Assembly: GCA_021799535.1 (NCBI GenBank)
Contig: JAJZAH010000005.1
Location: forward strand, 1 to 64,000
From: Nanobdellota archaeon
GTDB lineage: Archaea > Nanobdellota > Nanobdellia > Pacearchaeales > GW2011-AR1
Reading direction: 5' to 3'
DNA length: 64,000 nucleotides
Part shown: piece after piece, positions 1-64,000 of the stretch
How positions within the stretch are numbered: position 1 is the first letter of the stretch
Layout: each line of letters opens with the position of its first letter
The notes under the pieces: model-generated
What the model saw: only the letters and a program-made list of their open reading frames with translations
What the model was told of the DNA's origin: nothing
The model's database searches: none
Program-made: the position numbers and the translations under genes

Positions 1-214
1 TCGCTTCTCCTATACCTTGTGCGTTTATGAGTTGATCGACGGAGACGTAAGGCCTTGCATCGATTATTGCCTGGGCTTTTGCAGGCCCTATGCCATATAA
101 AGCATCAAGCTCTTCAGCGGAAGCGCTGTTTATGTCGATTTGGCCCGAGTCGCATGAAGCGGAAACAATCCCTAAAAACGCTATCGAAAGCAGGAAAAAT
201 CCAAGCAGCCTCAT
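1..214 (-). CDS. Secreted/anchored ComEA-like helix-hairpin-helix protein (partial, runs off left edge)
   Basis: Own translation of the minus strand from ATG at 214: MRLLGFFLLSIAFLGIVSASCDSGQIDINSASAEELDALYGIGPAKAQAIIDARPYVSVDQLINAQGIGEA; signal peptide followed by the ComEA HhH pattern INSASAEEL..IxGIGPAKAQAII. Confidence 0.85.
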   Translation of the reverse strand, partial: MRLLGFFLLSIAFLGIVSASCDSGQIDINSASAEELDALYGIGPAKAQAIIDARPYVSVDQLINAQGIGEA

Positions 215-255
215 TTATTATTTAGCAGAAAAATATTTTTAAATTTTGTTGGAGT

Positions 256-795
256 TCATCTAATATATCTCTCTTTAAAATCAACATACTCCACTTCGGA
301 CTTTCTGCCGTCTTTCTTTTCTTTTGCTATCCATATATCGGAAAATATTCCTTTTTCAAGATACCACCTGCATTTTTCCTTCTCTTCCTTTGAGAGGATC
401 CCGTTTATCTTCACCTCAACACCTATAGCACTATAAAGCCCTTCATGGACTTTTTTCAATGCTATAAAATCTGGAAAGCCTGTTCCAATCGCCATGAATT
501 TTGTAACTGGGTTGTATTTTCTCTTTGCTATTATGAGCTTTCCTTCGTTTTCATCCATTTCGACATTATTGCCCCATTTGTCCACTGTCCTGCCTTTCTC
601 CTCAAGGTCGCGCCTGACTTTGAGCTCAAACCTTGCTCCTCTCGCGCGTGAAGCGCGCCCTTTTTTTATCTCTGATTTTTTCTTTGATACTGGAAGGCCT
701 TCCTCATTCCATGAAGTTTCATAATTCTCGGAGTCTCCGGCTTTCCTTTCCTTATTAAGAAATCTCTCTACATCCTCTTTTTTCAGCCTATTCAT
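256..795 (-). CDS. PD-(D/E)xK nuclease-like protein
   Basis: 179 aa ORF; GTGFPDFIALKK...GVEVKINGILSKEE resembles the PD-x(n)-ExK core of Holliday-resolvase/VRR-NUC-like nucleases. Confidence 0.5.
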   Translation of the reverse strand: MNRLKKEDVERFLNKERKAGDSENYETSWNEEGLPVSKKKSEIKKGRASRARGARFELKVRRDLEEKGRTVDKWGNNVEMDENEGKLIIAKRKYNPVTKFMAIGTGFPDFIALKKVHEGLYSAIGVEVKINGILSKEEKEKCRWYLEKGIFSDIWIAKEKKDGRKSEVEYVDFKERYIR

Positions 796-1021
796 GAAAA
801 AGTCAGTCTACGCTGGTATAAAAGATTTTTCCGGTCTTGCCAGGATAAAACAACTGTTTTTTCATGTTCCAATCTATTTAGATAATACAAAAAATCATAA
901 AAATAAGAATGAAAATTTTCATTCACAAATATCGCGTCAGAGAATGCGGCTTTGTCTTGGGTAAATTAATATGATAAATGACCACCTAAATTGTTTTAAA
1001 CTCCCCATGTAAAGTGTTTTT

Positions 1022-1543
1022 ATGAGCCACGTGAACGTTGAGATAAAAGCAAGGTCTTCTTCCAACGGCAAAATAAGGGAGATCCTGCTTTCGAAACATG
1101 CGAGATTTGTCGGCCTTGATAGGCAGACTGATACCTATTTCAATGTGAGTTTTGGACGCCTGAAGCTCCGTGAAGGAAACATAGAGAATCATCTTATTTA
1201 TTATGCGCGCGAGGACAAGGAAGGTCCGAAAATATCCAACGTCACTCTTTATAACGCGGGCCCCGAATCTTCACTTAGAGATATACTTGAAAGATCCCTC
1301 GGGGTTCTCGCCGTCGTGAAAAAAGAGAGGGAGATTTATTTTATAGATAACGTAAAATTCCACCTTGACAGAGTAAAAGGGCTTGAAGATTTTGTGGAAA
1401 TAGAAGCGATAGATCTTGACGGATCCATAGGAAAAGATAATCTGCGTGACCAGTGCAATTATTACATCAGTCTTTTTGGAATAAACAAAGAAAATTTTAT
1501 TTCGGGTTCATACAGCGACTTGCTTATCGGTCAAGTAAAGTGA
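1022..1543 (+). CDS. CYTH domain protein (CyaB/class IV adenylate cyclase-like)
   Basis: 173 aa; N-terminal NVEIKARSS, then QTDTYFNV..GRLKLREG and YYAREDKEGPKIS typical of CYTH. Confidence 0.8.
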   Translation: MSHVNVEIKARSSSNGKIREILLSKHARFVGLDRQTDTYFNVSFGRLKLREGNIENHLIYYAREDKEGPKISNVTLYNAGPESSLRDILERSLGVLAVVKKEREIYFIDNVKFHLDRVKGLEDFVEIEAIDLDGSIGKDNLRDQCNYYISLFGINKENFISGSYSDLLIGQVK

Positions 1544-1631
1544 TATCGCCCACTCTTAATCTTTCTAATTTATCTTTTGTATATGCATTGTCTAATGCAT
1601 GTACTAAAAAGGAATACCTTCAGATAAAACT

Positions 1632-1826
1632 TCAGAGATCTCTTGCCTGGAGGGTCCTTCTTTTGTTAGCTCTCGCCCGTTCTATGCCGGCTCTGAGAAG
1701 GTCCTCGGCCTTTTTCTCGAGTTCGGTCTCCACTTCCTCAGCAACAGAAGTCACATCTTCATTTGCACCCTGCAGTTCTTTCACGACTTTTTTTATATTG
1801 GACTTTATTATCAGGGCCATATTCAA
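1632..1826 (-). CDS. Archaeal histone-like protein (DUF1931 type)
   Basis: MALIIKSNIKKVVKEL...VAEEVETELEKKAEDLLRAGIERARANKRRTLQARDL; histone-fold RRT..ARD motif; probable start at internal Met (MALIIK). Confidence 0.75.
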   Translation of the reverse strand: MNMALIIKSNIKKVVKELQGANEDVTSVAEEVETELEKKAEDLLRAGIERARANKRRTLQARDL

Positions 1827-1920
1827 GCAAAGGACAGGGAATTTATTAAATTAACCCTCAGTGAAGCGGATGTTTGTTTACCCCATAAATCTTTAAAAAT
1901 GCAGAAAAAGAAGAGACTTT

Positions 1921-2193
1921 ATGATAAAAAGGACTCTTGATGGTCTTCCCATAGTGAGTGAGGAGACTTTCCTCGAGTTTCTGAAAAACTATAACCTCAT
2001 CCCTTCTGAGAATGATCCCGAAGTTAACGAAAGGATAAAAAATGAGAATCCCCAAATATACGGAATACTGCATTTAGGGATGGAGAATGCTCCTACAAAA
2101 GAAGCCAGATCTTATTATGAGTACGGGATGCGGATTTGCTATGAACTTTTGAGGATGCAGGGTGCTTCTGATTACTCTAAAATGATAAAGTAA
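1921..2193 (+). CDS. Hypothetical protein (90 aa)
   Basis: Intact ORF in an otherwise empty interval. Confidence 0.5.
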   Translation: MIKRTLDGLPIVSEETFLEFLKNYNLIPSENDPEVNERIKNENPQIYGILHLGMENAPTKEARSYYEYGMRICYELLRMQGASDYSKMIK

Positions 2194-2441
2194 GCTTGTG
2201 CATGCCGTTTGTCTTTTTAACCATGCCGAAATTCAGGCAGTAAGCTCCCATCGTATTATATCCTATTCCGGCTCTTCTTCCCTTTGTGAATTCGAAAAAA
2301 GCCACAGGAAGTTTCTCAAGCCTTAATATTCTCTCCAGCTTTCTCCTCTAGAGTCTGAAAGTCTGACTTCCCTTTATCTTCATAGAACTTAATGGATGTA
2401 ATTCTGTATAATGAAATGTAGTCTTAGAGTACTCTAAAAAA

Positions 2442-3029
2442 TCATGAAAGGTCTATTTCTTCTTTTATCCCGGTCACACCTCTTATTGCAGCCTCGAATA
2501 ATTGGTCAAGTGTGAGTCCGGTCTTTTCTATTTCGGATATGACATCACGGCGGCATCCGGCGGCAAAAGCCTTGTCTTTGAATTTTTTCTTTAAGCCTTT
2601 CGCCTCCATGTCGGAGACTTTCTTTCCCCTCATGAGTGCATAAGCATAGACAAGTCCTGTTATCGTTTCTGAAGATGCAAGAGCGTACTCGACTTTCTTT
2701 GTCCTTTCTTTGTCTTTAAGATGAGGAAGTTCTTCAAAACCATATCCGTGGGAAAGTATTGTCTCTATGAAATCATCCTCAAATCCCAATCTCTTAAGTA
2801 TTTCAGGAGCCTTGGTGAGATGGGTCGAGACATCAGATTTTGTCATTGTCCAGTCTATGTCATGCAATAACCCAAGCATCCCGAAATAATCTTCATCTTC
2901 GCCGAGAAGTTTAGCTACTTCTCTCATCACAGCTTCTGATTCCAGATAATGCACCATGTCGAATTCTTCAGGATTATAAGACTTCAGAATTTCAAGGGCT
3001 TTTTCTCTTGATATTGGAAGTTGTGCCAT
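2442..3029 (-). CDS. HD-domain hydrolase
   Basis: HYLESEAVMREVAKLLGEDEDYFGMLGLLHDIDW; HD motif and downstream ETILSHGYG. Confidence 0.8.
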   Translation of the reverse strand: MAQLPISREKALEILKSYNPEEFDMVHYLESEAVMREVAKLLGEDEDYFGMLGLLHDIDWTMTKSDVSTHLTKAPEILKRLGFEDDFIETILSHGYGFEELPHLKDKERTKKVEYALASSETITGLVYAYALMRGKKVSDMEAKGLKKKFKDKAFAAGCRRDVISEIEKTGLTLDQLFEAAIRGVTGIKEEIDLS

Positions 3030-3138
3030 GCTTTTCCAATGGCTGCGTATTTTAAAGATTTATGGATGATTCAGCCATTTTGTTTTTTTCTCGTTAGAAT
3101 CCATAAACTAATTAAAACAAATTCTCCTCGTAAAAAAA

Positions 3139-3618
3139 ATGAGGAGGAAGATATACAGCGAGAAAGAATTCATGAAACTCGTGAAGAAAAATGCTTATCA
3201 GGTTTTCTTCTTTGTCTCAAGAGTGTCCATGCCTCTTTTTTTCGCGGCTCATCCGTGGATTGTGACGAACGAAAAAGGGAAGATGAGAAGGATAGAAGTT
3301 CTTTCGTATAAAAATAAAAAGAGCGGGAATTACGTTTGGATCTCAGAAAAAGAGTTTTCGGCCCCTTTGCCTGTTTTCACTGGCAACGATGCAAAAAAGT
3401 ATAGATATTCCCGGGTTATAAAACTCTTTGAAGGCTCCCCGGCAAAAGAGATAATCTCTTTTCTAAAAGATATAGATAAGAAATATCCCGAGAAGGGCAG
3501 GTACGTTTATTTTCCTGGCCCTAATTCGAACACTTTTGTGAAATGGGTCATACATTCGCTAGGTCTTGGCGTAGAGCTCCCGAAGAACGCTTACGGAGAG
3601 AGGTATATGATAAATTAA
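3139..3618 (+). CDS. Hypothetical protein (159 aa)
   Basis: Intact ORF with Lys-rich archaeal-like composition. Confidence 0.55.
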   Translation: MRRKIYSEKEFMKLVKKNAYQVFFFVSRVSMPLFFAAHPWIVTNEKGKMRRIEVLSYKNKKSGNYVWISEKEFSAPLPVFTGNDAKKYRYSRVIKLFEGSPAKEIISFLKDIDKKYPEKGRYVYFPGPNSNTFVKWVIHSLGLGVELPKNAYGERYMIN

Positions 3619-3709
3619 AAGTGAGAACAGGTTAATTCTCCCCGAACTTGTTAAGAAGGCTTTTTCCCATCTTTATCGCGCTTTCAACATTTGGAAAATG
3701 TACAGAGAT

Positions 3710-4027
3710 TCAGTTGAATTTTATCTGCAGGGTTTTTAGCGTGAAATCGCTTCTTATCCTTGTATTTTCATACAGTATTGATTCAAGCTCTGCGATGCGC
3801 TCTGCCGCTCCAATTTTCATCTCCGGATTGATTGCTTCGTCCGCAAATTCTGACACCCACATGATTTCATAACGCATGACTTTGCTGCTGCGTCTGCCCA
3901 GATCGTATATCCTGTTCCTGATCTTTGTCGCTTCATCCCCGTCCAATCTTTTTATTGCATTATCATAATCATTCTGCAGCTCTTTAAGTCTGTCATTCAT
4001 TTCCCTATAAGATTCCAAATTTCCCAC
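3710..4027 (-). CDS. Hypothetical coiled-coil protein
   Basis: 105 aa ORF with heptad-like Leu/Arg pattern. Confidence 0.5.
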   Translation of the reverse strand: MGNLESYREMNDRLKELQNDYDNAIKRLDGDEATKIRNRIYDLGRRSSKVMRYEIMWVSEFADEAINPEMKIGAAERIAELESILYENTRIRSDFTLKTLQIKFN

Positions 4028-4207
4028 TACTTCCGGAATTTGTTTTTCTATATAAATTTAACGGGTTTATTCTTTACAACAGAATATGCTCATCGCTTCA
4101 CGCTTGGTGCTCCGTCAGGATTGCCAAGGGGTATTACCTTTTCCGGGCAGATTAACGATCCTAAAATAATGTAAAAATAATTTAATTATAAGTTAGCTTT
4201 TACAGGC

Positions 4208-4345
4208 TTACTTTGAGAAGAAACTGCTGACAAACATCAAAAGGAAAGCCGCTCCGACGAGCCATGAGCCTGCGTCAGATGGCATTTGCCATACAACTCC
4301 TACAGTGCCTACAAGTCCGACAACAAACTTCCACCAGTCAATCAT
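4208..4345 (-). CDS. Small membrane protein (45 aa), absent from ORF track
   Basis: Own translation: MIDWWKFVVGLVGTVGVVWQMPSDAGSWLVGAAFLLMFVSSFFSK*; preceded on the coding strand by a purine-rich GGGAGGG SD-like stretch. Confidence 0.6.
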   Translation of the reverse strand: MIDWWKFVVGLVGTVGVVWQMPSDAGSWLVGAAFLLMFVSSFFSK

Positions 4346-4543
4346 TTTTCGTGCCCTCCCTTTTCCTTGTATGAAGTGCTCATGATATTGCGGTATTCAC
4401 ACAAGGAGACGGTCATTTAAATATCTGGTGATGACAGCTTTAAAGTATAATCAGTAGATTTCCCTCATTAGAGAGGCACAGGGAAGATTCTCAGGATGAA
4501 ATTAATACAAGAAAACCTCTTAGAATCGATTATACAGTCTCTT

Positions 4544-4885
4544 TCAATATGCCAGAACAGGGCTTTTTTCTTTTATGTGGGGAACGAGTATTGTTGCTTT
4601 CTCTTCATTTATTCCATCTGAGACTGAGAATTTTATCGCTTCCATATTGCGGAAGTTTATTATGTCCGCCCTGATCTCTTTTATCTTGGATATCTCTATC
4701 ATCTTTGAAAGTATTTTCGATAAAACTTCTGTGACATTTATTATTTGCATAGCGACAAGGTTTCCCTTGAGATCGAAGTCAAGCACGAAATTCCCCATTT
4801 CGACAGCTCCTGCTGATTTTTTCCCTTCAAGATATACGAAGAGGTCATCGTTCTCGGAATCATAATCAAACTTGAACTTTTCCAT
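4544..4885 (-). CDS. DUF2283 family protein
   Basis: FDYDSENDDLFVYLEGKKSAGAVEMGNFVLDFDLKGNLVAMQIINVTEVL pattern. Confidence 0.75.
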   Translation of the reverse strand: MEKFKFDYDSENDDLFVYLEGKKSAGAVEMGNFVLDFDLKGNLVAMQIINVTEVLSKILSKMIEISKIKEIRADIINFRNMEAIKFSVSDGINEEKATILVPHIKEKSPVLAY

Positions 4886-4886
4886 T

Positions 4887-5198
4887 TTATCCTATTGCTT
4901 TTTGCCAGTCCCTGTTTATCTTAATTATCGTTACTATAATAACTTTTCCATCAACAGTCAGGGCATATCTGTGATAGAGGTGCCTTGAATAAGCAAAATA
5001 GCAGTCGTATTTCTCTTCGTTCCTAAACTTCGCATCCTGTTCCTTGGCATAAACCAGCTTTTCGGGATTCATGATATTCCTTCTGACTTCTTCAAGGTCA
5101 ACATCTCTTGAGAACGCTTGAATCTCAGCGTGGGGTGCGAAGATTATCTCTTCTTTTTTGTAATTTCTTAATTTCTCCTTTAACTCATTTAATTCCAC
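4887..5198 (-). CDS. DUF4258-like protein (putative RelE/BrnT-superfamily toxin)
   Basis: FAPHAEIQAFSRDVDLEEVRRNI...YHRYALTVDGKVIIVTIIKINRDWQ; stop is immediately upstream of the DUF2283 ORF. Confidence 0.6.
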   Translation of the reverse strand: MELNELKEKLRNYKKEEIIFAPHAEIQAFSRDVDLEEVRRNIMNPEKLVYAKEQDAKFRNEEKYDCYFAYSRHLYHRYALTVDGKVIIVTIIKINRDWQKAIG

Positions 5199-5332
5199 AG
5201 GTCTCTTTGTATTGCAAACTTTTTAAGTTTTAATGAAAAGAAAAATCATCCATTGACCTGTAGATCAATGGGGACATGTTATAACTATGACCCCCTAAAT
5301 CTAAAAGCCTTTCTGTAGGGGCCTTTATGCTC

Positions 5333-5713
5333 TCACAGTCTGACCAGATCAGAAATCTCTTTTCTTGATTCTGCATTCCTGAGGCTGGTAAATTCCTCAT
5401 CAGGGTCTTTTATGTTCCACCTGTAGGCCTGAAATACCATCTTGCCTATGTCTTGGACTCTTTCCTTGTCTAGGGAGCTTCCTATCTCGAATATGTCTTT
5501 TGTGTATCTGCAAAAAGGACTGTAACCCACTGCTTTCGAGAGCTCTGCGACAGTGAAGGTGACTTCATTGTCAAGCTCCCCTTCCATCTCCGCAAGGAAG
5601 TGCCTGTCGGACGATCTGTATATTGAGAAGAACTTTCTTGCGTAATTTGTCCTTTCTGAGAATCTCCTCGCGGCAGAATGAATCTTTTCTCCCATGTCCT
5701 GCTCTTCATTCAT
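5333..5713 (-). CDS. Hypothetical protein (126 aa)
   Basis: Intact ORF; the overlapping 75 aa ORF is a shadow. Confidence 0.5.
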   Translation of the reverse strand: MNEEQDMGEKIHSAARRFSERTNYARKFFSIYRSSDRHFLAEMEGELDNEVTFTVAELSKAVGYSPFCRYTKDIFEIGSSLDKERVQDIGKMVFQAYRWNIKDPDEEFTSLRNAESRKEISDLVRL

Positions 5714-5804
5714 GATATTTTGTAAGGGTGGGAGGTTATAAGGGTTGCGGGGAGGGTTTTGGATTATAGAAATTGTTAAAAAGTTCTATTATATGTGTTT
5801 TTTT

Positions 5805-7664
5805 ATGGAAAGCATAGATGAGTTGAGTAAACTCATGGATGATGTTTCTTCTGTGATAGATCAAGAAAATGTCTTTTGCTATGGAATCTGTGATCTTTTG
5901 AAAGAATATAGAACGTTCTATATACCTGACTTTCAAAGATTTTATATCTGGGGGGAGAAAAATATACTTGAATTTTACAAAGATATAAACTCTTCAAAGG
6001 ATAAGAGAACCGAACTATTTTTGGGGAATTCGATTTTTAGTTTTAAGGGAAAAGATGTTGAAGTGATAGATGGTCAGCAGAGATTAATCACATTTTTAAT
6101 TCTTTTAAGATGTATTATGAGAAATAAAAAAGCTAATCACTCGGATGTAGACTATTTTAAGGGAATACTCGAAAATATAACCTTAGGAGGAGGATTTAAA
6201 ATAAAGCTGTTGAATCCCACTCTTAAGTTTTTTGATGAATATATTTTGCATGATAGGATGGAAGAATCTGAATTTGATCCATCATTAACTAAAATCGATC
6301 CTGTGAAAAGGATAATTATGTGCAGAAACAATTTTGACAAAAATATCCAAAAGCTTGGAAGTGTTGAGATAAACCAATTATCTAATTTTGTTAGAAAATT
6401 TATAAAAATTGTTGCCATCTTTCCAAAGATTCTTGGAAATCAAATATACGATTCAATTAATTCTAAGGGGGTTCCCTTAACGGATGCAGATAAAATAAAA
6501 AATTTCCTTTTTCAAATTGTAGAAGAAAGTAAAGAAGAGGAATTATATAAAAACTGGTACGATCTTCTAAAGATTTTTAATTATTCCTCAAAAGAAGTTT
6601 CGCATTTCCTTAAGTTATACTGGACAACTACAAAAGAAGATCCAAAAAATACTTTATATCATAAAGTTATAGAATTTTTTGAACAAAATGCAGATGGTAA
6701 ACGGGAAGATCCATTAGAATTTTCAAGAGAATTGTTAGGCTACGCAAAGATTTATTTTGAGCTTACTAAAAGTGAGTTAGATCTTAATTTTTGGGGCGGG
6801 AAAAAATATGGCTTAAAAATAATTGAAGTGCTTAAAAATTTAAAATATTTAGATATGCAAAACTCTTACTTTATCATTTTGGAAATAAGATCTTCATTCA
6901 AAGATTATTTTGAAAATGATGCTCCCGGGAAGTTCTTTGAGTCAATTGTAGATTTTTTTAAAGATGTGGAATCATACTCTTTTTTGCACGTAAAGCTTTT
7001 TGATAAATACCCTCAAGAAATAAAAGATTTATACTCTAATTTCTCGATCCAGCTTAAAAAGAGTGTTAAAAGAAAGAAAGAGGTTTTTAGTAAGATTAGG
7101 TCAGAACTTAAAGAAAGGATACTTAAAAATTTAGAAAAGAACAACTTTGAGGATAGGATTGTTTCCAAGTGTCGCCCTCCAATTTTCTTTACAAGGCAGG
7201 AGAAGATCTACTTATTATATAGGATTTTTTTAGACCTAACAAAAACAGGGTTACATCATCTAGATATCAATTCGATTAGTGAGAATTCAATTGAGCATAT
7301 AATGCCAAGATCTATAAGGAATTGGAAAAAGGATATAGAAAATTATGTCAATGACTGGGAAGAATATCCTTCAAAGGAAAAAGATGAAAGAGTTAAAAAG
7401 TATCATGAAACTTTTTTAGAAGATTTGGGTAATCAATCAATTTTAACACAAGCTACAAATAGTGAGTTAAACGATCTTTCTTTCTCTGATAAACTAAAAA
7501 TATTAAGTGAAAAAGAAGCGGACAATAGGCTTTTTGAGGGAATTATAAGATCTCCTGAATGGTCCAATAAGGAAATAGCTCTAAGAAGAAACAGTTTTAT
7601 TGAACGTCTACGTCTGATCTTTTCTCCCTCACCAATGAAAAATTTAAAAGTGGATGAATCTTAG
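5805..7664 (+). CDS. DUF262–DUF1524 (GmrSD/SspE-like) single-chain nuclease
   Basis: N-term YIPDFQRFYIWG...VEVIDGQQRLITFLILLR (DUF262 Q-R-Y-W and DGQQR motifs); C-term NSIEHIMPRSIRNW...LGNQSILTQATNSELNDLSFSDK (DUF1524 His-Me finger); likely start MESIDELSK at 5805 rather than 5745. Confidence 0.85.
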   Translation: MESIDELSKLMDDVSSVIDQENVFCYGICDLLKEYRTFYIPDFQRFYIWGEKNILEFYKDINSSKDKRTELFLGNSIFSFKGKDVEVIDGQQRLITFLILLRCIMRNKKANHSDVDYFKGILENITLGGGFKIKLLNPTLKFFDEYILHDRMEESEFDPSLTKIDPVKRIIMCRNNFDKNIQKLGSVEINQLSNFVRKFIKIVAIFPKILGNQIYDSINSKGVPLTDADKIKNFLFQIVEESKEEELYKNWYDLLKIFNYSSKEVSHFLKLYWTTTKEDPKNTLYHKVIEFFEQNADGKREDPLEFSRELLGYAKIYFELTKSELDLNFWGGKKYGLKIIEVLKNLKYLDMQNSYFIILEIRSSFKDYFENDAPGKFFESIVDFFKDVESYSFLHVKLFDKYPQEIKDLYSNFSIQLKKSVKRKKEVFSKIRSELKERILKNLEKNNFEDRIVSKCRPPIFFTRQEKIYLLYRIFLDLTKTGLHHLDINSISENSIEHIMPRSIRNWKKDIENYVNDWEEYPSKEKDERVKKYHETFLEDLGNQSILTQATNSELNDLSFSDKLKILSEKEADNRLFEGIIRSPEWSNKEIALRRNSFIERLRLIFSPSPMKNLKVDES

Positions 7665-7675
7665 AAGATAAAGAG

Positions 7676-8509
7676 ATGATAATCCCAACATTCTTAAAGT
7701 GGGTAGGGGGAAAGAGAAAGATTCTTGACAAACTTAATCGAAATCTGCCTATACAATTTAATAATTATTATGAACCATTTCTCGGTGGAGGAAGTGTTTT
7801 TTTTTATATGAAGCAGAAGTTTCCAAATAAGAAATTCGCAATTTCGGATATTAATAAAGATTTAATTAATACTTACCAAGATGTTCGTGATTATCCAAGA
7901 GAATTGAGAAAATGGCTTAAGAAACTGAAAGAGAGTAATTCAGAGAGATTTTATTATGAAGTTCGGGAATCATTCAATAAGGGAAAAGTCAAGGGTGTAA
8001 AGAGAAGTGCAGTTTTTATTTATATGAATAAAGTTTGCTTTAATGGAATTTACAGGGTAAACTCAAAAAATGAATTTAATGTCCCTTATGGAAATTATAA
8101 AAATCCGGAAATTTTTGATGATGAGACAATTTTATTGGCAAGTAAATTATTGAAAGGTGTAAAGATTGTATGTCAAGATTATGAGGATCTAATAAGCTCA
8201 ATTAAAGAAGACGACTTTGTTTATTTAGATCCTTGTTATGACCCTCTTAAGAAAACTAGCTTTGCAAATTATACTCCAGATAGGTTTGATAATGAAGAGA
8301 ACATTAGGATGTCTCGTTTTGTTAAAAATATCAAAATAAAAGGTGCAAATGTTTTATTTAGTAATAATTTCACAGAAAATGTAAGGAGGTTATATCCTAA
8401 AAGTGAAGGGTTCTTTTGGTTTAAATTTGAATCTTTCAGAAGTGTCGGATCGAAAGGAAAATATCGTGAGATGACCCCAGAATTATTAATCAGAAATTAC
8501 AAAATTTAA
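7676..8509 (+). CDS. dam: D12-class N6-adenine DNA methyltransferase (Dam family) with DPCY motif IV
   Basis: FLKWVGGKRKIL, YYEPFLGGGSVFFY, ISDINKDLINTY, DDFVYLDPCYDPL; 11 nt between the upstream stop and this ORF. Confidence 0.9.
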   Translation: MIIPTFLKWVGGKRKILDKLNRNLPIQFNNYYEPFLGGGSVFFYMKQKFPNKKFAISDINKDLINTYQDVRDYPRELRKWLKKLKESNSERFYYEVRESFNKGKVKGVKRSAVFIYMNKVCFNGIYRVNSKNEFNVPYGNYKNPEIFDDETILLASKLLKGVKIVCQDYEDLISSIKEDDFVYLDPCYDPLKKTSFANYTPDRFDNEENIRMSRFVKNIKIKGANVLFSNNFTENVRRLYPKSEGFFWFKFESFRSVGSKGKYREMTPELLIRNYKI

Positions 8510-8546
8510 TATTATTTCTTCCCTATTTCATACCCCCGAATCTCAC

Positions 8547-10043
8547 TCACTTCTTCCCTTTTTCGTCATCTGATACAGGTTTCATCAAAGGGAACGCGAC
8601 ACATTCCCTTATCGGACGATTCATCAAAAATGCGAACAATCTTTCCGAGACTCCAAAGCCGCACGCCGGAGGCATCCCGTATTTCAGGGCTTCTACAAAA
8701 CTCACGTCGTGCTCCATCGCTTCGCTGTCACCCTTTTCACCCAGTTTTCTTTGTTCTATGAATCTCTCTTCCTGATCCATTGGGTCATTGAGCTCCGAAT
8801 ATCCGTTCCCGACTTCGCTTCCCGCGAGTATCACCTGGAACTGCTCGACTTTTCTCGAGTCCTTAGGATTTCTTTTAGCAAGAGGTGCTAGTTCAACGGG
8901 CTGTCCTGTCAAAAATCCGGGACCAGAGAGTTGTTTCCTGCAATATTTCCAGAGAGCGTCGACTAGTCTCCATTTCTCGACTTTTGGATCGAACTCAACC
9001 TTGAGATCGTTAAGTTTTTTTATTATCTTCTCTCTCTCTGCTCCATAAATTTCTATCCCAGTCTTCTCTTTTATGAGGCTTTCAAAATCATAGTTCACCC
9101 ATTTTTTCGATAAGTCTATCTTGTGTCCCGCCCTCTCGAACTTGAGAGTTCCAAGGACTGCTTTCGCGACTTCCTTGTACATATCCTCGACAAGCTTCAT
9201 TCCGTCTTCGTAATTGGCGTATCCCCAGTAGAATTCCATCTGCGTGTAATCCTGGAGGTGTTCAGCGTCCATGCCTTCGTTCCTGAACTGCCTTCCTATC
9301 TCGAAAGTTTTCTCGTAACCTGCGACAAGAAGTTTCTTCTGCCAAAGCTCCCCCATCGATATCCTCAGGTAGACATTCATATCAAGCGCGTTGTGGTGAG
9401 TCGCAAAAGGAGTCGCTGCCGCTCCGCCGGCGGAGTTCTCAAGTACGGGAGTCTCAACTTCAAGGAAACCTTTTTTGGAGAGAAAGTTCCTTATAGCCTG
9501 CCAGAACAATTGCTTTTTCACAAAAATCTCCTTCACATCTTCATTCATTATCATATCAAGATATCTTTTTCTCAGGCGTTCATCTTCATCTTTAAGACCC
9601 TTGTGCTTGTCAGGAAGAGGGAGTATGGATTTTGTCAGGATGTAAAACTCTTTCACAAGTATGGAAATCTCCCCTGTCTTTGTTTTCATGGGGTTTCCCT
9701 TCGATCCAACGATGTCTCCCGCGTCAGTTTTCTTGAAAAGTTCAAGGGCTTCTTTTGGAGTCTCATCTTTCTGGAAAACTAGTTGTATCGTCCCATGAAG
9801 GTCCTGCAAAGTCGCAAAAGATATCTTGCCGAAATCCCTCATGGTCATGACTCTTCCGGCGACGATCTCTGATGATTTCGATTTCTCTTCGGATTTGAGT
9901 TTGGAATATTTCTCTTTTATCTCCCGCGACCAGTCTCTTTTCTCGTGCAGCGGGAACCTATCCGGGTAAGGGTTCATGCCTGAATTCCTCAGATCAGTGA
10001 CTTTCTTTATCCTTTCCTCTATTATCTGTTCTTCACGTCCCAT
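8547..10043 (-). CDS. lysS: Lysyl-tRNA synthetase, class II
   Basis: Full-length class II LysRS: KRYLDMI, FLSKKGFLEVETPVL, LRISMGELWQKKLLVAGYEKTFEIGRQFRNEGMD, PACGFGVSERLFAF. Confidence 0.95.
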   Translation of the reverse strand: MGREEQIIEERIKKVTDLRNSGMNPYPDRFPLHEKRDWSREIKEKYSKLKSEEKSKSSEIVAGRVMTMRDFGKISFATLQDLHGTIQLVFQKDETPKEALELFKKTDAGDIVGSKGNPMKTKTGEISILVKEFYILTKSILPLPDKHKGLKDEDERLRKRYLDMIMNEDVKEIFVKKQLFWQAIRNFLSKKGFLEVETPVLENSAGGAAATPFATHHNALDMNVYLRISMGELWQKKLLVAGYEKTFEIGRQFRNEGMDAEHLQDYTQMEFYWGYANYEDGMKLVEDMYKEVAKAVLGTLKFERAGHKIDLSKKWVNYDFESLIKEKTGIEIYGAEREKIIKKLNDLKVEFDPKVEKWRLVDALWKYCRKQLSGPGFLTGQPVELAPLAKRNPKDSRKVEQFQVILAGSEVGNGYSELNDPMDQEERFIEQRKLGEKGDSEAMEHDVSFVEALKYGMPPACGFGVSERLFAFLMNRPIRECVAFPLMKPVSDDEKGKK

Positions 10044-10218
10044 TCAATCATTAGAAAAATGCAGTTTATATTTTTATTGGGGTCTCGCCCCGCTCAAATC
10101 CGATTTTTACCGTTTCGCGGATTGATGATTCTTCTCAATCTGTTAATAACAACCTACTTTAAGCGTCAATGTTTTATCCCTTCATAGATTATTTAAATTA
10201 TGAAAGATTAACCAACTC

Positions 10219-11064
10219 ATGCCTGACGCGAGAAAGAGAAGAAGTCCGAAGGAAGTTATCGAGAGCACCTCAAACCAGGAATTAGAACATTCCTTTATTA
10301 AATATCCTGGTGAGGAGCCTGTTGACATAACAAGAAAATCCTCTTCTACAAAAGTATATTCCGATACTTTTGAGGCATTGAATATAATGGATAAACATGG
10401 TATGAAACCTTACACTTTTATTCATACACATCCGACAACTCTTGATAATCTCACAAGATATAAATATTCCACTCATTTTTCCCGTGCGGACTTAAGGCAT
10501 TTTATGATGAGTACGCTAGCAAAGGCTTCCGTCATTGCAGTAAGAGATCCATCAACTGGTAAGGTCCAGGGTTACAGCATTATTTCAAAAACCGATAAAA
10601 CTCCTATAATCTTGAGTTATCCTTTAAAGGGGATAATCAATCCTTTTCTTAATAAACTCGGCAAGGGGGACCACCTCGAGGAGGATATCAGGGATATGGT
10701 CTCTTCTGATAATTTAAGTTCGAAGATGAAAAAATTTGCCAGTAAATATTATCTCAAGCAAAAAATTATTCCTGCAGAAGGTTATCACCCAAGAGCACAT
10801 TTTTTTGAAAAAGATTCTGATGATCCTGGCTATGCAGAGTATATTAGGAAATTAAACGAAGATGGATTTTCACATCTCCAGAGTCTCGAGAAGAAAACCG
10901 AATCCATTTTAGCTATTCTTGGTTTTCTCGGTGCGATATTTTTTCTCTCGCAAAATTTCACAGGAAATGCCATTGGGTTTGCTGATTCATCAAACTGGAA
11001 TTGGGTCGGAATAATACTCTTCATGGTAGGGTTGATCGAGACTTATCTTTACTTCAGAAAGTGA
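10219..11064 (+). CDS. Putative JAMM/MPN-like metalloprotease with C-terminal TM helices
   Basis: FIHTHPTTLDNLTRYKYSTHFSRADLRHFM resembles HxHP...SxxD; C-term ILAILGFLGAIFFLSQNF...WNWVGIILFMVGLIETYLYF. Confidence 0.5.
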   Translation: MPDARKRRSPKEVIESTSNQELEHSFIKYPGEEPVDITRKSSSTKVYSDTFEALNIMDKHGMKPYTFIHTHPTTLDNLTRYKYSTHFSRADLRHFMMSTLAKASVIAVRDPSTGKVQGYSIISKTDKTPIILSYPLKGIINPFLNKLGKGDHLEEDIRDMVSSDNLSSKMKKFASKYYLKQKIIPAEGYHPRAHFFEKDSDDPGYAEYIRKLNEDGFSHLQSLEKKTESILAILGFLGAIFFLSQNFTGNAIGFADSSNWNWVGIILFMVGLIETYLYFRK

Positions 11065-11101
11065 AAATTATTTCCATATCCCGTGCCGTGAGGCCAGGAA
11101 G

Positions 11102-11431
11102 TCATCTCCTTTCATCACCGAGGATTCTGTAAAAATCAACAGGTATCTCAGTTATCATGTCTTTCACAGTTCCAGGGGCCCCGATGAGGAATCCGAAAGG
11201 CTTTTCAGGAAGTTCGCTCATCTCAGCGACGCGTTCTTCTATCTTCTTTGGCGGGAGTTTCCCGTCAACATTGTAATAAAGAGTGTAGGGGTGACTGTTT
11301 ATCCTCTCGACTTTGACCTTTTTCATGATCGGTTCTCCCCTTCCGTCATCTCTTGGTCTGTGTCCGGTAACTACGCAGTATTCCCCATCTTCAAAAAACA
11401 GCTGTATTATCCCGTCAATGTTCATTTTCAA
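11102..11431 (-). CDS. Hypothetical protein (109 aa)
   Basis: Intact ORF. Confidence 0.5.
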   Translation of the reverse strand: MKMNIDGIIQLFFEDGEYCVVTGHRPRDDGRGEPIMKKVKVERINSHPYTLYYNVDGKLPPKKIEERVAEMSELPEKPFGFLIGAPGTVKDMITEIPVDFYRILGDERR

Positions 11432-11546
11432 GAAACCGAAAAATGGTATTTAAAGATTTATGGGCTATGCATATATGCCGTTATGCAAAAGTCATTTTAA
11501 AGTGGTTAAAAATCAAAAAACTTATAAAACGCCTTAACCACCTGGT

Positions 11547-12338
11547 TTGATGGATTACAAGTCTCTTTTTGACAGGCTTGTGGAGAGAGAAGGCAAGTTT
11601 GATTATGACTATAATCTTTATTATAACGGAAACCTTGAGGAAGTGATTACAAGGGTAAGCGAAGAGCTTGGGAGGTGCAGTCCGAACCTTTACAATCTTA
11701 TCCTTGATCCCCCCAGGATCATAAGAGCCTTTGTCAATTACAAGATAGAAAATCCCTGGGCTTTCGAGGCTGAAAGTCTGATAAAAAGTTCGATAAACCT
11801 CGGGCTTGATATATACAAATGTGAGCCCTGCACTGCAGAGGAGCTTTTTGAGCTCAAGGACTGGACGATAAAGACGGGAAATGGGAGTCTTTTGAGAAAT
11901 CCTCTTATTCAGCCTGCTGACAGCACCACGTGGAAATCGACTTTTCCCGGGAGGTCTGATAAAACTGCAAGATACCTTACCGAGCAGCTGGAAAAGAAGC
12001 CTGTGCTTTTCATAGCTCTTTCACATGGCGGCGTTGCTGCGGGGATGGATGTATATCTTAGATACTGCGATAGCATGATGGACGGAAAGGAAGGAAAATC
12101 AGTCTTTTACACCGCAAGGTTATCAACGGACAAATCCAATGATGCGTTTCCGTGTTTGAGTGATAATGAGAAACGTTATCTGAAAGACAAATCTATTGGA
12201 AGAAAAATAGTCATATTTGATGAGGATTCTTTCAGCGGCGTTACTCTGAAAAGAGCGAAGAGGTTTTTTTCAGATGAAGTCTTCAACGGGAAGAGCCTGG
12301 AAACTGTAGCCAATTTTTACGGCAACGCTTCCAGATGA
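11547..12338 (+). CDS. Phosphoribosyltransferase-like protein
   Basis: KIVIFDEDSFSGVTLKRAKRFF resembles the PRPP-loop of type I PRTases, preceded by LFIALSHGGVAAG. Confidence 0.55.
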   Translation: MMDYKSLFDRLVEREGKFDYDYNLYYNGNLEEVITRVSEELGRCSPNLYNLILDPPRIIRAFVNYKIENPWAFEAESLIKSSINLGLDIYKCEPCTAEELFELKDWTIKTGNGSLLRNPLIQPADSTTWKSTFPGRSDKTARYLTEQLEKKPVLFIALSHGGVAAGMDVYLRYCDSMMDGKEGKSVFYTARLSTDKSNDAFPCLSDNEKRYLKDKSIGRKIVIFDEDSFSGVTLKRAKRFFSDEVFNGKSLETVANFYGNASR

Positions 12339-12475
12339 TCTCAAAAAATTATAAAGTGACTGTAGATAATCTGGGCCTCATGATAGTCGGTGGAGCCGGT
12401 ATAATAATTGTTGTGGCCTTGTCATATTTTGTATGGTTTCATGAGAAAAGGGTTTCCGACCCGGCTCATCTTTAA
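12335..12475 (+). CDS. Small single-TM protein (46 aa), absent from ORF track
   Basis: Own translation: MISKNYKVTVDNLGLMIVGGAGIIIVVALSYFVWFHEKRVSDPAHL*; ATGA overlap with the upstream PRTase-like ORF. Confidence 0.6.
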   Translation: MISKNYKVTVDNLGLMIVGGAGIIIVVALSYFVWFHEKRVSDPAHL

Positions 12476-12641
12476 GAGGCATCCATCCACGTTATTCATT
12501 GCTCCGCATCAGCCTCCGACAAGATGCTCCGCTTAATGAAGTCTGCCGTAAATACTTTCTTATTGAAATAGGATCATAACTATGGAAACTTTTACGCTTT
12601 AATATTCGCCTTAGGTTTTTCCATGATGAAGTTGGAGAAAA

Positions 12642-13058
12642 TCACTTCTTCTTACCGAATTTCTCGTCGAGTTTCTGGTTAAGGATGTAATCTGCGCGTT
12701 TTTGGAATCTGTCTGTTCTCCTCACGTGCACATAAGTTATCTTGTCGAATCTATTTTGCATCTTCTGGACTTCAAGGAAAAGCCTCATGAGTGCCGGATT
12801 CTTGACTCTGTATTTTCCGAGAAGCTGTTTCACGACAAGCTCCGAGTCAAGGACGCAGGTTATCTCTCCTTGGGTATATTTTGAAGCTATCCCGAGAACT
12901 TTCAGGAGTGCCATATATTCAGCGATATTGTTTGTTGTCGGACCTTTCAGGACCTCTGCGCTCTCCTCAATTATCTTGTCTCCATCGCGGACAATCACTC
13001 CTACAGCTGCAGGTCCCGGATTCCCGCGTGCTCCACCGTCAGAATTTGTGAATATCAT
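12642..13058 (-). CDS. rnhA: Ribonuclease HI family protein
   Basis: NSDGGARGNPGPAAVGVIV, NNIAEYMALLKVL, LDSELVVKQL. Confidence 0.9.
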   Translation of the reverse strand: MIFTNSDGGARGNPGPAAVGVIVRDGDKIIEESAEVLKGPTTNNIAEYMALLKVLGIASKYTQGEITCVLDSELVVKQLLGKYRVKNPALMRLFLEVQKMQNRFDKITYVHVRRTDRFQKRADYILNQKLDEKFGKKK

Positions 13059-13261
13059 TTTGCCTTGTTAATCCTCCATATCCTCATCGAGAGATCAGTC
13101 CCGTGCTGTTCTTTCCATTCCGGGTCCTTGAGCTTATAATCTTTGTATCTTTCAATAGCTATGAGTGATGCTTCGAATATATCTCCCGCTTCAACTTCAG
13201 TTTCAAATTCACCCCATCCAAGATTAGCTGAATAATTGTAGCGGCATTCCCCGATTGTCAT
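13055..13261 (-). CDS. Hypothetical protein (68 aa)
   Basis: Overlaps neighbours by 4 nt at each end (operon-like). Confidence 0.6.
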   Translation of the reverse strand: MTIGECRYNYSANLGWGEFETEVEAGDIFEASLIAIERYKDYKLKDPEWKEQHGTDLSMRIWRINKAK

Positions 13262-13533
13262 ATATGCAGTATCTTGAATGAGGTGAAACCCTGGTTCCTC
13301 TCAGTCTTTTCCTCCACTTTTTTCACTTCAGAATGTTTTGGGCCTTTCTTGCATATTTCTATCATTTTCCTTACATCTTCAGAATCGCCCTCAAGGAAAG
13401 TCTCGACTCTCCCGTCCTCTAGGTTTCTCACGAATCCTTTTATGTTCAGCTTCTCTGCGTTTTCTTTTATGAAACCCCTGAAAAATATTCCCTGGACGAG
13501 GCCGGATATATAAAGCCTTACAGATTTCTTCAT
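13258..13533 (-). CDS. acyP: Acylphosphatase
   Basis: ISGLVQGIFFRGFIKENAEKLNIKGFVRNLEDGRVETFLEGD signature. Confidence 0.92.
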   Translation of the reverse strand: MKKSVRLYISGLVQGIFFRGFIKENAEKLNIKGFVRNLEDGRVETFLEGDSEDVRKMIEICKKGPKHSEVKKVEEKTERNQGFTSFKILHI

Positions 13534-13633
13534 AAATCATGGAAGGCTAGGCTGATTTTAAATTTTGTGATATATACTTTGTAAGATAGTTTTATTTTTA
13601 AACAAAATACCTTTTCTGGAGAAGAGGTAAACA

Positions 13634-14533
13634 GTGATGGTGGAATTTATACACAGGCTGACTTATGAGGATTTTGGCAGAATCGCCAGGAACTCCTGGT
13701 CGAAAGAAACTATGCTTCACCCTGAGAAGTGGGATGAGGTGAATCCTGCATTTGACCAATGTGTTCCGACGGCGGCTCTTGCTCAGGATGTATTCGGGGG
13801 GATCATGCTAAATGCAAAGGCGGAATTCCCGTCAAAGGAGAACCCCACTTCGCATTATTTCAACCTCGTAGACGGAAAAGAGGAAGATTTCTCAAGAGAG
13901 CAGTTCCCTGAAGGCACCATCATCCCGGCTGGCGCTGAGAAGAAAGGTGAATTTAATTCTACGAGGGAGTATGCTCTTATGAAGAATCCCGTCGCAAACG
14001 ACAGATATGAGCTTTTTAAAGAGAGATTCAAAGAGAACATAGATATATGGGATGATAAAATGGACCTTGCATGGGAATTTGCGGATTATTTCGCTTCCTG
14101 CAAGAAAATGAAATTCGGGGCCGTGCTTGTCCTGGATGATGAAGTGATTTCTACAGGATATAATCATTCAACGCACCCGAATCTTGCAGTTTACTGTGAA
14201 CCAAACTGTATCAGAGAGGGTATTCCTTCTGGGACTCATGGGGAGCTTTATCCCGATATCCACGCTGAAGCAGATGCAATATTCAACGCTTACCAAAAAG
14301 GGCATCGTGATTTGTCGGGGGCTGAGATATACGTCGCTGGGAAGTTCTCTGACGGCAGGAAACTTGTGAAAGACATCCCGAGCTTTTATTGCACGAGCTG
14401 CGTTGTGCAGATGTCGAAAGCGAAGATAAACCGAATAATAGTGCCTTCAATACAAGGTGAAGCAGTGCTTAACCTTGAAGAAGTGATAAAATCTTCCTTT
14501 GACGTTGCTACAGGACAAAGAAAAGCTTATTAA
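13634..14533 (+). CDS. dCMP/cytidine deaminase-family protein with N-terminal YunG-like domain
   Basis: C-term DIHAEADAIF and FYCTSCVVQM zinc ligands (HAE...CxxC); N-term DQCVPTAALAQDVFGGIM...SHYFNLVDGKEEDFSREQFP resembles YunG. Confidence 0.8.
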   Translation: MMVEFIHRLTYEDFGRIARNSWSKETMLHPEKWDEVNPAFDQCVPTAALAQDVFGGIMLNAKAEFPSKENPTSHYFNLVDGKEEDFSREQFPEGTIIPAGAEKKGEFNSTREYALMKNPVANDRYELFKERFKENIDIWDDKMDLAWEFADYFASCKKMKFGAVLVLDDEVISTGYNHSTHPNLAVYCEPNCIREGIPSGTHGELYPDIHAEADAIFNAYQKGHRDLSGAEIYVAGKFSDGRKLVKDIPSFYCTSCVVQMSKAKINRIIVPSIQGEAVLNLEEVIKSSFDVATGQRKAY

Positions 14534-14536
14534 TTT

Positions 14537-14845
14537 TTGGAGCCTTTCCTTAGAGTGGTAAGAATAACTAGTACTGAAGATCTCAGCAGGAAAAGGTCGC
14601 TTGAAAAAAAGCTTATCGAAGAATTCTTCAAGGAATTGGGGAGAGTTAAGATAGATACCGGCGGTTATGTTCACTCTGAACGTGGCGGGATGCCGGTCAT
14701 GAACCTCCTGTTGTCCCCCTATCGGATAACTGTATATGATGAAAACCTCTCTGATGAAAAGCTTCTTGCGTTTGGGGAGGAATATGAAGCCATCTTTGGA
14801 GTAAAAGACATTGAAATAATAAAAGATTATTCCAGAAGGTCATAA
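14537..14845 (+). CDS. Hypothetical protein
   Basis: ORF 4 nt after the deaminase stop; start codon uncertain (TTG in track). Confidence 0.5.
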   Translation: MEPFLRVVRITSTEDLSRKRSLEKKLIEEFFKELGRVKIDTGGYVHSERGGMPVMNLLLSPYRITVYDENLSDEKLLAFGEEYEAIFGVKDIEIIKDYSRRS

Positions 14846-14861
14846 TTAAATGCTGTTGAGT

Positions 14862-15446
14862 TTATATCCCCCTATAATCGAGTTCATTATTCACAACAGC
14901 AACAGTCTGTGAGGCAAAATACATCTTTGGTCCGACGGAGACAGGGGTGATGGACTTTTTGAATCTTTTCATCTCTTTTTTTGGCAGCCCGTCATGATCT
15001 CCGAGTATGAAACAGCAGTCTTCAGGTATTTTGGCCGACCTTATCGATTCACCATCCTTGTCAAGTATAAAACATCCGATTCCTTTTCCAAGGAGTTCTT
15101 CGACCATATTTAATAAAGACTTTTTTTCTATAAAACATCCGGGAAACACTTCTGTTTTTTCGCCGGGCTTGTATTTATACAGGATCTTTTTGATGAGATT
15201 ACCGACGTCTTTTTTCGAGATGTCAAGTTCATCTTTTACAGTTATTTCAATGTGTTTTGGCGGATCAGGCATGCCGTAAAATATGAAATGAAAAGTGACA
15301 TCTTTCCTGAATCCATGGGAAAGGAAGACTCCCTGTATCAGTGAATGTATCGCGATATCTATCCTTCCCGCTTTCATGAGGTTACCGTCAGAAAGAGCCT
15401 TGCCGGAAGTTGCCGCAGTTGATGAGAAGTAAACAAAATGTCTCAT
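14862..15446 (-). CDS. trmY: tRNA (pseudouridine54-N1)-methyltransferase
   Basis: MRHFVYFSSTAATSG...FHFIFYGMPDPPKHIEI...CCFILGDHDGLPKKE; TrmY SPOUT signature. Confidence 0.92.
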   Translation of the reverse strand: MRHFVYFSSTAATSGKALSDGNLMKAGRIDIAIHSLIQGVFLSHGFRKDVTFHFIFYGMPDPPKHIEITVKDELDISKKDVGNLIKKILYKYKPGEKTEVFPGCFIEKKSLLNMVEELLGKGIGCFILDKDGESIRSAKIPEDCCFILGDHDGLPKKEMKRFKKSITPVSVGPKMYFASQTVAVVNNELDYRGI

Positions 15447-15476
15447 AGGGTACTGAACTGCCTAAGAGTTATAAAA

Positions 15477-16187
15477 TTATTTATTTTTCCTGAAAATCAT
15501 GAAACTTCCGCTTTTGTCTGTGTGTGAAGATGTGAATCCTCCTTTGTGAAAAAGTTCCATTTCTTCTTTCTTGCTGAACAATCGGTATATTGATTTTTGA
15601 TAAGCAACCCTCTTTTTCCATCTCTTTACAATATATTCCTTCTCAATCCATCTTGCTTGTGTTTTTATCCTCTGAGAATATTCAAGTTTTTTCCCGATAA
15701 TTAGCCCATCAATATTTTGATGCATAGGCTGTATATTCAAGGCCAGCAAGCCGTTCTTATTCAGGTGATCTGAAACTCTCTTGAGCGCTGAAATATTTTT
15801 TTCAAAATCTTTTATATGGCTTTGCAGATTAAGGCTCCTTCCTCTTCTCAGGAATAACCAAGGTCCGCCTTCTGATATCGCCGCGTCGTACTTTTCTTTT
15901 GTGTCTAGCAGAGAGACATCCTGAAGAAATAGCTTTACTCTGCCGGTGAGCCTTTTTTCCGCCCTCTCAATCATGCTCTTTGTGAAATCTATCCCTGAAA
16001 CAGCATATCCTGATTTTATGAGCTCCTTTGCGAGAAGTCCCGTGCCGACGCCAAGCTCAAGGATTTTTTTCCTGTTTTTTAATATCTTTTGCAATATGAG
16101 AGCGATATCCCTGTGATTATAGTATCCTGCTTTCATTATAGCATCATAGTATCTTACGATGGAGGGAGAATATCTGTTGTTTTTCAT
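15477..16187 (-). CDS. SAM-dependent methyltransferase
   Basis: KKILELGVGTGLLAKELIKSGYAVSGIDFTKSMIERA motif I/II. Confidence 0.85.
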   Translation of the reverse strand: MKNNRYSPSIVRYYDAIMKAGYYNHRDIALILQKILKNRKKILELGVGTGLLAKELIKSGYAVSGIDFTKSMIERAEKRLTGRVKLFLQDVSLLDTKEKYDAAISEGGPWLFLRRGRSLNLQSHIKDFEKNISALKRVSDHLNKNGLLALNIQPMHQNIDGLIIGKKLEYSQRIKTQARWIEKEYIVKRWKKRVAYQKSIYRLFSKKEEMELFHKGGFTSSHTDKSGSFMIFRKNK

Positions 16188-16217
16188 TGAAGTAATCCGA
16201 CAAAAAAATTAATAAGC

Positions 16218-16985
16218 CTATCGATGCCTTGCTCTTGGTGCCTGCGGATTGCTCCTTATCGCCGGAGAGGGGGCTACTTTTATACGGGCTTGAGGAAATT
16301 CTCTGACTCTTATCTGTGGCGTCGTTCCCGCTTTTGTCTGTGGAAGTGCGCTCATTCTGGTCGAAGATGCATAAGGTATTATCATATTAGATTTCACAAT
16401 TTCAGGAACTCTTGTTCGCGTTATATTTACTTCATCTCTTTGCCCGACATGCGGAGCTTCCCCTCTTGGTCTTGCAGGGATTTCTCTGACTTTTTCATGA
16501 CTTCTTACATCTATAGGGGTTGGGTAATAAATTCTTAGAAAATATCCCCCATAATACATCGTATAATTGAAATAACTGATGAATCCGAGAGGAGGATAGA
16601 TTCCAAAATAGTCTCGGTTTATTCCCGGCCCGTATAAGCAATAATTATCGATTCCGAGTCCTACATATACATCTCCGGCATCTATCCTTCCGTCACCGTT
16701 CGTATCAACATAAGGTCCGTAAATAAAAGGATATGGATCATATATATCATAAATCCCGTCGCCGTCAGAGTCAAGGTAAGGTCGGTTTTGTGCAGAATTC
16801 TGTATACTCTCGTTTTTTGACTCAGGAGAAGGATTTGTGTAAAAGGTCGTATAACATCCCGCAGCGGATGCCGTTATGACTGCCGGAAGAAATATCCTTC
16901 CCAACAGGGATTTTGCAATCCCAGAAAGTTTCCTTTCTTTATGCATACTATAATGTATATTTTGAAGTATATATATTTTATGCAT
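16218..16985 (-). CDS. Lipoprotein with EF-hand/dockerin-like Ca-binding loops
   Basis: Lipobox-like ITASAAGC; DSDGDGIYDIYD and DTNGDGRIDAGDV loops; likely start at internal MHKERKLSG. Confidence 0.65.
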   Translation of the reverse strand: MHKIYILQNIHYSMHKERKLSGIAKSLLGRIFLPAVITASAAGCYTTFYTNPSPESKNESIQNSAQNRPYLDSDGDGIYDIYDPYPFIYGPYVDTNGDGRIDAGDVYVGLGIDNYCLYGPGINRDYFGIYPPLGFISYFNYTMYYGGYFLRIYYPTPIDVRSHEKVREIPARPRGEAPHVGQRDEVNITRTRVPEIVKSNMIIPYASSTRMSALPQTKAGTTPQIRVREFPQARIKVAPSPAIRSNPQAPRARHR

Positions 16986-17342
16986 TTATCTGAGTTTGTA
17001 TATAATTTTGCACTTTGTCGTGTCTTTGCTATATCTATCCGCGAAGTATTTCCTTATCTTTTTTTCCAGACTACCGTTTGTCATGAATTGATAGCTCTCT
17101 TCAAAATCTTTAGGATCCAGGTAACCGTTCCCGTCCCTGTCAAGGTACTGTCCTGCTCCACTTATGTTTATTCCCAAAGAATAATATATCCTGTCTAAGT
17201 TGAAATCCTTCACTTTTATGTCCATTGAGACCACCGGCCTTTTGTCTTCTTTTATCATGACCCTTAAAGTGTTCAGTCCTATGCTGCATCCTGAAATGGA
17301 CGCTGAGATGACTAGTGCACAAAGTGCCTTTTTGAGTTTCAT
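16986..17342 (-). CDS. Lipoprotein with EF-hand-like loop
   Basis: Lipobox SASISGC; DRDGNGYLDPKDFE loop. Confidence 0.7.
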   Translation of the reverse strand: MKLKKALCALVISASISGCSIGLNTLRVMIKEDKRPVVSMDIKVKDFNLDRIYYSLGINISGAGQYLDRDGNGYLDPKDFEESYQFMTNGSLEKKIRKYFADRYSKDTTKCKIIYKLR

Positions 17343-18226
17343 TTTATAGGCTGTAATGTGAATTTTGACTTCGCGAATATATCTCTTTCATTCGTGACCT
17401 CATACATACCAATGAACCTGTTCCCGCAAAAGACAGATATGAGCTTCCCTTTCTCATATTTATCTCCTTTCTCAATATCTTCGTTATGCAACGGCTTCCC
17501 AGTGTATATCCTTTCCAGGTTCTTCTCTTTTATGAAAGTCGTGTCATAAACTTCTGATATTATCTCAGCAGGTATAAGTATTTCCCTTAGTTTTCTTTCG
17601 TCTCCGTTCTTGTATTCTTCGGCTGCCTTCTCAAAATCATACAGGCTGACAGAAGGATAATCTTTGTCATTTTCGCTGAATATGCCTGCCCTAGTTCTTC
17701 TTAACTCGAGCATATGAGCCCCTATCCCAAGCTCTTTTCCAAGATCATCAATGAGTTTTCTTATGTAAGTTCCCCCCTGAACTTTTGCCTCGAAAAGGGC
17801 ATCTTTCCCATCGGTCTCTATAAGTCTGAAGGAATATATTTCTCTTTCTCTCATTTCTCTTTTGACGCGTGACTTCACAGGGGGCATTTGTTTTATGGTA
17901 CCTGAAAATTTTTCTCTTATTGCTTTTTCTATTTCATTTATGGATATTTCTTCGTGAAACCTTGCGATTCCGACATAGGTTTTGTCTTCCCCCAAAAAAT
18001 ATCCTGTAAGCCTGCATGCTCTGTTGAGAGCTACAGGAAGTACACCTGTGACCTTTGGGTCAAGGGTTCCAAAATGAGACGTTTTCCTTAGTCCGAGAGT
18101 TTTTCTTACAAACTCCGACACATCGAAGCTGGTAGGGCCTGATGGTTTATCCACATTTATTATTGAGAATTCAAGCAGATCTGATGTCGGCTTTTCGCCT
18201 TTTATCTTTTCAATCTCTGGTTTCAT
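17339..18226 (-). CDS. cbf5: Cbf5 tRNA/rRNA pseudouridine synthase
   Basis: INVDKPSGPTSFDVS, HFGTLDPKVTGVLPVALNRA, GGTYIRKLIDDLG; C-terminal PUA-like region. Confidence 0.93.
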   Translation of the reverse strand: MKPEIEKIKGEKPTSDLLEFSIINVDKPSGPTSFDVSEFVRKTLGLRKTSHFGTLDPKVTGVLPVALNRACRLTGYFLGEDKTYVGIARFHEEISINEIEKAIREKFSGTIKQMPPVKSRVKREMREREIYSFRLIETDGKDALFEAKVQGGTYIRKLIDDLGKELGIGAHMLELRRTRAGIFSENDKDYPSVSLYDFEKAAEEYKNGDERKLREILIPAEIISEVYDTTFIKEKNLERIYTGKPLHNEDIEKGDKYEKGKLISVFCGNRFIGMYEVTNERDIFAKSKFTLQPIK

Positions 18227-18671
18227 AAAACTTCTTAAGATCGGAGATTATAAAATCTTGCCTTAAAACGCCGTTTCCGCTTTGGCTGGGCATTGGCGTT
18301 TCTGTAAGGTTTGCTTCCTGATCCCTCCTCTCGGTATTTTCTATCCTTTTTTCGAGATTTTTTAATTCCCTGTTTGCTTTGTTGGCAAATTCACTGCGGA
18401 CCATGTAACTGTACACAGCGTTTGACCCTGAAAAAAATCCGCCCAGACCAAAAATATATCCTGTGCGCTCCTTGATGTGAAAAAAGTCTCTGCTGAAACC
18501 TTGGATGAATTTATCTGCATACGGAAAGTATCCTGCTATCAGGTCTCCGAATTCTTTTCCGACCATCCATCCCGCAAACGCACCGAGCGCAATGAAGCAT
18601 CCATCTCTGAAATGCTTTCCAAATCCCATCAATTCTGGTGAGCTCTCACGCTTATAAGTTTTTATTTTCAT
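18210..18671 (-). CDS. Hypothetical membrane protein
   Basis: Glycine-rich hydrophobic segment GCFIALGAFAGWMVG; overlaps the cbf5 start. Confidence 0.55.
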   Translation of the reverse strand: MKIKTYKRESSPELMGFGKHFRDGCFIALGAFAGWMVGKEFGDLIAGYFPYADKFIQGFSRDFFHIKERTGYIFGLGGFFSGSNAVYSYMVRSEFANKANRELKNLEKRIENTERRDQEANLTETPMPSQSGNGVLRQDFIISDLKKFYETRD

Positions 18672-19693
18672 GAGAACTGGACTTTTTCCCTTAGGATTTC
18701 CTCCCTGTCATAAGTTGGGTATTCTTCAACTCGAAATATTTCTACCCCATTTCCTATTTTTCTCACGGATAAGGGGTTTATGATTATTTGGTTTTTCTTA
18801 TTGTCCCGAATGAAATCTTCTTTATTGAGTAGGGTTTCATTCTTTTTCTCGATAGAAAAGTAGATTATTGTCCCGTCTTCCGTCATTTCAGAGAATTTCG
18901 GGATCCGGTAGTTTTTTAACCTGTTCCCATACTGGTGCCAGTTTTTTAACCTTGATGTGCACATATGGATATTGAGTTCTGGGAGACTTTTTCTGATTCT
19001 TTTCGCTAATTTGATTCCTGATGAAACAGAGCTCTTTACAGTATATCCGTTTTTATTAAGGGAGTATTTTTTTGCCATGAGGGGGCCAAGGATTTCGCCA
19101 GCTTCAAGTTCGTTGAGGTTCAAGAAAGAAATATAATCTTTTGCTTTCATGATGAAATCATACATCTTTTTTGTCTTGTCTGGGAAAGATGGAATCTCAA
19201 CTCCTATATTACTCTTTTTCCAGAATTTCCCGGCAAGTTTTATCTTTTCAAGTTCTTCATCCTGGTTTTTATCAAAGTCCGGGTGGAATCTCACCTCATC
19301 TACGACTTTGGACAGTCTTTTTAGTTTATCTTCATTGACTAATTTTGTGGATAAATAAATATGTATATGAAAATTTTTCCCAAATCTTTTCTTAAGTGTT
19401 CCTGCAAGTTTCATCGTCCTGTCAAATTTTAATAGGGGGTCTCCTCCCGTGAGTGAACAGCTTTTTGCGCCTGAAACCTCAACTTCTTTTATTAAACCTT
19501 TTATTGATTTCACTGGTCTTTCATTGGCATAAATATCGTCCACATTTTTCCTCATCTTTGAGAGCGGGCAAAAGTTGCAGCCACGCGAGCACATTCCAGT
19601 AACAAAAAGGACCATCTTGCGTCCTTCAACGCATAACTCGCATCCTCTCACGAGGTTTCCCGATAAATAAGATTCATAAGGTGTCTTTTTCAT
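18668..19693 (-). CDS. Radical SAM protein
   Basis: MCSRGCNFCPLS (CxxxCxxC), SLTGGDPLL (GGxP-like) motif. Confidence 0.9.
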   Translation of the reverse strand: MKKTPYESYLSGNLVRGCELCVEGRKMVLFVTGMCSRGCNFCPLSKMRKNVDDIYANERPVKSIKGLIKEVEVSGAKSCSLTGGDPLLKFDRTMKLAGTLKKRFGKNFHIHIYLSTKLVNEDKLKRLSKVVDEVRFHPDFDKNQDEELEKIKLAGKFWKKSNIGVEIPSFPDKTKKMYDFIMKAKDYISFLNLNELEAGEILGPLMAKKYSLNKNGYTVKSSVSSGIKLAKRIRKSLPELNIHMCTSRLKNWHQYGNRLKNYRIPKFSEMTEDGTIIYFSIEKKNETLLNKEDFIRDNKKNQIIINPLSVRKIGNGVEIFRVEEYPTYDREEILREKVQFS

Positions 19694-20388
19694 TTGAATT
19701 CTCCTTTCAGAAATTTTTTCCTTTCCTTTTCAGGAAATCTTTCTATCGCGTAACGCAAAGTTGTCCTTGGAATTTTCCGGTAATTTATCCTGATAAAATC
19801 TTTCAGAATTTCAACGTCCTTTTTTCCGACTTCTCTGAGCATCCAACCCATTGCTTTGTGTATCAGGTCCTCTTTGTCATCGAAAAGTACCTCGGATATT
19901 CTGAGAGTGTCAGCGAATTCGCCGTTTTTTATGAAAGCATAAGTCGAGACTATAGCAATTCTTCTTTCCCACATGTTTCTGGATTTTGCAAATCTGTAGA
20001 GCACTTTTCGGTCTTTGTCAAGCAAGAAGTCGCCAAGGAGATTATAAGCAGAAATATCCACGAGGCTCCAGTTATTCACTTTTCTTGCGATTTTGAGGTA
20101 AAAATTCGCTATCTCGTCTTTGTTCCCGCTTTTTTTGTATTTCCTATGGAGTATAAGAAGGCCGATTGATTTGTAATCGTTTATGTTTTTGTCCATGAGC
20201 CTTGAAACTTCACTTAATGATAAGTTTGAGTACTTTTTCGCGAGTTCCCGCCGGGTTCTGGTGTCTACTCCGAGAAAAATGTGACCTTGCGCATAATCTC
20301 CCGGACCTGTCTTTGAGAACATGTTGTCTTTTTTTCCTTCCGGGTATTTTGCATTCTTTTGTATTTCTTCAAGCAGTTCTTCTAGCAT
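19690..20388 (-). CDS. DNA alkylation repair protein (AlkD-like)
   Basis: HEAT-like: VNNWSLVDISAYNLLGDFL, NMWERRIAIVSTYAFI, DDKEDLIHKAMGWMLREVGKKD. Confidence 0.9.
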   Translation of the reverse strand: MLEELLEEIQKNAKYPEGKKDNMFSKTGPGDYAQGHIFLGVDTRTRRELAKKYSNLSLSEVSRLMDKNINDYKSIGLLILHRKYKKSGNKDEIANFYLKIARKVNNWSLVDISAYNLLGDFLLDKDRKVLYRFAKSRNMWERRIAIVSTYAFIKNGEFADTLRISEVLFDDKEDLIHKAMGWMLREVGKKDVEILKDFIRINYRKIPRTTLRYAIERFPEKERKKFLKGEFK

Positions 20389-20420
20389 AAATTTTTATAG
20401 CAAATTCCCGTTAAAAACTT

Positions 20421-20861
20421 ATGTTCTTAGAAAAGTATTATCAAAAAATGAAAGAAGCGGAAAGTTATCTGGATTTGTCAGATATTGCTATTGAAATCTT
20501 AAGTGGAATGCCTCAACCGGTTTCCATGGTTTCAGGCCCAATCTCATCTGGAGGCAGGGGGTCTATAAAAGAGAACCTCTCTGAGCTCAAGAGGGTCGTT
20601 TCTGATCTTAAAGAGAAAGGCGACGTTATATTCGACAACCTCAGCTTTGAGGAGCATATAAGTCGTATAAGAAGCAGCCAGTCCAATCTGTCAAAAGAAG
20701 AAAGTAATCAGATTCTTCTTGAAGAATTTTATGGCCCAATTTTTGATTCGGGTTTTATAAAGAGAATATTCTTTCTGCCAGATTGGGAATCTTCTCAAGG
20801 TGCGAGTTGGGAGCATGGGAAAGCAGAGGAATTGGATATGGATATTGTTCATCTTGATTGA
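20421..20861 (+). CDS. Hypothetical protein
   Basis: Intact ORF. Confidence 0.5.
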   Translation: MFLEKYYQKMKEAESYLDLSDIAIEILSGMPQPVSMVSGPISSGGRGSIKENLSELKRVVSDLKEKGDVIFDNLSFEEHISRIRSSQSNLSKEESNQILLEEFYGPIFDSGFIKRIFFLPDWESSQGASWEHGKAEELDMDIVHLD

Positions 20862-20899
20862 ATCAAAAAATTTAATAGCTCCCGATTCTTTGACAGGCT

Positions 20900-21514
20900 A
20901 TGTTCCCGCGTGAAAAGGCGATAAAGCAATTGGAAAAGATTAAATTAATGGGCAGGAAGATGCGTCTTGCGGCGGAAGGCTGGGAGAACCCTTTCCAAAC
21001 TTTGATTGCGATAGTCCTTTCGGCAAGGACGAGAGATGAGACTACAATTGAAGTCTGTAAAAAACTTTTCGAAAGATTTCCGACAGCAGAAAGGCTGTCG
21101 AAGGCTAATCCTGCTGAAGTGGAAAAAATTATAATGCCTGTAAATTTCTTCCAGAATAAATCTAAAAATATTGTGAACTGTGCCAGAGATATTGTAAAAA
21201 AATTTGGCTCTAAGATTCCGGAATCCATAGAGAAGATGACTGAGCTTCCTGGCGTAGGCAGGAAAACTGCAAATGTATTCCTGTCTGAATTCAGCCATGA
21301 TGCCCTTGGCGTCGACACCCATGTGACTTACATTTCAAACTATCTCGGATGGGTTAGTTCAGATAAACAAGAGATTATAGAGAGGACCCTAAAAGAGCTT
21401 TTTCCAAAAAATCTTTGGAGCAGTGTAAACCCTGCTTTGGTGAGGTTCGGGAAGACTTATACTTCATCTTATGAGAAAAACAGGCTCCTTGATGAAATAA
21501 AGAAGATTGAATAA
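20900..21514 (+). CDS. nth: Endonuclease III lacking the C-terminal Fe-S motif
   Basis: LPGVGRKTANVFLSE (catalytic Lys) and VDTHV (catalytic Asp) retained; ends ALVRFGKTYTSSYEKNRLLDEIKKIE with no Cys cluster. Confidence 0.93.
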   Translation: MFPREKAIKQLEKIKLMGRKMRLAAEGWENPFQTLIAIVLSARTRDETTIEVCKKLFERFPTAERLSKANPAEVEKIIMPVNFFQNKSKNIVNCARDIVKKFGSKIPESIEKMTELPGVGRKTANVFLSEFSHDALGVDTHVTYISNYLGWVSSDKQEIIERTLKELFPKNLWSSVNPALVRFGKTYTSSYEKNRLLDEIKKIE

Positions 21515-21547
21515 GTATTATAAACTTCCGGGTCTTTCTGCCTCTTA

Positions 21548-21790
21548 ATGATTGGTAGTATTGACAGCAAGCCTGACCTTGAGATATTTCTTGATCCTGA
21601 TGTCGATAACCTTCCTTTTGGGCCTGTAACCGGGACTTTGATAAAGATAAAGGAGCCAAAAAGGCAGGGAAGACTTGAAGTCTCTGTCAATGACCTGCGT
21701 AAATATGAAAATGGTTTTGGTATAGGGGTATATAATAAAGAGTATTGGGGGATCCCGGAAGGGTCCGGCTCTACATTTTCCTGGGTATGA
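21548..21790 (+). CDS. Hypothetical protein
   Basis: 80 aa ORF. Confidence 0.45.
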   Translation: MIGSIDSKPDLEIFLDPDVDNLPFGPVTGTLIKIKEPKRQGRLEVSVNDLRKYENGFGIGVYNKEYWGIPEGSGSTFSWV

Positions 21791-21960
21791 ATTGGTATGA
21801 GGAGTTTCTTGAAAAAAGCCATCTCAGCACGAGACACAGAATGAGAGACAGGAAAATTGAAATATGTAATACTGAGTCGCTTGAATTCTATGATAAAGAC
21901 AGATTTGAGTCCCTTGGGTTTTACCGCGACAATAGGAATAAATTACCGGAGATGAACTGA
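21787..21960 (+). CDS. Hypothetical small protein (57 aa)
   Basis: ATGA overlap with previous ORF: MNWYEEFLEKSHLSTRHRMRDRKIEICN... Confidence 0.45.
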   Translation: MNWYEEFLEKSHLSTRHRMRDRKIEICNTESLEFYDKDRFESLGFYRDNRNKLPEMN

Positions 21961-22031
21961 TAATCTCTATTTATATGTGCTTTTTTTCATATGTTGAATA
22001 AATTTAAATACTTTTTTTCTCTTGATTTTAT

Positions 22032-22487
22032 ATGAAAGCAGATTTTGAACTTCCTGATAAAGACGGAAACTTGGTTTCTCTGAGGGAGCTTAGGGGCAAG
22101 TGGGTTGTTGTTTATTTTTATCCAAGGGATATGACCCCCGGATGCACGATTGAAGCGCACGAATTTACAAGATTCCTGCCGGATTTTAGGAAATCCCGGG
22201 CACAAGTCCTGGGGATAAGTCCTGATTCAGAGGAGAGTCATTGCGATTTTTATGACAAGGAGAAGCTGAAGCTGACGCTATTGTCTGACAGGGGGGCGAT
22301 TGTCGCAAGAAAGTTCGGGGCTTACGGGAAGAAGAAGCTTTATGGAAAGGAATATGAAGGAATGATCAGGTCGACTTTTCTTGTAAATCCTGAGGGCGAA
22401 ATTGCCTTTTTATGGAAAAGTGTCAAGCCTCTGGGACATGCTGAAGCAGTCTTAAAGAAGCTTAGGGAAATAGAAGATGCAGCTTAG
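22032..22487 (+). CDS. bcp: Peroxiredoxin (Bcp/PrxQ)
   Basis: VVVYFYPRDMTPGCTIEAHEF...QVLGISPDSEESH. Confidence 0.95.
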   Translation: MKADFELPDKDGNLVSLRELRGKWVVVYFYPRDMTPGCTIEAHEFTRFLPDFRKSRAQVLGISPDSEESHCDFYDKEKLKLTLLSDRGAIVARKFGAYGKKKLYGKEYEGMIRSTFLVNPEGEIAFLWKSVKPLGHAEAVLKKLREIEDAA

Positions 22488-23148
22488 CCTTTTTTCCGAT
22501 AATGGGGGCAAGAATTTCGGACCTGTAATCAAAGAGATTGCTTCTCTTCGGTCTTCCTCGGTAAAAGAGATGATAGACTCGAAGATGAGGGAATTTGAAT
22601 TGGTGGGCTTGTCAGGGCCTGACAGGATTTTCAGCGAACTTTGCTTTTGTTTCATGACTGCGAATTTCTCAGCCGCAGGCGGAATTAAAATTCAAAATGA
22701 AATCGGTGATGGTTTTATTAATTTAGCTCAGGGGGATTTAGCTGAAAAACTTGCACAGCTTGGTCATAGGTTCCCGAATGCAAGGGCAAAATATGTTATA
22801 GATTCAAGGGCAAAAAAAGATGAGCTCATAAAAATGTTGAAAGAAATTGATGACGATCTTGTTTTGAGAGAGTGGATAGTGAAAAATATAAAGGGCGTCG
22901 GTATGAAAGAAGCTTCGCATTTCCTCAGAAATATTGGTTACAAGAACCTTGCTATAATTGACTTCCACATTATTGACCTTCTTGTAAAACACAATTTGAT
23001 AGAAATGCCTAAAAGTAAAAGTCTTACGCCTAAAAAATACCTTGAGGTTGAAGATGTCCTCAGAGAAATCAGCAAAAAAACCGGACTTCATCTGGGAGAA
23101 CTCGATCTTTATCTTTGGTATCTTGAGACAGGAAAAATCTTGAAATAG
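22477..23148 (+). CDS. ogg: 8-oxoguanine DNA glycosylase/AP lyase (Ogg2 type)
   Basis: ELCFCFMTANFSA, HRFPNARAKYVIDSR, KGVGMKEASHFLRNIGYKNLAIIDFHIIDLL. Confidence 0.92.
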   Translation: MQLSLFSDNGGKNFGPVIKEIASLRSSSVKEMIDSKMREFELVGLSGPDRIFSELCFCFMTANFSAAGGIKIQNEIGDGFINLAQGDLAEKLAQLGHRFPNARAKYVIDSRAKKDELIKMLKEIDDDLVLREWIVKNIKGVGMKEASHFLRNIGYKNLAIIDFHIIDLLVKHNLIEMPKSKSLTPKKYLEVEDVLREISKKTGLHLGELDLYLWYLETGKILK

Positions 23149-23211
23149 TGTTACTATTTATAAGACACAACAGTCCGAAAAATTTATAAAGTTCTTATCC
23201 ATAGAAATTCT

Positions 23212-23889
23212 ATGAAAGCAAAGATCGGAAGGTCATATTTGACTGAAATTCCTCACGAAGGAGGAAAACTTGCTTTCCAGTATCCCGCATTCAAAGGCAC
23301 TTTCGGAGAGGTTGCGGAGCAGATTGACAAAGAAGGGCTGAAAAGGCCGACTTCTCCTGAAGTTGCATCCTTGGTTTATGATGCGTGGAAAAATCCAAAA
23401 GGAGAATATGAATCCCAAGTTCTTGGTATACTCAGGAGAAATTGGATATGGGAGTTCATAGGAAACCTTTATATTCCAAAATCCAATGATGAGATAAACA
23501 ATGGAGTCATAATTGAATATAACCCTAAAATTGTCAAGGGGAAATTGTCTATGAATAAAAGTTCTCTTGTGAAAAGATTAAATGAAAGTGATCTAAATGT
23601 AAAATTTGTGCCTTTTGGCTACAATATCAAAAGCCAAACCCTTAAAGAGTTCGGGGAAAATCCTTATATTGTTGCAAGATATGGCGAGGAAGGAGCTGAG
23701 AAAATTGCGGAGATCGCTTCAAAGTATAGCTCCAACCCTTATCTTTGGAGTTTTGATTCTGTTGATGAAGAGACTGTAAGAGTGTCTGCTTTGTTCAATT
23801 ACCTCTACGACGGCAGGTTGGACGTCTGTGGCGACGTTAGGGCTGGCGACTCCGATGGTTGTTCTTTTGGGGTAAGTGTCGCAGACTAA
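23212..23889 (+). CDS. Hypothetical protein (225 aa)
   Basis: Well-formed ORF ending in YLYDGRLDVCGDVRAGDSDGCSFGVSVAD. Confidence 0.6.
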   Translation: MKAKIGRSYLTEIPHEGGKLAFQYPAFKGTFGEVAEQIDKEGLKRPTSPEVASLVYDAWKNPKGEYESQVLGILRRNWIWEFIGNLYIPKSNDEINNGVIIEYNPKIVKGKLSMNKSSLVKRLNESDLNVKFVPFGYNIKSQTLKEFGENPYIVARYGEEGAEKIAEIASKYSSNPYLWSFDSVDEETVRVSALFNYLYDGRLDVCGDVRAGDSDGCSFGVSVAD

Positions 23890-24190
23890 ATCTTATGCTC
23901 GCGATTCGCAAGATTGGAACATTTACAATTGAGAACGTTGAAATCGTTCGCGCTCACGGGCAGTGAAGTTGCACTCAGACGCGAAAATTTTTTAGGTGGC
24001 TTTTGTTTTGATGTCTTGTCCTGGAGAGTTTGCATTTCCCTGAGCAAGAAATGCAAGTAAAGGACTACGCGCTAGTTAACAGCATTTCCTTGCGGAAATC
24101 ATAAAATTCAGCTTTGATAGGATTAAAAAGCGGCGACTAACTTAAGGTTAGATAATAAACAAAAACTCATAGGATTGTCAATAGGTTAAA
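23890..24190. ncRNA. Candidate structured non-coding region (unassigned)
   Basis: About 300 nt without a convincing ORF; contains GTCCT..TGCATTTC-loop-GAAATGCA..AGGAC, ATTTCC-TTGC-GGAAAT and CTAAC-TTAAG-GTTAG hairpins. Confidence 0.3.
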
Positions 24191-24197
24191 AAGAGAA

Positions 24198-24800
24198 TTA
24201 ACGCCCTCTTGAAGTTGCGTCATATCCTTTTCTTTCGGATTGTTTTTCTTTTTTCGGATTTGTCTTTGCAGTATGCTTCATTTCTTTTGCGCTCTCTTTT
24301 TCGAGTAGTTCTTCAGAGACCATTGAGGATTTTTCTTTTTCAGTTTCCTCTTCTTTTTTCTCGCTGTCTTTAACTGGTTCCTCCCTATTTTTCATAGTCT
24401 CCTTTGCTTTTTCCATGAGGGTCTTTTTCTTCTCCAGTTCCTCTTTTGCCTTTTCTTCTATCTTCTCCTCTCTTAATTTTTTGAATTTTATATTCTTCGG
24501 AAGGTCGGCGGAGTATACCCTCACTATATCGTCTTCCTTCACGGCTTTGACTTTTATCTTATGGACCGGATTTTTTATTCCCCTCATCCAAATCTGTTCA
24601 TTTAAGTAACTGTCTATCCTTATGCTGTTTAAGTCCCCTTCTCTCATCTTCATGTGTCTGAGTAGGAATTCTTTTATTGTCCTCACAGCTTTTGGAGTTT
24701 TTTTATACCTTGGGACAGGTCTGCATTTTTCTCTGAGGGGGATTATGTATTCTCTTTCAATTTTTTCCGCTTTTGTCTCTGCTTTTGCCATATTATCCAA
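24198..24800 (-). CDS. rpl31e: Ribosomal protein eL31 (L31e) with long charged C-terminal tail
   Basis: REYIIPLREKCRPVPRYKKTPKAVRTIKEFLLRHMK...LNEQIWMRGIKNPVHKIKVKAVKEDDIVRV; about 100 aa K/E-rich extension. Confidence 0.9.
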   Translation of the reverse strand: MDNMAKAETKAEKIEREYIIPLREKCRPVPRYKKTPKAVRTIKEFLLRHMKMREGDLNSIRIDSYLNEQIWMRGIKNPVHKIKVKAVKEDDIVRVYSADLPKNIKFKKLREEKIEEKAKEELEKKKTLMEKAKETMKNREEPVKDSEKKEEETEKEKSSMVSEELLEKESAKEMKHTAKTNPKKEKQSERKGYDATSRGR

Positions 24801-24996
24801 AGTGTGACTTTCTCCTTATTCCCGGTTTAACATGCAGTTTGGTCCTTCTCCATGATCTTTTTTGCCTTGTCATAGACGAAGGGTGTATCTTCTTTCCCGG
24901 CCCGTATCTTTTAAGAACTGCCCAAAATGGCGCCCACTTTGTTCTTCGACCCAGCTTCGAGAGTTTTTCCTTTTTTCCTTTATATTTAATCCCCAT
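24793..24996 (-). CDS. rpl39e: Ribosomal protein eL39 (L39e)
   Basis: LSKLGRRTKWAPFWAVLKR...KRSWRRTKLHV. Confidence 0.85.
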   Translation of the reverse strand: MGIKYKGKKEKLSKLGRRTKWAPFWAVLKRYGPGKKIHPSSMTRQKRSWRRTKLHVKPGIRRKSHFG

Positions 24997-24997
24997 C

Positions 24998-25255
24998 TTA
25001 ATTTATTCTTTCCAATGTGACTCCCTTTTCTCCGATTAATTGATTGAATTTTTCCAGAAGTTTGCTTTTTTCTTTGAGGTCGACTCTCAGTATGTTTATG
25101 CTTGGGATGTATTTTATCTCTCTTCCGGCGGATTTATTAACGTAAATCGTGAACTCATACTTTTCATCATAATAGCTTTCAACAGTATCTTCACTACTCA
25201 ATTGACTGAATACACCTTCCATCTTATCCGCTCCTTCCGTGACTTTGTAGTCCAT
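24998..25255 (-). CDS. Hypothetical protein (85 aa)
   Basis: Tightly packed between rps19e and rpl39e. Confidence 0.6.
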   Translation of the reverse strand: MDYKVTEGADKMEGVFSQLSSEDTVESYYDEKYEFTIYVNKSAGREIKYIPSINILRVDLKEKSKLLEKFNQLIGEKGVTLERIN

Positions 25256-25256
25256 C

Positions 25257-25682
25257 TTATTTTATCGCCTCCAGAAATTCCTTCCCTTTTTTTGTAAGCT
25301 GCCTTCCTGGTCTTCTGCTCCTGACATCCTTAATATTTTTTGCGATTTCTGTAAGTCCGGCTTTGTCCGATTGTTGCAGTATTGTCCTTATTATTTTCCC
25401 ACTGCCTCTCATGAACATTTCGGGTTTCATCCCCCTGTTTTTCTTGGACCCATACTTTGTCCTGAGTCTGTTCACACCGACGATCTTTTTCTTGTATATG
25501 TTCCTGAGGATGCTTGCCGCCCTTTTGTGCCAGAAATCCGGGTCATCTATTGGTCTTTCCTTTGATGGTCCAGATTTTACAAGCCTCGACCATTCAGGCT
25601 GTTTAAACTCGGGAATTTTTTTTAAAGCCTCAGCTAACTTTAGGTTATACTCTTGCGGACTCATTTCATATACTGATACCAT
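25257..25682 (-). CDS. rps19e: Ribosomal protein eS19 (S19e)
   Basis: DPDFWHKRAASILRNIYKKKIVGVNRLRTKYGSKKNRGMKPEMF. Confidence 0.93.
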   Translation of the reverse strand: MVSVYEMSPQEYNLKLAEALKKIPEFKQPEWSRLVKSGPSKERPIDDPDFWHKRAASILRNIYKKKIVGVNRLRTKYGSKKNRGMKPEMFMRGSGKIIRTILQQSDKAGLTEIAKNIKDVRSRRPGRQLTKKGKEFLEAIK

Positions 25683-25761
25683 TTTTCTATTCTCTCCTTG
25701 CGGAGATAGATTGGCCCGAAGGCCATTATTTTGAAAATATTGGGAAATGCTGGTTTATAAA

Positions 25762-26271
25762 TTATGCGATTTCCTTTTTCTGGTCAAACCGCTTCGCTGT
25801 GACGATTTTTTCATAGCCTTCTATCATGCTGACAATGGGTCTTACTTCTTTTATTGCTTCTTCGATTGTATAATCTCCATCCAATGAGAATACGCTTCTC
25901 CCGCCAACACCGTAGAAAAACCCTTTTTCATTTTTACAGTCCAGTCTAACATCGAAAAAATACGGGAAAAGTGAATTGAACAATGCTAAACTGGTAATTT
26001 TTTCCCCCATTCGAACGTAAAGATTCCCGTAACTGTGATGTTTGTATTTTCCAACATAGATATTCTCCGGAATTCCTTGTCCTGGAATCAGCTGTGTTTG
26101 GGCTATAAACCCAAGAAAATCTGTTTCTTTCATGAAAAATTGCCTTTGTGCTTCCAGAAGATTGTCTTCTTGAGGCCTTTTTGCAACAAACTTCCTGAAC
26201 ATCTCCCTTGCATTTTCGTTTGCAATTGCTCTGTTTTCTTCATCAGAGAGTATTCCCTCAATTCTTGTCAT
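25762..26271 (-). CDS. Hypothetical protein (169 aa)
   Basis: Intact ORF. Confidence 0.5.
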   Translation of the reverse strand: MTRIEGILSDEENRAIANENAREMFRKFVAKRPQEDNLLEAQRQFFMKETDFLGFIAQTQLIPGQGIPENIYVGKYKHHSYGNLYVRMGEKITSLALFNSLFPYFFDVRLDCKNEKGFFYGVGGRSVFSLDGDYTIEEAIKEVRPIVSMIEGYEKIVTAKRFDQKKEIA

Positions 26272-26311
26272 GAATGAAATCCGGCAGGGTCATTAATAAA
26301 TATTATTATCT

Positions 26312-27235
26312 TTAATCGGTTATTTCTTTATATAAATTTCTTACGTCCTCCGTGGCAAACTTCACAAGTCCTCTATAATCCTGGTTTTTTATGAAACTTT
26401 CGAGGGGATAAGGCCTTCCGAAGTTCACATAAGCATCTGGTTTTGGGCGGAAAGGCTGTGTCGCAAAAGCAAAAAGGTCGAGCCCAAAATATAAGGGGAA
26501 AAACTTTTTTTTGAAAAATCTCACTGCTCCCGAAAACGGTCCTTCAATTGTTTGCGGCCTGTAGCTTACTGCTATATCTATCGCATAATCTTTTACGAGA
26601 TCTTTACTTTGTTCTGATAGCTCATGCAGATATTCTTTTATGTATCCGTGCTTCGGGGCCATCATTATCTTGCTGGAGTCATAGACTCTTCCGCCGTCCA
26701 AAAATATCATTATACTCCGGTCATCAGAGACGATCTCTTCTATGTCCTTTTTTAATTTTTTTCTTTCTCTTTCACCGAGATATCTTTTCATTATGTTTTC
26801 CCTGTCAACAAATATCGCTCCGGTATCTTTTGATATAAGTTCATTTGCAGGCCAATGATCCAGATTTTTCCCGGCTATTATAGCAGGGTGCGGGAGGGCA
26901 TTTTGGTTTATGAGATAAGGGATAAGGATATAGTCAAAATGGCTCAGATGGTTAGGGAGATATAACATTCTTTTGCCCTCAAGAAATTTGAGGTTTTCTC
27001 CGCCAAAAACTCTGAGTTTGTTTATGAATCTCCAAAGATGCTTCTTTCTTAAATCTCGTCCTATCTTGTCAATTCTTCCTTGGTTTATTCTCATCCTAGA
27101 ACTATTGTTTGGAAATTTAATAATTAATCGCTTCGCATTGGACTTAGTCCGAGCGCCCCGCTCATAAACGTTAACGGCAAAAATCTTTCCAATATTGACT
27201 TTAAAAATATCTCCGGTAAAAGTCAAGCCGACCAT
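26312..27235 (-). CDS. PlsC-like (1-acylglycerol-3-phosphate) acyltransferase family protein
   Basis: YLPNHLSHFDYILIPYL (NHxxxxD), DTGAIFVDREN, IMIFLDGGRVYD. Confidence 0.8.
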   Translation of the reverse strand: MVGLTFTGDIFKVNIGKIFAVNVYERGARTKSNAKRLIIKFPNNSSRMRINQGRIDKIGRDLRKKHLWRFINKLRVFGGENLKFLEGKRMLYLPNHLSHFDYILIPYLINQNALPHPAIIAGKNLDHWPANELISKDTGAIFVDRENIMKRYLGERERKKLKKDIEEIVSDDRSIMIFLDGGRVYDSSKIMMAPKHGYIKEYLHELSEQSKDLVKDYAIDIAVSYRPQTIEGPFSGAVRFFKKKFFPLYFGLDLFAFATQPFRPKPDAYVNFGRPYPLESFIKNQDYRGLVKFATEDVRNLYKEITD

Positions 27236-27259
27236 TTATTCCGGTCAGGCAAAATGATT

Positions 27260-28423
27260 TCAATTCTTTTTTTTCAAGCCCTTTTCTATTTCGATAAGTC
27301 TCCTTATCTTCACTTCCCTTTCTTTTCCTGTTATGCCGCACTTTAAGAAATCGGCCCCGAATCCAAACGCCAAATCAGTGATTATGTCCTCTTTGGTTTC
27401 TCCGCTTCTATGGGAGAAGACTGTCTTTATCCCTTTGCTTTTCGCGAGTTCCACAACTCTTGATACTTCTATAAGGGATCCATTTTGGTTCGGCTTGACT
27501 ATAAGCGCGTTTATGGATTTCATCTCTATTGCTTTCTCTAGCCTTTTGTAATTCGTGACGGTAAGATCATCGCCGACAATGAGTGTATTGGGGAACTCTT
27601 TAAGCAATTTGGCGAAACTTTCAAAATCTTCCTCATCAAAAGGATCTTCCACGTAAAGCATGCTGAAATTCTTTAGCAGATTTTTCATATACATGATCTG
27701 CTCTTCAGGAGTCCTGTCAAGCTGTGGGTTTTTGTAGTGGTATTTTTTCCTTTTGTAAAAAGATGAAGCGGCAGCGTCGATTCCGAACGGTATACCAAGC
27801 TCGGACAGGATTTCAAGGACCTCTTTTTCATTCAGTGAAGTCACCCATGCATTCTCATCATTCTTCTTCTCAGAAAACTTTTGGTCTTTTGCCTTTAGTA
27901 TCTGCTTTTCCTTTTCTTTTGATTCGAGATTTACTCTGAAATTCTCATGCGGAGATCCGGTATCCGGAATAAGGAGGAATTCCTGAAAATCTGGCTTCTT
28001 TGCCGTTTCTGAATGAAGACCCCCTCCTATAGAATTCCCGACGAATCGGGGGAATTTTCTCTGGTTTGGATTTATAAGCTCCCATATTTCTTTTTTCTGC
28101 TCTTTTGATATTGCCTTAAGTACAGCGGATTCAAATGCGAAAAGGGTATTCGCGCCTATGTGCCCTTTGACTGTATCTTCAAGCCTCATAAGGTCATCAA
28201 ACTTCTCGAAATATTCTTCTGAAAAATAATCCGATATCTTTTCAAGGGCTTCTATATCCTTTGTGATGGATTTTATGTAAGGTTTTGCCTCATATTTCCC
28301 TTTTGATTTTCCGTTTGGCGCTGAAGCGCTGAACTTTCCGGCATCAGTTTTTATAGAAACTTCTATCGTCTGGTCTCCGCGAGAATCCTTTATGATTTTT
28401 CCTTCGACCCCTTTTATAAGCAT
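27260..28423 (-). CDS. eno: Enolase (divergent)
   Basis: VEGKIIKDSRGDQTIEVSI, VEDPFDEEDFESF, IVGDDLTVTN, ALIVKPNQNGSL, SHRSGETKEDIITDLAFGFGADFLKCG. Confidence 0.9.
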   Translation of the reverse strand: MLIKGVEGKIIKDSRGDQTIEVSIKTDAGKFSASAPNGKSKGKYEAKPYIKSITKDIEALEKISDYFSEEYFEKFDDLMRLEDTVKGHIGANTLFAFESAVLKAISKEQKKEIWELINPNQRKFPRFVGNSIGGGLHSETAKKPDFQEFLLIPDTGSPHENFRVNLESKEKEKQILKAKDQKFSEKKNDENAWVTSLNEKEVLEILSELGIPFGIDAAASSFYKRKKYHYKNPQLDRTPEEQIMYMKNLLKNFSMLYVEDPFDEEDFESFAKLLKEFPNTLIVGDDLTVTNYKRLEKAIEMKSINALIVKPNQNGSLIEVSRVVELAKSKGIKTVFSHRSGETKEDIITDLAFGFGADFLKCGITGKEREVKIRRLIEIEKGLKKKN

Positions 28424-28481
28424 GAACTAAAAAAAGCAGAAGACATTAATAAATGTTTAGAATTATCCGGGACTTGACCCC

Positions 28482-28877
28482 TTAATCTTCACCAAGATCG
28501 TCGCCTGCGCCTTCAGATCCTGCACCATTATCATCCATTTCTTCGTCGTCAGGTTGGGCGAGTTCCATGATTTCACCTTCTTCAATTATCTCTTTTTCTA
28601 GCCTCTCTTCGCTTTCTTCTTTTCTTTCGTCGTTCACTTGGGGGACCTTAAGCCTTTTGAGGGCACCTTCTTTCTTTTTTGGCATTGGTTTATGGACTGA
28701 AATAGGAAGTACATCGGACTCAAACTCGATTTCCGCTATTTTCAGGGCGTCGAAGTTTATCTTTTCAAGATCTTCGGTTTTTATTTTTATCAAGAGCGGC
28801 GCATTCATTGCAATCTGGAGCGCTCTCGCACCAAGTATCCTTGCTCTCTCGTATTTTGTGAAGATCTCTTTTGGCAT
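28482..28877 (-). CDS. rpoK: RNA polymerase subunit Rpo6/RpoK with acidic tail
   Basis: TKYERARILGARALQIAMNAPLLI core of Rpb6/RpoK; acidic C-term PDDEEMDDNGAGSEGAGDDLGED. Confidence 0.88.
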   Translation of the reverse strand: MPKEIFTKYERARILGARALQIAMNAPLLIKIKTEDLEKINFDALKIAEIEFESDVLPISVHKPMPKKKEGALKRLKVPQVNDERKEESEERLEKEIIEEGEIMELAQPDDEEMDDNGAGSEGAGDDLGED

Positions 28878-28908
28878 GTTAATACTAATTTTTTTATGTT
28901 TTAAAAGT

Positions 28909-29718
28909 TTACTTTAGGTTGTCTTCGATTTTTTTAAGGATTTTTTTTGATGCTTCTTCGGATATCTCAAATATATTTTTCATCTCCTCGACGTCAAGTT
29001 CTTTTGACTCACTTTTTTGCAGCGAAGATATTTCTCCTTTATTATTGGTCAGGGTGACTCTACACTCACTTAAGTCTTCTTCCTGCCTTGTAGGATCAAC
29101 TATCAGAGATTCCCCTATCTTATGAACACTCACAGCTATCGGAAAACTTTCCGTCAAAGGGATGTTATTCTCACTTAGCTCCCCATAAACTACCTTCCCG
29201 CTTTCTTCATCATACTTTGGCATCTTTGCAATTTTTAGCGCCGCGACAGCCCCTATGGTTGCCGCATCCATAAGGTTTCCGTCGTCATTTATTGAGTATA
29301 TGTCTACAAATACAGTCCATACTTTTTCTCCTTCTTTTATGCAGAGTTTTTCAAGATTTATGAACTTAGATTCTCTTATGCCCCTATCGGTAACTCTTCC
29401 AAGTTCTATTGCATCGAATTTAGGGGGTCCAGCCTCAAACCTCTGGGAACTCAATGGTAGCATCTCGGCTGTCACCATAAGATTTCCTTTGTTTGGTGAG
29501 TCGGCATATGGGGCTGATACATCCAGTTTGACCCCAACGACCATTTCAGTTTTCCCTATCTTTACTTTTACTGAGCCTTCAGACTTTTTAGATATATTCT
29601 TTTCAATTGTGATTTTTCTGAAATCGAGCAGGCTTCTCCCATCAAATCTTTTTCCTTCCCTCAGGTATTTTTTTATCCTTTCTCCTGTTGGTTCTGGTGT
29701 AGTCATCACTTTGTCCAT
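28909..29718 (-). CDS. rrp42: Exosome complex subunit Rrp42
   Basis: RNase PH-like GKRFDGRSLLDFRKITIE; located after Rrp41; likely start MDKVMTT at 29718. Confidence 0.92.
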   Translation of the reverse strand: MDKVMTTPEPTGERIKKYLREGKRFDGRSLLDFRKITIEKNISKKSEGSVKVKIGKTEMVVGVKLDVSAPYADSPNKGNLMVTAEMLPLSSQRFEAGPPKFDAIELGRVTDRGIRESKFINLEKLCIKEGEKVWTVFVDIYSINDDGNLMDAATIGAVAALKIAKMPKYDEESGKVVYGELSENNIPLTESFPIAVSVHKIGESLIVDPTRQEEDLSECRVTLTNNKGEISSLQKSESKELDVEEMKNIFEISEEASKKILKKIEDNLK

Positions 29719-29719
29719 T

Positions 29720-30433
29720 TTATTTACCCCCCTCAAAGTCTACAGCATCTTTTAATGCTTTCTTTTGTATTTCATATATTTTTGCGCATGCTCCTTTTGC
29801 GAGATCGACAGCGTCTTTGAGCTGTTCTGCACTTATTTTTCCGTCGAGCTGCATATGGGTTATCTTCCCGCTGTGTGTCATCGATATAGGTATGTCTGTT
29901 GGCCCTTCACCCTCCTCAAAATCTTCCTCTTCTTTTGTCAGGTCCACTACCAGCGTTTTGTCAAGTTTCCCTACTGCAATCGAAGAAACCATGTCTTTCA
30001 TAGGGACTCCAGCGTGGGCAAGCGCAAGTGAAGCTGCATTTATCCCTGCACATCTGGTTCCTGCGTCAGCTTGTATTATATCTATGAAGACATCAATCAC
30101 TTGATTTGGGTATTTGTCAAGAATAAGAACTGGCTCAAGCGCCCATTTTGTTATCTCGCTTATCTCCATCGCTCTTCTGTTTTTACCAGGTTTTATTCTC
30201 TCTGAAACCGAAAAACTAAGCATATTGTAATCACATCTTAACTGCCCTCTTGAAGGATCCTGCTGATGCTGTGGGTGCATTTTTTTTGGTCCGTAAACAG
30301 CTGCTATAGCGATAGTGTCTCCAGATCTGTACATCGCGCTTCCGTCAGCGTTTGGGACTACTCCCACTTTTGCTTCTATCTGCCTTAGTTCGTCTATAGC
30401 CCTTCCGTCTCCCCTTTTGAATTTCTCAGTCAT
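29720..30433 (-). CDS. rrp41: Exosome complex exonuclease Rrp41
   Basis: RNase PH: GSAMYRSGDTIAIAAVYGPKKMHP, QADAGTRCAGINAASLALAHAGVPM. Confidence 0.95.
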   Translation of the reverse strand: MTEKFKRGDGRAIDELRQIEAKVGVVPNADGSAMYRSGDTIAIAAVYGPKKMHPQHQQDPSRGQLRCDYNMLSFSVSERIKPGKNRRAMEISEITKWALEPVLILDKYPNQVIDVFIDIIQADAGTRCAGINAASLALAHAGVPMKDMVSSIAVGKLDKTLVVDLTKEEEDFEEGEGPTDIPISMTHSGKITHMQLDGKISAEQLKDAVDLAKGACAKIYEIQKKALKDAVDFEGGK

Positions 30434-31131
30434 TTTTTATTCTCCTCGATGAATTTTGTCACTTTCTCAGTGAGGCCGCTTATAAAAGGTTTTTCGGTTA
30501 TGAAGTCCACAACCTTTTTGGCGAAAATTTCAATGCCAATGTTTTCCCCTTCTATAACCACAAATCCGTTCTGTGCAATGTCTATATTGCATCCTGTCCC
30601 TTCTTTTATTATTTTTATCATGCTGCCTTCTTTTCCTATCACTCTTGGGACTGTGTTTGGATTTATTTTAAAAATTATGCCTTCACTGATTTTTCCAAGC
30701 CCCCTTGACTTTATTGACAAGTCTATCCCTCTTTTTCCAATTGACCATATCTTGGCTATGACCATATCGTCTATTTTGAACACTTCTTCCATTGCATCCT
30801 TGTTCACATATCTTGGGACCTCGTTTATTGAAAGGAATGCGCTTTCCGCACAGCCTATGTCGACTATCCACCCGTTCTGGGTTATGTTCTCGATCTTTCC
30901 GACGACAACATTTCCTCTTCGTGGAGCATAAACTCCAGATAGCGCAATTACTTTCACAAGATTGTTCTGCTCTTCAGCAAGGCCATATCTTAATGAGACA
31001 ACTTTTCCGTCTCTTTTTTCAGTGTTCTCTCCAGGGAGATAATCTTCACCTTCAACGATGACTTCCCCAGGTATTACTACTTTTCTTTCCATCTTATTTG
31101 TTTGTTTAAACCATTTAAAAACATTTTGCAA
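30430..31131 (-). CDS. rrp4: Exosome RNA-binding subunit Rrp4
   Basis: VVIPGEVIVEGEDYLPGENT, S1 region and KH GTVPRVIGKEGSMIKIIKEGTGC. Confidence 0.95.
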   Translation of the reverse strand: MQNVFKWFKQTNKMERKVVIPGEVIVEGEDYLPGENTEKRDGKVVSLRYGLAEEQNNLVKVIALSGVYAPRRGNVVVGKIENITQNGWIVDIGCAESAFLSINEVPRYVNKDAMEEVFKIDDMVIAKIWSIGKRGIDLSIKSRGLGKISEGIIFKINPNTVPRVIGKEGSMIKIIKEGTGCNIDIAQNGFVVIEGENIGIEIFAKKVVDFITEKPFISGLTEKVTKFIEENKK

Positions 31132-31154
31132 ACCCTAATCCGGCTGTTCCCATT

Positions 31155-31826
31155 TTATTCTGTTATATCTTCAGTAAGGGCCGAACCATGGGTCATAGAA
31201 TTAAGCTTATCATAAAACTCAAGAGTGATTCCCGCAGGGATCTTGACGATAACCTCTAAGCTTCCATCATTCAGCCAATTTTCCTTTTCTCTGTATTGTG
31301 AAAGAAGTCCGTAGACTTTGCCCGTCTGCACCGCAGGGACAGTTATTTTTATTTTCCTTGTCTCGATTTTTATTGGTATTACTAGGCTTATCTTGTCAAT
31401 TATCTCTTTTGTCTGTGATTCTATGGGGGTGTTTTTTATGACAAGTCTGGACTCTTCAATTGCAGTCTTTATTCTTTCTGGGGTCAGTGGGTTGCCGGTT
31501 CTCGGGTCAACTGCATTTTTAGAGAGGAAATCCACGACCTGCTTTATCTTCCTGTCACTTTCCCCCTCCCTGTGTGCCTGATCATTCTCCAGCTCTCCTT
31601 TTTTTACAATCTCTTTGGCGATTACGTTTGAATCAGTCGTCCCGAACGCTATCTCAAGGTCGTTTTTAGCAGCTACATCCCCCCTTTTTATATTCTCGAA
31701 GATTTTGTCTGTTAAGGGGACAAGGTAATCTGATTCGCCTTTCTTGAACTTCAGGGCTTCGTCAAGATCAACTAAAACTTCAAAATGCAGCGATCCTTTT
31801 TTTATCCTCGCAACTGTTTCAGTCAT
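31155..31826 (-). CDS. sdo1: SBDS/Sdo1 ribosome maturation protein
   Basis: TVARIKKGSLHFEVLVDLDEALKFKKG...RRTGNPLTPERIKTAIEE-like (DPRTGNPLTPERI). Confidence 0.95.
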   Translation of the reverse strand: MTETVARIKKGSLHFEVLVDLDEALKFKKGESDYLVPLTDKIFENIKRGDVAAKNDLEIAFGTTDSNVIAKEIVKKGELENDQAHREGESDRKIKQVVDFLSKNAVDPRTGNPLTPERIKTAIEESRLVIKNTPIESQTKEIIDKISLVIPIKIETRKIKITVPAVQTGKVYGLLSQYREKENWLNDGSLEVIVKIPAGITLEFYDKLNSMTHGSALTEDITE

Positions 31827-31827
31827 T

Positions 31828-32550
31828 TTATTTTAATTCAAGAATCTTTTTTCCTTCCATTCTTTTTATTTCTTCTTTACTGTTCTCTATGTACGCAAGC
31901 TCAAGCCTGTCAATCTTGAATTTGTCGCCTTTTACTTTTTTCATTGCATCAATCGCGGCTTCGACCCCTTTTTTGATTGTGAACTCCTTTTTGTATCTCT
32001 CTCTCAATATATCTTTTATCGCAGAATCATCTTCACCTATCGCATTAGCGTAATACTCGTAATAATTTCCAGTTATGTCGCTTGTGTAGAGCCTTCCCTT
32101 CTTGTCTTGTACCCCCCCAATCATAACAGACACTCCGAATGGTCTTGCGCCCCCGTATTGGGTAAACTGTTGTTTCAGATTTGCAATCTCTTTTATCACC
32201 AATTCCGGTTCTATAGGAGAGTCATAAGTTACTCTGTTCTGTTGTGAAAGGAGCTGGACTTTATCTATGAGAACCCTTGCGTCAGCCATTAACCCTGCGA
32301 CGCTTGATATTATATGAGTGTCTATTTCGTAGACCTTCTGAGCTGAGTCCGGCGCTATAAGGACGTCTTCATTTCTTTTATCAGCGAGTATGAACACGCC
32401 GTCCGAGCAGACCATTCCTATGCTTGAACTTCCGAGCCTGACAGTCTTTTCGGCATATTCTACTTGAAGGAGATGCCCTTCTGGTGAGAACATAGTCGCT
32501 GCCCTGTCATAACCCATTTGCTGATGTTGCATATCAATTGGCATTTCCAT
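31828..32550 (-). CDS. psmA: Proteasome alpha subunit
   Basis: MGYDRAATMFSPEGHLLQVEYAEKTVRLGSSSIGMVCSDGVFILAD. Confidence 0.96.
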   Translation of the reverse strand: MEMPIDMQHQQMGYDRAATMFSPEGHLLQVEYAEKTVRLGSSSIGMVCSDGVFILADKRNEDVLIAPDSAQKVYEIDTHIISSVAGLMADARVLIDKVQLLSQQNRVTYDSPIEPELVIKEIANLKQQFTQYGGARPFGVSVMIGGVQDKKGRLYTSDITGNYYEYYANAIGEDDSAIKDILRERYKKEFTIKKGVEAAIDAMKKVKGDKFKIDRLELAYIENSKEEIKRMEGKKILELK

Positions 32551-32752
32551 TTTAGAATTTCCTGTATAATTTGTAAGCCCATTCCATTTAAAAGGTTTTT
32601 GGACAAAAGATTGATTTTTTTTGCAAAACGTTTTTTGGCGTTTTTAAGGCTTTTTTGGCCTGTTTTTTGCGTTTTCCCTCGATAAAACCGGAGCCGAAAG
32701 CTTTATAAACCAATTTCCTTTATAAATGTTACGTAAAAAATTAAGTTCTAAA

Positions 32753-33688
32753 ATGTCAAACATAAAAGAATGTCCTGAATGTGGCAGCGTAAACCTGACT
32801 TTCGATCCGCACCTTGGTGAGGTTATATGTAATGATTGTGGTCTTGTTGTTGAGGAGAAGATGGTTGATACAGGTATAGACCTCTCCGGAAAGTTTGATA
32901 AGGGGGAGAAAAAAGGGAGGGGCGGTGCTCCGATATCAATGCAGAAATTCGACAAAGGTCTCACGACAAATGTAGGGGAAATTTCCGATATCTACAGGCT
33001 TGAGCCAAAACAGACAAGAAAGTTCCTTAGGCTTAAGAAATGGCAGGAGAGGGTCTCAACTTCAATTGAGAGAAACCTGAGGCTTGCTATGGCTGAATTA
33101 AGGGTAATATCCTCTTATCTGGATCTGCCCAACGTTGTAAGGGATGAAGCTTCCAGAATTTACAATTATGTGCTTCAAAGAGGCCTTGTAAGGGGGAGAA
33201 GTATGGAGTCGGTGATAGCTGCATGCCTTTATGCCGCGTGTCGTTCTTACAATATTCCAAGGACACTTGATGAGATGGCAACGGCATCTGATGTTGAGAG
33301 GAAGGAAATCGGCAGGACTTACAGGTTTATCATAAGGAAACTTGGAATAAAAGTAAAACAGAGTTCGCCAAAAGATTACATTTCAAGGTTCTCTTCTGTC
33401 CTCAAACTGTCCCCTGCGACCCAGAATGACGCTCTTAAGATACTCGACCGTGCTAAGGACGTTGAACTCACCTCCGGAAGAGGGCCGGCGGGAATCGCTG
33501 CAGCTGCGCTTTATGTGGCTGCTTTGATGAATGATGAGAAAAAAACACAAAGGGAAGTTGCTGATATAGCTGGAATAACTGAAGTTACTATAAGGAACAG
33601 GTATAAGGAACTTATCGAAAGGCTTAATCTTGAGGAGAAGATAAAACAAAAAGAAGCTGAATCAAAAGAGAAGAAGAAAGAGAAATGA
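32753..33688 (+). CDS. tfb: Transcription initiation factor TFB
   Basis: Zn ribbon CPECGSVNLTFDPHLGEVICNDCG and two cyclin-like repeats; start at MSNIKECPEC (32753) more likely than 32726. Confidence 0.95.
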   Translation: MSNIKECPECGSVNLTFDPHLGEVICNDCGLVVEEKMVDTGIDLSGKFDKGEKKGRGGAPISMQKFDKGLTTNVGEISDIYRLEPKQTRKFLRLKKWQERVSTSIERNLRLAMAELRVISSYLDLPNVVRDEASRIYNYVLQRGLVRGRSMESVIAACLYAACRSYNIPRTLDEMATASDVERKEIGRTYRFIIRKLGIKVKQSSPKDYISRFSSVLKLSPATQNDALKILDRAKDVELTSGRGPAGIAAAALYVAALMNDEKKTQREVADIAGITEVTIRNRYKELIERLNLEEKIKQKEAESKEKKKEK

Positions 33689-33691
33689 CTT

Positions 33692-33991
33692 CTACTTTCT
33701 GCCAATTAATTCTTTGACTTTTTTTATCCTGTAATACCAGAATATAGATAGCGCAAGGAAAATTATCCACCCTTCGAGGAACCATTCTGGACTTTGGATG
33801 AATCTAAGGTTTAGATCAAATATCCATATAACAAAAAATACTCCGGATAAAATTATTGTCAGGATCATATAACTAACATATTGGTTGTTTATCACTCTTG
33901 CTTCATTCTCTTCCATAAGTTTTTTGGGTGAAAAAAATTTATAAAACTTTTGAAGATTATAATTCTGATGCAGGAGTAGCGAAGTGGTCAA
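33692..33991 (-). CDS. Two-TM membrane protein
   Basis: YVSYMILTIILSGVFFVIWIF...WFLEGWIIFLALSIFWYY; true start probably internal MEENEARVI, since the upstream part overlaps the tRNA. Confidence 0.6.
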   Translation of the reverse strand: MTTSLLLHQNYNLQKFYKFFSPKKLMEENEARVINNQYVSYMILTIILSGVFFVIWIFDLNLRFIQSPEWFLEGWIIFLALSIFWYYRIKKVKELIGRK

Positions 33992-34053
33992 ACGCGCAAG
34001 CTTCAGGGGCTTGTTCCTTTATGGATTCCCAGGTTCGAATCCTGGCCCCTGCA
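33970..34053 (+). tRNA. tRNA-Leu(CAG)
   Basis: GCAGGAG...anticodon loop TTCAGGG...long variable arm...CCAGGTTCGAATCCTGG CCCCTGC A. Confidence 0.88.
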
Positions 34054-34132
34054 TTTTTTTTGGGTTGGATTCGAACCGAAGGTTTGTGTTTTGTCCGAAG
34101 GGGGAAATGCAGCGAGCGACTTGTTCGCGATG

Positions 34133-34152
34133 CCAAATCCTGACCCCTGCAT
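34133..34152 (+). repeat. Degenerate copy of tRNA-Leu(CAG) 3' end
   Basis: CAAATCCTGACCCCTGCATT versus tRNA CGAATCCTGGCCCCTGCATT (18/20). Confidence 0.7.
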
Positions 34153-34197
34153 TCATTCTGCAAAATTATAAATACTGTTCCAATCTACTCTTTTGAA

Positions 34198-34240
34198 GAT
34201 GCTGGGATGCCGGAAAGTTCAAAAAGAACTCACCGTCATC
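34198..34240 (+). repeat. tRNA-Leu 5'-like fragment fused to a hairpin
   Basis: GATGCTGGGATGCCGGAAAGTTCAAAAAGAACTCACCGTCATC: 5' part matches GCGGGGATGCCGGAGTGGTC; stem GATG-CGG-AGTTC/GAACT-CCG-CATC. Confidence 0.6.
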
Positions 34241-34248
34241 TAAACAAT

Positions 34249-34330
34249 GCGGGGATGCCGGAGTGGTCAAACGGGCTAGATTTAGGCTCTAGTGGTTTAT
34301 CCTACCTAGGTTCGAATCCTAGTCCTCGCA
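34249..34330 (+). tRNA. tRNA-Leu(TAG)
   Basis: GCGGGGA...CTAGA-TTTAGGC-TCTAG...CCTAGGTTCGAATCCTAG TCCTCGC A. Confidence 0.92.
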
Positions 34331-34426
34331 TTTTTATTTTATAAAATCATAAGATTCGAACCTCGTATTGGTTATCGAATCCCGAGAACTTTCAATTCTT
34401 TCAATTACAAATGTTTCAGAATTGCA

Positions 34427-34448
34427 AGGTTTGAGCTTAGTCCTCGCA
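34427..34448 (+). repeat. Degenerate copy of tRNA-Leu(TAG) 3' end
   Basis: AGGTTTGAGCTTAGTCCTCGCA versus AGGTTCGAATCCTAGTCCTCGCA; preceded by CAATTCT...AGAATTG stem. Confidence 0.65.
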
Positions 34449-34711
34449 TTTTATCTTGGATAAGAACCGTTGATTCGACGAACATTTTGCTGTGGAATTT
34501 CATATGGTTCAAATTGTGAAATAAAGAATCTGGGCGGGATTGTGAGCACTTTTGCATATTTTTTGAAGAGTCGTGAAAAGGTTTGATTTGAACTTATGTC
34601 TTGCTCGAAGGGGAAAATGCATCTTTGACATATGAAGTTTATTGCTTAAAAAGAAGAAATGTTTCAGGAACTTGTCAGCAAAGTCGAATTTTAAGTCCTA
34701 AATCTGAAGTG

Positions 34712-37700
34712 TTAAGCTTGTAATGTTGCAGGTCCCCAATACATGTAAACGGGGTGCTGTGAGTCGGAAAGGCTCTCGGTGAAATAATGGTACGTTCCTC
34801 CTGGGCCGTTCCAGTCGTATAGGTTTGCTACTTGGTTGGCTTGGTTGGCCCAACTTATAAATAGGACATTATGCGGTTCATCGTTGCCGTAATATATTGA
34901 CAGTAAGTCTCCTGGTTGGATGCCGGCGAGTTTGTCTCCGGAGTAGATTGGGCATAGGGTGGGGTTCACCACAAACGGTCCTGAACTGCTTGATGTTGTC
35001 GTGATTGTATTAGTGTTCCCATCGACGGAATACTGCTTCCCGGCAGGGTCAGAATAAACACAGCTCCATGTTACGCCTGCGTACGTGTAGATATAGCTTG
35101 CGGCATCCCAGCAATTCTTGAATTCCACCCTTGAAGCAGGAGTCCCATTGAGTTCTTTTGCCGCTTCAAGGACTTTCTCCTGGGCCGTTGTTAAACTTGA
35201 AATGCTTGCAGGGGGCGTGATAACCGGGCAGGTGGCTCCTGTCAGAGTTTGGTTACTGAAGATATTCAGGTTTTTCAACTGGTTTAAAATATTGTTCACA
35301 TTTTCAACGTAATAGTCCTGTGCGGGATAATTAAGGTTGCATCCGAGGCCGTTATATATTCTCAGCGATGCATTCCAACCGGAGTAGTTTACTCCTTGCA
35401 CATTGCACCCATTGAATGTTATATTCCTACCTGCATATTGATTGTAATAACTTGCAAGTATCTGTGCTCCGACGTTTATGTTTTCCTGTGTATCTGATAA
35501 AAGTGAATTTTGGCATTGAGTAATATTAGAGGGCAGCCCAAACTTCCCGCACCAGTAATTTGGATTTATCTGCATCAATCCATAGGAACTGTCGGATGAA
35601 GTTGAGGGGTTGCAATTTGACTCTTGTATCATTACCGCCAAAAGAAGGTTTGGGTCTATGCTATAATTTGATGCGGCATTCTGCACTTCGGAATAATATT
35701 GTGAGCATTGCTGTAAGGTTGACTGCTGTATGACTGCCGACGATGTTCCTGAAGATGGACTTTGTGCCAAAGGAACCTGTGTGACTGTGAAAAAGTTTCT
35801 ATTCTCGAAAAGATATGCCGCTCCCTCGGCGAAGCTTTTATCTGTTAAGTTGGAGATTATATTTTTGTAATAACCTGAAATAGTCCCTCCTGCACAGTTA
35901 GGGCCTGAAGGGGGATTTATTGTCAAAACACTCTGCCAATTCTTATCGTCTGTTGACCATTTCCAGCCGCTATATAAGTTTGTATAATTAAAATAAATCT
36001 GGGAGATTGTGCAAGCAACGAGGTCAGTATTTTGGTTTATTACATCCACATTTGGACCGTCAAATGTAAAGATTCCCGCATTATCCATCGTCGTATTTCC
36101 AGCATTAAGGCTTGTCTTTCCTAATCCAAAAAGGAACGATGTCCAGCTGTTTTGAATGCTTTTCGCGTACTCAACTGTTCTGTTTAGCCCTGTGAGGAAA
36201 TCATTTCCGGCAAGTTGAGATATGAAAAAATAGTCATTGTTATTTAATCCTGCAGAACTTGCGTCTGCAATGGTATACCAAGGGTTTTGAAGCGTTATTG
36301 CTCCCCCCTGCCCATAATCATTTTTAGGGGTTATGTCTGCGCAGTTTGTGTTTCTGAACAGCCATCCCTCGCTTCCATTGTACATAAGACAAATTGAAGA
36401 TGCAGCACCTTCTCTGAGGGTGTACTGTGAGGATACGAAATTTTGAGGAACGGAGTACACATTTGCATAGTTGACTGTCTGTTGTGTTCCGGAATTCTGT
36501 GGTGTAACTGTGACTCCGGATAAATTTATCTGGCCTCCTGGAGAAGTTGGCAACAGGATCATGCCTTTTTGCATGAGGCTTCTGAAGAGGTTTATGGATA
36601 AATTTGAGTAAGCTCCTCCTTCAAGATAGAGAAGATAAGCCTTTTTGTTGTTCCCGAAAACTTTATTGTAAACATTCTCAATAAGATTTATTCTGGTTTT
36701 AGGGTCAGCTGTGTTTATTATTGTGCTTAAAACATTGCTGAACTGGGCGTCAGTCATAAGGCCGCTCTGGTTTGCTATCTCTTGGGCTAAAGTTGTTGAT
36801 AGACTCTGAAGCGTCTGATTAGCTGTGACTTGGAAATTTGTTGCACCGGCTATGCTTTGCGTGTCTATCCAACATTTTACATTCTGGCTTCCGCAGTATC
36901 CTACCTGTATCCATCTTTGCTTTGTAGTGTTCATGTAAGGGTCGCTGTTGCTTCCAGGATTCACGCTGGCGCATACTCTTGTTACTCCGGAGGCTGAGAG
37001 ATCTGGTGAGACTGTGTTTGTTATTCCGTTTTGTATATTAGGATTGAGGAGTGTCATAAGGTTTGAGCTTCCTGAAAGACATGCACTTTGCGTTGTTATA
37101 TTCGCTGAAGTAGCTTGGGCTTTCACATATTGATCGCTTAAGTAGTTCAATGCGAAGTCTGTTGATACGGTCCCGAATCCGCAGTTCTCCTGATTATTCA
37201 CTTGTATACAAAGCTGGTCATATCCTTCGGGTCCAGTAAAGACTTTGGTGTTGTCTTCGGATTGCCCTGCAGGTATGTAGCCGGAGTCAACTATCCTTGG
37301 GACTGATGTGTCCTGATAATATGATCCTCCGCTGTTCTTCAGATAGACTTGGTAATATGCACCTGCGTCATTGCCTGCGAATATGTGGTAATATACGTTA
37401 TATTGCGATTGTGGGGGATTGGTCACAGTCGAGAAAGGTATTGTCTGGAAATTGCCTGTATATTGCGGAGGACTCTGAGTTTGTGACAACGCATCAAGAA
37501 GCCCCTGACCTTGGGGGTAAGCAAGTGACATAGCGTTTTGGCATACCGCAGTTCCTATCTCGCTTTGGCTTCTTGCCTTGAATGCGTCGAATGCGCCGAC
37601 GGCATATGTTTGTGTGAAATAATTCACGGAGTTTTCAGCATTTTTTAGAGCTCCCTGAATTCCTCCTACATATTCGCCTCCGCCTGCTCCTGTTCCGAAT

Positions 37701-40700
37701 ATGAGACTGTCAATTCTTGGAACTCCCAGATTGATAAGCGGAAGTGCTTGGTTCCATCCTAGTTGGCAAAAGTAAACGCTTTCTATCTCGTTGCATATTC
37801 CGACTGTCTGTCCTGTATTGAGACTTGTGTTGAGGCAGCTTTGATAGGAGTTTAAAACAGATATTATATTGTCAAGTCCCGCTTTCACTCCTGTAAGGCA
37901 GACCGGGACATATATTCCTTCTTGAGCATTTGGAAGACAAAGCATTATGCTTCCTAAAACGCCGGATTGGATTACATTTTGCACTGGGTATTGGCCTCCA
38001 AAGTTGCACCTTGAAGACGGACATATTACCGGATCACATGCGTTGAAAAGAAGTTTGCAGTCAGAAGGGCTCATTATATCAGTACATTGCGTCGTAGGCG
38101 TGCTTGTTGCGGGAGTTCCGACCGGATATCTATGGCCCAAAATTACGACGCTGCTTACACCTGCCTTGTACTGCAACTGCGCTTGATTTATAGCTGTTAT
38201 GGCGTTATTAAGCATGGACTTTGACTGGTCTGCAGTGAGTCCCATGATCTCCGCGTAAGTCCCGCTGTTCCCGAGATTTATTAACTGGCAATTATTCTGG
38301 GTCGTGCTTTGAGTCATTAGGCCGTTTTGCTCGGCGTTACATATCCAGAAGCTGTTGACCCTCGCTGACGCATCATATGCTCTCTGGGATGAAGTTGTAG
38401 CAGTAGTCGAAGACAGAAGAGGTGATGCTGTTGTTGAGGTGTCCTGTATATAAGCGTACCATCCATTTTCGGGATCTATAGGTACTAAAGCAGGGAACCC
38501 GGCGTATGTTCCGGTATTGTAATAATCCACTTCCTGATTTTTTATGGCATTTCCCGTCGCGCCCGCAGGTTTTGTGAAATATATATTATTGAACTGGGAA
38601 AGGATATTTTTGTCTGTTATCCTGTTGCCAGAGAGGTCATAGATCATCATAACTCCTGATTGGTCCCTCTTTATAGGATATGTTGAGGTTCCGGCGGCGT
38701 TGTCAAGTAATGCGATATATTCTCCGCCGGAAGTTGGCTGCATTACCGCGACAGGGGTGTTCAGGCCAGATCCCGGTATCTGTATGTTTTTCATGCTCCC
38801 CAGAGTGGCGCCAGTATAAGTGTATGCTTGGGCGTTTTTGATCTGTACTGTAGTAACTTGGTTTGCTTTTATCCCAAGAGTGTTCGCAACATTTATCCCT
38901 TTCTCCCTCTGGTTAGCGCCGACCTGTACAGCGTCGAGAGCCGCATAAAGTCCGCTTTGATAAGCAGTGTTGCTCGGATCCTGTTTGTACAGGTTTGAAT
39001 AGAGTTCAATTTGTTTAGCCTGATCTAATGTGAATCCTCCTTGATTAAATGATGCTGAAGTCAGGTACGAGCTTAATATACTGGGGTTTATTGGAGTGGC
39101 TTTTGGATTATTAGGGTCAGCTATAGAAGTTGAAGGAAGGCTGCTCACCACATCTGGGGCATAAGATTCCATGAGCTTTGTTTCATTCACCACGTCATTC
39201 CCGAAAAGCCCGCCGCTTGAGACAACGCCGCTGATTTCCTGTATTTTTAATATCTCATTGTTTTGTGTATCCATTGCGGAACTCATCTGTGAAACATCTT
39301 TTTCTATCTGGTTTGAATTGTCAAGAAGGCACTGGTCCACTGTAGAATAAACTTTGCCGTTGACTTTCAATCCTGCACATATGGAATTCCATCCTCCGGC
39401 TCCGTTCATCACTTGCGATCTGGCTGCAGCTTCAGTTCCGGAGTTCGCTATCAGGTTTTTGATAGTTAACACTGCGCCGACTCCTAAGCATACGTCCTGC
39501 ATAGTATTCACAACTTTTCCGAGCGAACTTGAGATACTTTGCAATTTCGCATTCAGCTTTCCTGTCGTCGTAATCTGGGATCTTATCTGGTCAGGAGATA
39601 GTTGTATGCCCCTTTTTTCAATTCCTATCTTGAATTGAAAATTCACATTGCTTGTATCCCTTATATTCGTGTGCACGGAAACCTTTGCGACCTTGCTTAA
39701 GCTTATCTTACTCAGAGTGAATACATAATTGTTGCTGTTAACTGAGTTAGGGACATTTAGTTTCAGGTTGTAGCTGTTTGAAGTTAAGAAGTTTATCACC
39801 GCTCCTGTCTTTGAGAAATTTGCTAGGTTGAAATTGAAAACAGCGTCATTCTGGTCAGTTATCTGGTTAAGGGTTACGGATTCCTGGTACTCGGGATTGC
39901 CCTGGGCCCCGAATATTTTGGTCTGCCCGTCTGTGAAATTTACTCCTGAAAGGGAGGCTATAACCTGCTGAACTTGGGGTGCCGGGCTCTGTCCGTTAAG
40001 AGGACCTGCTGTGACTTTTGAGGATCCGGATGTACTCATCCAGTTTTTTTCATCAGTCGACCAGTACCATTGTGGTTTTGATGACTGAGTCAGATTTGTG
40101 TACTCAAAGTAAACTTTCGCGTTTCCTATCGCATTATTCAAGGAGAATATCTGGCTTGTACTTGTTCCAAACAAAGAGTCAAGATATATGGTGTCTCCTT
40201 TTGCCATCGAAACTGTCTGAACCTGGTTTCCTTTTCTGATAGTTAGCCCGACTCCGTAATCGTTTATGCTTGGTACATTTATTCCATCAAACGAAATCTC
40301 CATGTACTCTCCATTTACGAGTATTGTCTGTGTCGACACTCCCGCATTTGAATACTTTGGAACTCCGCGGCAAGGGGAAATATCCAATGTAGACTTAGGG
40401 TATCTGGTTTCAAACTCATCGCAGTATTTTTTCAGGTCTTCATTCTGCTGCAATATACTGGATAAGTTTATCAGTTGTGAAAGTGATTCCTCTCCGAGTG
40501 TCGTTGGAGTGCCGTCGGGATAAACTTCAGAGGCATAATTATCCTTTATCTGTTGGTACTCTTTTGCTGCGCTTCCATAATATCCCGTCAGCGTTGCGTT
40601 GTTGAACGGTAAGTTGGTGCCAGCACCGAAATTTACTATCTGGACATTTTCTCCGAAAGCGTTTTGTGGACTTCCATAAGTTATCTTTTGGTAGCTGTTG

Positions 40701-42058
40701 CCGCTCAGCAACCATTGGAACCCCTGAGCAAGATTTCCCAATATATTCTTAGCGAAATCTCCGATATTCTGGTCGTTTCTTAGCTGTCTACCCGCTACGT
40801 TTGAGACATCAGCGAGTGTTGAGCTGTCAAGTTTGGGTACTTGCTGTCCGGGTATGTTCTTTTGGCTAGGAATAGCGACTAAGTATACAAGGGAGTTTGT
40901 GAGACTTTCTGAGTTCGCATTAGGATCCGTCCCGACATATCCGAGATAGACATTCTCGTCTTTGTAAGAGTAAAGATAATCTCCTACCTGGTATGGTTTC
41001 GTTGAGCCGTTTATGCTGAGGTTTATAGTTGGTTCTATCCTTAATGTGAAAGATTTTCCGCCCTGATCTGTGTTGCATGAGATATCAACTGACTCTCTGA
41101 GGCCTTCTTTTATAGGGTCACTTGTAACGGCACATTTTCCATCAAGGAATGTCTCGCCTTTTTTGACGTCGAACTCTTCTGAATTGACCCTTATGACTGC
41201 TCTGGTGTCTGCTCCTCCTATTGAATCTAGCTGAAGAGTTGAAGAAGCGAAGCATCCAAACCCTGGAAGGAAGAAATTAGGAGAACTCTGCCCTACGTTG
41301 AGATTGTAACTTAATATCTTCTGTTTCTGGACGTTAGTGCTTTGGTCAAGGGGGTTCGAATTGATTGCGGAGTATATGGAGACTGTGGCAGAATTTGTCT
41401 GTATATTGTCTGCTCTTAAATACCCCATATTGTTAAAGAAAGCATATTGTCCCTGAAGATCGTTGAACTGGCTGTCTGTCAATAGAGGCAGATACATTGT
41501 TCTGTCGACTGAACCAAATGCGTCGTAAGCATTGTACTGCACAGTCGCACTGAGGTTTCCTGTAACGAAATCAGGAAGCGCGGATTCATTCCCCCCCCAT
41601 TGTTTCAGGAATATCACGGCGTATCCTACCTGGTTCCATTGCATGTTATTGAGGAGCGAATTAAGCCCCAGTGCTGGATAGCTTGGCAGAAAATCAACTG
41701 TCTCAACTTCGGGGGGATAATTACCTCCAAAGCTTACTGAAGTGATGGATTGTATGTTGACTGCGGGGTTTATCTTCATGGCCTCAATCGGGCAGAAGAC
41801 CGGGACGTCCTGCTGTTCTAACAGGTCACTTCTTACTATTGTTGGGGTGCACCCCCCCGGGACGATTTGCATTATGAAATCCTGGCCGCTTTGACACATC
41901 TCGCTGTTGAATATATTTGTCTGAGTCGTGACTCCGCTTAAAAAAGAAGTTGTAAGTTGCGGATTCGTGAACTGCGGGTTTGAAACAACATATGAAGCTG
42001 AGACTAAATTTAGCAAGATCATAAACGCCAATGTTGATACAAATAATTTCTTTATCAT
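34712..42058 (-). CDS. Giant secreted protein (2448 aa) with C-terminal SLT lytic-transglycosylase-like and NlpC/P60- or CHAP-like domains
   Basis: Signal peptide MIKKLFVSTLAFMILLNLVSA; SLT motif LLLAVMIQESNCNPSTSSDSSYGLMQINPNYW; C-term FKNCWDAASYIYTYAGV...IQPGDLLSIYYGNDEPHNVLFISW. Confidence 0.85.
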   Translation of the reverse strand: MIKKLFVSTLAFMILLNLVSASYVVSNPQFTNPQLTTSFLSGVTTQTNIFNSEMCQSGQDFIMQIVPGGCTPTIVRSDLLEQQDVPVFCPIEAMKINPAVNIQSITSVSFGGNYPPEVETVDFLPSYPALGLNSLLNNMQWNQVGYAVIFLKQWGGNESALPDFVTGNLSATVQYNAYDAFGSVDRTMYLPLLTDSQFNDLQGQYAFFNNMGYLRADNIQTNSATVSIYSAINSNPLDQSTNVQKQKILSYNLNVGQSSPNFFLPGFGCFASSTLQLDSIGGADTRAVIRVNSEEFDVKKGETFLDGKCAVTSDPIKEGLRESVDISCNTDQGGKSFTLRIEPTINLSINGSTKPYQVGDYLYSYKDENVYLGYVGTDPNANSESLTNSLVYLVAIPSQKNIPGQQVPKLDSSTLADVSNVAGRQLRNDQNIGDFAKNILGNLAQGFQWLLSGNSYQKITYGSPQNAFGENVQIVNFGAGTNLPFNNATLTGYYGSAAKEYQQIKDNYASEVYPDGTPTTLGEESLSQLINLSSILQQNEDLKKYCDEFETRYPKSTLDISPCRGVPKYSNAGVSTQTILVNGEYMEISFDGINVPSINDYGVGLTIRKGNQVQTVSMAKGDTIYLDSLFGTSTSQIFSLNNAIGNAKVYFEYTNLTQSSKPQWYWSTDEKNWMSTSGSSKVTAGPLNGQSPAPQVQQVIASLSGVNFTDGQTKIFGAQGNPEYQESVTLNQITDQNDAVFNFNLANFSKTGAVINFLTSNSYNLKLNVPNSVNSNNYVFTLSKISLSKVAKVSVHTNIRDTSNVNFQFKIGIEKRGIQLSPDQIRSQITTTGKLNAKLQSISSSLGKVVNTMQDVCLGVGAVLTIKNLIANSGTEAAARSQVMNGAGGWNSICAGLKVNGKVYSTVDQCLLDNSNQIEKDVSQMSSAMDTQNNEILKIQEISGVVSSGGLFGNDVVNETKLMESYAPDVVSSLPSTSIADPNNPKATPINPSILSSYLTSASFNQGGFTLDQAKQIELYSNLYKQDPSNTAYQSGLYAALDAVQVGANQREKGINVANTLGIKANQVTTVQIKNAQAYTYTGATLGSMKNIQIPGSGLNTPVAVMQPTSGGEYIALLDNAAGTSTYPIKRDQSGVMMIYDLSGNRITDKNILSQFNNIYFTKPAGATGNAIKNQEVDYYNTGTYAGFPALVPIDPENGWYAYIQDTSTTASPLLSSTTATTSSQRAYDASARVNSFWICNAEQNGLMTQSTTQNNCQLINLGNSGTYAEIMGLTADQSKSMLNNAITAINQAQLQYKAGVSSVVILGHRYPVGTPATSTPTTQCTDIMSPSDCKLLFNACDPVICPSSRCNFGGQYPVQNVIQSGVLGSIMLCLPNAQEGIYVPVCLTGVKAGLDNIISVLNSYQSCLNTSLNTGQTVGICNEIESVYFCQLGWNQALPLINLGVPRIDSLIFGTGAGGGEYVGGIQGALKNAENSVNYFTQTYAVGAFDAFKARSQSEIGTAVCQNAMSLAYPQGQGLLDALSQTQSPPQYTGNFQTIPFSTVTNPPQSQYNVYYHIFAGNDAGAYYQVYLKNSGGSYYQDTSVPRIVDSGYIPAGQSEDNTKVFTGPEGYDQLCIQVNNQENCGFGTVSTDFALNYLSDQYVKAQATSANITTQSACLSGSSNLMTLLNPNIQNGITNTVSPDLSASGVTRVCASVNPGSNSDPYMNTTKQRWIQVGYCGSQNVKCWIDTQSIAGATNFQVTANQTLQSLSTTLAQEIANQSGLMTDAQFSNVLSTIINTADPKTRINLIENVYNKVFGNNKKAYLLYLEGGAYSNLSINLFRSLMQKGMILLPTSPGGQINLSGVTVTPQNSGTQQTVNYANVYSVPQNFVSSQYTLREGAASSICLMYNGSEGWLFRNTNCADITPKNDYGQGGAITLQNPWYTIADASSAGLNNNDYFFISQLAGNDFLTGLNRTVEYAKSIQNSWTSFLFGLGKTSLNAGNTTMDNAGIFTFDGPNVDVINQNTDLVACTISQIYFNYTNLYSGWKWSTDDKNWQSVLTINPPSGPNCAGGTISGYYKNIISNLTDKSFAEGAAYLFENRNFFTVTQVPLAQSPSSGTSSAVIQQSTLQQCSQYYSEVQNAASNYSIDPNLLLAVMIQESNCNPSTSSDSSYGLMQINPNYWCGKFGLPSNITQCQNSLLSDTQENINVGAQILASYYNQYAGRNITFNGCNVQGVNYSGWNASLRIYNGLGCNLNYPAQDYYVENVNNILNQLKNLNIFSNQTLTGATCPVITPPASISSLTTAQEKVLEAAKELNGTPASRVEFKNCWDAASYIYTYAGVTWSCVYSDPAGKQYSVDGNTNTITTTSSSSGPFVVNPTLCPIYSGDKLAGIQPGDLLSIYYGNDEPHNVLFISWANQANQVANLYDWNGPGGTYHYFTESLSDSQHPVYMYWGPATLQA

Positions 42059-43902
42059 GAAAGATTCACTCCTATTGACTGGCCTTCTACAAGAGTATAT
42101 ACTATCTGGAGCTGCTGAAGAGAAGTAGGTGTGTTGAATCTTGAAGTGTCTATCTCAACATGGTTGTTTTGTGATAACTCTTCTGCTGAGAAATAGACAT
42201 TGGAATTTCCCCCAGCAACTAAAATATTTGATATATTCTGGGCTGGGATGTCTGTGCTGCTGCATTGTCTGCTCATGACTCCGAATATGCCAAGAATTCC
42301 CGAAGGGACGTCAGTGCAAGTTTGTATCGTTGTTGCATTGAATTTCAAAGTTGAATTGTCGAAAACATAAAGCTGCACATTATACTCCCCCTCACTGAGA
42401 TTGACTTGATTTTGCTGGGGATAAAGTACCGTCTGCGTATATGAAGAATTGGCTCCTGAAAATGTTATGATCGCTTTTTCATTTGACCTGCTGTTTGTCA
42501 GGTTGAGAAAGACTGTTTTTTGGTATATCCTTCTCATTGAGACTGTAGTACTGCCCCCGTTCAGGGTCGTGAACATGTGAGACGCTTCCATATAACCGTT
42601 GCTATCAGCAACAATCTGTCCGTTGACGCATTGTGGGAAAAGTCCTGTTATCGTTCCGCCTTTGGTTTTTCCTATGTAACAACTTGAGCTGAAACAATTG
42701 TAAGTAATGTTCCCATCAACTGGACTTCCGCCGGAACCGATTAGATTGACTGTCACATTGGAATATGGCCCGGCACACAGGTTAACATTATTGTCTGGGA
42801 CCGAGCTGCCTGTTATGTTTGCGCCGGCTGGAAGATTGTTTTCAATGTCTATCGATAAAGGGAACTGGAAAGTTTCGCCGTTTTTCGTAAGCTGTACGAG
42901 AACAGGGTATCTAAGGGTATATACAAAATGATATGGGACATAACAAAATCCAAGCATTCCAAGTCCCTGTTGGTTTCCAACGGGATTTGCGACGAGGACG
43001 GGGGAATTTGCCGGCTCAACTTCATATGTGCTCGGCCAGCCAGGGGAGTTTATTATTCTCACGCTTGAGCTTATCGGAAGGTGCATGGCAAAGTAATCAT
43101 TCTGAGGGCCGTTATTTCTTATTGACATGAAATTATCCTGTGTCGCATTTTTCAGCCCGCTAAAAATCTCATTTGCATCCCATGTCTTCGGGGAGCAGCT
43201 GAGGTCGAATCCGTCAACAGGAGCATAAAGGTTCAGAATATCTACAGAATAATTCTCCAAGAACTTCTTTGTATTTTCAATGTCATAAAACTTTATCGCG
43301 TCATTATACAATGATCCTATCTCTGAATTGATCTGAACTTGGTGCGTTGAGATTGTGGATGTCTGATTCCCTTTTTTCATAGATACATCCATCGAAAGTG
43401 AAACCTTCACGCTACTGCTTCCTATCTGCACCTGCGCATCCGGGGACCCCATGCTTATGGAATATCCTTCTTGTATGAAGGAGCTTAAGTCGCAATTCTT
43501 TATTTGGGAATTGATATATCCGGCTATCTGGTCTTGCATATCTTTTAGCGTCGGAATCTGATTTATTGGGAGGTTATTGCCTGATATTGAACGCCAATAT
43601 GGGATTGTGGTTCCTGCAAAATCAAGCTGGGAGGAGTAAGGCATGTAGCTTGATCCTGCGACGAATGCAGGGGAAGTTATATAACCTGCGTGAGTCTCTG
43701 CAATTTTCACTGCATTGCTTGTGTCTTGACTTATGCAGTTTAATATCTGACTCTCGACAGGATTAAAAGTAGGTGAAAATTGGCTTTGGTTTGTTATGCT
43801 TCTGAAAAGGAAATAAAGTCCAACAGCAGCAACAATTACCACCGCAATAATCACAAAAACAGCGACCTGGCCCTTCTTTTCCCACCCCTTTTTGCCCATC
43901 AA
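42055..43902 (-). CDS. Membrane-anchored surface protein (615 aa) with N-terminal pilin-like hydrophobic segment
   Basis: MGKKGWEKKGQVAVFVIIAVVIVAAVGLYFLF resembles class III/pilin-type signals; 4-nt overlap with giant gene. Confidence 0.7.
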   Translation of the reverse strand: MMGKKGWEKKGQVAVFVIIAVVIVAAVGLYFLFRSITNQSQFSPTFNPVESQILNCISQDTSNAVKIAETHAGYITSPAFVAGSSYMPYSSQLDFAGTTIPYWRSISGNNLPINQIPTLKDMQDQIAGYINSQIKNCDLSSFIQEGYSISMGSPDAQVQIGSSSVKVSLSMDVSMKKGNQTSTISTHQVQINSEIGSLYNDAIKFYDIENTKKFLENYSVDILNLYAPVDGFDLSCSPKTWDANEIFSGLKNATQDNFMSIRNNGPQNDYFAMHLPISSSVRIINSPGWPSTYEVEPANSPVLVANPVGNQQGLGMLGFCYVPYHFVYTLRYPVLVQLTKNGETFQFPLSIDIENNLPAGANITGSSVPDNNVNLCAGPYSNVTVNLIGSGGSPVDGNITYNCFSSSCYIGKTKGGTITGLFPQCVNGQIVADSNGYMEASHMFTTLNGGSTTVSMRRIYQKTVFLNLTNSRSNEKAIITFSGANSSYTQTVLYPQQNQVNLSEGEYNVQLYVFDNSTLKFNATTIQTCTDVPSGILGIFGVMSRQCSSTDIPAQNISNILVAGGNSNVYFSAEELSQNNHVEIDTSRFNTPTSLQQLQIVYTLVEGQSIGVNLS

Positions 43903-43951
43903 TACAAAATGAAATTCACGTATATAAATATTTGTTTAGGAAAGAATTATT

Positions 43952-44164
43952 TCAGGCTAATCTTATTCTTTTGGCAAAGAACAGGAGATAAATGAAGTCT
44001 ATAAGAAACAGGGCCCCTCCGGCGAGAATCATTATCCCGTTGGCTGATGAAAGGAATCCTATTGACTTGAAAAAAGACAATTGCGAATTGAGGAAATAAA
44101 GCCCAAAAATAAGATTTAATATTACAAGGATGACTTTTTTGCTGTTTCCTGGATATCCCCTCAT
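43952..44164 (-). CDS. Two-TM small membrane protein
   Basis: VILVILNLIFGLYFL...GIMILAGGALFLIDFIYLLFF. Confidence 0.6.
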   Translation of the reverse strand: MRGYPGNSKKVILVILNLIFGLYFLNSQLSFFKSIGFLSSANGIMILAGGALFLIDFIYLLFFAKRIRLA

Positions 44165-44176
44165 GGATTACATGAC

Positions 44177-44455
44177 TTATCTTGAGTATTTAACTTTTCC
44201 GCCTTTCACTTGTCCCCAATTTTCCGGCAGTTTTTCTTTGTCAAAACTTTCAGGATTGATTTTGGCAAGGCTGCAGAGGTTTATGAAGAGCTCTTCAGGA
44301 ATTGTTCTTGATTCATTCATGTAATTTTTCAGTGTAGAATATGGTATGCCAAATCCAAACTGGTTAATAGCTCTTAAGCTTGGGCAGTTTAATGCTATAA
44401 GGATCTCCTTAAGGAATCTTCTCTGGTAATCTTTTTTGAATTTTATCCTTGACAT
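44177..44455 (-). CDS. Hypothetical, HTH-like protein
   Basis: 92 aa; YSTLKNYMNESRTIPEELFINLCSLAKINPESF resembles Xre-like helices. Confidence 0.5.
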   Translation of the reverse strand: MSRIKFKKDYQRRFLKEILIALNCPSLRAINQFGFGIPYSTLKNYMNESRTIPEELFINLCSLAKINPESFDKEKLPENWGQVKGGKVKYSR

Positions 44456-44539
44456 TATTTGTAGAAGTTACATTCATTTATATAACTGCGGGACCATTCT
44501 CCCCAAAAGTTTATAAATGAAAATTCCGCTCATAAAGCC

Positions 44540-44851
44540 ATGAAGATCCCCAAAACAACGAAAAGGTATTGTCCGTATTGCAGGAAACAGACAGAGCAGA
44601 AGATAAAAACTGTCTCGACAGGGAACAAGAGAGGAACCCTAAAAAGGGGAGGTATTGCTAGAGCTAAATTCAGGGGTCTTGGTATTGGCATAGGAAATAA
44701 AGGGAAATGGGGCTCCAAGCCGGCTGTTTCAAAGTTCAAGAGGAAATCCAAGACCACGAAGAAGACAAATATAATGTATACCTGCAAAGAGTGCGGTAAG
44801 TCAAAATACCAGAAGAAAGGCAAAAGAGCAGGGAGGGTAATCCAGGAATAA
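44540..44851 (+). CDS. rpl44e: Ribosomal protein eL42 (L44e)
   Basis: KIPKTTKRYCPYCRKQTEQ...YTCKECGKSKYQKKGKRAGRV. Confidence 0.95.
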   Translation: MKIPKTTKRYCPYCRKQTEQKIKTVSTGNKRGTLKRGGIARAKFRGLGIGIGNKGKWGSKPAVSKFKRKSKTTKKTNIMYTCKECGKSKYQKKGKRAGRVIQE

Positions 44852-44852
44852 T

Positions 44853-45404
44853 ATGGCAACTGCTAAAAGAAAAAAGAGATTTTTCAATGTTGAACTGCCT
44901 TTGGTGAGGAAAAAGACTCAGCTTCAGGCTTATGAAGTCAAGGACTTGGATGGTAGGTTCATAAAATATGACCTGACGAGGATTTTGAGAGGAAAGGCGA
45001 TAATTGTGACTTTCAAGACGAGAGCCATAGGCGATGAAGTTTTTGCTTCTCCTAAAGATATGAGACTTCTGCCTTATTATCTGAGAAGGATGGTTAGGCG
45101 CGGGACAAATTACGTTGAAGATTCTTTTCACGCAGAGTCTAAAGACTCAACTGTCAGGATTAAGCCTTTTTTGGTGACAAGAAGGAAAGTTTCTAGAAGG
45201 GTAAGAAAAGCTTTAAGAGATAAAGCGAGAGAAGAGCTTCTTTCATGGGTGAAGGATCTTGATGCTGAAAAGATTTTTGATGAGATTCTGAAAGGAAAAA
45301 TCCAGAAAGACTTAAGCTCCAAACTCAAAAAGATATATCCGCTTTCTCTCTGTGAGATAAGGGTTGTTGAAGTCGAGAAAGAGAAAGAAGTGAAAAAAGA
45401 TTAA
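44853..45404 (+). CDS. rps3ae: Ribosomal protein eS1 (S3Ae)
   Basis: LDGRFIKYDLTRILRGKAIIVTFKTR...RMVRRGTNYVEDSF. Confidence 0.92.
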   Translation: MATAKRKKRFFNVELPLVRKKTQLQAYEVKDLDGRFIKYDLTRILRGKAIIVTFKTRAIGDEVFASPKDMRLLPYYLRRMVRRGTNYVEDSFHAESKDSTVRIKPFLVTRRKVSRRVRKALRDKAREELLSWVKDLDAEKIFDEILKGKIQKDLSSKLKKIYPLSLCEIRVVEVEKEKEVKKD

Positions 45405-45640
45405 ATCTGTTTTATTTTTCTAAATTTTCTTACGAAAAAGTATCTGCCCCCTTGTTGATTTTGAACATGCTTTGTTAAAAGTAAGGATAAATTATATGCT
45501 TGGCGGTTATTTTCAAATCTTATTAATGAATGTTAATGTGATTTTTATGAACTATATTTTTAATATTAATTCTATTCTCTCTTTTACTCATTTCTTTATC
45601 GTAGAAGATTTTTTAAAACCCTCTTCCTAAAGAATCCTAT

Positions 45641-45712
45641 GCCTGTGTAGCTCAGTGGCAGAGCGGCTGCCTTGTAAGCAGTAGGTCGGGAGTTCAACTC
45701 TCTCCACAGGCT
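45641..45712 (+). tRNA. tRNA-Thr(TGT)
   Basis: GCCTGTG...GCTGC-CTTGTAA-GCAGT...GGAGTTCAACTCTC CACAGGC T. Confidence 0.95.
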
Positions 45713-45755
45713 TATTTCCACAAAACTTAAAAGTTTCTCTTAACTTTTCTTTTTG

Positions 45756-46007
45756 ATGTGGCAAGACTTTGTGTTGATGGTTATATCCCTATTTCTGTCC
45801 TATGCAATGATACCTCAAGTAAGGAGGGGTCTTAAACAGAAAAAGAGGTTAATCTCGATAGCGACATGCACTATAAATTTCATTGGTCTTTATGCAGAAT
45901 CGGCAATATTCCTTACTTTAGGTCTTTATTTTTCTTCATTTGTTATATTTTGCGGAGGGACACTTTGGCTTATCATCTTCGTCCAAGGAATCATTTACAG
46001 AAATTAA
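45756..46007 (+). CDS. PQ-loop/SemiSWEET-like small membrane protein
   Basis: LFLSYAMIPQVRRGLKQKKRLISIATCTINFIGLY; start at 45756 (MWQDF). Confidence 0.55.
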   Translation: MWQDFVLMVISLFLSYAMIPQVRRGLKQKKRLISIATCTINFIGLYAESAIFLTLGLYFSSFVIFCGGTLWLIIFVQGIIYRN

Positions 46008-46015
46008 AACTAAAT

Positions 46016-46339
46016 TTATCTCAATTTCACAGCCGTCCCGAAAGCGAGCATCTCTGAGGCTCCAGCCATTATTGTCGAGGTCATGAATCTCATCCCAACG
46101 ACTGCGTCGGCACCCATTTGTATGGCTTCATTAACCATTCTGTTGTAAGCCTCATCCCTCGCGTGAGTTGCCATATCGGTATAAGTCTTTATTTCACCTC
46201 CAATAAGGTGTTTGAGGCCTGCAGCAATATCGCGTCCAAGATTTCTTGCACGAACAGTGTTCCCTCTTGCTACGCCGAGAATTTTTGCAATTTTCTTTCC
46301 AGGAATTTCATTTGTTGTTGTTACTATTATCTCTTCCAT
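46016..46339 (-). CDS. YbjQ/UPF0145 family protein
   Basis: VTTTNEIPGKKIAKILGVARGNTVRARNLGRDI...GADAVVGMRF. Confidence 0.92.
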   Translation of the reverse strand: MEEIIVTTTNEIPGKKIAKILGVARGNTVRARNLGRDIAAGLKHLIGGEIKTYTDMATHARDEAYNRMVNEAIQMGADAVVGMRFMTSTIMAGASEMLAFGTAVKLR

Positions 46340-46521
46340 TTTTTCCCCCTTTTTCTTTTATTATTTTATAATTAAACCCGTGAGGAGCAAATATATTACA
46401 ATTAAAAATTACTCCCATTCCAATATATGATTTTATCGACTGCCTGATGAAAAAATCCTTCTCTCCCGCTTCCGTCATGCCCGAAAACATTTTCATTTTT
46501 TTTGTATTATTCCCTCAAGAA

Positions 46522-46701
46522 TCATTTTCTTCTTTTTATTTCCTCTATTTTATCTTCTTTTTTATTAAAGAGGATAAAAATTCCGACTATAATGATGAGA
46601 ATTCCATAAGTTCTTATAAAGGAGGTAGTAAAGAAGGAAATGACTGCCAATATAACTCCTGCAAAGGTGATAGTTATCCCGTATATTTCTCTGCTGTCCA
46701 T
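46522..46701 (-). CDS. Small two-TM protein (59 aa), absent from ORF track
   Basis: Own translation: MDSREIYGITITFAGVILAVISFFTTSFIRTYGILIIIVGIFILFNKKEDKIEE(I)KRRK*. Confidence 0.55.
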   Translation of the reverse strand: MDSREIYGITITFAGVILAVISFFTTSFIRTYGILIIIVGIFILFNKKEDKIEEIKRRK

Positions 46702-46734
46702 ACAAAAAATAAATGTTATGGAAATTATTAAACC

Positions 46735-47079
46735 TTACCAAGCGGATATTTTGCTCTTGAATACATTTACCCAGTTGTCTATGGTGTCGGTCACTATTTT
46801 TCTTATGTTTCCTTTGTCCTTAAGGCTGTAAAGAAAGATATATCCCCCTACAGACTGATTTACCTGGGATCTTGAAACAAGATTCTTCTCATGAAGTTTT
46901 TTCACAGATCTTTGTATTGTCGACTTGTCAAGCTTGAGTTTTTTGGAGAGGTCTTCTGTTGTGAACTTCCCTTCATGCTCAACTAGGAATTTCAAGAGCC
47001 TAAACTCTGCCTTGCTAAGCCCAAGTGAGCACTTTATAACTTCTTCCAGGTCGAATTTCTTGCATGCAAAGTCTATCAT
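46735..47079 (-). CDS. MarR/TrmB-like winged-helix regulator
   Basis: LSKAEFRLLKFLVEHEGKFTTEDLSKKLKLDKSTIQRSVKKLHEKNLVSR. Confidence 0.85.
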   Translation of the reverse strand: MIDFACKKFDLEEVIKCSLGLSKAEFRLLKFLVEHEGKFTTEDLSKKLKLDKSTIQRSVKKLHEKNLVSRSQVNQSVGGYIFLYSLKDKGNIRKIVTDTIDNWVNVFKSKISAW

Positions 47080-47087
47080 GTGAAAAA

Positions 47088-47417
47088 TTAAATCTCTTCT
47101 AAGATTTCGTCGATTTTTGCCTTAAGAGGGTCTTCACCGGCATATCCCACTATCCTTCCTATCTCTTTGTTGCCTTTGACAATCACGAGCGACGGGATTC
47201 CCTGTATTCGGAATTTCATCGCTAAAAATTCATCTTTCTCTGTGTCAAGTCTCATGAATTTGAGTTTTCCTACATACTTGTCGCTCAGAGAGTGGAAAAT
47301 GGGTTTCATCATCTGACAAGGCCCGCACCAGTCAGCATAAAAATCTATTATGACCGGCGTTTTTGATTTCAGGACTTCCTCTTCGAAATTGTTTAAGGTC
47401 AATACATTAACTGCCAT
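47088..47417 (-). CDS. trxA: Thioredoxin
   Basis: VIIDFYADWCGPCQMMKPIF...IQGIPSLVIVKGNKE. Confidence 0.96.
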   Translation of the reverse strand: MAVNVLTLNNFEEEVLKSKTPVIIDFYADWCGPCQMMKPIFHSLSDKYVGKLKFMRLDTEKDEFLAMKFRIQGIPSLVIVKGNKEIGRIVGYAGEDPLKAKIDEILEEI

Positions 47418-47592
47418 TTTATCTCCTTATGATTTAATTACTGCTACAAAACGGCAGCACTTTATAAATAATTTCATGAACTGCAGAATGCTGCAGGGTT
47501 TTTGCAGGACTTATTATGTTTCTGCTGGTCTGAAGAACGTAACTAATGTCGATGAAGTTCTGTTTGGGTTGCAATTATCGGGACAAATTAAA

Positions 47593-48150
47593 TTATTTCT
47601 CCATACTTTCCGCAACATTGTCAGACAGAAATATCTGGGCAATTCTTTTTGGTAGATTTGAAAACTGGCCTGCTGAGTATGGCCCGAATTTCTCACCTTC
47701 GGGAGATTTGAATTCGTTTACATCTTCCAGAAAAACGACCAGCATGTTCTCTTTTTCACTTTCTTCTTTCCCGCCGTTGAGGATATTGTTCATTTTTTTA
47801 TCTGAAGTTTCTATAGCTTTCATAAGCTCTTCAAACAGCTCTTTTTCAAAAAGGAGCATATTGTTGAAGTCCTGCCTTGATATTCCGGTCTCGCTTGCGA
47901 TAAGGACAAGGTTGAGTATTTTTTTCCTTCTTCTCCTCATAAGCTCCTGAAAGAGTGTGACTGCATTTTCAAGCTGCTTTTTTGCCTTCAGAAGGACATC
48001 AGAGAAAACGTCGCCCTCTTGAGACGATGCTGATTTTTTTTCATCCAAGTAATTTGAAACTTCTTTGACAAAATTTTTTTGTATGGGCTGAAGTTTTTCG
48101 GAATATCTCTCTTTTTTTGCGGCTTCATATATATCTTTGTAAGTGATCAT
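47593..48150 (-). CDS. Archaeal GINS subunit (Gins51/Gins15-like)
   Basis: ITYKDIYEAAKKERYSEKLQPI...ELMRRRRKKILNLVLIAS...VVFLEDVNEFKSPEGEKFGPYSAGQFSNLPKRIAQIFLSDNVAE. Confidence 0.75.
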   Translation of the reverse strand: MITYKDIYEAAKKERYSEKLQPIQKNFVKEVSNYLDEKKSASSQEGDVFSDVLLKAKKQLENAVTLFQELMRRRRKKILNLVLIASETGISRQDFNNMLLFEKELFEELMKAIETSDKKMNNILNGGKEESEKENMLVVFLEDVNEFKSPEGEKFGPYSAGQFSNLPKRIAQIFLSDNVAESMEK

Positions 48151-48227
48151 TTCCGGAAAAAGCGCTTTTTCTTTTAATATGTTGCTGTGCCACTCAAAAA
48201 TTATTCCAATCTTTTGTATGAATAATA

Positions 48228-48671
48228 CTATATAGCAGATAAAACTCTTTTTATCTCGTTTTTTTTGTAATATATTACAGATTCTATGATATAATCCACT
48301 CCTCTTGAAAAGTTTTCTTCACAAAGCGTGAAAAACAGTCTGCTATTGAAATGATAATGGGATCTTTCGAGATAATCATACAGTCCTTCCGGAGTGTTTA
48401 TGCTCACGTCTTTTTCACCATTCTTCCCCGAGACAATGAAGAAAGGGTCAGATCTATTTTTTCCGATGGCTATTTTTGATGCATTTTCCCATGATGGTTC
48501 TTCCATAAGGACTATCTCTAAGCTGCGAAGGTCCGGATTTTTTTCGGAGAGCTCTTCCACATCCTTTTCAATGAATTTATAACTCTCTTGTATCTTTTTT
48601 AGGAAATTTCCGAAACGGCCGATGCATTCATCCTTTGAAAACCTGTCAGGTAAGTTCATCTCTCCAGCCAT
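48228..48671 (-). CDS. Hypothetical protein (147 aa)
   Basis: Intact ORF. Confidence 0.5.
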   Translation of the reverse strand: MAGEMNLPDRFSKDECIGRFGNFLKKIQESYKFIEKDVEELSEKNPDLRSLEIVLMEEPSWENASKIAIGKNRSDPFFIVSGKNGEKDVSINTPEGLYDYLERSHYHFNSRLFFTLCEENFSRGVDYIIESVIYYKKNEIKRVLSAI

Positions 48672-48768
48672 GTTTCATCCAGTGAGGTTAGCTTTTTATT
48701 GTTTACGGGAGTCGTGGATTTAAGTTTTTTCCGGACAACTTTTTAAATAAAGGGGTTTTTATATATCG

Positions 48769-49980
48769 ATGTTCGGGAAGCTAAGGGAGAAACTGAAAGA
48801 ATGGGCAGGAAAAATCTCCGCTCAAAAAGGGGATGAAGTTTCAAAAGAAGCGCAGAACGCGGCCACGGAAGAGCTGGGAAAGAAAAAAGAGTCTTCAAAA
48901 AAGGCGGGGAAAAAGAGGGAAGGAGCAAAAGTCATGGAGCCGGAAAAGTCCGGGAAAGATGACGTAAAATATTCTGATATCGATGAAAGCCTAAAAACTG
49001 AAGTTTCAAAAGAAGCTTATGCGGAACCTGAAAAAGAATTCAATGCAGGGATTGAAGCTTTCGTTCCGGATGCCCAAAAATCCGTCGGGAAACTTGAAGA
49101 GAAAAAAGAGAAAAAGTCAATATTCAGGAGTATTTTTTCTGGAAAAAGAGTCATCTCCTCAGATGAGTTTCATGATTATTCTGAGGATCTTGAAATGATT
49201 CTTCTGGAAAACAATGTTGCTCTTGAAGTGGCTGAAAAAGTAATAAGTGAGCTTGAAATAAAAATTGTTGGTAAAGAAATTGAAAAGAAGGATCTGGAGG
49301 GGGTAATAAAAAAGAGCCTGAAAGAGATACTTGCCGAGGTTCTTGTGAAGCCTTTTGATATTGTCAGGGAAATTGAGGAGAAAAAATCTCCCTATGTGAT
49401 TTTATTTTGCGGGATAAATGGTGCCGGGAAGACAACGACAATTGCAAAATTTGCAGATATGCTTAAGAAGAAAAATATTCCTTTAGTTTTGGGCGCTGCG
49501 GACACTTTCAGGGCTGCATCGATTGAGCAGCTTGAAAAACACGGTGAGAAACTTGGGGTGGCTGTCATAAGCCATGAATATGGCTCAGATCCAGCTTCTG
49601 TCGGTTTTGACACTGTGAAATATGCAGGGAAAAATGGAATAAAAGCAGTCTTGATAGACACGGCAGGAAGAATGCACACAGCAAAGAACCTCCTTAGGGA
49701 AATGGAAAAAATCAAGAGGGTGACAAAGCCAGATAGAGTCATCTTTCTTGGAGAATCGATAACAGGAAATGATTCTGTTGATCAGGTTCGTGCTTTCGAT
49801 GAGGCAATCGGAATCGACGGCATTATCCTCTCAAAGGCGGATATAGATGAGAAAGGCGGAACAGCCCTTTCGGTCGGATATATAACAAAGAAGCCCATCC
49901 TGTTTCTTGGTACAGGTCAGGAGTACAAAGATCTTGAGCCTTTTGATAGAGAAAAATTTATCGAGAAATTAGGGTTGTAA
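48769..49980 (+). CDS. ftsY: Signal recognition particle receptor FtsY
   Basis: NG domain: GINGAGKTTTIAKFA, GAADTFRAASIEQL, LIDTAGRMHTAKNL, GIILSKADIDEKGGTALS; charged N-terminal region. Confidence 0.96.
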   Translation: MFGKLREKLKEWAGKISAQKGDEVSKEAQNAATEELGKKKESSKKAGKKREGAKVMEPEKSGKDDVKYSDIDESLKTEVSKEAYAEPEKEFNAGIEAFVPDAQKSVGKLEEKKEKKSIFRSIFSGKRVISSDEFHDYSEDLEMILLENNVALEVAEKVISELEIKIVGKEIEKKDLEGVIKKSLKEILAEVLVKPFDIVREIEEKKSPYVILFCGINGAGKTTTIAKFADMLKKKNIPLVLGAADTFRAASIEQLEKHGEKLGVAVISHEYGSDPASVGFDTVKYAGKNGIKAVLIDTAGRMHTAKNLLREMEKIKRVTKPDRVIFLGESITGNDSVDQVRAFDEAIGIDGIILSKADIDEKGGTALSVGYITKKPILFLGTGQEYKDLEPFDREKFIEKLGL

Positions 49981-50003
49981 GAAATCTTTCCATCTGTGAT
50001 TGA

Positions 50004-50345
50004 TTATTTCTTAGGACTATAAAGTACAGTTACCCAATAAGTATCTTTTTCAGTTTCCATAACCTTATGTTTCATATGCCTCGGGATCGTTAGGTAATCC
50101 CCGGGATTTATCTCCACAATTTCTGGTTTGTCATTTTGCTCTAAAAGAAGTTTTGCCCTACCTTTGACAATCATAACGAATTCATCTTCTTCCTGATCAT
50201 AAATCCTTGAGGGAATTTCATTATAATTTGATCTTACAAGTTCAATTCTTGCATTTTCCATAAGTTTTATATTTTTGAATATTTCCGGCTCATTTTCAGG
50301 TTTCTGGATTCCGGTGAATAAATTTTCTATTGTTGTTGTCATCAT
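50004..50345 (-). CDS. Cupin domain protein
   Basis: EFVMIVKGRAKLLLE...EINPGDYLTIPRHMKHKV. Confidence 0.85.
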   Translation of the reverse strand: MMTTTIENLFTGIQKPENEPEIFKNIKLMENARIELVRSNYNEIPSRIYDQEEDEFVMIVKGRAKLLLEQNDKPEIVEINPGDYLTIPRHMKHKVMETEKDTYWVTVLYSPKK

Positions 50346-50429
50346 TCTACTCTGTCTTTTCGATTTTTAAGAATTATTGTGGTCAGAATTGTCGGAAAGA
50401 TTATATACCTTGAAGGTTATTGAATAAAT

Positions 50430-50948
50430 ATGGAACAGTATTGGATGCCAAAAAAATTGGATTTCAAGAGTTTAAGGTTGTGTTTGGATAATTATAAACC
50501 AATTTTTCTGTTCATAAGGGATTGCGGGGGAGTCCGGGAAGATGGAGAATACCATGTCCAGGGAAGAGAAAAAGTCAGTGAGGATTTAACTGATAAAACC
50601 TTTGATTTCAGAAAAGACAGTTCCGGATTACATATGATTATTGATTCCGAGGAAGTTTTTCATTTTCCATTGGAAGATTATGTTAAAGGATTTTCCCTTG
50701 CTTATGAGAGAGTTGAGCCGACCGAAGACGGGGTAGGGAGAATGATTATGCTAAGCACAGGGGTTGACCCTTACGATCCTGAACTGCCAGAACCAAGAAA
50801 ATCAACATTAAGAAATATACTTGATAAACACCTCATGGAAATAAGTTTTGAAGGTAGAGTGAATATAAAATTCCATTCCTGGTGGAAGAAACCTGACTGG
50901 AAATATTGGACTGTTGACAAGCCGAAAAATGTCCAGGAATCATCTTAA
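50430..50948 (+). CDS. Hypothetical protein (172 aa)
   Basis: Intact ORF. Confidence 0.55.
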   Translation: MEQYWMPKKLDFKSLRLCLDNYKPIFLFIRDCGGVREDGEYHVQGREKVSEDLTDKTFDFRKDSSGLHMIIDSEEVFHFPLEDYVKGFSLAYERVEPTEDGVGRMIMLSTGVDPYDPELPEPRKSTLRNILDKHLMEISFEGRVNIKFHSWWKKPDWKYWTVDKPKNVQESS

Positions 50949-51002
50949 GTTATTCTCAATTAAACCCAAAACCTTAATAATTATCCTTGGACTTCTAAAG
51001 TT

Positions 51003-52370
51003 ATGTTAGAGAAACTGGGGGCAGCCCTTAAAAAAGCCACAGACAGGATATCAAATGCGATATTCCTTGACAAAAATCTTGTTGATGGGATCGTGAGAGA
51101 GCTCCAAAGAGCGCTTATAGAAGCGGATGTGAACATCCTTCTAATAAAAGAGTTGTCTGAGAAGTTAAGGAAAGTCGCATATGATGAGAAGATAAAAGGA
51201 ATTGAGAAAAAAGAGCACCTTATCAAGACTCTCCACGATGAGCTTGTGAAAATCCTTGGAGAGAAAAAGGAGCTAGTTGTGAAAGAAAGTGGCCAGATAA
51301 AGATTATTCTCGTGGGACTTTATGCGTCAGGAAAGACAACGACGGTTGCGAAACTTGGCAGTTACTTTCAGAAAAGGGGGAAAAAGGCGGCTCTTGTGGG
51401 TCTTGATGTATGGAGGCCGGCGGCGAAAGAGCAGCTCATCCAACTAGGTGAGAAAAACAATCTTAAAGTTTTTACTGATATGGAAGAAACGGATCCTGTA
51501 AAGATATGGGGGAGATATAAAAAAGAGCTTGAAAGATATGAAGTTGTGATAGTAGACACCGCCGGAAGGCATGATCTTGATAAGGATCTGATAAAAGAGA
51601 TTAAGACTCTCGAAAAGGAAATAAAACCAGATGAAACGATTCTTGTTATGCCGGCTGATATTGGCCAAGCGGCGAAAAATCAGGCCGAGAAATTCTCTGA
51701 AGCGCTCCATATAACAGGTGTGATAATCTCAAGGATGGACTCAACTGCAAAAGGTGGAGGAGCCCTTTCAGCATGTGCAGAGACGAAATCCGGAGTCTAT
51801 TTTATAACTACCGGGGAGAAAATCAATGACATAGAAGTTTTCAATCCTGATTCATTCTTGTCAAGGCTTCTCGGGATGGGGGATCTTAACGCTCTTTTGG
51901 AAAAAGTGCGCTCTGTGGCAGATGAAACTTCACAGAAAAAACTTGAGGAGAAGCTCTCTGAAGGGAAGCTCACCCTCACTGATGTTGTTGAACAGGTTAA
52001 ATCTATGAACTCTATGGGGGGTTTCGGAAAACTCAAATCCCTTGTACCGGGGATGGGGAATGCGAAAATACCTGATGAATTACTCGAATCACAGGAAAAG
52101 AAAGTGAGTAAATGGGAACATATCCTAAAATCTATGACCTTGGAGGAAAGGGAAAATCCGGGCTTACTCAAAGAACAGACTTCAAGGATATCAAGGATAG
52201 CGAAGGGTTCGGGGGTCACAGGAAGTGAAGTGCGTGCTCTCCTCAAGCAGTATGACATGCTTTCTTCAATGATAAAAGATTCTTCAGGTTTTGATCCTTC
52301 TCAGGGGATGAACCCAAAACAGCTCCAAAAGATGATGAGGAAATTTGGGAAAAGAGGGATGAAATTCTGA
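51003..52370 (+). CDS. srp54: Signal recognition particle SRP54/Ffh
   Basis: GLYASGKTTTVAKL, GLDVWRPAAKEQL, VDTAGRHDLD, GVIISRMDSTAKGGGALS; Met-rich M domain. Confidence 0.96.
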   Translation: MLEKLGAALKKATDRISNAIFLDKNLVDGIVRELQRALIEADVNILLIKELSEKLRKVAYDEKIKGIEKKEHLIKTLHDELVKILGEKKELVVKESGQIKIILVGLYASGKTTTVAKLGSYFQKRGKKAALVGLDVWRPAAKEQLIQLGEKNNLKVFTDMEETDPVKIWGRYKKELERYEVVIVDTAGRHDLDKDLIKEIKTLEKEIKPDETILVMPADIGQAAKNQAEKFSEALHITGVIISRMDSTAKGGGALSACAETKSGVYFITTGEKINDIEVFNPDSFLSRLLGMGDLNALLEKVRSVADETSQKKLEEKLSEGKLTLTDVVEQVKSMNSMGGFGKLKSLVPGMGNAKIPDELLESQEKKVSKWEHILKSMTLEERENPGLLKEQTSRISRIAKGSGVTGSEVRALLKQYDMLSSMIKDSSGFDPSQGMNPKQLQKMMRKFGKRGMKF

Positions 52371-52372
52371 TT

Positions 52373-52495
52373 AAGGTTCTGGCACATAACATTTGCGTTG
52401 TAATTGAAGAAGTGAATGAACTTGGAGTAAAGGCAGAGTTTAAAGGCGATAAATTGATTATTGAAAAAATAAATTTTTTTGCCTCGCTAACCTGA
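52373..52495 (+). pseudogene. Remnant of DDE transposase C-terminus
   Basis: Own translation: KVLAHNICVVIEEVNELGVKAEFKGDKLIIEKINFFASLT*, resembling the KVLxHNICVLIxEMxELGI tail of IS4/IS5-type transposases; no start codon or N-terminus. Confidence 0.6.
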
Positions 52496-52556
52496 CGTTA
52501 AGGTAACAATATGCCCATATCCAAACCTTTATAAATTCATTTTCTGATTTTAACAT

Positions 52557-52820
52557 ATGGAACTTAAAGTTCTCAAGAGAGAGAAAAATGAGATTGAGGT
52601 CGAGTTTGATGACTTGACTTTTCCTGAAATATTAAGGGTTTACCTTAACAGGGACTCCGCCGTGACTTTTGCGGCATGGAAAAAAGAGCATGCGACAATG
52701 AATCCTGTGCTTCTTGTGAAGACAAAAGGGAAAGATGCCAAGGCAGCAATAGATAAGGCAGTTGAAGAGATAGTGAAAGATCTTGAAAAAGTGGAAGAAG
52801 ATTTCAAGAAATCCAAATAA
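52557..52820 (+). CDS. rpoL: RNA polymerase subunit Rpo11/RpoL
   Basis: IEVEFDDLTFPEILRVYLNRDSAVTFAAWKKEHATMNPVLLVKTKGKDAKAAIDKA. Confidence 0.85.
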   Translation: MELKVLKREKNEIEVEFDDLTFPEILRVYLNRDSAVTFAAWKKEHATMNPVLLVKTKGKDAKAAIDKAVEEIVKDLEKVEEDFKKSK

Positions 52821-52835
52821 TCATTCTTCGATTTT

Positions 52836-53150
52836 TCAATAAGAGTGTTTTTTCTCGTTGAAGAAGTTAACAGGATAGGTGGATATTTCAGGTCTACCTT
52901 CTGGGAATGCTCTCTGGCTTTCTACGGAATAGAAATTAGGTATGTATCCTAAGTGATCTTTTATTAAGCTGATAGTTTCGATATATTTTCCTTCCTGCTC
53001 CGCAGATTTGAATCTGCCGCTTGTTATATTCCCCAGTTCAAGTGAAGAAATCATATGGGGTTCAGCCCCGTTATTTATTATCATAAATCCTGAGAATTCC
53101 ATCTCCGATTTTAGATTTTCGTCAATCTTTTTTATTACTTTCTCTATCAT
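52836..53150 (-). CDS. Hypothetical protein (104 aa)
   Basis: Intact ORF. Confidence 0.5.
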   Translation of the reverse strand: MIEKVIKKIDENLKSEMEFSGFMIINNGAEPHMISSLELGNITSGRFKSAEQEGKYIETISLIKDHLGYIPNFYSVESQRAFPEGRPEISTYPVNFFNEKKHSY

Positions 53151-53273
53151 TTTATTTTAGGTTTATATCATTTTTTAGGATCAGCCTTTTATAAAACTTT
53201 ATCTTGTAACTATTTTGTGATAATTACACGATATGATATAAATGCTTATTAATTCACGCTATGTTGTTCTTTT

Positions 53274-54005
53274 ATGGAAGAGTTAGAGAGGGTTTCAACA
53301 GGAAGTTTTGACCTTAATGACTGGCTTGGCGGCGGTTATGAAAAAGGCATAGTGACGATGATTGTCGGGCCTCCTGGGTCAGGGAAGAGCAATTTTTCTA
53401 TGCTTGCAGCCTGCTCACAGGCAAGGGAGAAGAAAGTGATCTTTGTAGACAGCGAAGGTGGTTTTTCAGTTGAGAGGGTAAAACAGATTGTCGGGAACGA
53501 GAACTCTGAGAGGATCTTGGGCAATATCCTGCTTCTTAACCCGACAAACTTCCAGGAGCAGAAAAAGTGCTTTTCAAAGCTTCTTGATAATGTGAAAAAG
53601 GAGAATGTGGGTTTGATAATTATCGATTCTATGGCGATGCTTTACCGTCTCGAGCTTGGCGATGCAGTTGAAGGAGATGATGAAGAAAAAATAAGGGAAG
53701 TTAATCGTGATGTGGCAAGACAGATGAGGATACTTGTCGAGATTTCAAGGAAAGAGAGCGTTCCTGTTATAATAACTAATCAGGTCTACGGGAATTTTCT
53801 TTCATTTGATGAGATGAGAAGCGGGGTCGAGAAGGAAATGAATATTGTCGGAGGAGATCTTTTCAAGTATTGGAGCAAATGCATAATAGAACTGAAAAAT
53901 AACCATTCAAGAAAGGCGGTTCTCTTAAAGCATAGAAGTTTGAAAGAGAGGGAGATGAATTTTGAGATAAGGAATGAAGGAATTTTCAAAAAAGGGTTGT
54001 TCTAA
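53274..54005 (+). CDS. radB: DNA repair/recombination protein RadB
   Basis: RVSTGSFDLNDWLGGGYEKGIVTMIVGPPGSGKSNFSML...IIIDSMAMLYRLE. Confidence 0.92.
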   Translation: MEELERVSTGSFDLNDWLGGGYEKGIVTMIVGPPGSGKSNFSMLAACSQAREKKVIFVDSEGGFSVERVKQIVGNENSERILGNILLLNPTNFQEQKKCFSKLLDNVKKENVGLIIIDSMAMLYRLELGDAVEGDDEEKIREVNRDVARQMRILVEISRKESVPVIITNQVYGNFLSFDEMRSGVEKEMNIVGGDLFKYWSKCIIELKNNHSRKAVLLKHRSLKEREMNFEIRNEGIFKKGLF

Positions 54006-54018
54006 AATTTACTATATC

Positions 54019-55224
54019 TTAAAACCACCGGCTCAGATTCTTTTGTGTTCCGTAAAGACGAAGGAGTGTGCTTCTCTCATAGATTATTTTCGGATCAAAA
54101 TCGTACTTTTCCTTGGATATTCTGACTGCCTCGTCAAGGAGATTTTCTTTTGACTCGAACTTTGTAATGTCCCCTGCAAGAGCTTTTCTGACGCTTTCTC
54201 TTACAACCCACACGCCGAGGCCTGCCCAATAGCTTGGGGTTTCCAGTCTTATCACGAGGACTCCTGCTTGCCTGCCTATTGTATTTAAATATTCAAGGAT
54301 TGGGAGCCTTGTTGCGTAATATCCTCCTCCGCAATTTGAGGCATAAGCTGTCCTTCCATTGTACCCTTCTGAATCTGTTGATGCTTTCATGTCTTTTGTG
54401 GGATTCCAGCTTGATCCTGGGTAGTAAAGCTCAAAAAGTTCGTAGCTCCAGACATTGGGGAACAGGAAAATCAAGTACTGGTTTCCTAGGTATTCTCCCG
54501 AGAAAAATTCATAGTCCTCTATCCATCTATAATTTCTTACTTTTTTCAGCAGCTCTTTTGCGATTATATCATCTGTCGCGGTTATGCTCCACCTTGTCGG
54601 GACCATCTTTTTGTCTTTCTTCAATCCAAGGACCCCTACACTAAGTATTTTTGATAAGCTGTACTCATTTATTCCTGAAGTATAAAGAAAGCTTATGCCT
54701 TCGTTGGCTTTTATCTCATCGTTCATGGCTCTGTCGATTTTTGAGTCTATCTTTACATTGTCATGAATCCGCGCGTCTTTGAGTTCCGCTCTCATACCGT
54801 TTGGCGTCAGTACCCTGTCAGGGTTGCTTCCAACGTCAACTCCTGATTTGAGCTCAATCTCGACGTCTACCGGGGTTTGTGAAAGTGCAATTTCTTTTGA
54901 TATCTCTGTAAATTTCTTGTTCATCCTTGAGTCTGTGACCTTGGATGTAAATCGCGAGTTTAGGAGGTTTTCCCTTAGCTTGAGGACATCTGTTATCGAA
55001 AACCCATCTTTTGCCCAACCTTTTGGATTATCAAAAACACCGGCATCTTCGACCTTTTCTATAGGCGATAATATTCCAACATTTACGAGGGGGTATTTAA
55101 GGCCTGATCCTATGAAAACGGTCGGCGGTGAAGCTCCCTCGAACTTCGACAGGTTTCTCAGGTCTTTTGCCCTGAAATTCAGTTTCGAAAGTTTCTCTAC
55201 ATATCCAAACTTTACCTCTTCCAT
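54019..55224 (-). CDS. Archaeal DNA repair protein NreA-like with C-terminal PIP-box
   Basis: GASPPTVFIGSGLKYPLVNVGILSP, WSYELFELYYPGSSWNP, C-term QKNLSRWF. Confidence 0.88.
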   Translation of the reverse strand: MEEVKFGYVEKLSKLNFRAKDLRNLSKFEGASPPTVFIGSGLKYPLVNVGILSPIEKVEDAGVFDNPKGWAKDGFSITDVLKLRENLLNSRFTSKVTDSRMNKKFTEISKEIALSQTPVDVEIELKSGVDVGSNPDRVLTPNGMRAELKDARIHDNVKIDSKIDRAMNDEIKANEGISFLYTSGINEYSLSKILSVGVLGLKKDKKMVPTRWSITATDDIIAKELLKKVRNYRWIEDYEFFSGEYLGNQYLIFLFPNVWSYELFELYYPGSSWNPTKDMKASTDSEGYNGRTAYASNCGGGYYATRLPILEYLNTIGRQAGVLVIRLETPSYWAGLGVWVVRESVRKALAGDITKFESKENLLDEAVRISKEKYDFDPKIIYERSTLLRLYGTQKNLSRWF

Positions 55225-55350
55225 GAATCTATTAGAAATTCCAGATTTATATTCTTTGGGAACTCCAGGTTCAGGTTAATTCTGCAAAATTTTCTCTGGG
55301 AAACATTTTTAACCGCTGGATTCCTCTAAAAAATTATAAGGAGGTGGAAG

Positions 55351-55563
55351 ATGGGAGGTTATTACAAAGACGGCTTTTTGGCTTTGGTGGCACTCGTATT
55401 TGCAATCTTCAATTGGTCCAACGTAGTTGTTATCATTGCAACTGCACTGATAGTACTACACTCTTTGCTTCATGTTTTTGGCTGGTGCAGATGCGCATGG
55501 CATAAAGAAGCGCCAAAAGAACCGGTGAAATCTGAATCAAAGAAATCTGCAAGAAAAAAATAG
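55351..55563 (+). CDS. Small membrane protein (70 aa)
   Basis: Strong SD AAGGAGGTGGAAG directly upstream; FLALVALVFAIFNWSNVVVIIATALIVLHSLLHVFGWCRC. Confidence 0.7.
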   Translation: MGGYYKDGFLALVALVFAIFNWSNVVVIIATALIVLHSLLHVFGWCRCAWHKEAPKEPVKSESKKSARKK

Positions 55564-55594
55564 TCTTGCATTTTCTGATTTTAATTTTTATCTT

Positions 55595-58042
55595 TTAATT
55601 TTCGTTGTTTTGCCCCGAATTATTCTTTAATTTTTCTCTGTATTCTTCTATCCTTTTTTTGTTTGTCTCGCATTCACTGTTGAAACAAAATATCCACGGC
55701 TTCTTTCCTTTCCTTAATGATATGAGGAGTGGGAAACCGCATTTTTCGCAGTTTTTCCCGGTTTTACTTATGGTCCCGTTTGGCGGAAGCGAATATGTAT
55801 TTTTGCATTCGGGATAACCGGAGCAGGAGATGAAAAATTTTCGGTTTTTAGGAGAGTAAGTTATCCTTAGCTTATTCTTCCCGCACCTGGGACAAGTGTT
55901 GAGGAGATTCTCTTCTCTCTCTGCTTCCCTTTGATTCTCCTGCGCATTCACAAGGTCCTTTCCTATAGATGGCCCGTCTTTTTCGAACTCTTCCGCGATA
56001 TCGGATATCTGCCTCTTGGCTTTTCCCAATATGTCATCTTCTTTCTTTTTCAACTCACCGAGGGATTCATCACCTTTTTCTACTATTTCGTCCATCTCAT
56101 CCTGCAGTTCTTTGGTCAGTTTCTCGTTTATTATTATGGGTGAGTAATTTTCGAGCGTGTCTATAAGGGACATCCCTATTGGTGTCGCTTCAATGGATTT
56201 GCCTTTTATATATCCCCTGTCATAAAGTGTTTCTATTATTGCAGCACGTGTTGCCTTTGTTCCAAGGTTCCTTTTCTCGAGCTCTGATATTATAGATGCA
56301 GGGGAATATCTCTTTGGCGGCTGGGTTTCCTTCTCATCTATTCTGGTTTCCTTTATCTCTTTTTTCCCATCCACATCAGGAAGCTCTTTTTCATTTGTCT
56401 TTACCGGATAGAATTCCATCCATGATTTTTGTCTGATGTGATATCCTGATGCTGAAAAAGTGTATTCTTTGATTTTTCCCAGAATCCTTTTCCTGTCTAT
56501 TATCGCATCATCGCAGAATAGTGCGAGGAATCTTTTCACTATAAGATTATATATCTTCTCTTCATTCCCAGACAAGACTTGATCGTTTCCGGTAGGATAA
56601 ATAGAGGGATGCGCTGGGTCTGTTTTTTTGCCTTCTATTGGTCTGTCTCTTGTGATAAGTTTTGCAACTTTATATCTTATTTTGAGCGTTTCAAGTATTG
56701 ACTTATAGTCTATTGAAGGTGGAAGCTTTTGAGAGGAAGTTCTCGGGTAAGATATAAGCCCTGCAAGATAAAGTGATTGTGCCGCCTTGAGGGTATTTGA
56801 AGGAGTTATTCCGTAAAGTTTGTAAGCTTCTGTTTGAAGACTTGTCAGATCGAACGGCGGATAAGGCGGGACTCTTTCTTCGGCTTTTTTAGTTTCAAGT
56901 TCTATCTCTTTTCCGGTAAGGTCTGCGAATTTTTCTAGCTCTTTCCTGTCGAAAAATTCTTTTGTGCACTTTAGCTCCAGCTTTGGTTTTGACAGGATTA
57001 TGAAAAGTTCCCAGTAAGGTTCTTTCTTGAAATTTTTAATTTCCTTTTCCTTTTCCACTATAAGCTTGAGTGCCGGGCCTTGGACACGTCCTATTGACAT
57101 TATCTTGAATCTGCCTGCCGCTTTTATTGCGTTCATTAAAGCTCTTGATAAGTTTATTCCATAGAACCAATCAAGGTAATGACGGGATTCTCCTGCGACA
57201 GCCTGGCCCCAGTTTATATGCGGGGATTTTTCTTCATAGGCTTTATTGAGTTCTGAATTTGTGAGCGTGGAGAATTTCATTCTGCTCGCGTCAGGCTGAT
57301 TGCATATCAGGTTCACGACGTTTTTTCCGATCACTTCCCCTTCAACATCAAAGTCCGTGGCAACGGTTATGGAGCCGGCATTTCTTGCAAGGTGCAGGAT
57401 TGTGTCATAGTACTTTTTTGTGAAATCACCTTTTTTTGCGATGTAATTTGGCACCCACGAGATGTCAAAAACCGGAACCTGGGAGCCCGAAATATTCTGC
57501 TTTAATGTGAAAAGGTGGCCAACGGCGCATGCGACGATTATCTTTTTTCCTTGTCTGTCGACTTCATAATAGGGGACTCCTCTTATTATTTCTCTCTTCG
57601 TTGAAACTCCAAGAGCGTCAGATATCTTTAGGGCGGCCTGTGGCTTCTCGGTGATTATAAGCTCATAACCACTCTTTTTTAGGAGTATTTTAGGCGCTAC
57701 ATAGACTTCTTCCTTGATAGTCGTCGATTTTTCCTTTTTCAGGGCAGCCTTTTTACCGTTTCTTTTCCCATTCTTCCTGCCATTTTTCTTTTTTACGATC
57801 TCTCCTTCTTTTTCTATAGTAATTATGTCTGAAATTCCGGGCTTGTATGAGGCTTTCTCAACCATCCTCAGATTCTCGAAGTTTGGATCATAATCTTTCA
57901 TTTCTTTCTCCACTACACTTCTCAATATCTCTTCACGCGGCAACTCGGGTCTCACTTCTTTTTCTGTAGTCCTTTTGAAGTCCACGCTTGGCCTGAAAAA
58001 TGTTTCGGTAGCCCTTTCCTCACGCGATTTCTTTTTTGCCAT
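55595..58042 (-). CDS. topA: Type IA DNA topoisomerase
   Basis: ELIITEKPQAALKISDALG, TVATDFDVEGEVIG, GLISYPRTSSQKLP, C-terminal CPRCGKNKLRI Zn finger; likely start MAKKKSREE at 58042. Confidence 0.95.
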   Translation of the reverse strand: MAKKKSREERATETFFRPSVDFKRTTEKEVRPELPREEILRSVVEKEMKDYDPNFENLRMVEKASYKPGISDIITIEKEGEIVKKKNGRKNGKRNGKKAALKKEKSTTIKEEVYVAPKILLKKSGYELIITEKPQAALKISDALGVSTKREIIRGVPYYEVDRQGKKIIVACAVGHLFTLKQNISGSQVPVFDISWVPNYIAKKGDFTKKYYDTILHLARNAGSITVATDFDVEGEVIGKNVVNLICNQPDASRMKFSTLTNSELNKAYEEKSPHINWGQAVAGESRHYLDWFYGINLSRALMNAIKAAGRFKIMSIGRVQGPALKLIVEKEKEIKNFKKEPYWELFIILSKPKLELKCTKEFFDRKELEKFADLTGKEIELETKKAEERVPPYPPFDLTSLQTEAYKLYGITPSNTLKAAQSLYLAGLISYPRTSSQKLPPSIDYKSILETLKIRYKVAKLITRDRPIEGKKTDPAHPSIYPTGNDQVLSGNEEKIYNLIVKRFLALFCDDAIIDRKRILGKIKEYTFSASGYHIRQKSWMEFYPVKTNEKELPDVDGKKEIKETRIDEKETQPPKRYSPASIISELEKRNLGTKATRAAIIETLYDRGYIKGKSIEATPIGMSLIDTLENYSPIIINEKLTKELQDEMDEIVEKGDESLGELKKKEDDILGKAKRQISDIAEEFEKDGPSIGKDLVNAQENQREAEREENLLNTCPRCGKNKLRITYSPKNRKFFISCSGYPECKNTYSLPPNGTISKTGKNCEKCGFPLLISLRKGKKPWIFCFNSECETNKKRIEEYREKLKNNSGQNNEN

Positions 58043-58334
58043 CTCCAATTTCAGAAGCAGGTGTTTTATATAAGTTTTTGTTTGCTTCCTAAAAACTATG
58101 TGCCCCATCATAAAAAATGATTTAAATCCCAAATTGTAATTTATCCTATGGAAGAGATTTATTCCCCGAGTTTTGATGAAACCTTTGCTCTAGCGGATAA
58201 TGAAGAGGAAGCCGATGCATGTAAGTTTGGGGAGAGATAGGAAACTTATTTGATCATCTTTCGATTGTTTCTTTTTAGATGTGTTTTGGAAATCTTTAAA
58301 AGGAAAAGACGTGCTATAATCCTGTAGTTGTCAA

Positions 58335-58410
58335 AGCGGGGTAGAGCAGCCTGGAGTGCTCGTCGGGCCCATAACCCGGAGGTCGTGTGGTTCAAATCCC
58401 ACCCCCGCTA
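58335..58410 (+). tRNA. tRNA-Met(CAT), initiator-like
   Basis: AGCGGGG...CGGG-CCCATAA-CCCG (three G-C pairs flanking the loop)...GTGTGGTTCAAATCCCAC CCCCGCT A. Confidence 0.93.
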
Positions 58411-58450
58411 TCTTTCCAAGCATACTTTTTGAATTAGTAAAACAAGAGGG

Positions 58451-58879
58451 TTAACTTTTGCTCTTTTGTTCAGTATAAACGTTTTTTGGATTTTTCAGTC
58501 TTGCAGCCACTATTGGATCGAGCATTTCCTCGGGAGAGTCAAGAAAGCTTCTTGGAATGCAGTCCATTCCCCCGTCTGATTCTGCTATCAGGAATCCGAC
58601 TTTATTGTCTGTTCGTATGACTCCGAGTATATAAGCCGGGAAATATCTCCAGTCGTAAGGTTCATCTCTCAGATATTTATTGCCGACTGCATAAGGAACT
58701 ATGCTGCTTGTTGTGGACGGAACCTGCTCCTCTTTGGTCAGCTCGCATCCTTCCATATAAACAGAGTTTTTGACAATATTATCAACTTCATCTTTGTGTG
58801 ATTCCAGATATTCTTCAATAACTTTCCTTCTGTCAGCTAATCCAGAGGTTTTATCAAGAAGTTCATAAAGTGAATTCAT
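58451..58879 (-). CDS. Hypothetical protein (142 aa)
   Basis: Intact ORF. Confidence 0.5.
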   Translation of the reverse strand: MNSLYELLDKTSGLADRRKVIEEYLESHKDEVDNIVKNSVYMEGCELTKEEQVPSTTSSIVPYAVGNKYLRDEPYDWRYFPAYILGVIRTDNKVGFLIAESDGGMDCIPRSFLDSPEEMLDPIVAARLKNPKNVYTEQKSKS

Positions 58880-58903
58880 GGAAAGATCTGCATAAGCTGG
58901 TTT

Positions 58904-59218
58904 TTATCTTTTATTGCCTTTCTTGATATATTTTCCGCTGATCGCTTTTAGTGGAATCTTGACTGTGTCGTACGCAAAGCTTATGCTTTCTATAACAGTT
59001 CCCCAGAAACAAATCCCCGAGACTGCATAGAATGCGAATTCATGTGAAAATATGTTTATGTTTTCCGGGAGAGGAAATGAGACAGGATTTTTCAAGACAT
59101 TTTCGTTTATGTATTGCAAGCCCAAAAAAGACAGGCCAAACCCTGCGGTGTATATTCCTTTCTTTCCGGTATCCACCAAATCCTCTAGTAATTCTTTTCC
59201 TTTTAGCTTGTATTTCAT
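58904..59218 (-). CDS. Hypothetical membrane protein
   Basis: 104 aa with hydrophobic segments. Confidence 0.5.
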   Translation of the reverse strand: MKYKLKGKELLEDLVDTGKKGIYTAGFGLSFLGLQYINENVLKNPVSFPLPENINIFSHEFAFYAVSGICFWGTVIESISFAYDTVKIPLKAISGKYIKKGNKR

Positions 59219-59241
59219 ACCACTTTGGGATGGAAATAAGC

Positions 59242-59706
59242 TTATAAGCTTTTCCCGAACTCACTTCTTTGCTTATGAAGTTCTACAAGTATATTGAAAT
59301 CTTCCTCACTTATCTGCTCTGTGTCATTCGGGACCCCCTCAAGGTTTGAAACCGCCTTTTTCCATGCATCGAAATCTCCCTTATTTATGGCTTCTATTAC
59401 GGCTCCCTCGTTGACGGAATTTGATATTGGTTCCGGGGATATACTGAACGTTTTCTCCCGGAACTCCTTATTAAGCTCATCAAAGTAATCAAAATTTTTG
59501 GTGATCGCCAGATTATTTATTTTTATGAAATCCCCTGGCTTATCGGTGACGGGCTTTACACTTTCAATATGCGGCGTTGCAGGAGTTACCTGATCGTTTC
59601 CCGAGGGTATGGCAAGCGCCCCGCCGCTGATAACAAGCATCCCAAGAGCAAGAGCAGACATTATCTTGCTCTTTTTTTTGTTTTTCCTCTTTGCTCCCAT
59701 ATGCAA
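59242..59706 (-). CDS. Secreted/anchored hypothetical protein
   Basis: KKKSKIMSALALGMLVISGGALA signal-like N-terminus. Confidence 0.55.
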   Translation of the reverse strand: MHMGAKRKNKKKSKIMSALALGMLVISGGALAIPSGNDQVTPATPHIESVKPVTDKPGDFIKINNLAITKNFDYFDELNKEFREKTFSISPEPISNSVNEGAVIEAINKGDFDAWKKAVSNLEGVPNDTEQISEEDFNILVELHKQRSEFGKSL

Positions 59707-59841
59707 CTGAAAAAACAGTTTTTCTTTAAAAGAAAAATGGAACGAAAATCCTTACTAATATTTAAAGGGGTGTTTTTGTTTAAAATTCGGATGGAACCAA
59801 AATCCACACAGGTATATAAACAGCTAAATCATTAATTTTCC

Positions 59842-60528
59842 ATGCCCCCTATAGAGCAAATATTATTCCCAAATACTTTTGGAATGGAGTTGACTTACTC
59901 ATTTGTCATAATCTTCTGCAGCCTTATGATCTACTTCAGCACGAAGAAAATGTATGATATAAGCAAGCATGACGGAATAAAGTATTTCAGAGAATCTTTT
60001 GTCTTCTTCGCTGTAGCTTATTTTTTTAAATCTTTTATCGATTTCCTGCTCCTGATATTCGGATTTCACGAGGTATTAGAGTTTGATTCTTTCTCTATAG
60101 GCATAGTCACTCTTTTTATTTTCATGTACGCGAGTACAATGGCCATTTTCTATCTCTTTTATAGTGTTGTGTGGAAGAACCTGAAAGACAGGAAGTTCAT
60201 AATCCCGGTCGTTCATATTGTTGTCCTTGTGATCTCAGCTGTAAGCATTCTGACAAGGTATGTCGCGCTTCTTCTGTTGCTGCAGATATTTATCTTTATC
60301 CTCATAACTGTATACAATTATGTCCTGAATAAGAAGTTGAAAAGCAAAAAGAATATGGGTCCCCTTTACACTGTATATTTCTCCCTTTTTGCTTTTTGGA
60401 TATTGAACCTTGTTGACTTGCTTGTAGAAGGTTTTGATCCGATACTTGAATTATTGGTGTCTATGGTATCAATAGGGATATTTCTTGTCATTTCATATAA
60501 AGTAATGAGAAGTTTAGGTCCCGATTAA
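59842..60528 (+). CDS. Polytopic membrane protein (228 aa)
   Basis: Multiple hydrophobic helices. Confidence 0.7.
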   Translation: MPPIEQILFPNTFGMELTYSFVIIFCSLMIYFSTKKMYDISKHDGIKYFRESFVFFAVAYFFKSFIDFLLLIFGFHEVLEFDSFSIGIVTLFIFMYASTMAIFYLFYSVVWKNLKDRKFIIPVVHIVVLVISAVSILTRYVALLLLLQIFIFILITVYNYVLNKKLKSKKNMGPLYTVYFSLFAFWILNLVDLLVEGFDPILELLVSMVSIGIFLVISYKVMRSLGPD

Positions 60529-60529
60529 A

Positions 60530-60802
60530 ATGGTAAAGCGAGACAAACTAGAGATAATAAGAGACATTTTGAGGATAATAAAAGACAATCATGGTCATAT
60601 CAAAATGACCCCTCTGTTAAGAAAGTCCAACCTTTCATCCAAGAGGTTTGCAGACTACAGAGCTGAACTTCTCAGGCGTGAGCTCATACAGGAGATTGAA
60701 GAAAGGAAGCTTGGGAAGCAGATTCTCATCACTCCTAAAGGAATGGAATTTCTTGAAAAGTACAGGACAATCGTGAATTTTGTGAATGAATTTGACTTGT
60801 AA
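60530..60802 (+). CDS. Winged-helix DNA-binding protein (HTH_45-like)
   Basis: MTPLLRKSNLSSKRFADYRAELLRRELIQEIEERKLGKQILITPKGMEFLEKY. Confidence 0.8.
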   Translation: MVKRDKLEIIRDILRIIKDNHGHIKMTPLLRKSNLSSKRFADYRAELLRRELIQEIEERKLGKQILITPKGMEFLEKYRTIVNFVNEFDL

Positions 60803-60843
60803 CAATCCCATAAGTTTTTATACAGAACATAGCTGCCTTATTT

Positions 60844-61227
60844 ATGGTAATCCTCGATGAAAAGGACAGTAGCTTTCTTAAGGAAGATGAAATTGTTTCG
60901 GGAACATTTAATGTTATGGAAGCAGAGTATGGTCAAAAAGAAATCATGGGTTCTAATGGTGTTTTCGGACCAGGCTATAACTCCTGGATAACCGGAGCCA
61001 TACCTAAGGCTAGGTTCAAGGTTTTTAACGGAGGTCATACGCACTTTGTGGAAATCTATGGAAATGTATCCGGAATAGATTCGGGGGATATGATAAAGGT
61101 TTATTATTCTCAAGGTAGTTTTTTGGGTGAAAATTCCAAAAAGGGGAAAGTTTCAAAAATAGAGAAGATAGATAAAGAAAATCGTGTCAGATCTACTTTC
61201 ATAAACCTTGAAGGGATTATTGATTAA
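60844..61227 (+). CDS. Hypothetical protein (127 aa)
   Basis: Intact ORF. Confidence 0.5.
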   Translation: MVILDEKDSSFLKEDEIVSGTFNVMEAEYGQKEIMGSNGVFGPGYNSWITGAIPKARFKVFNGGHTHFVEIYGNVSGIDSGDMIKVYYSQGSFLGENSKKGKVSKIEKIDKENRVRSTFINLEGIID

Positions 61228-61333
61228 CTTTTGCCCCCATTCCGTTATTGTATGCATCTAAATTTATATTTGGGCTTGTCCGCTGTTTCAAAATATTTAT
61301 AAGCCAGAATGTTAGTTTTAATTTGTTGGCTGT

Positions 61334-61385
61334 GCCCAGATCGCATAAGCAGGAAGTTTCACTTCCTTTGCAAATGCTTCTGGGG
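61334..61385 (+). repeat. tRNA-Ser 5'-like fragment fused to a long hairpin (element S1)
   Basis: GCCCAGATCGCATAAGCAGGAAGTTTCACTTCCTTTGCAAATGCTTCTGGGG; first 14 nt identical to tRNA-Ser(GCT); stems CCCAGA/TCTGGG, GCAT/ATGC, GC/GC, AGGAAGT/ACTTCCT. Confidence 0.75.
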
Positions 61386-61406
61386 TAAGCAAAGCAAAAA
61401 TAATAT

Positions 61407-61488
61407 GCCCAGATCGCATAGTGGTATTGCACGGGATTGCTAATCCCGGCCCCATCGGGGCTCGCAGGTCCGATTCCTGCTCTGGGCG
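61407..61488 (+). tRNA. tRNA-Ser(GCT)
   Basis: GCCCAGA...CGGGA-TTGCTAA-TCCCG...long variable arm...GCAGGTCCGATTCCTGC TCTGGGC G. Confidence 0.93.
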
Positions 61489-61656
61489 TTCCTTATTTTG
61501 TTTACAACATAATCTCCGCCATGAATCCAACCTGCGTAAAATTCAGGCGAAGTTTTTGTGGGCAGATCGCTGATTCCCGAAAAACTCCCGAGTCATCAAC
61601 TGTAACTTTTTTGACGTTGTGGGTTTTAAGTCACCCAGGATTTTAACAAAATTAGC

Positions 61657-62124
61657 TTAGCTAATTTTCAGCTTATCCTTCAGCCTATCGATAAACTCCC
61701 CCTGAGGTTTGTTTATCCTTTCTTTTGCCTTTTCAGCATCGAAAAATTCAGCTTTGTCGACTTCCGGAATTCTCATTATTTTTCCGGATTTGTAGGGCCA
61801 TTCGATCTGTGCATAACTCTTGCACATCAAGAGGCCTATCCAGTCCCCCTCAAAAGCCCAGCAATAGACTTTCTTTCCGGATTTTTGCACAATGAATCCT
61901 AAATCAATGAGCTCTTTTCCCGATGCGTCGATTCCAGTCTCTTCTTTAACTTCCCTTATCGCGCAGCTTAGCAGGTTTTCCCCCTCTTCAGCCTCTCCTT
62001 TAGGTATGCTCCATGCTCCAATATCCTTGCCTTTCCAGAACGGCCCTCCCGGATGGACGATGAAAACTTTCATTTTCTCATCTTTGATTTTGTACATCAA
62101 GAGTCCTGCGCTTGTCTTTTGCAT
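61657..62124 (-). CDS. NUDIX hydrolase
   Basis: GEAEEGENLLSCAIREVKEETGID: Nudix box. Confidence 0.93.
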   Translation of the reverse strand: MQKTSAGLLMYKIKDEKMKVFIVHPGGPFWKGKDIGAWSIPKGEAEEGENLLSCAIREVKEETGIDASGKELIDLGFIVQKSGKKVYCWAFEGDWIGLLMCKSYAQIEWPYKSGKIMRIPEVDKAEFFDAEKAKERINKPQGEFIDRLKDKLKIS

Positions 62125-62410
62125 GTTTGTTGAAAGGATGGGAAGTTTTTATCTTTTGTCTTGATTTAAGATTGTTTAGCTGCTTCGCGCCCGACTTCGT
62201 CAAGGCGCTTCGGCCGGATTCGAGGATAATACTTGGAACTTTTGGATTGGTAGCTAATTTGTTGCAGATAAATTTATATGATTAAATCTTTGGATTAACT
62301 TTTCCTCAAAAATTTTTCCTTGCCGCGAGGCTGGAAAAATCCATCTCAGTTTCATGTTCTGATGATTCAGTAAACTTTTTAACTCTCCTGCTTTTCCTAA
62401 TTTTTATAAA

Positions 62411-62460
62411 TCCCGGATCGCATAGGCAGGAAGTTCCACTTCTTCGCAAATGCTCCCGGA
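62411..62460 (+). repeat. tRNA-Ser 5'-like fragment fused to hairpin (element S2)
   Basis: TCCCGGATCGCATAGGCAGGAAGTTCCACTTCTTCGCAAATGCTCCCGGA; close sequence and structure match to 61334-61385. Confidence 0.75.
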
Positions 62461-62470
62461 AAAAACAACT

Positions 62471-62528
62471 GCCTGGATCACATAAAGGAGAACCGCATTG
62501 TCGGAATTCTCAATTCAACGTGGGAGGC
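62471..62528 (+). repeat. tRNA-Ser 5'-like fragment fused to hairpin (element S3)
   Basis: GCCTGGATCACATAAAGGAGAACCGCATTGTCGGAATTCTCAATTCAACGTGGGAGGC; stems GCCT/AGGC, CAC/GTG, GAGAA/TTCTC, CCG/CGG. Confidence 0.55.
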
Positions 62529-62535
62529 AGAATAA

Positions 62536-62616
62536 GCCCGGATCGCATAAGGGTATTGCACGGCCCTGGAAAGGCCGACCCGAAAGGGTATCCAGGTTCG
62601 AGTCCTGGTCCGGGCG
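62536..62616 (+). tRNA. tRNA-Ser(GGA)
   Basis: GCCCGGA...CGGCC-CTGGAAA-GGCCG...CCAGGTTCGAGTCCTGG TCCGGGC G. Confidence 0.93.
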
Positions 62617-62619
62617 TGA

Positions 62620-62643
62620 ATTGGGTTGCTTCTGCAACCCAAT
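62620..62643. repeat. Perfect 10-bp hairpin just after tRNA-Ser(GGA)
   Basis: ATTGGGTTGC-TTCT-GCAACCCAAT. Confidence 0.8.
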
Positions 62644-62742
62644 ATTCATACTCCATGAATTGAACCGTAAAGGTTCGACGAGCAACTTCGTGGTAGAGTT
62701 TCAAAAGAGTTCAGATTAAAAAGTGAAAAAACTCGTGCGAGG

Positions 62743-62768
62743 TTGCGAGCACTGGTCCGGGCGTTTTA
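62743..62768 (+). repeat. Degenerate copy of tRNA-Ser(GGA) 3' end
   Basis: GAGGTTGCGAGCACTGGTCCGGGCGT versus tRNA AGGTTCGAGTCCTGGTCCGGGCGT. Confidence 0.65.
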
Positions 62769-62850
62769 TGATAGATTTCGTCAATTTCAAGTATTACTTA
62801 GAAGTTACTACATCAGGAGAATTTAAAAACTCTTAGTGCTTGCCGATTCT

Positions 62851-63831
62851 ATGAAATTGATCCTTAATGAATTTGGATCCTACCTGTCAAAGCAAGAAAA
62901 CCGGTTTGTGATAAAGAACAAAGAGAAAAAGGATGAATATTCAGCTGAGAATGTCGAGCAGATAATAATCTCTTCTCCATCCTCAATTTCAGAAGGTGCT
63001 GTTAGACTCGCAATTGAGAAAAATATTGATATTGTTTATACAAACTTCTACGGAAAACCCTTTGCAAGAATCTACCCGTGTACTCTTGGCGGAACCACCT
63101 TGACAAGAAGGGAACAGGTGAAGGCTTATACTAATGAGAAAGGACCGGAAATTGTGAGGAAGCTTTTTGGAGCTAAACTTAGAAATCAGCTTTTTTTGAT
63201 AAAACGACTGAATAAAACAAGGGATAACCTATTTGTAGAGGAGATAAAGAAGTTTGAAGAGAATATAAAAAGATTTGAAGATTTTAGCTTTTCAGATATT
63301 GAAAAAAGCAGGGAATCGATTCTTGGTTATGAAGGTTATGGAGCTTCCATTTACTTTTCTTGCCTCAAAAAGATTATTCCATTTAAGGAAAGAGACCCGA
63401 AATCAGAAGACATCTTCAATATATGCCTGAATTATGGTTATGGGATTTTATATTCAGAAATAGAACGTTCTTGTATCTTATCTGGGATGGATCCTTATCT
63501 CGGATTTTTGCATGTGGACAGGTACGGCAAGCCTTCTATGGTTTTGGATTTGGTAGAGCAGTTTAGACCAATAATTGACAGAGCAATTATTAACCTCTTT
63601 GTTAGGAAACAAGTCTCTGATATAGATCTTGAAAAAATTGGAGAGGGTATTTTGTTGACAAAGGAAGGAAGAACTAAAATTATCAAGGAAGTTATGCAAT
63701 CTTTATCGAACAAGATAAGTTTTAACGGAAAGAAACTGAAAATCTCCCAGATTATCCTGGAACAATCAAGAGAGATAGTTCGATTCATCCTAGGGCAATC
63801 CGAAGAGATCAGGACATTCATTTGGGGTTGA
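62851..63831 (+). CDS. cas1: CRISPR-associated endonuclease Cas1
   Basis: IIISSPSSISEGAVRLAIEKNIDIVYTNFYGKPFARI, LGYEGYGASIYF, GMDPYLGFLHVDRYGKPSMVLDLVEQFRPIIDR; start taken at MKLILNEFG rather than GTG 62836. Confidence 0.95.
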   Translation: MKLILNEFGSYLSKQENRFVIKNKEKKDEYSAENVEQIIISSPSSISEGAVRLAIEKNIDIVYTNFYGKPFARIYPCTLGGTTLTRREQVKAYTNEKGPEIVRKLFGAKLRNQLFLIKRLNKTRDNLFVEEIKKFEENIKRFEDFSFSDIEKSRESILGYEGYGASIYFSCLKKIIPFKERDPKSEDIFNICLNYGYGILYSEIERSCILSGMDPYLGFLHVDRYGKPSMVLDLVEQFRPIIDRAIINLFVRKQVSDIDLEKIGEGILLTKEGRTKIIKEVMQSLSNKISFNGKKLKISQIILEQSREIVRFILGQSEEIRTFIWG

Positions 63832-63833
63832 CA

Positions 63834-64000
63834 ATGTTATATTGGTTAATTTACGACATAAGCGAAAATGGGATCAGGAACAGAATTGTTTCTATCTGTA
63901 AGAACTACGGCTTTTTTAGAGTTCAGAAAAGCTCTTTTATGGGGAATTTGTCAAGGAACAAAATGGAGATGTTGGCCTTAGAAATAAAAAATCTGGATCT
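63834..64000 (+). CDS. cas2: CRISPR-associated Cas2 (partial, runs off right edge)
   Basis: Own translation: MLYWLIYDISENGIRNRIVSICKNYGFFRVQKSSFMGNLSRNKMEMLALEIKNLD; Cas2 YDIS..R.R....C...G..RVQ.S.F pattern; 2 nt after cas1 stop. Confidence 0.92.
   Translation, partial: MLYWLIYDISENGIRNRIVSICKNYGFFRVQKSSFMGNLSRNKMEMLALEIKNLD

Follow-up and report, generated by a model that had tools for sequence, protein, structure and literature searches.

A two-gene unit consisting of a DUF262-DUF1524 nuclease gene and a predicted adenine methylase gene was identified in a contig of a Nanobdellota archaeon (JAJZAH010000005.1, assembly GCA_021799535.1), the genome of which is about 87% complete. The whole stretch of DNA that was analysed, 64,000 nucleotides in length, is referred to as the window. 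The unit and its surroundings contain the following features.

4544-5198, minus strand: small two-gene pair (weak DUF4258-like and DUF2283), host genes on the other side of the insert
5333-5713, minus strand: open reading frame of unassigned function, 126 aa, in the insert and outside the operon, between the insert edge and the operon
5805-7664, plus strand: DUF262-DUF1524 (GmrSD/DndI/SspE-type) NTPase-HNH nuclease, 619 aa, motifs intact
5922-5951, plus strand: IPDFQRFYIW, residues 40-49 of the nuclease, with Phe43 at the place of the phosphorothioate-sensing Tyr25 of DndI (PTYQR) in the alignment with 9jfl
6069-6083, plus strand: DGQQR NTPase motif, residues 89-93, invariant in alignments A1, A5 and A6
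7293-7460, plus strand: HNH catalytic residues E497-H498...N543...N552, invariant or near-invariant in alignments A1 and A6
7676-8509, plus strand: D12-class (Dam/DpnM-like) N6-adenine DNA methylase, predicted, 277 aa
8222-8278, plus strand: motif IV block YLDPCYDPLKKTSFANYTP of the methylase, with the clade-defining DPCY replacing DPPY
8547-10043, minus strand: lysS (NF001756, 7.4e-162), host gene flanking the insert on one side

The nuclease frame is intact, with an ATG at 5805 and a stop codon ending at 7664, and an extra in-frame TTG is present upstream at 5745. The methylase gene follows after a gap of 11 nt, and the two plus-strand genes are enclosed by minus-strand neighbours (5333-5713 and lysS). 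Both the coordinates and the domains agree with the preliminary description, in which a DUF262/DUF1524 gene was said to be followed 11 nt on by a D12 methylase gene between minus-strand genes. The 126-aa open reading frame gave no Pfam or PADLOC match. The GC content of 5805-8509 is 0.295 (29.5%), compared with a mean of 0.393 (sd 0.025, z -3.9) for 577 equally long segments sampled from some 196 kb of this genome; not one of them (0/577) was as GC-poor. The GC3 values of the two genes (0.27 and 0.25) are depressed relative to the mean of 0.40 for 107 other genes. Sampled stretches of the same genome served as the composition background in place of whole-genome codon statistics, and on this background the earlier claim that the island is AT-richer than its surroundings was borne out.

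The two-gene unit was horizontally acquired at a variable site. In a genome of the same genus (G010), lysS directly abuts two small genes equivalent to the pair at 4544-5198, which represents the empty site, and it is from this arrangement that acquisition of the unit follows. Relative to G010, the window contains about 3.3 kb of extra DNA (5199-8546) that holds the 126-aa minus-strand open reading frame and the two-gene unit. LysS is 80-92% identical in most genomes of the genus, and its 3' neighbours differ. A different DNA methylase gene occupies the lysS 3' position in G002 (LysS 92% identical), and the contents of the position are different again in G003. The variation among G010, G002 and G003 identifies the lysS 3' flank as a variable site in the genus and the unit as an insert. 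An N6_N4 methylase gene or a DUF4238 gene was detected at the lysS 3' flank in other genomes of the genus (L238:3305-4012; L239:3059-3922).

The nuclease contains PF03235 (6.5e-26) followed by PF07510 (3.6e-8), the domain order of the GmrSD superfamily, with scores of 92.1 and 33.8 bits against curated cut-offs of 33.2 and 23, respectively. The residues characteristic of this superfamily (DGQQR at 89-93, E497, H498, N543 and N552) are present and are conserved with DndI; EHIMP corresponds to residues 497-501 and N552 aligns with N541 of DndI. The P0001 sequence alone gave no match in the PDB, and a profile of 20 relatives of the nuclease was used instead. This profile matched DndI (9jfl) over its full length (5e-72), SspE in pieces (1.5e-32) and BrxU weakly (6e-4), with 20yv, a functionally unnamed DUF262 protein of 818 aa, ranking between DndI and SspE. 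The predicted model of the nuclease (mean pLDDT 82.8, pTM 0.79) has DndI as its best fold match (E 2.8e-13, TM about 0.53, about 17% identity in the structural alignment), followed by SspE and BrxU; the overall rmsd is large (8.5 Å), which leaves the modelled domain arrangement tentative. As judged from the profile and the predicted fold, the closest solved relative of the nuclease is DndI, ahead of SspE and BrxU. The modification-sensing enzymes DndI and SspE are both closer to it than is BrxU, a type IV enzyme, in support of the DNA-modification link suggested in the preliminary description.

DndI belongs to the IscS-DndBCDE-DndI system of Salmonella enterica Cerro 87 (PDB 9JFL). DndI has ATPase and nickase activity and is harmful to cells that lack phosphorothioate (PT); upon ATP hydrolysis it lets go of PT-marked self DNA, with Tyr25 acting as the PT sensor (PMC11662687). 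The window nuclease is similar to DndI in its DUF262-DUF1524 order, its length class and its DGQQR and HNH residues, and both have a DNA-modifying partner; however, the partner in the window is a one-gene adenine methylase rather than PT machinery. The PT-sensing Tyr25 of the PxYQR motif is absent. In the sequences and the alignment with 9jfl, this position is Phe43 in the window nuclease and Asn30 in that of a second DUF262-DUF1524 and D12 pair, which was detected in Nanoarchaeota archaeon CSMAG_2067 (G451). Since Tyr25 is replaced in both proteins, no known reader of N6-methyladenine (m6A) is identified in them, and this counts against the restriction-modification-like reading preferred below. 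DndC and SspD are members of the PAPS-reductase family. No gene of the PAPS_reduct family was detected in the 87% complete genome (14/14 control genomes were positive), and the lack of such a DndC/SspD-type gene makes PT an unlikely cue for the window nuclease. By the same search the pair has neither dndBCDE nor sspABCD company, and no ssp genes adjoin it.

SspE shares this architecture and needs PT for its action (PMC11662687). It is similar to the window protein as a modification-sensing nickase with DUF262-DUF1524, DGQQR and HNH, but differs in being about 770 aa long, PT-activated and partnered by SspABCD. By analogy with SspE, m6A on self DNA might stimulate the NTPase and switch the nuclease on, in which case the nuclease would be silent without the methylase. 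Although SspE comes directly after DndI among the characterised relatives with a solved structure, such licensing is considered quite unlikely, as DndI is nearer in both sequence and fold and the longer SspE is matched by the profile only in pieces.

The methylase matches PF02086 (3e-55) and TIGR00571 dam (4.6e-73; 246 bits against a cut-off of 114.85). Its nearest PDB entries are DpnM (2dpm, 7.9e-56) and E. coli Dam (2g1p, 9e-38), both of which are GATC enzymes, and by this relationship its target site is probably GATC. The kinship to DpnM is shared with DpnII-type (GATC) restriction-modification systems, the difference being that in the window the restriction role would fall to the NTPase-HNH protein; a DpnII nuclease was not found in the genome. 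Several other D12 loci of the phylum look DpnII-like, and another N6_N4-type methylase gene is located elsewhere in the genome (G000:C1:122435). Avoidance of GATC was considered as a sign of a GATC-specific system and rejected: GATC occurs in the window at 0.64 of expected, but depletion is equal or stronger in same-genus genomes in which no D12 relative was found. Every genome of the genus that was sampled (the window and L249-L268) shows depletion of the site (0.27-0.66 of expected), and depletion on this genus-wide scale gives no support for a GATC-specific system.

The methylase belongs to a clade in which motif IV reads DPCY. The block YLDPCYDPLKKTSFANYTP is identical in the first three aligned members and DPCYDP is present in 8/8 members, whereas the other D12 loci examined carry DPPY with few exceptions. 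The eight DPCY methylases are monophyletic (bootstrap/SH-aLRT 100/99), with a support of 100 in a wider tree of 66 rows that included seven members. The replacement of DPPY makes methylase activity less than certain, and the catalytic competence of DPCY is assumed here. A search of viral contigs with the methylase alone gave no match; an alignment-based search of viral contigs yielded ten D12 relatives, and the five that were examined contain DPPY and have no ParB-fold neighbour. The DPCY motif, the rarity of the pair and the small reduced genome would be in keeping with a degenerate or passenger island, in which the two defence genes arrived jointly and at most one of them is active. Very little probability is attached to this explanation, since both frames are intact, all expected motif regions are present, and DPCY is common to all clade members across archaea and bacteria, as expected under selection.

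A ParB/Srx-fold gene, with DGQQR, DGQHR or DGERR, is located within two genes of the methylase in 8/8 members of the DPCY clade. A ParB/Srx-fold motif was found in a neighbour at 7 of the 77 other D12 loci, with doubtful ones and five related Clostridia loci counted in (Fisher p 1.3e-7 for 8/8 vs 7/77, a value that ignores relatedness). ParB-fold proteins bind ATP, GTP or CTP and are frequently fused to methylase domains (PMC12704722). The clade hosts include archaea and bacteria, and the partners are distributed as follows.

Window and G451 (two genomes of the same family): DUF262-DUF1524 protein, upstream of the methylase
G068/L140, L141 (Kaiserbacteria), L142 (unplaced bacterium) and G852/L372: membrane protein, DndB/DpdB-like DGQHR protein and methylase, in that order
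G142/L064 and L144: ParB gene beside a gene of unassigned function

Sister methylases may have unlike partners, as in G451 (DUF262) and G068 (DndB-like) with a support of 95/90, and in L144 (ParB) and L372 (DndB-like) with a support of 100/100; the best tree requires at least four partner changes. Because well-supported sisters differ in partner, the methylase is what stays the same in these loci and its ParB/Srx-fold partner is what changes. In the best tree the two DUF262-linked methylases are not sisters, although not significantly so (AU p 0.20); for the window and G451 nucleases, the DUF262 tree was too divergent either to establish or to reject sisterhood (AU p 0.67). Conservation thus concerns the methylase clade together with a ParB/Srx-fold partner of some kind, DUF262-DUF1524 being one of the versions.

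The partner slot lacks an HNH domain (DndB/DGQHR or ParB) at 6/8 clade loci, and DndB has been described as an ATP-dependent regulator (PMC12704722, PMC10853773). The slot might accordingly hold a protein that regulates the methylase in a nucleotide-driven way, much as PT modification is repressed by DndB, with the HNH domain a later addition that made the unit addictive. This regulatory pairing is a distinctly improbable reading, as both DUF262 versions (window and G451) retain intact HNH residues in DUF1524 and nothing shows control of the methylase.

The genes encoding the membrane protein, the DGQHR protein and the DPCY methylase are separated by gaps of 48 nt or less, or overlap (L140:4343-6825, L141:4311-6825, L142:4383-6810 and L372:3522-5960), and this three-gene unit looks like an undescribed modification-linked system. 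The membrane and DGQHR pair has also been detected beside unrelated D12 methylases on bacterial plasmids of Acinetobacter (L377:1088-4077) and Roseateles (L378:1557-4107), in one case together with a BglII-type nuclease, as well as next to dnd genes in Aliivibrio (L381:2330-4233). The pair is a mobile accessory of several DNA-modification systems, and since it adjoins both D12 methylases and dnd genes, ParB/Srx-fold proteins are common to m6A and PT systems. The DPCY methylase clade is tentatively proposed, at somewhat less than an even chance, to be the fixed core of an undescribed m6A-based defence family in DPANN archaea and in bacteria including Kaiserbacteria. The exchangeable component of this family would always be a ParB/Srx-fold NTPase, either DndI-like (DUF262-HNH), DndB/DpdB-like (DGQHR, accompanied by a membrane protein) or ParB (accompanied by an unassigned protein), and reader modules of PT systems would read or regulate m6A.

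The preliminary description had proposed a linkage of the nuclease and methylase genes. This linkage is well supported, and the pair recurs in G451, where the methylase is 60% identical to that of the window, the nuclease 23% identical and the gap 79 nt; general conservation of the DUF262 and D12 adjacency was not borne out. PF03235 was detected in 43 of 371 genomes of the phylum, and a D12 neighbour was present in only one of the 43, the window's own genome; G451 lies outside this sample and came from genome-contig and order-level searches. No D12 neighbour was found among DUF262 relatives on viral contigs (0/80) or among inspected plasmid and phage relatives (0/10), and a genome-contig search with the window DUF262 protein gave no close relative. 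A DUF262 protein of G002 was rejected as a counterpart, being 26% identical over part of its length and encoded at a different place in a genome in which no D12 relative was found. The pair is thus known from two genomes, which are metagenome-derived or incomplete. A second D12-type methylase frame, partial, lies beyond the DUF262 gene of G451 and runs into the contig end (L206:11282-11617). No published report of a DUF262 and D12 pair was found among the open-licence papers searched, which is weak evidence of novelty and is in line with the earlier statement that no characterised DUF262 and Dam pair was known in DPANN archaea.

The best PADLOC match of the nuclease is HEC-06 (2.5e-41), a single-gene system reported to be antiviral (PMC12988326). 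HEC-06 and the GmrSD/BrxU type IV enzymes have the same domain order and motifs as the window nuclease; they differ in being single-gene or GmrS/GmrD systems without a methylase partner, and GmrSD and BrxU act on modified cytosines. The single-gene nature of HEC-06, the occurrence of most DUF262 relatives alone and the presence of the DUF262 version in only two genomes count against the restriction-modification-like reading. The first two would suit a GmrSD/HEC-06-type enzyme acting alone against foreign modified DNA, with the methylase a separate anti-restriction or orphan gene in the insert. This alternative seems unlikely: the similarity to BrxU is weak, and the 11-nt spacing, the G451 pair and the ParB-fold partners at 8/8 clade loci speak against chance company.

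The preferred reading, with a probability of roughly 0.5, is that the unit is a compact acquired restriction-modification-like defence with m6A as the self label, in which unmarked DNA is attacked by a DndI-like NTP-dependent nickase or nuclease. The D12 methylase would place m6A on host DNA, probably at GATC, and the DUF262-DUF1524 protein would nick or cut DNA without the mark. The mark may be read through the ParB/Srx-fold DUF262 domain and would alter the NTPase cycle, with release of self DNA, as PT does for DndI; m6A would protect rather than activate, and the role of the unit would be antiviral. Counted in favour of this reading, by analogy, is PD-lambda-5, which is described as a compact RM+Abi-like system and has validated antiphage activity against several phages in E. 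coli (Vassallo et al. 2022, PMC9519451). PD-lambda-5 is similar to the window unit in having two genes, which encode a ParB-fold protein (A, the models of which match a ParB-like DGNRR protein) and a D12 methylase (B), respectively. The window methylase differs in belonging to another D12 clade and matches PD-Lambda-5_B weakly (1.4e-8), and the nuclease gave no match to PD-Lambda-5_A. A clear PD-lambda-5 system was identified in a Parvarchaeota-labelled genome (L145:2433-4570; A 2e-113, B 7e-121), about 1.3 kb from another D12 methylase.

The arrangement suggests that a plain methyl mark can replace the sulfur mark as the 'self' label for a DndI-like nuclease. To our knowledge, phosphorothioate DNA is the only partner with which DndI and SspE have been associated. 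Should a DndI-like nuclease prove to work with an adenine methylase, the ParB/Srx-fold reader would not be tied to sulfur chemistry and could be rewired to other marks, and one methylase gene, in place of the multi-gene PT machinery, would suffice for studying how such enzymes discriminate self from non-self. DPANN archaea, for which an under-representation of restriction-modification and CRISPR systems has been reported (PMC12988326), would moreover gain a compact type of defence. With one methylase clade that swaps only its ParB/Srx-fold partners, DPCYDPLKKTSFANYTP provides a sequence handle for finding more members.

Other D12 neighbourhoods contain different companions. In Clostridia (L150:448-3629, also L151, L152, L153 and L157), the D12 methylase is from another clade, and the gene after it encodes a protein of about 760 aa that has DndB as its central domain (PF14072, 6e-17) and an N-terminus with a weak match to Hjc. 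At L156:5992-10131, the gene order is D12 methylase, DUF87/HerA-type protein, and a protein of 442 aa judged NurA-like by eye (no Pfam match). At L083:5539-8157, a D12 methylase adjoins an AIPR (abortive-infection) protein (PF10592, 3.7e-43).
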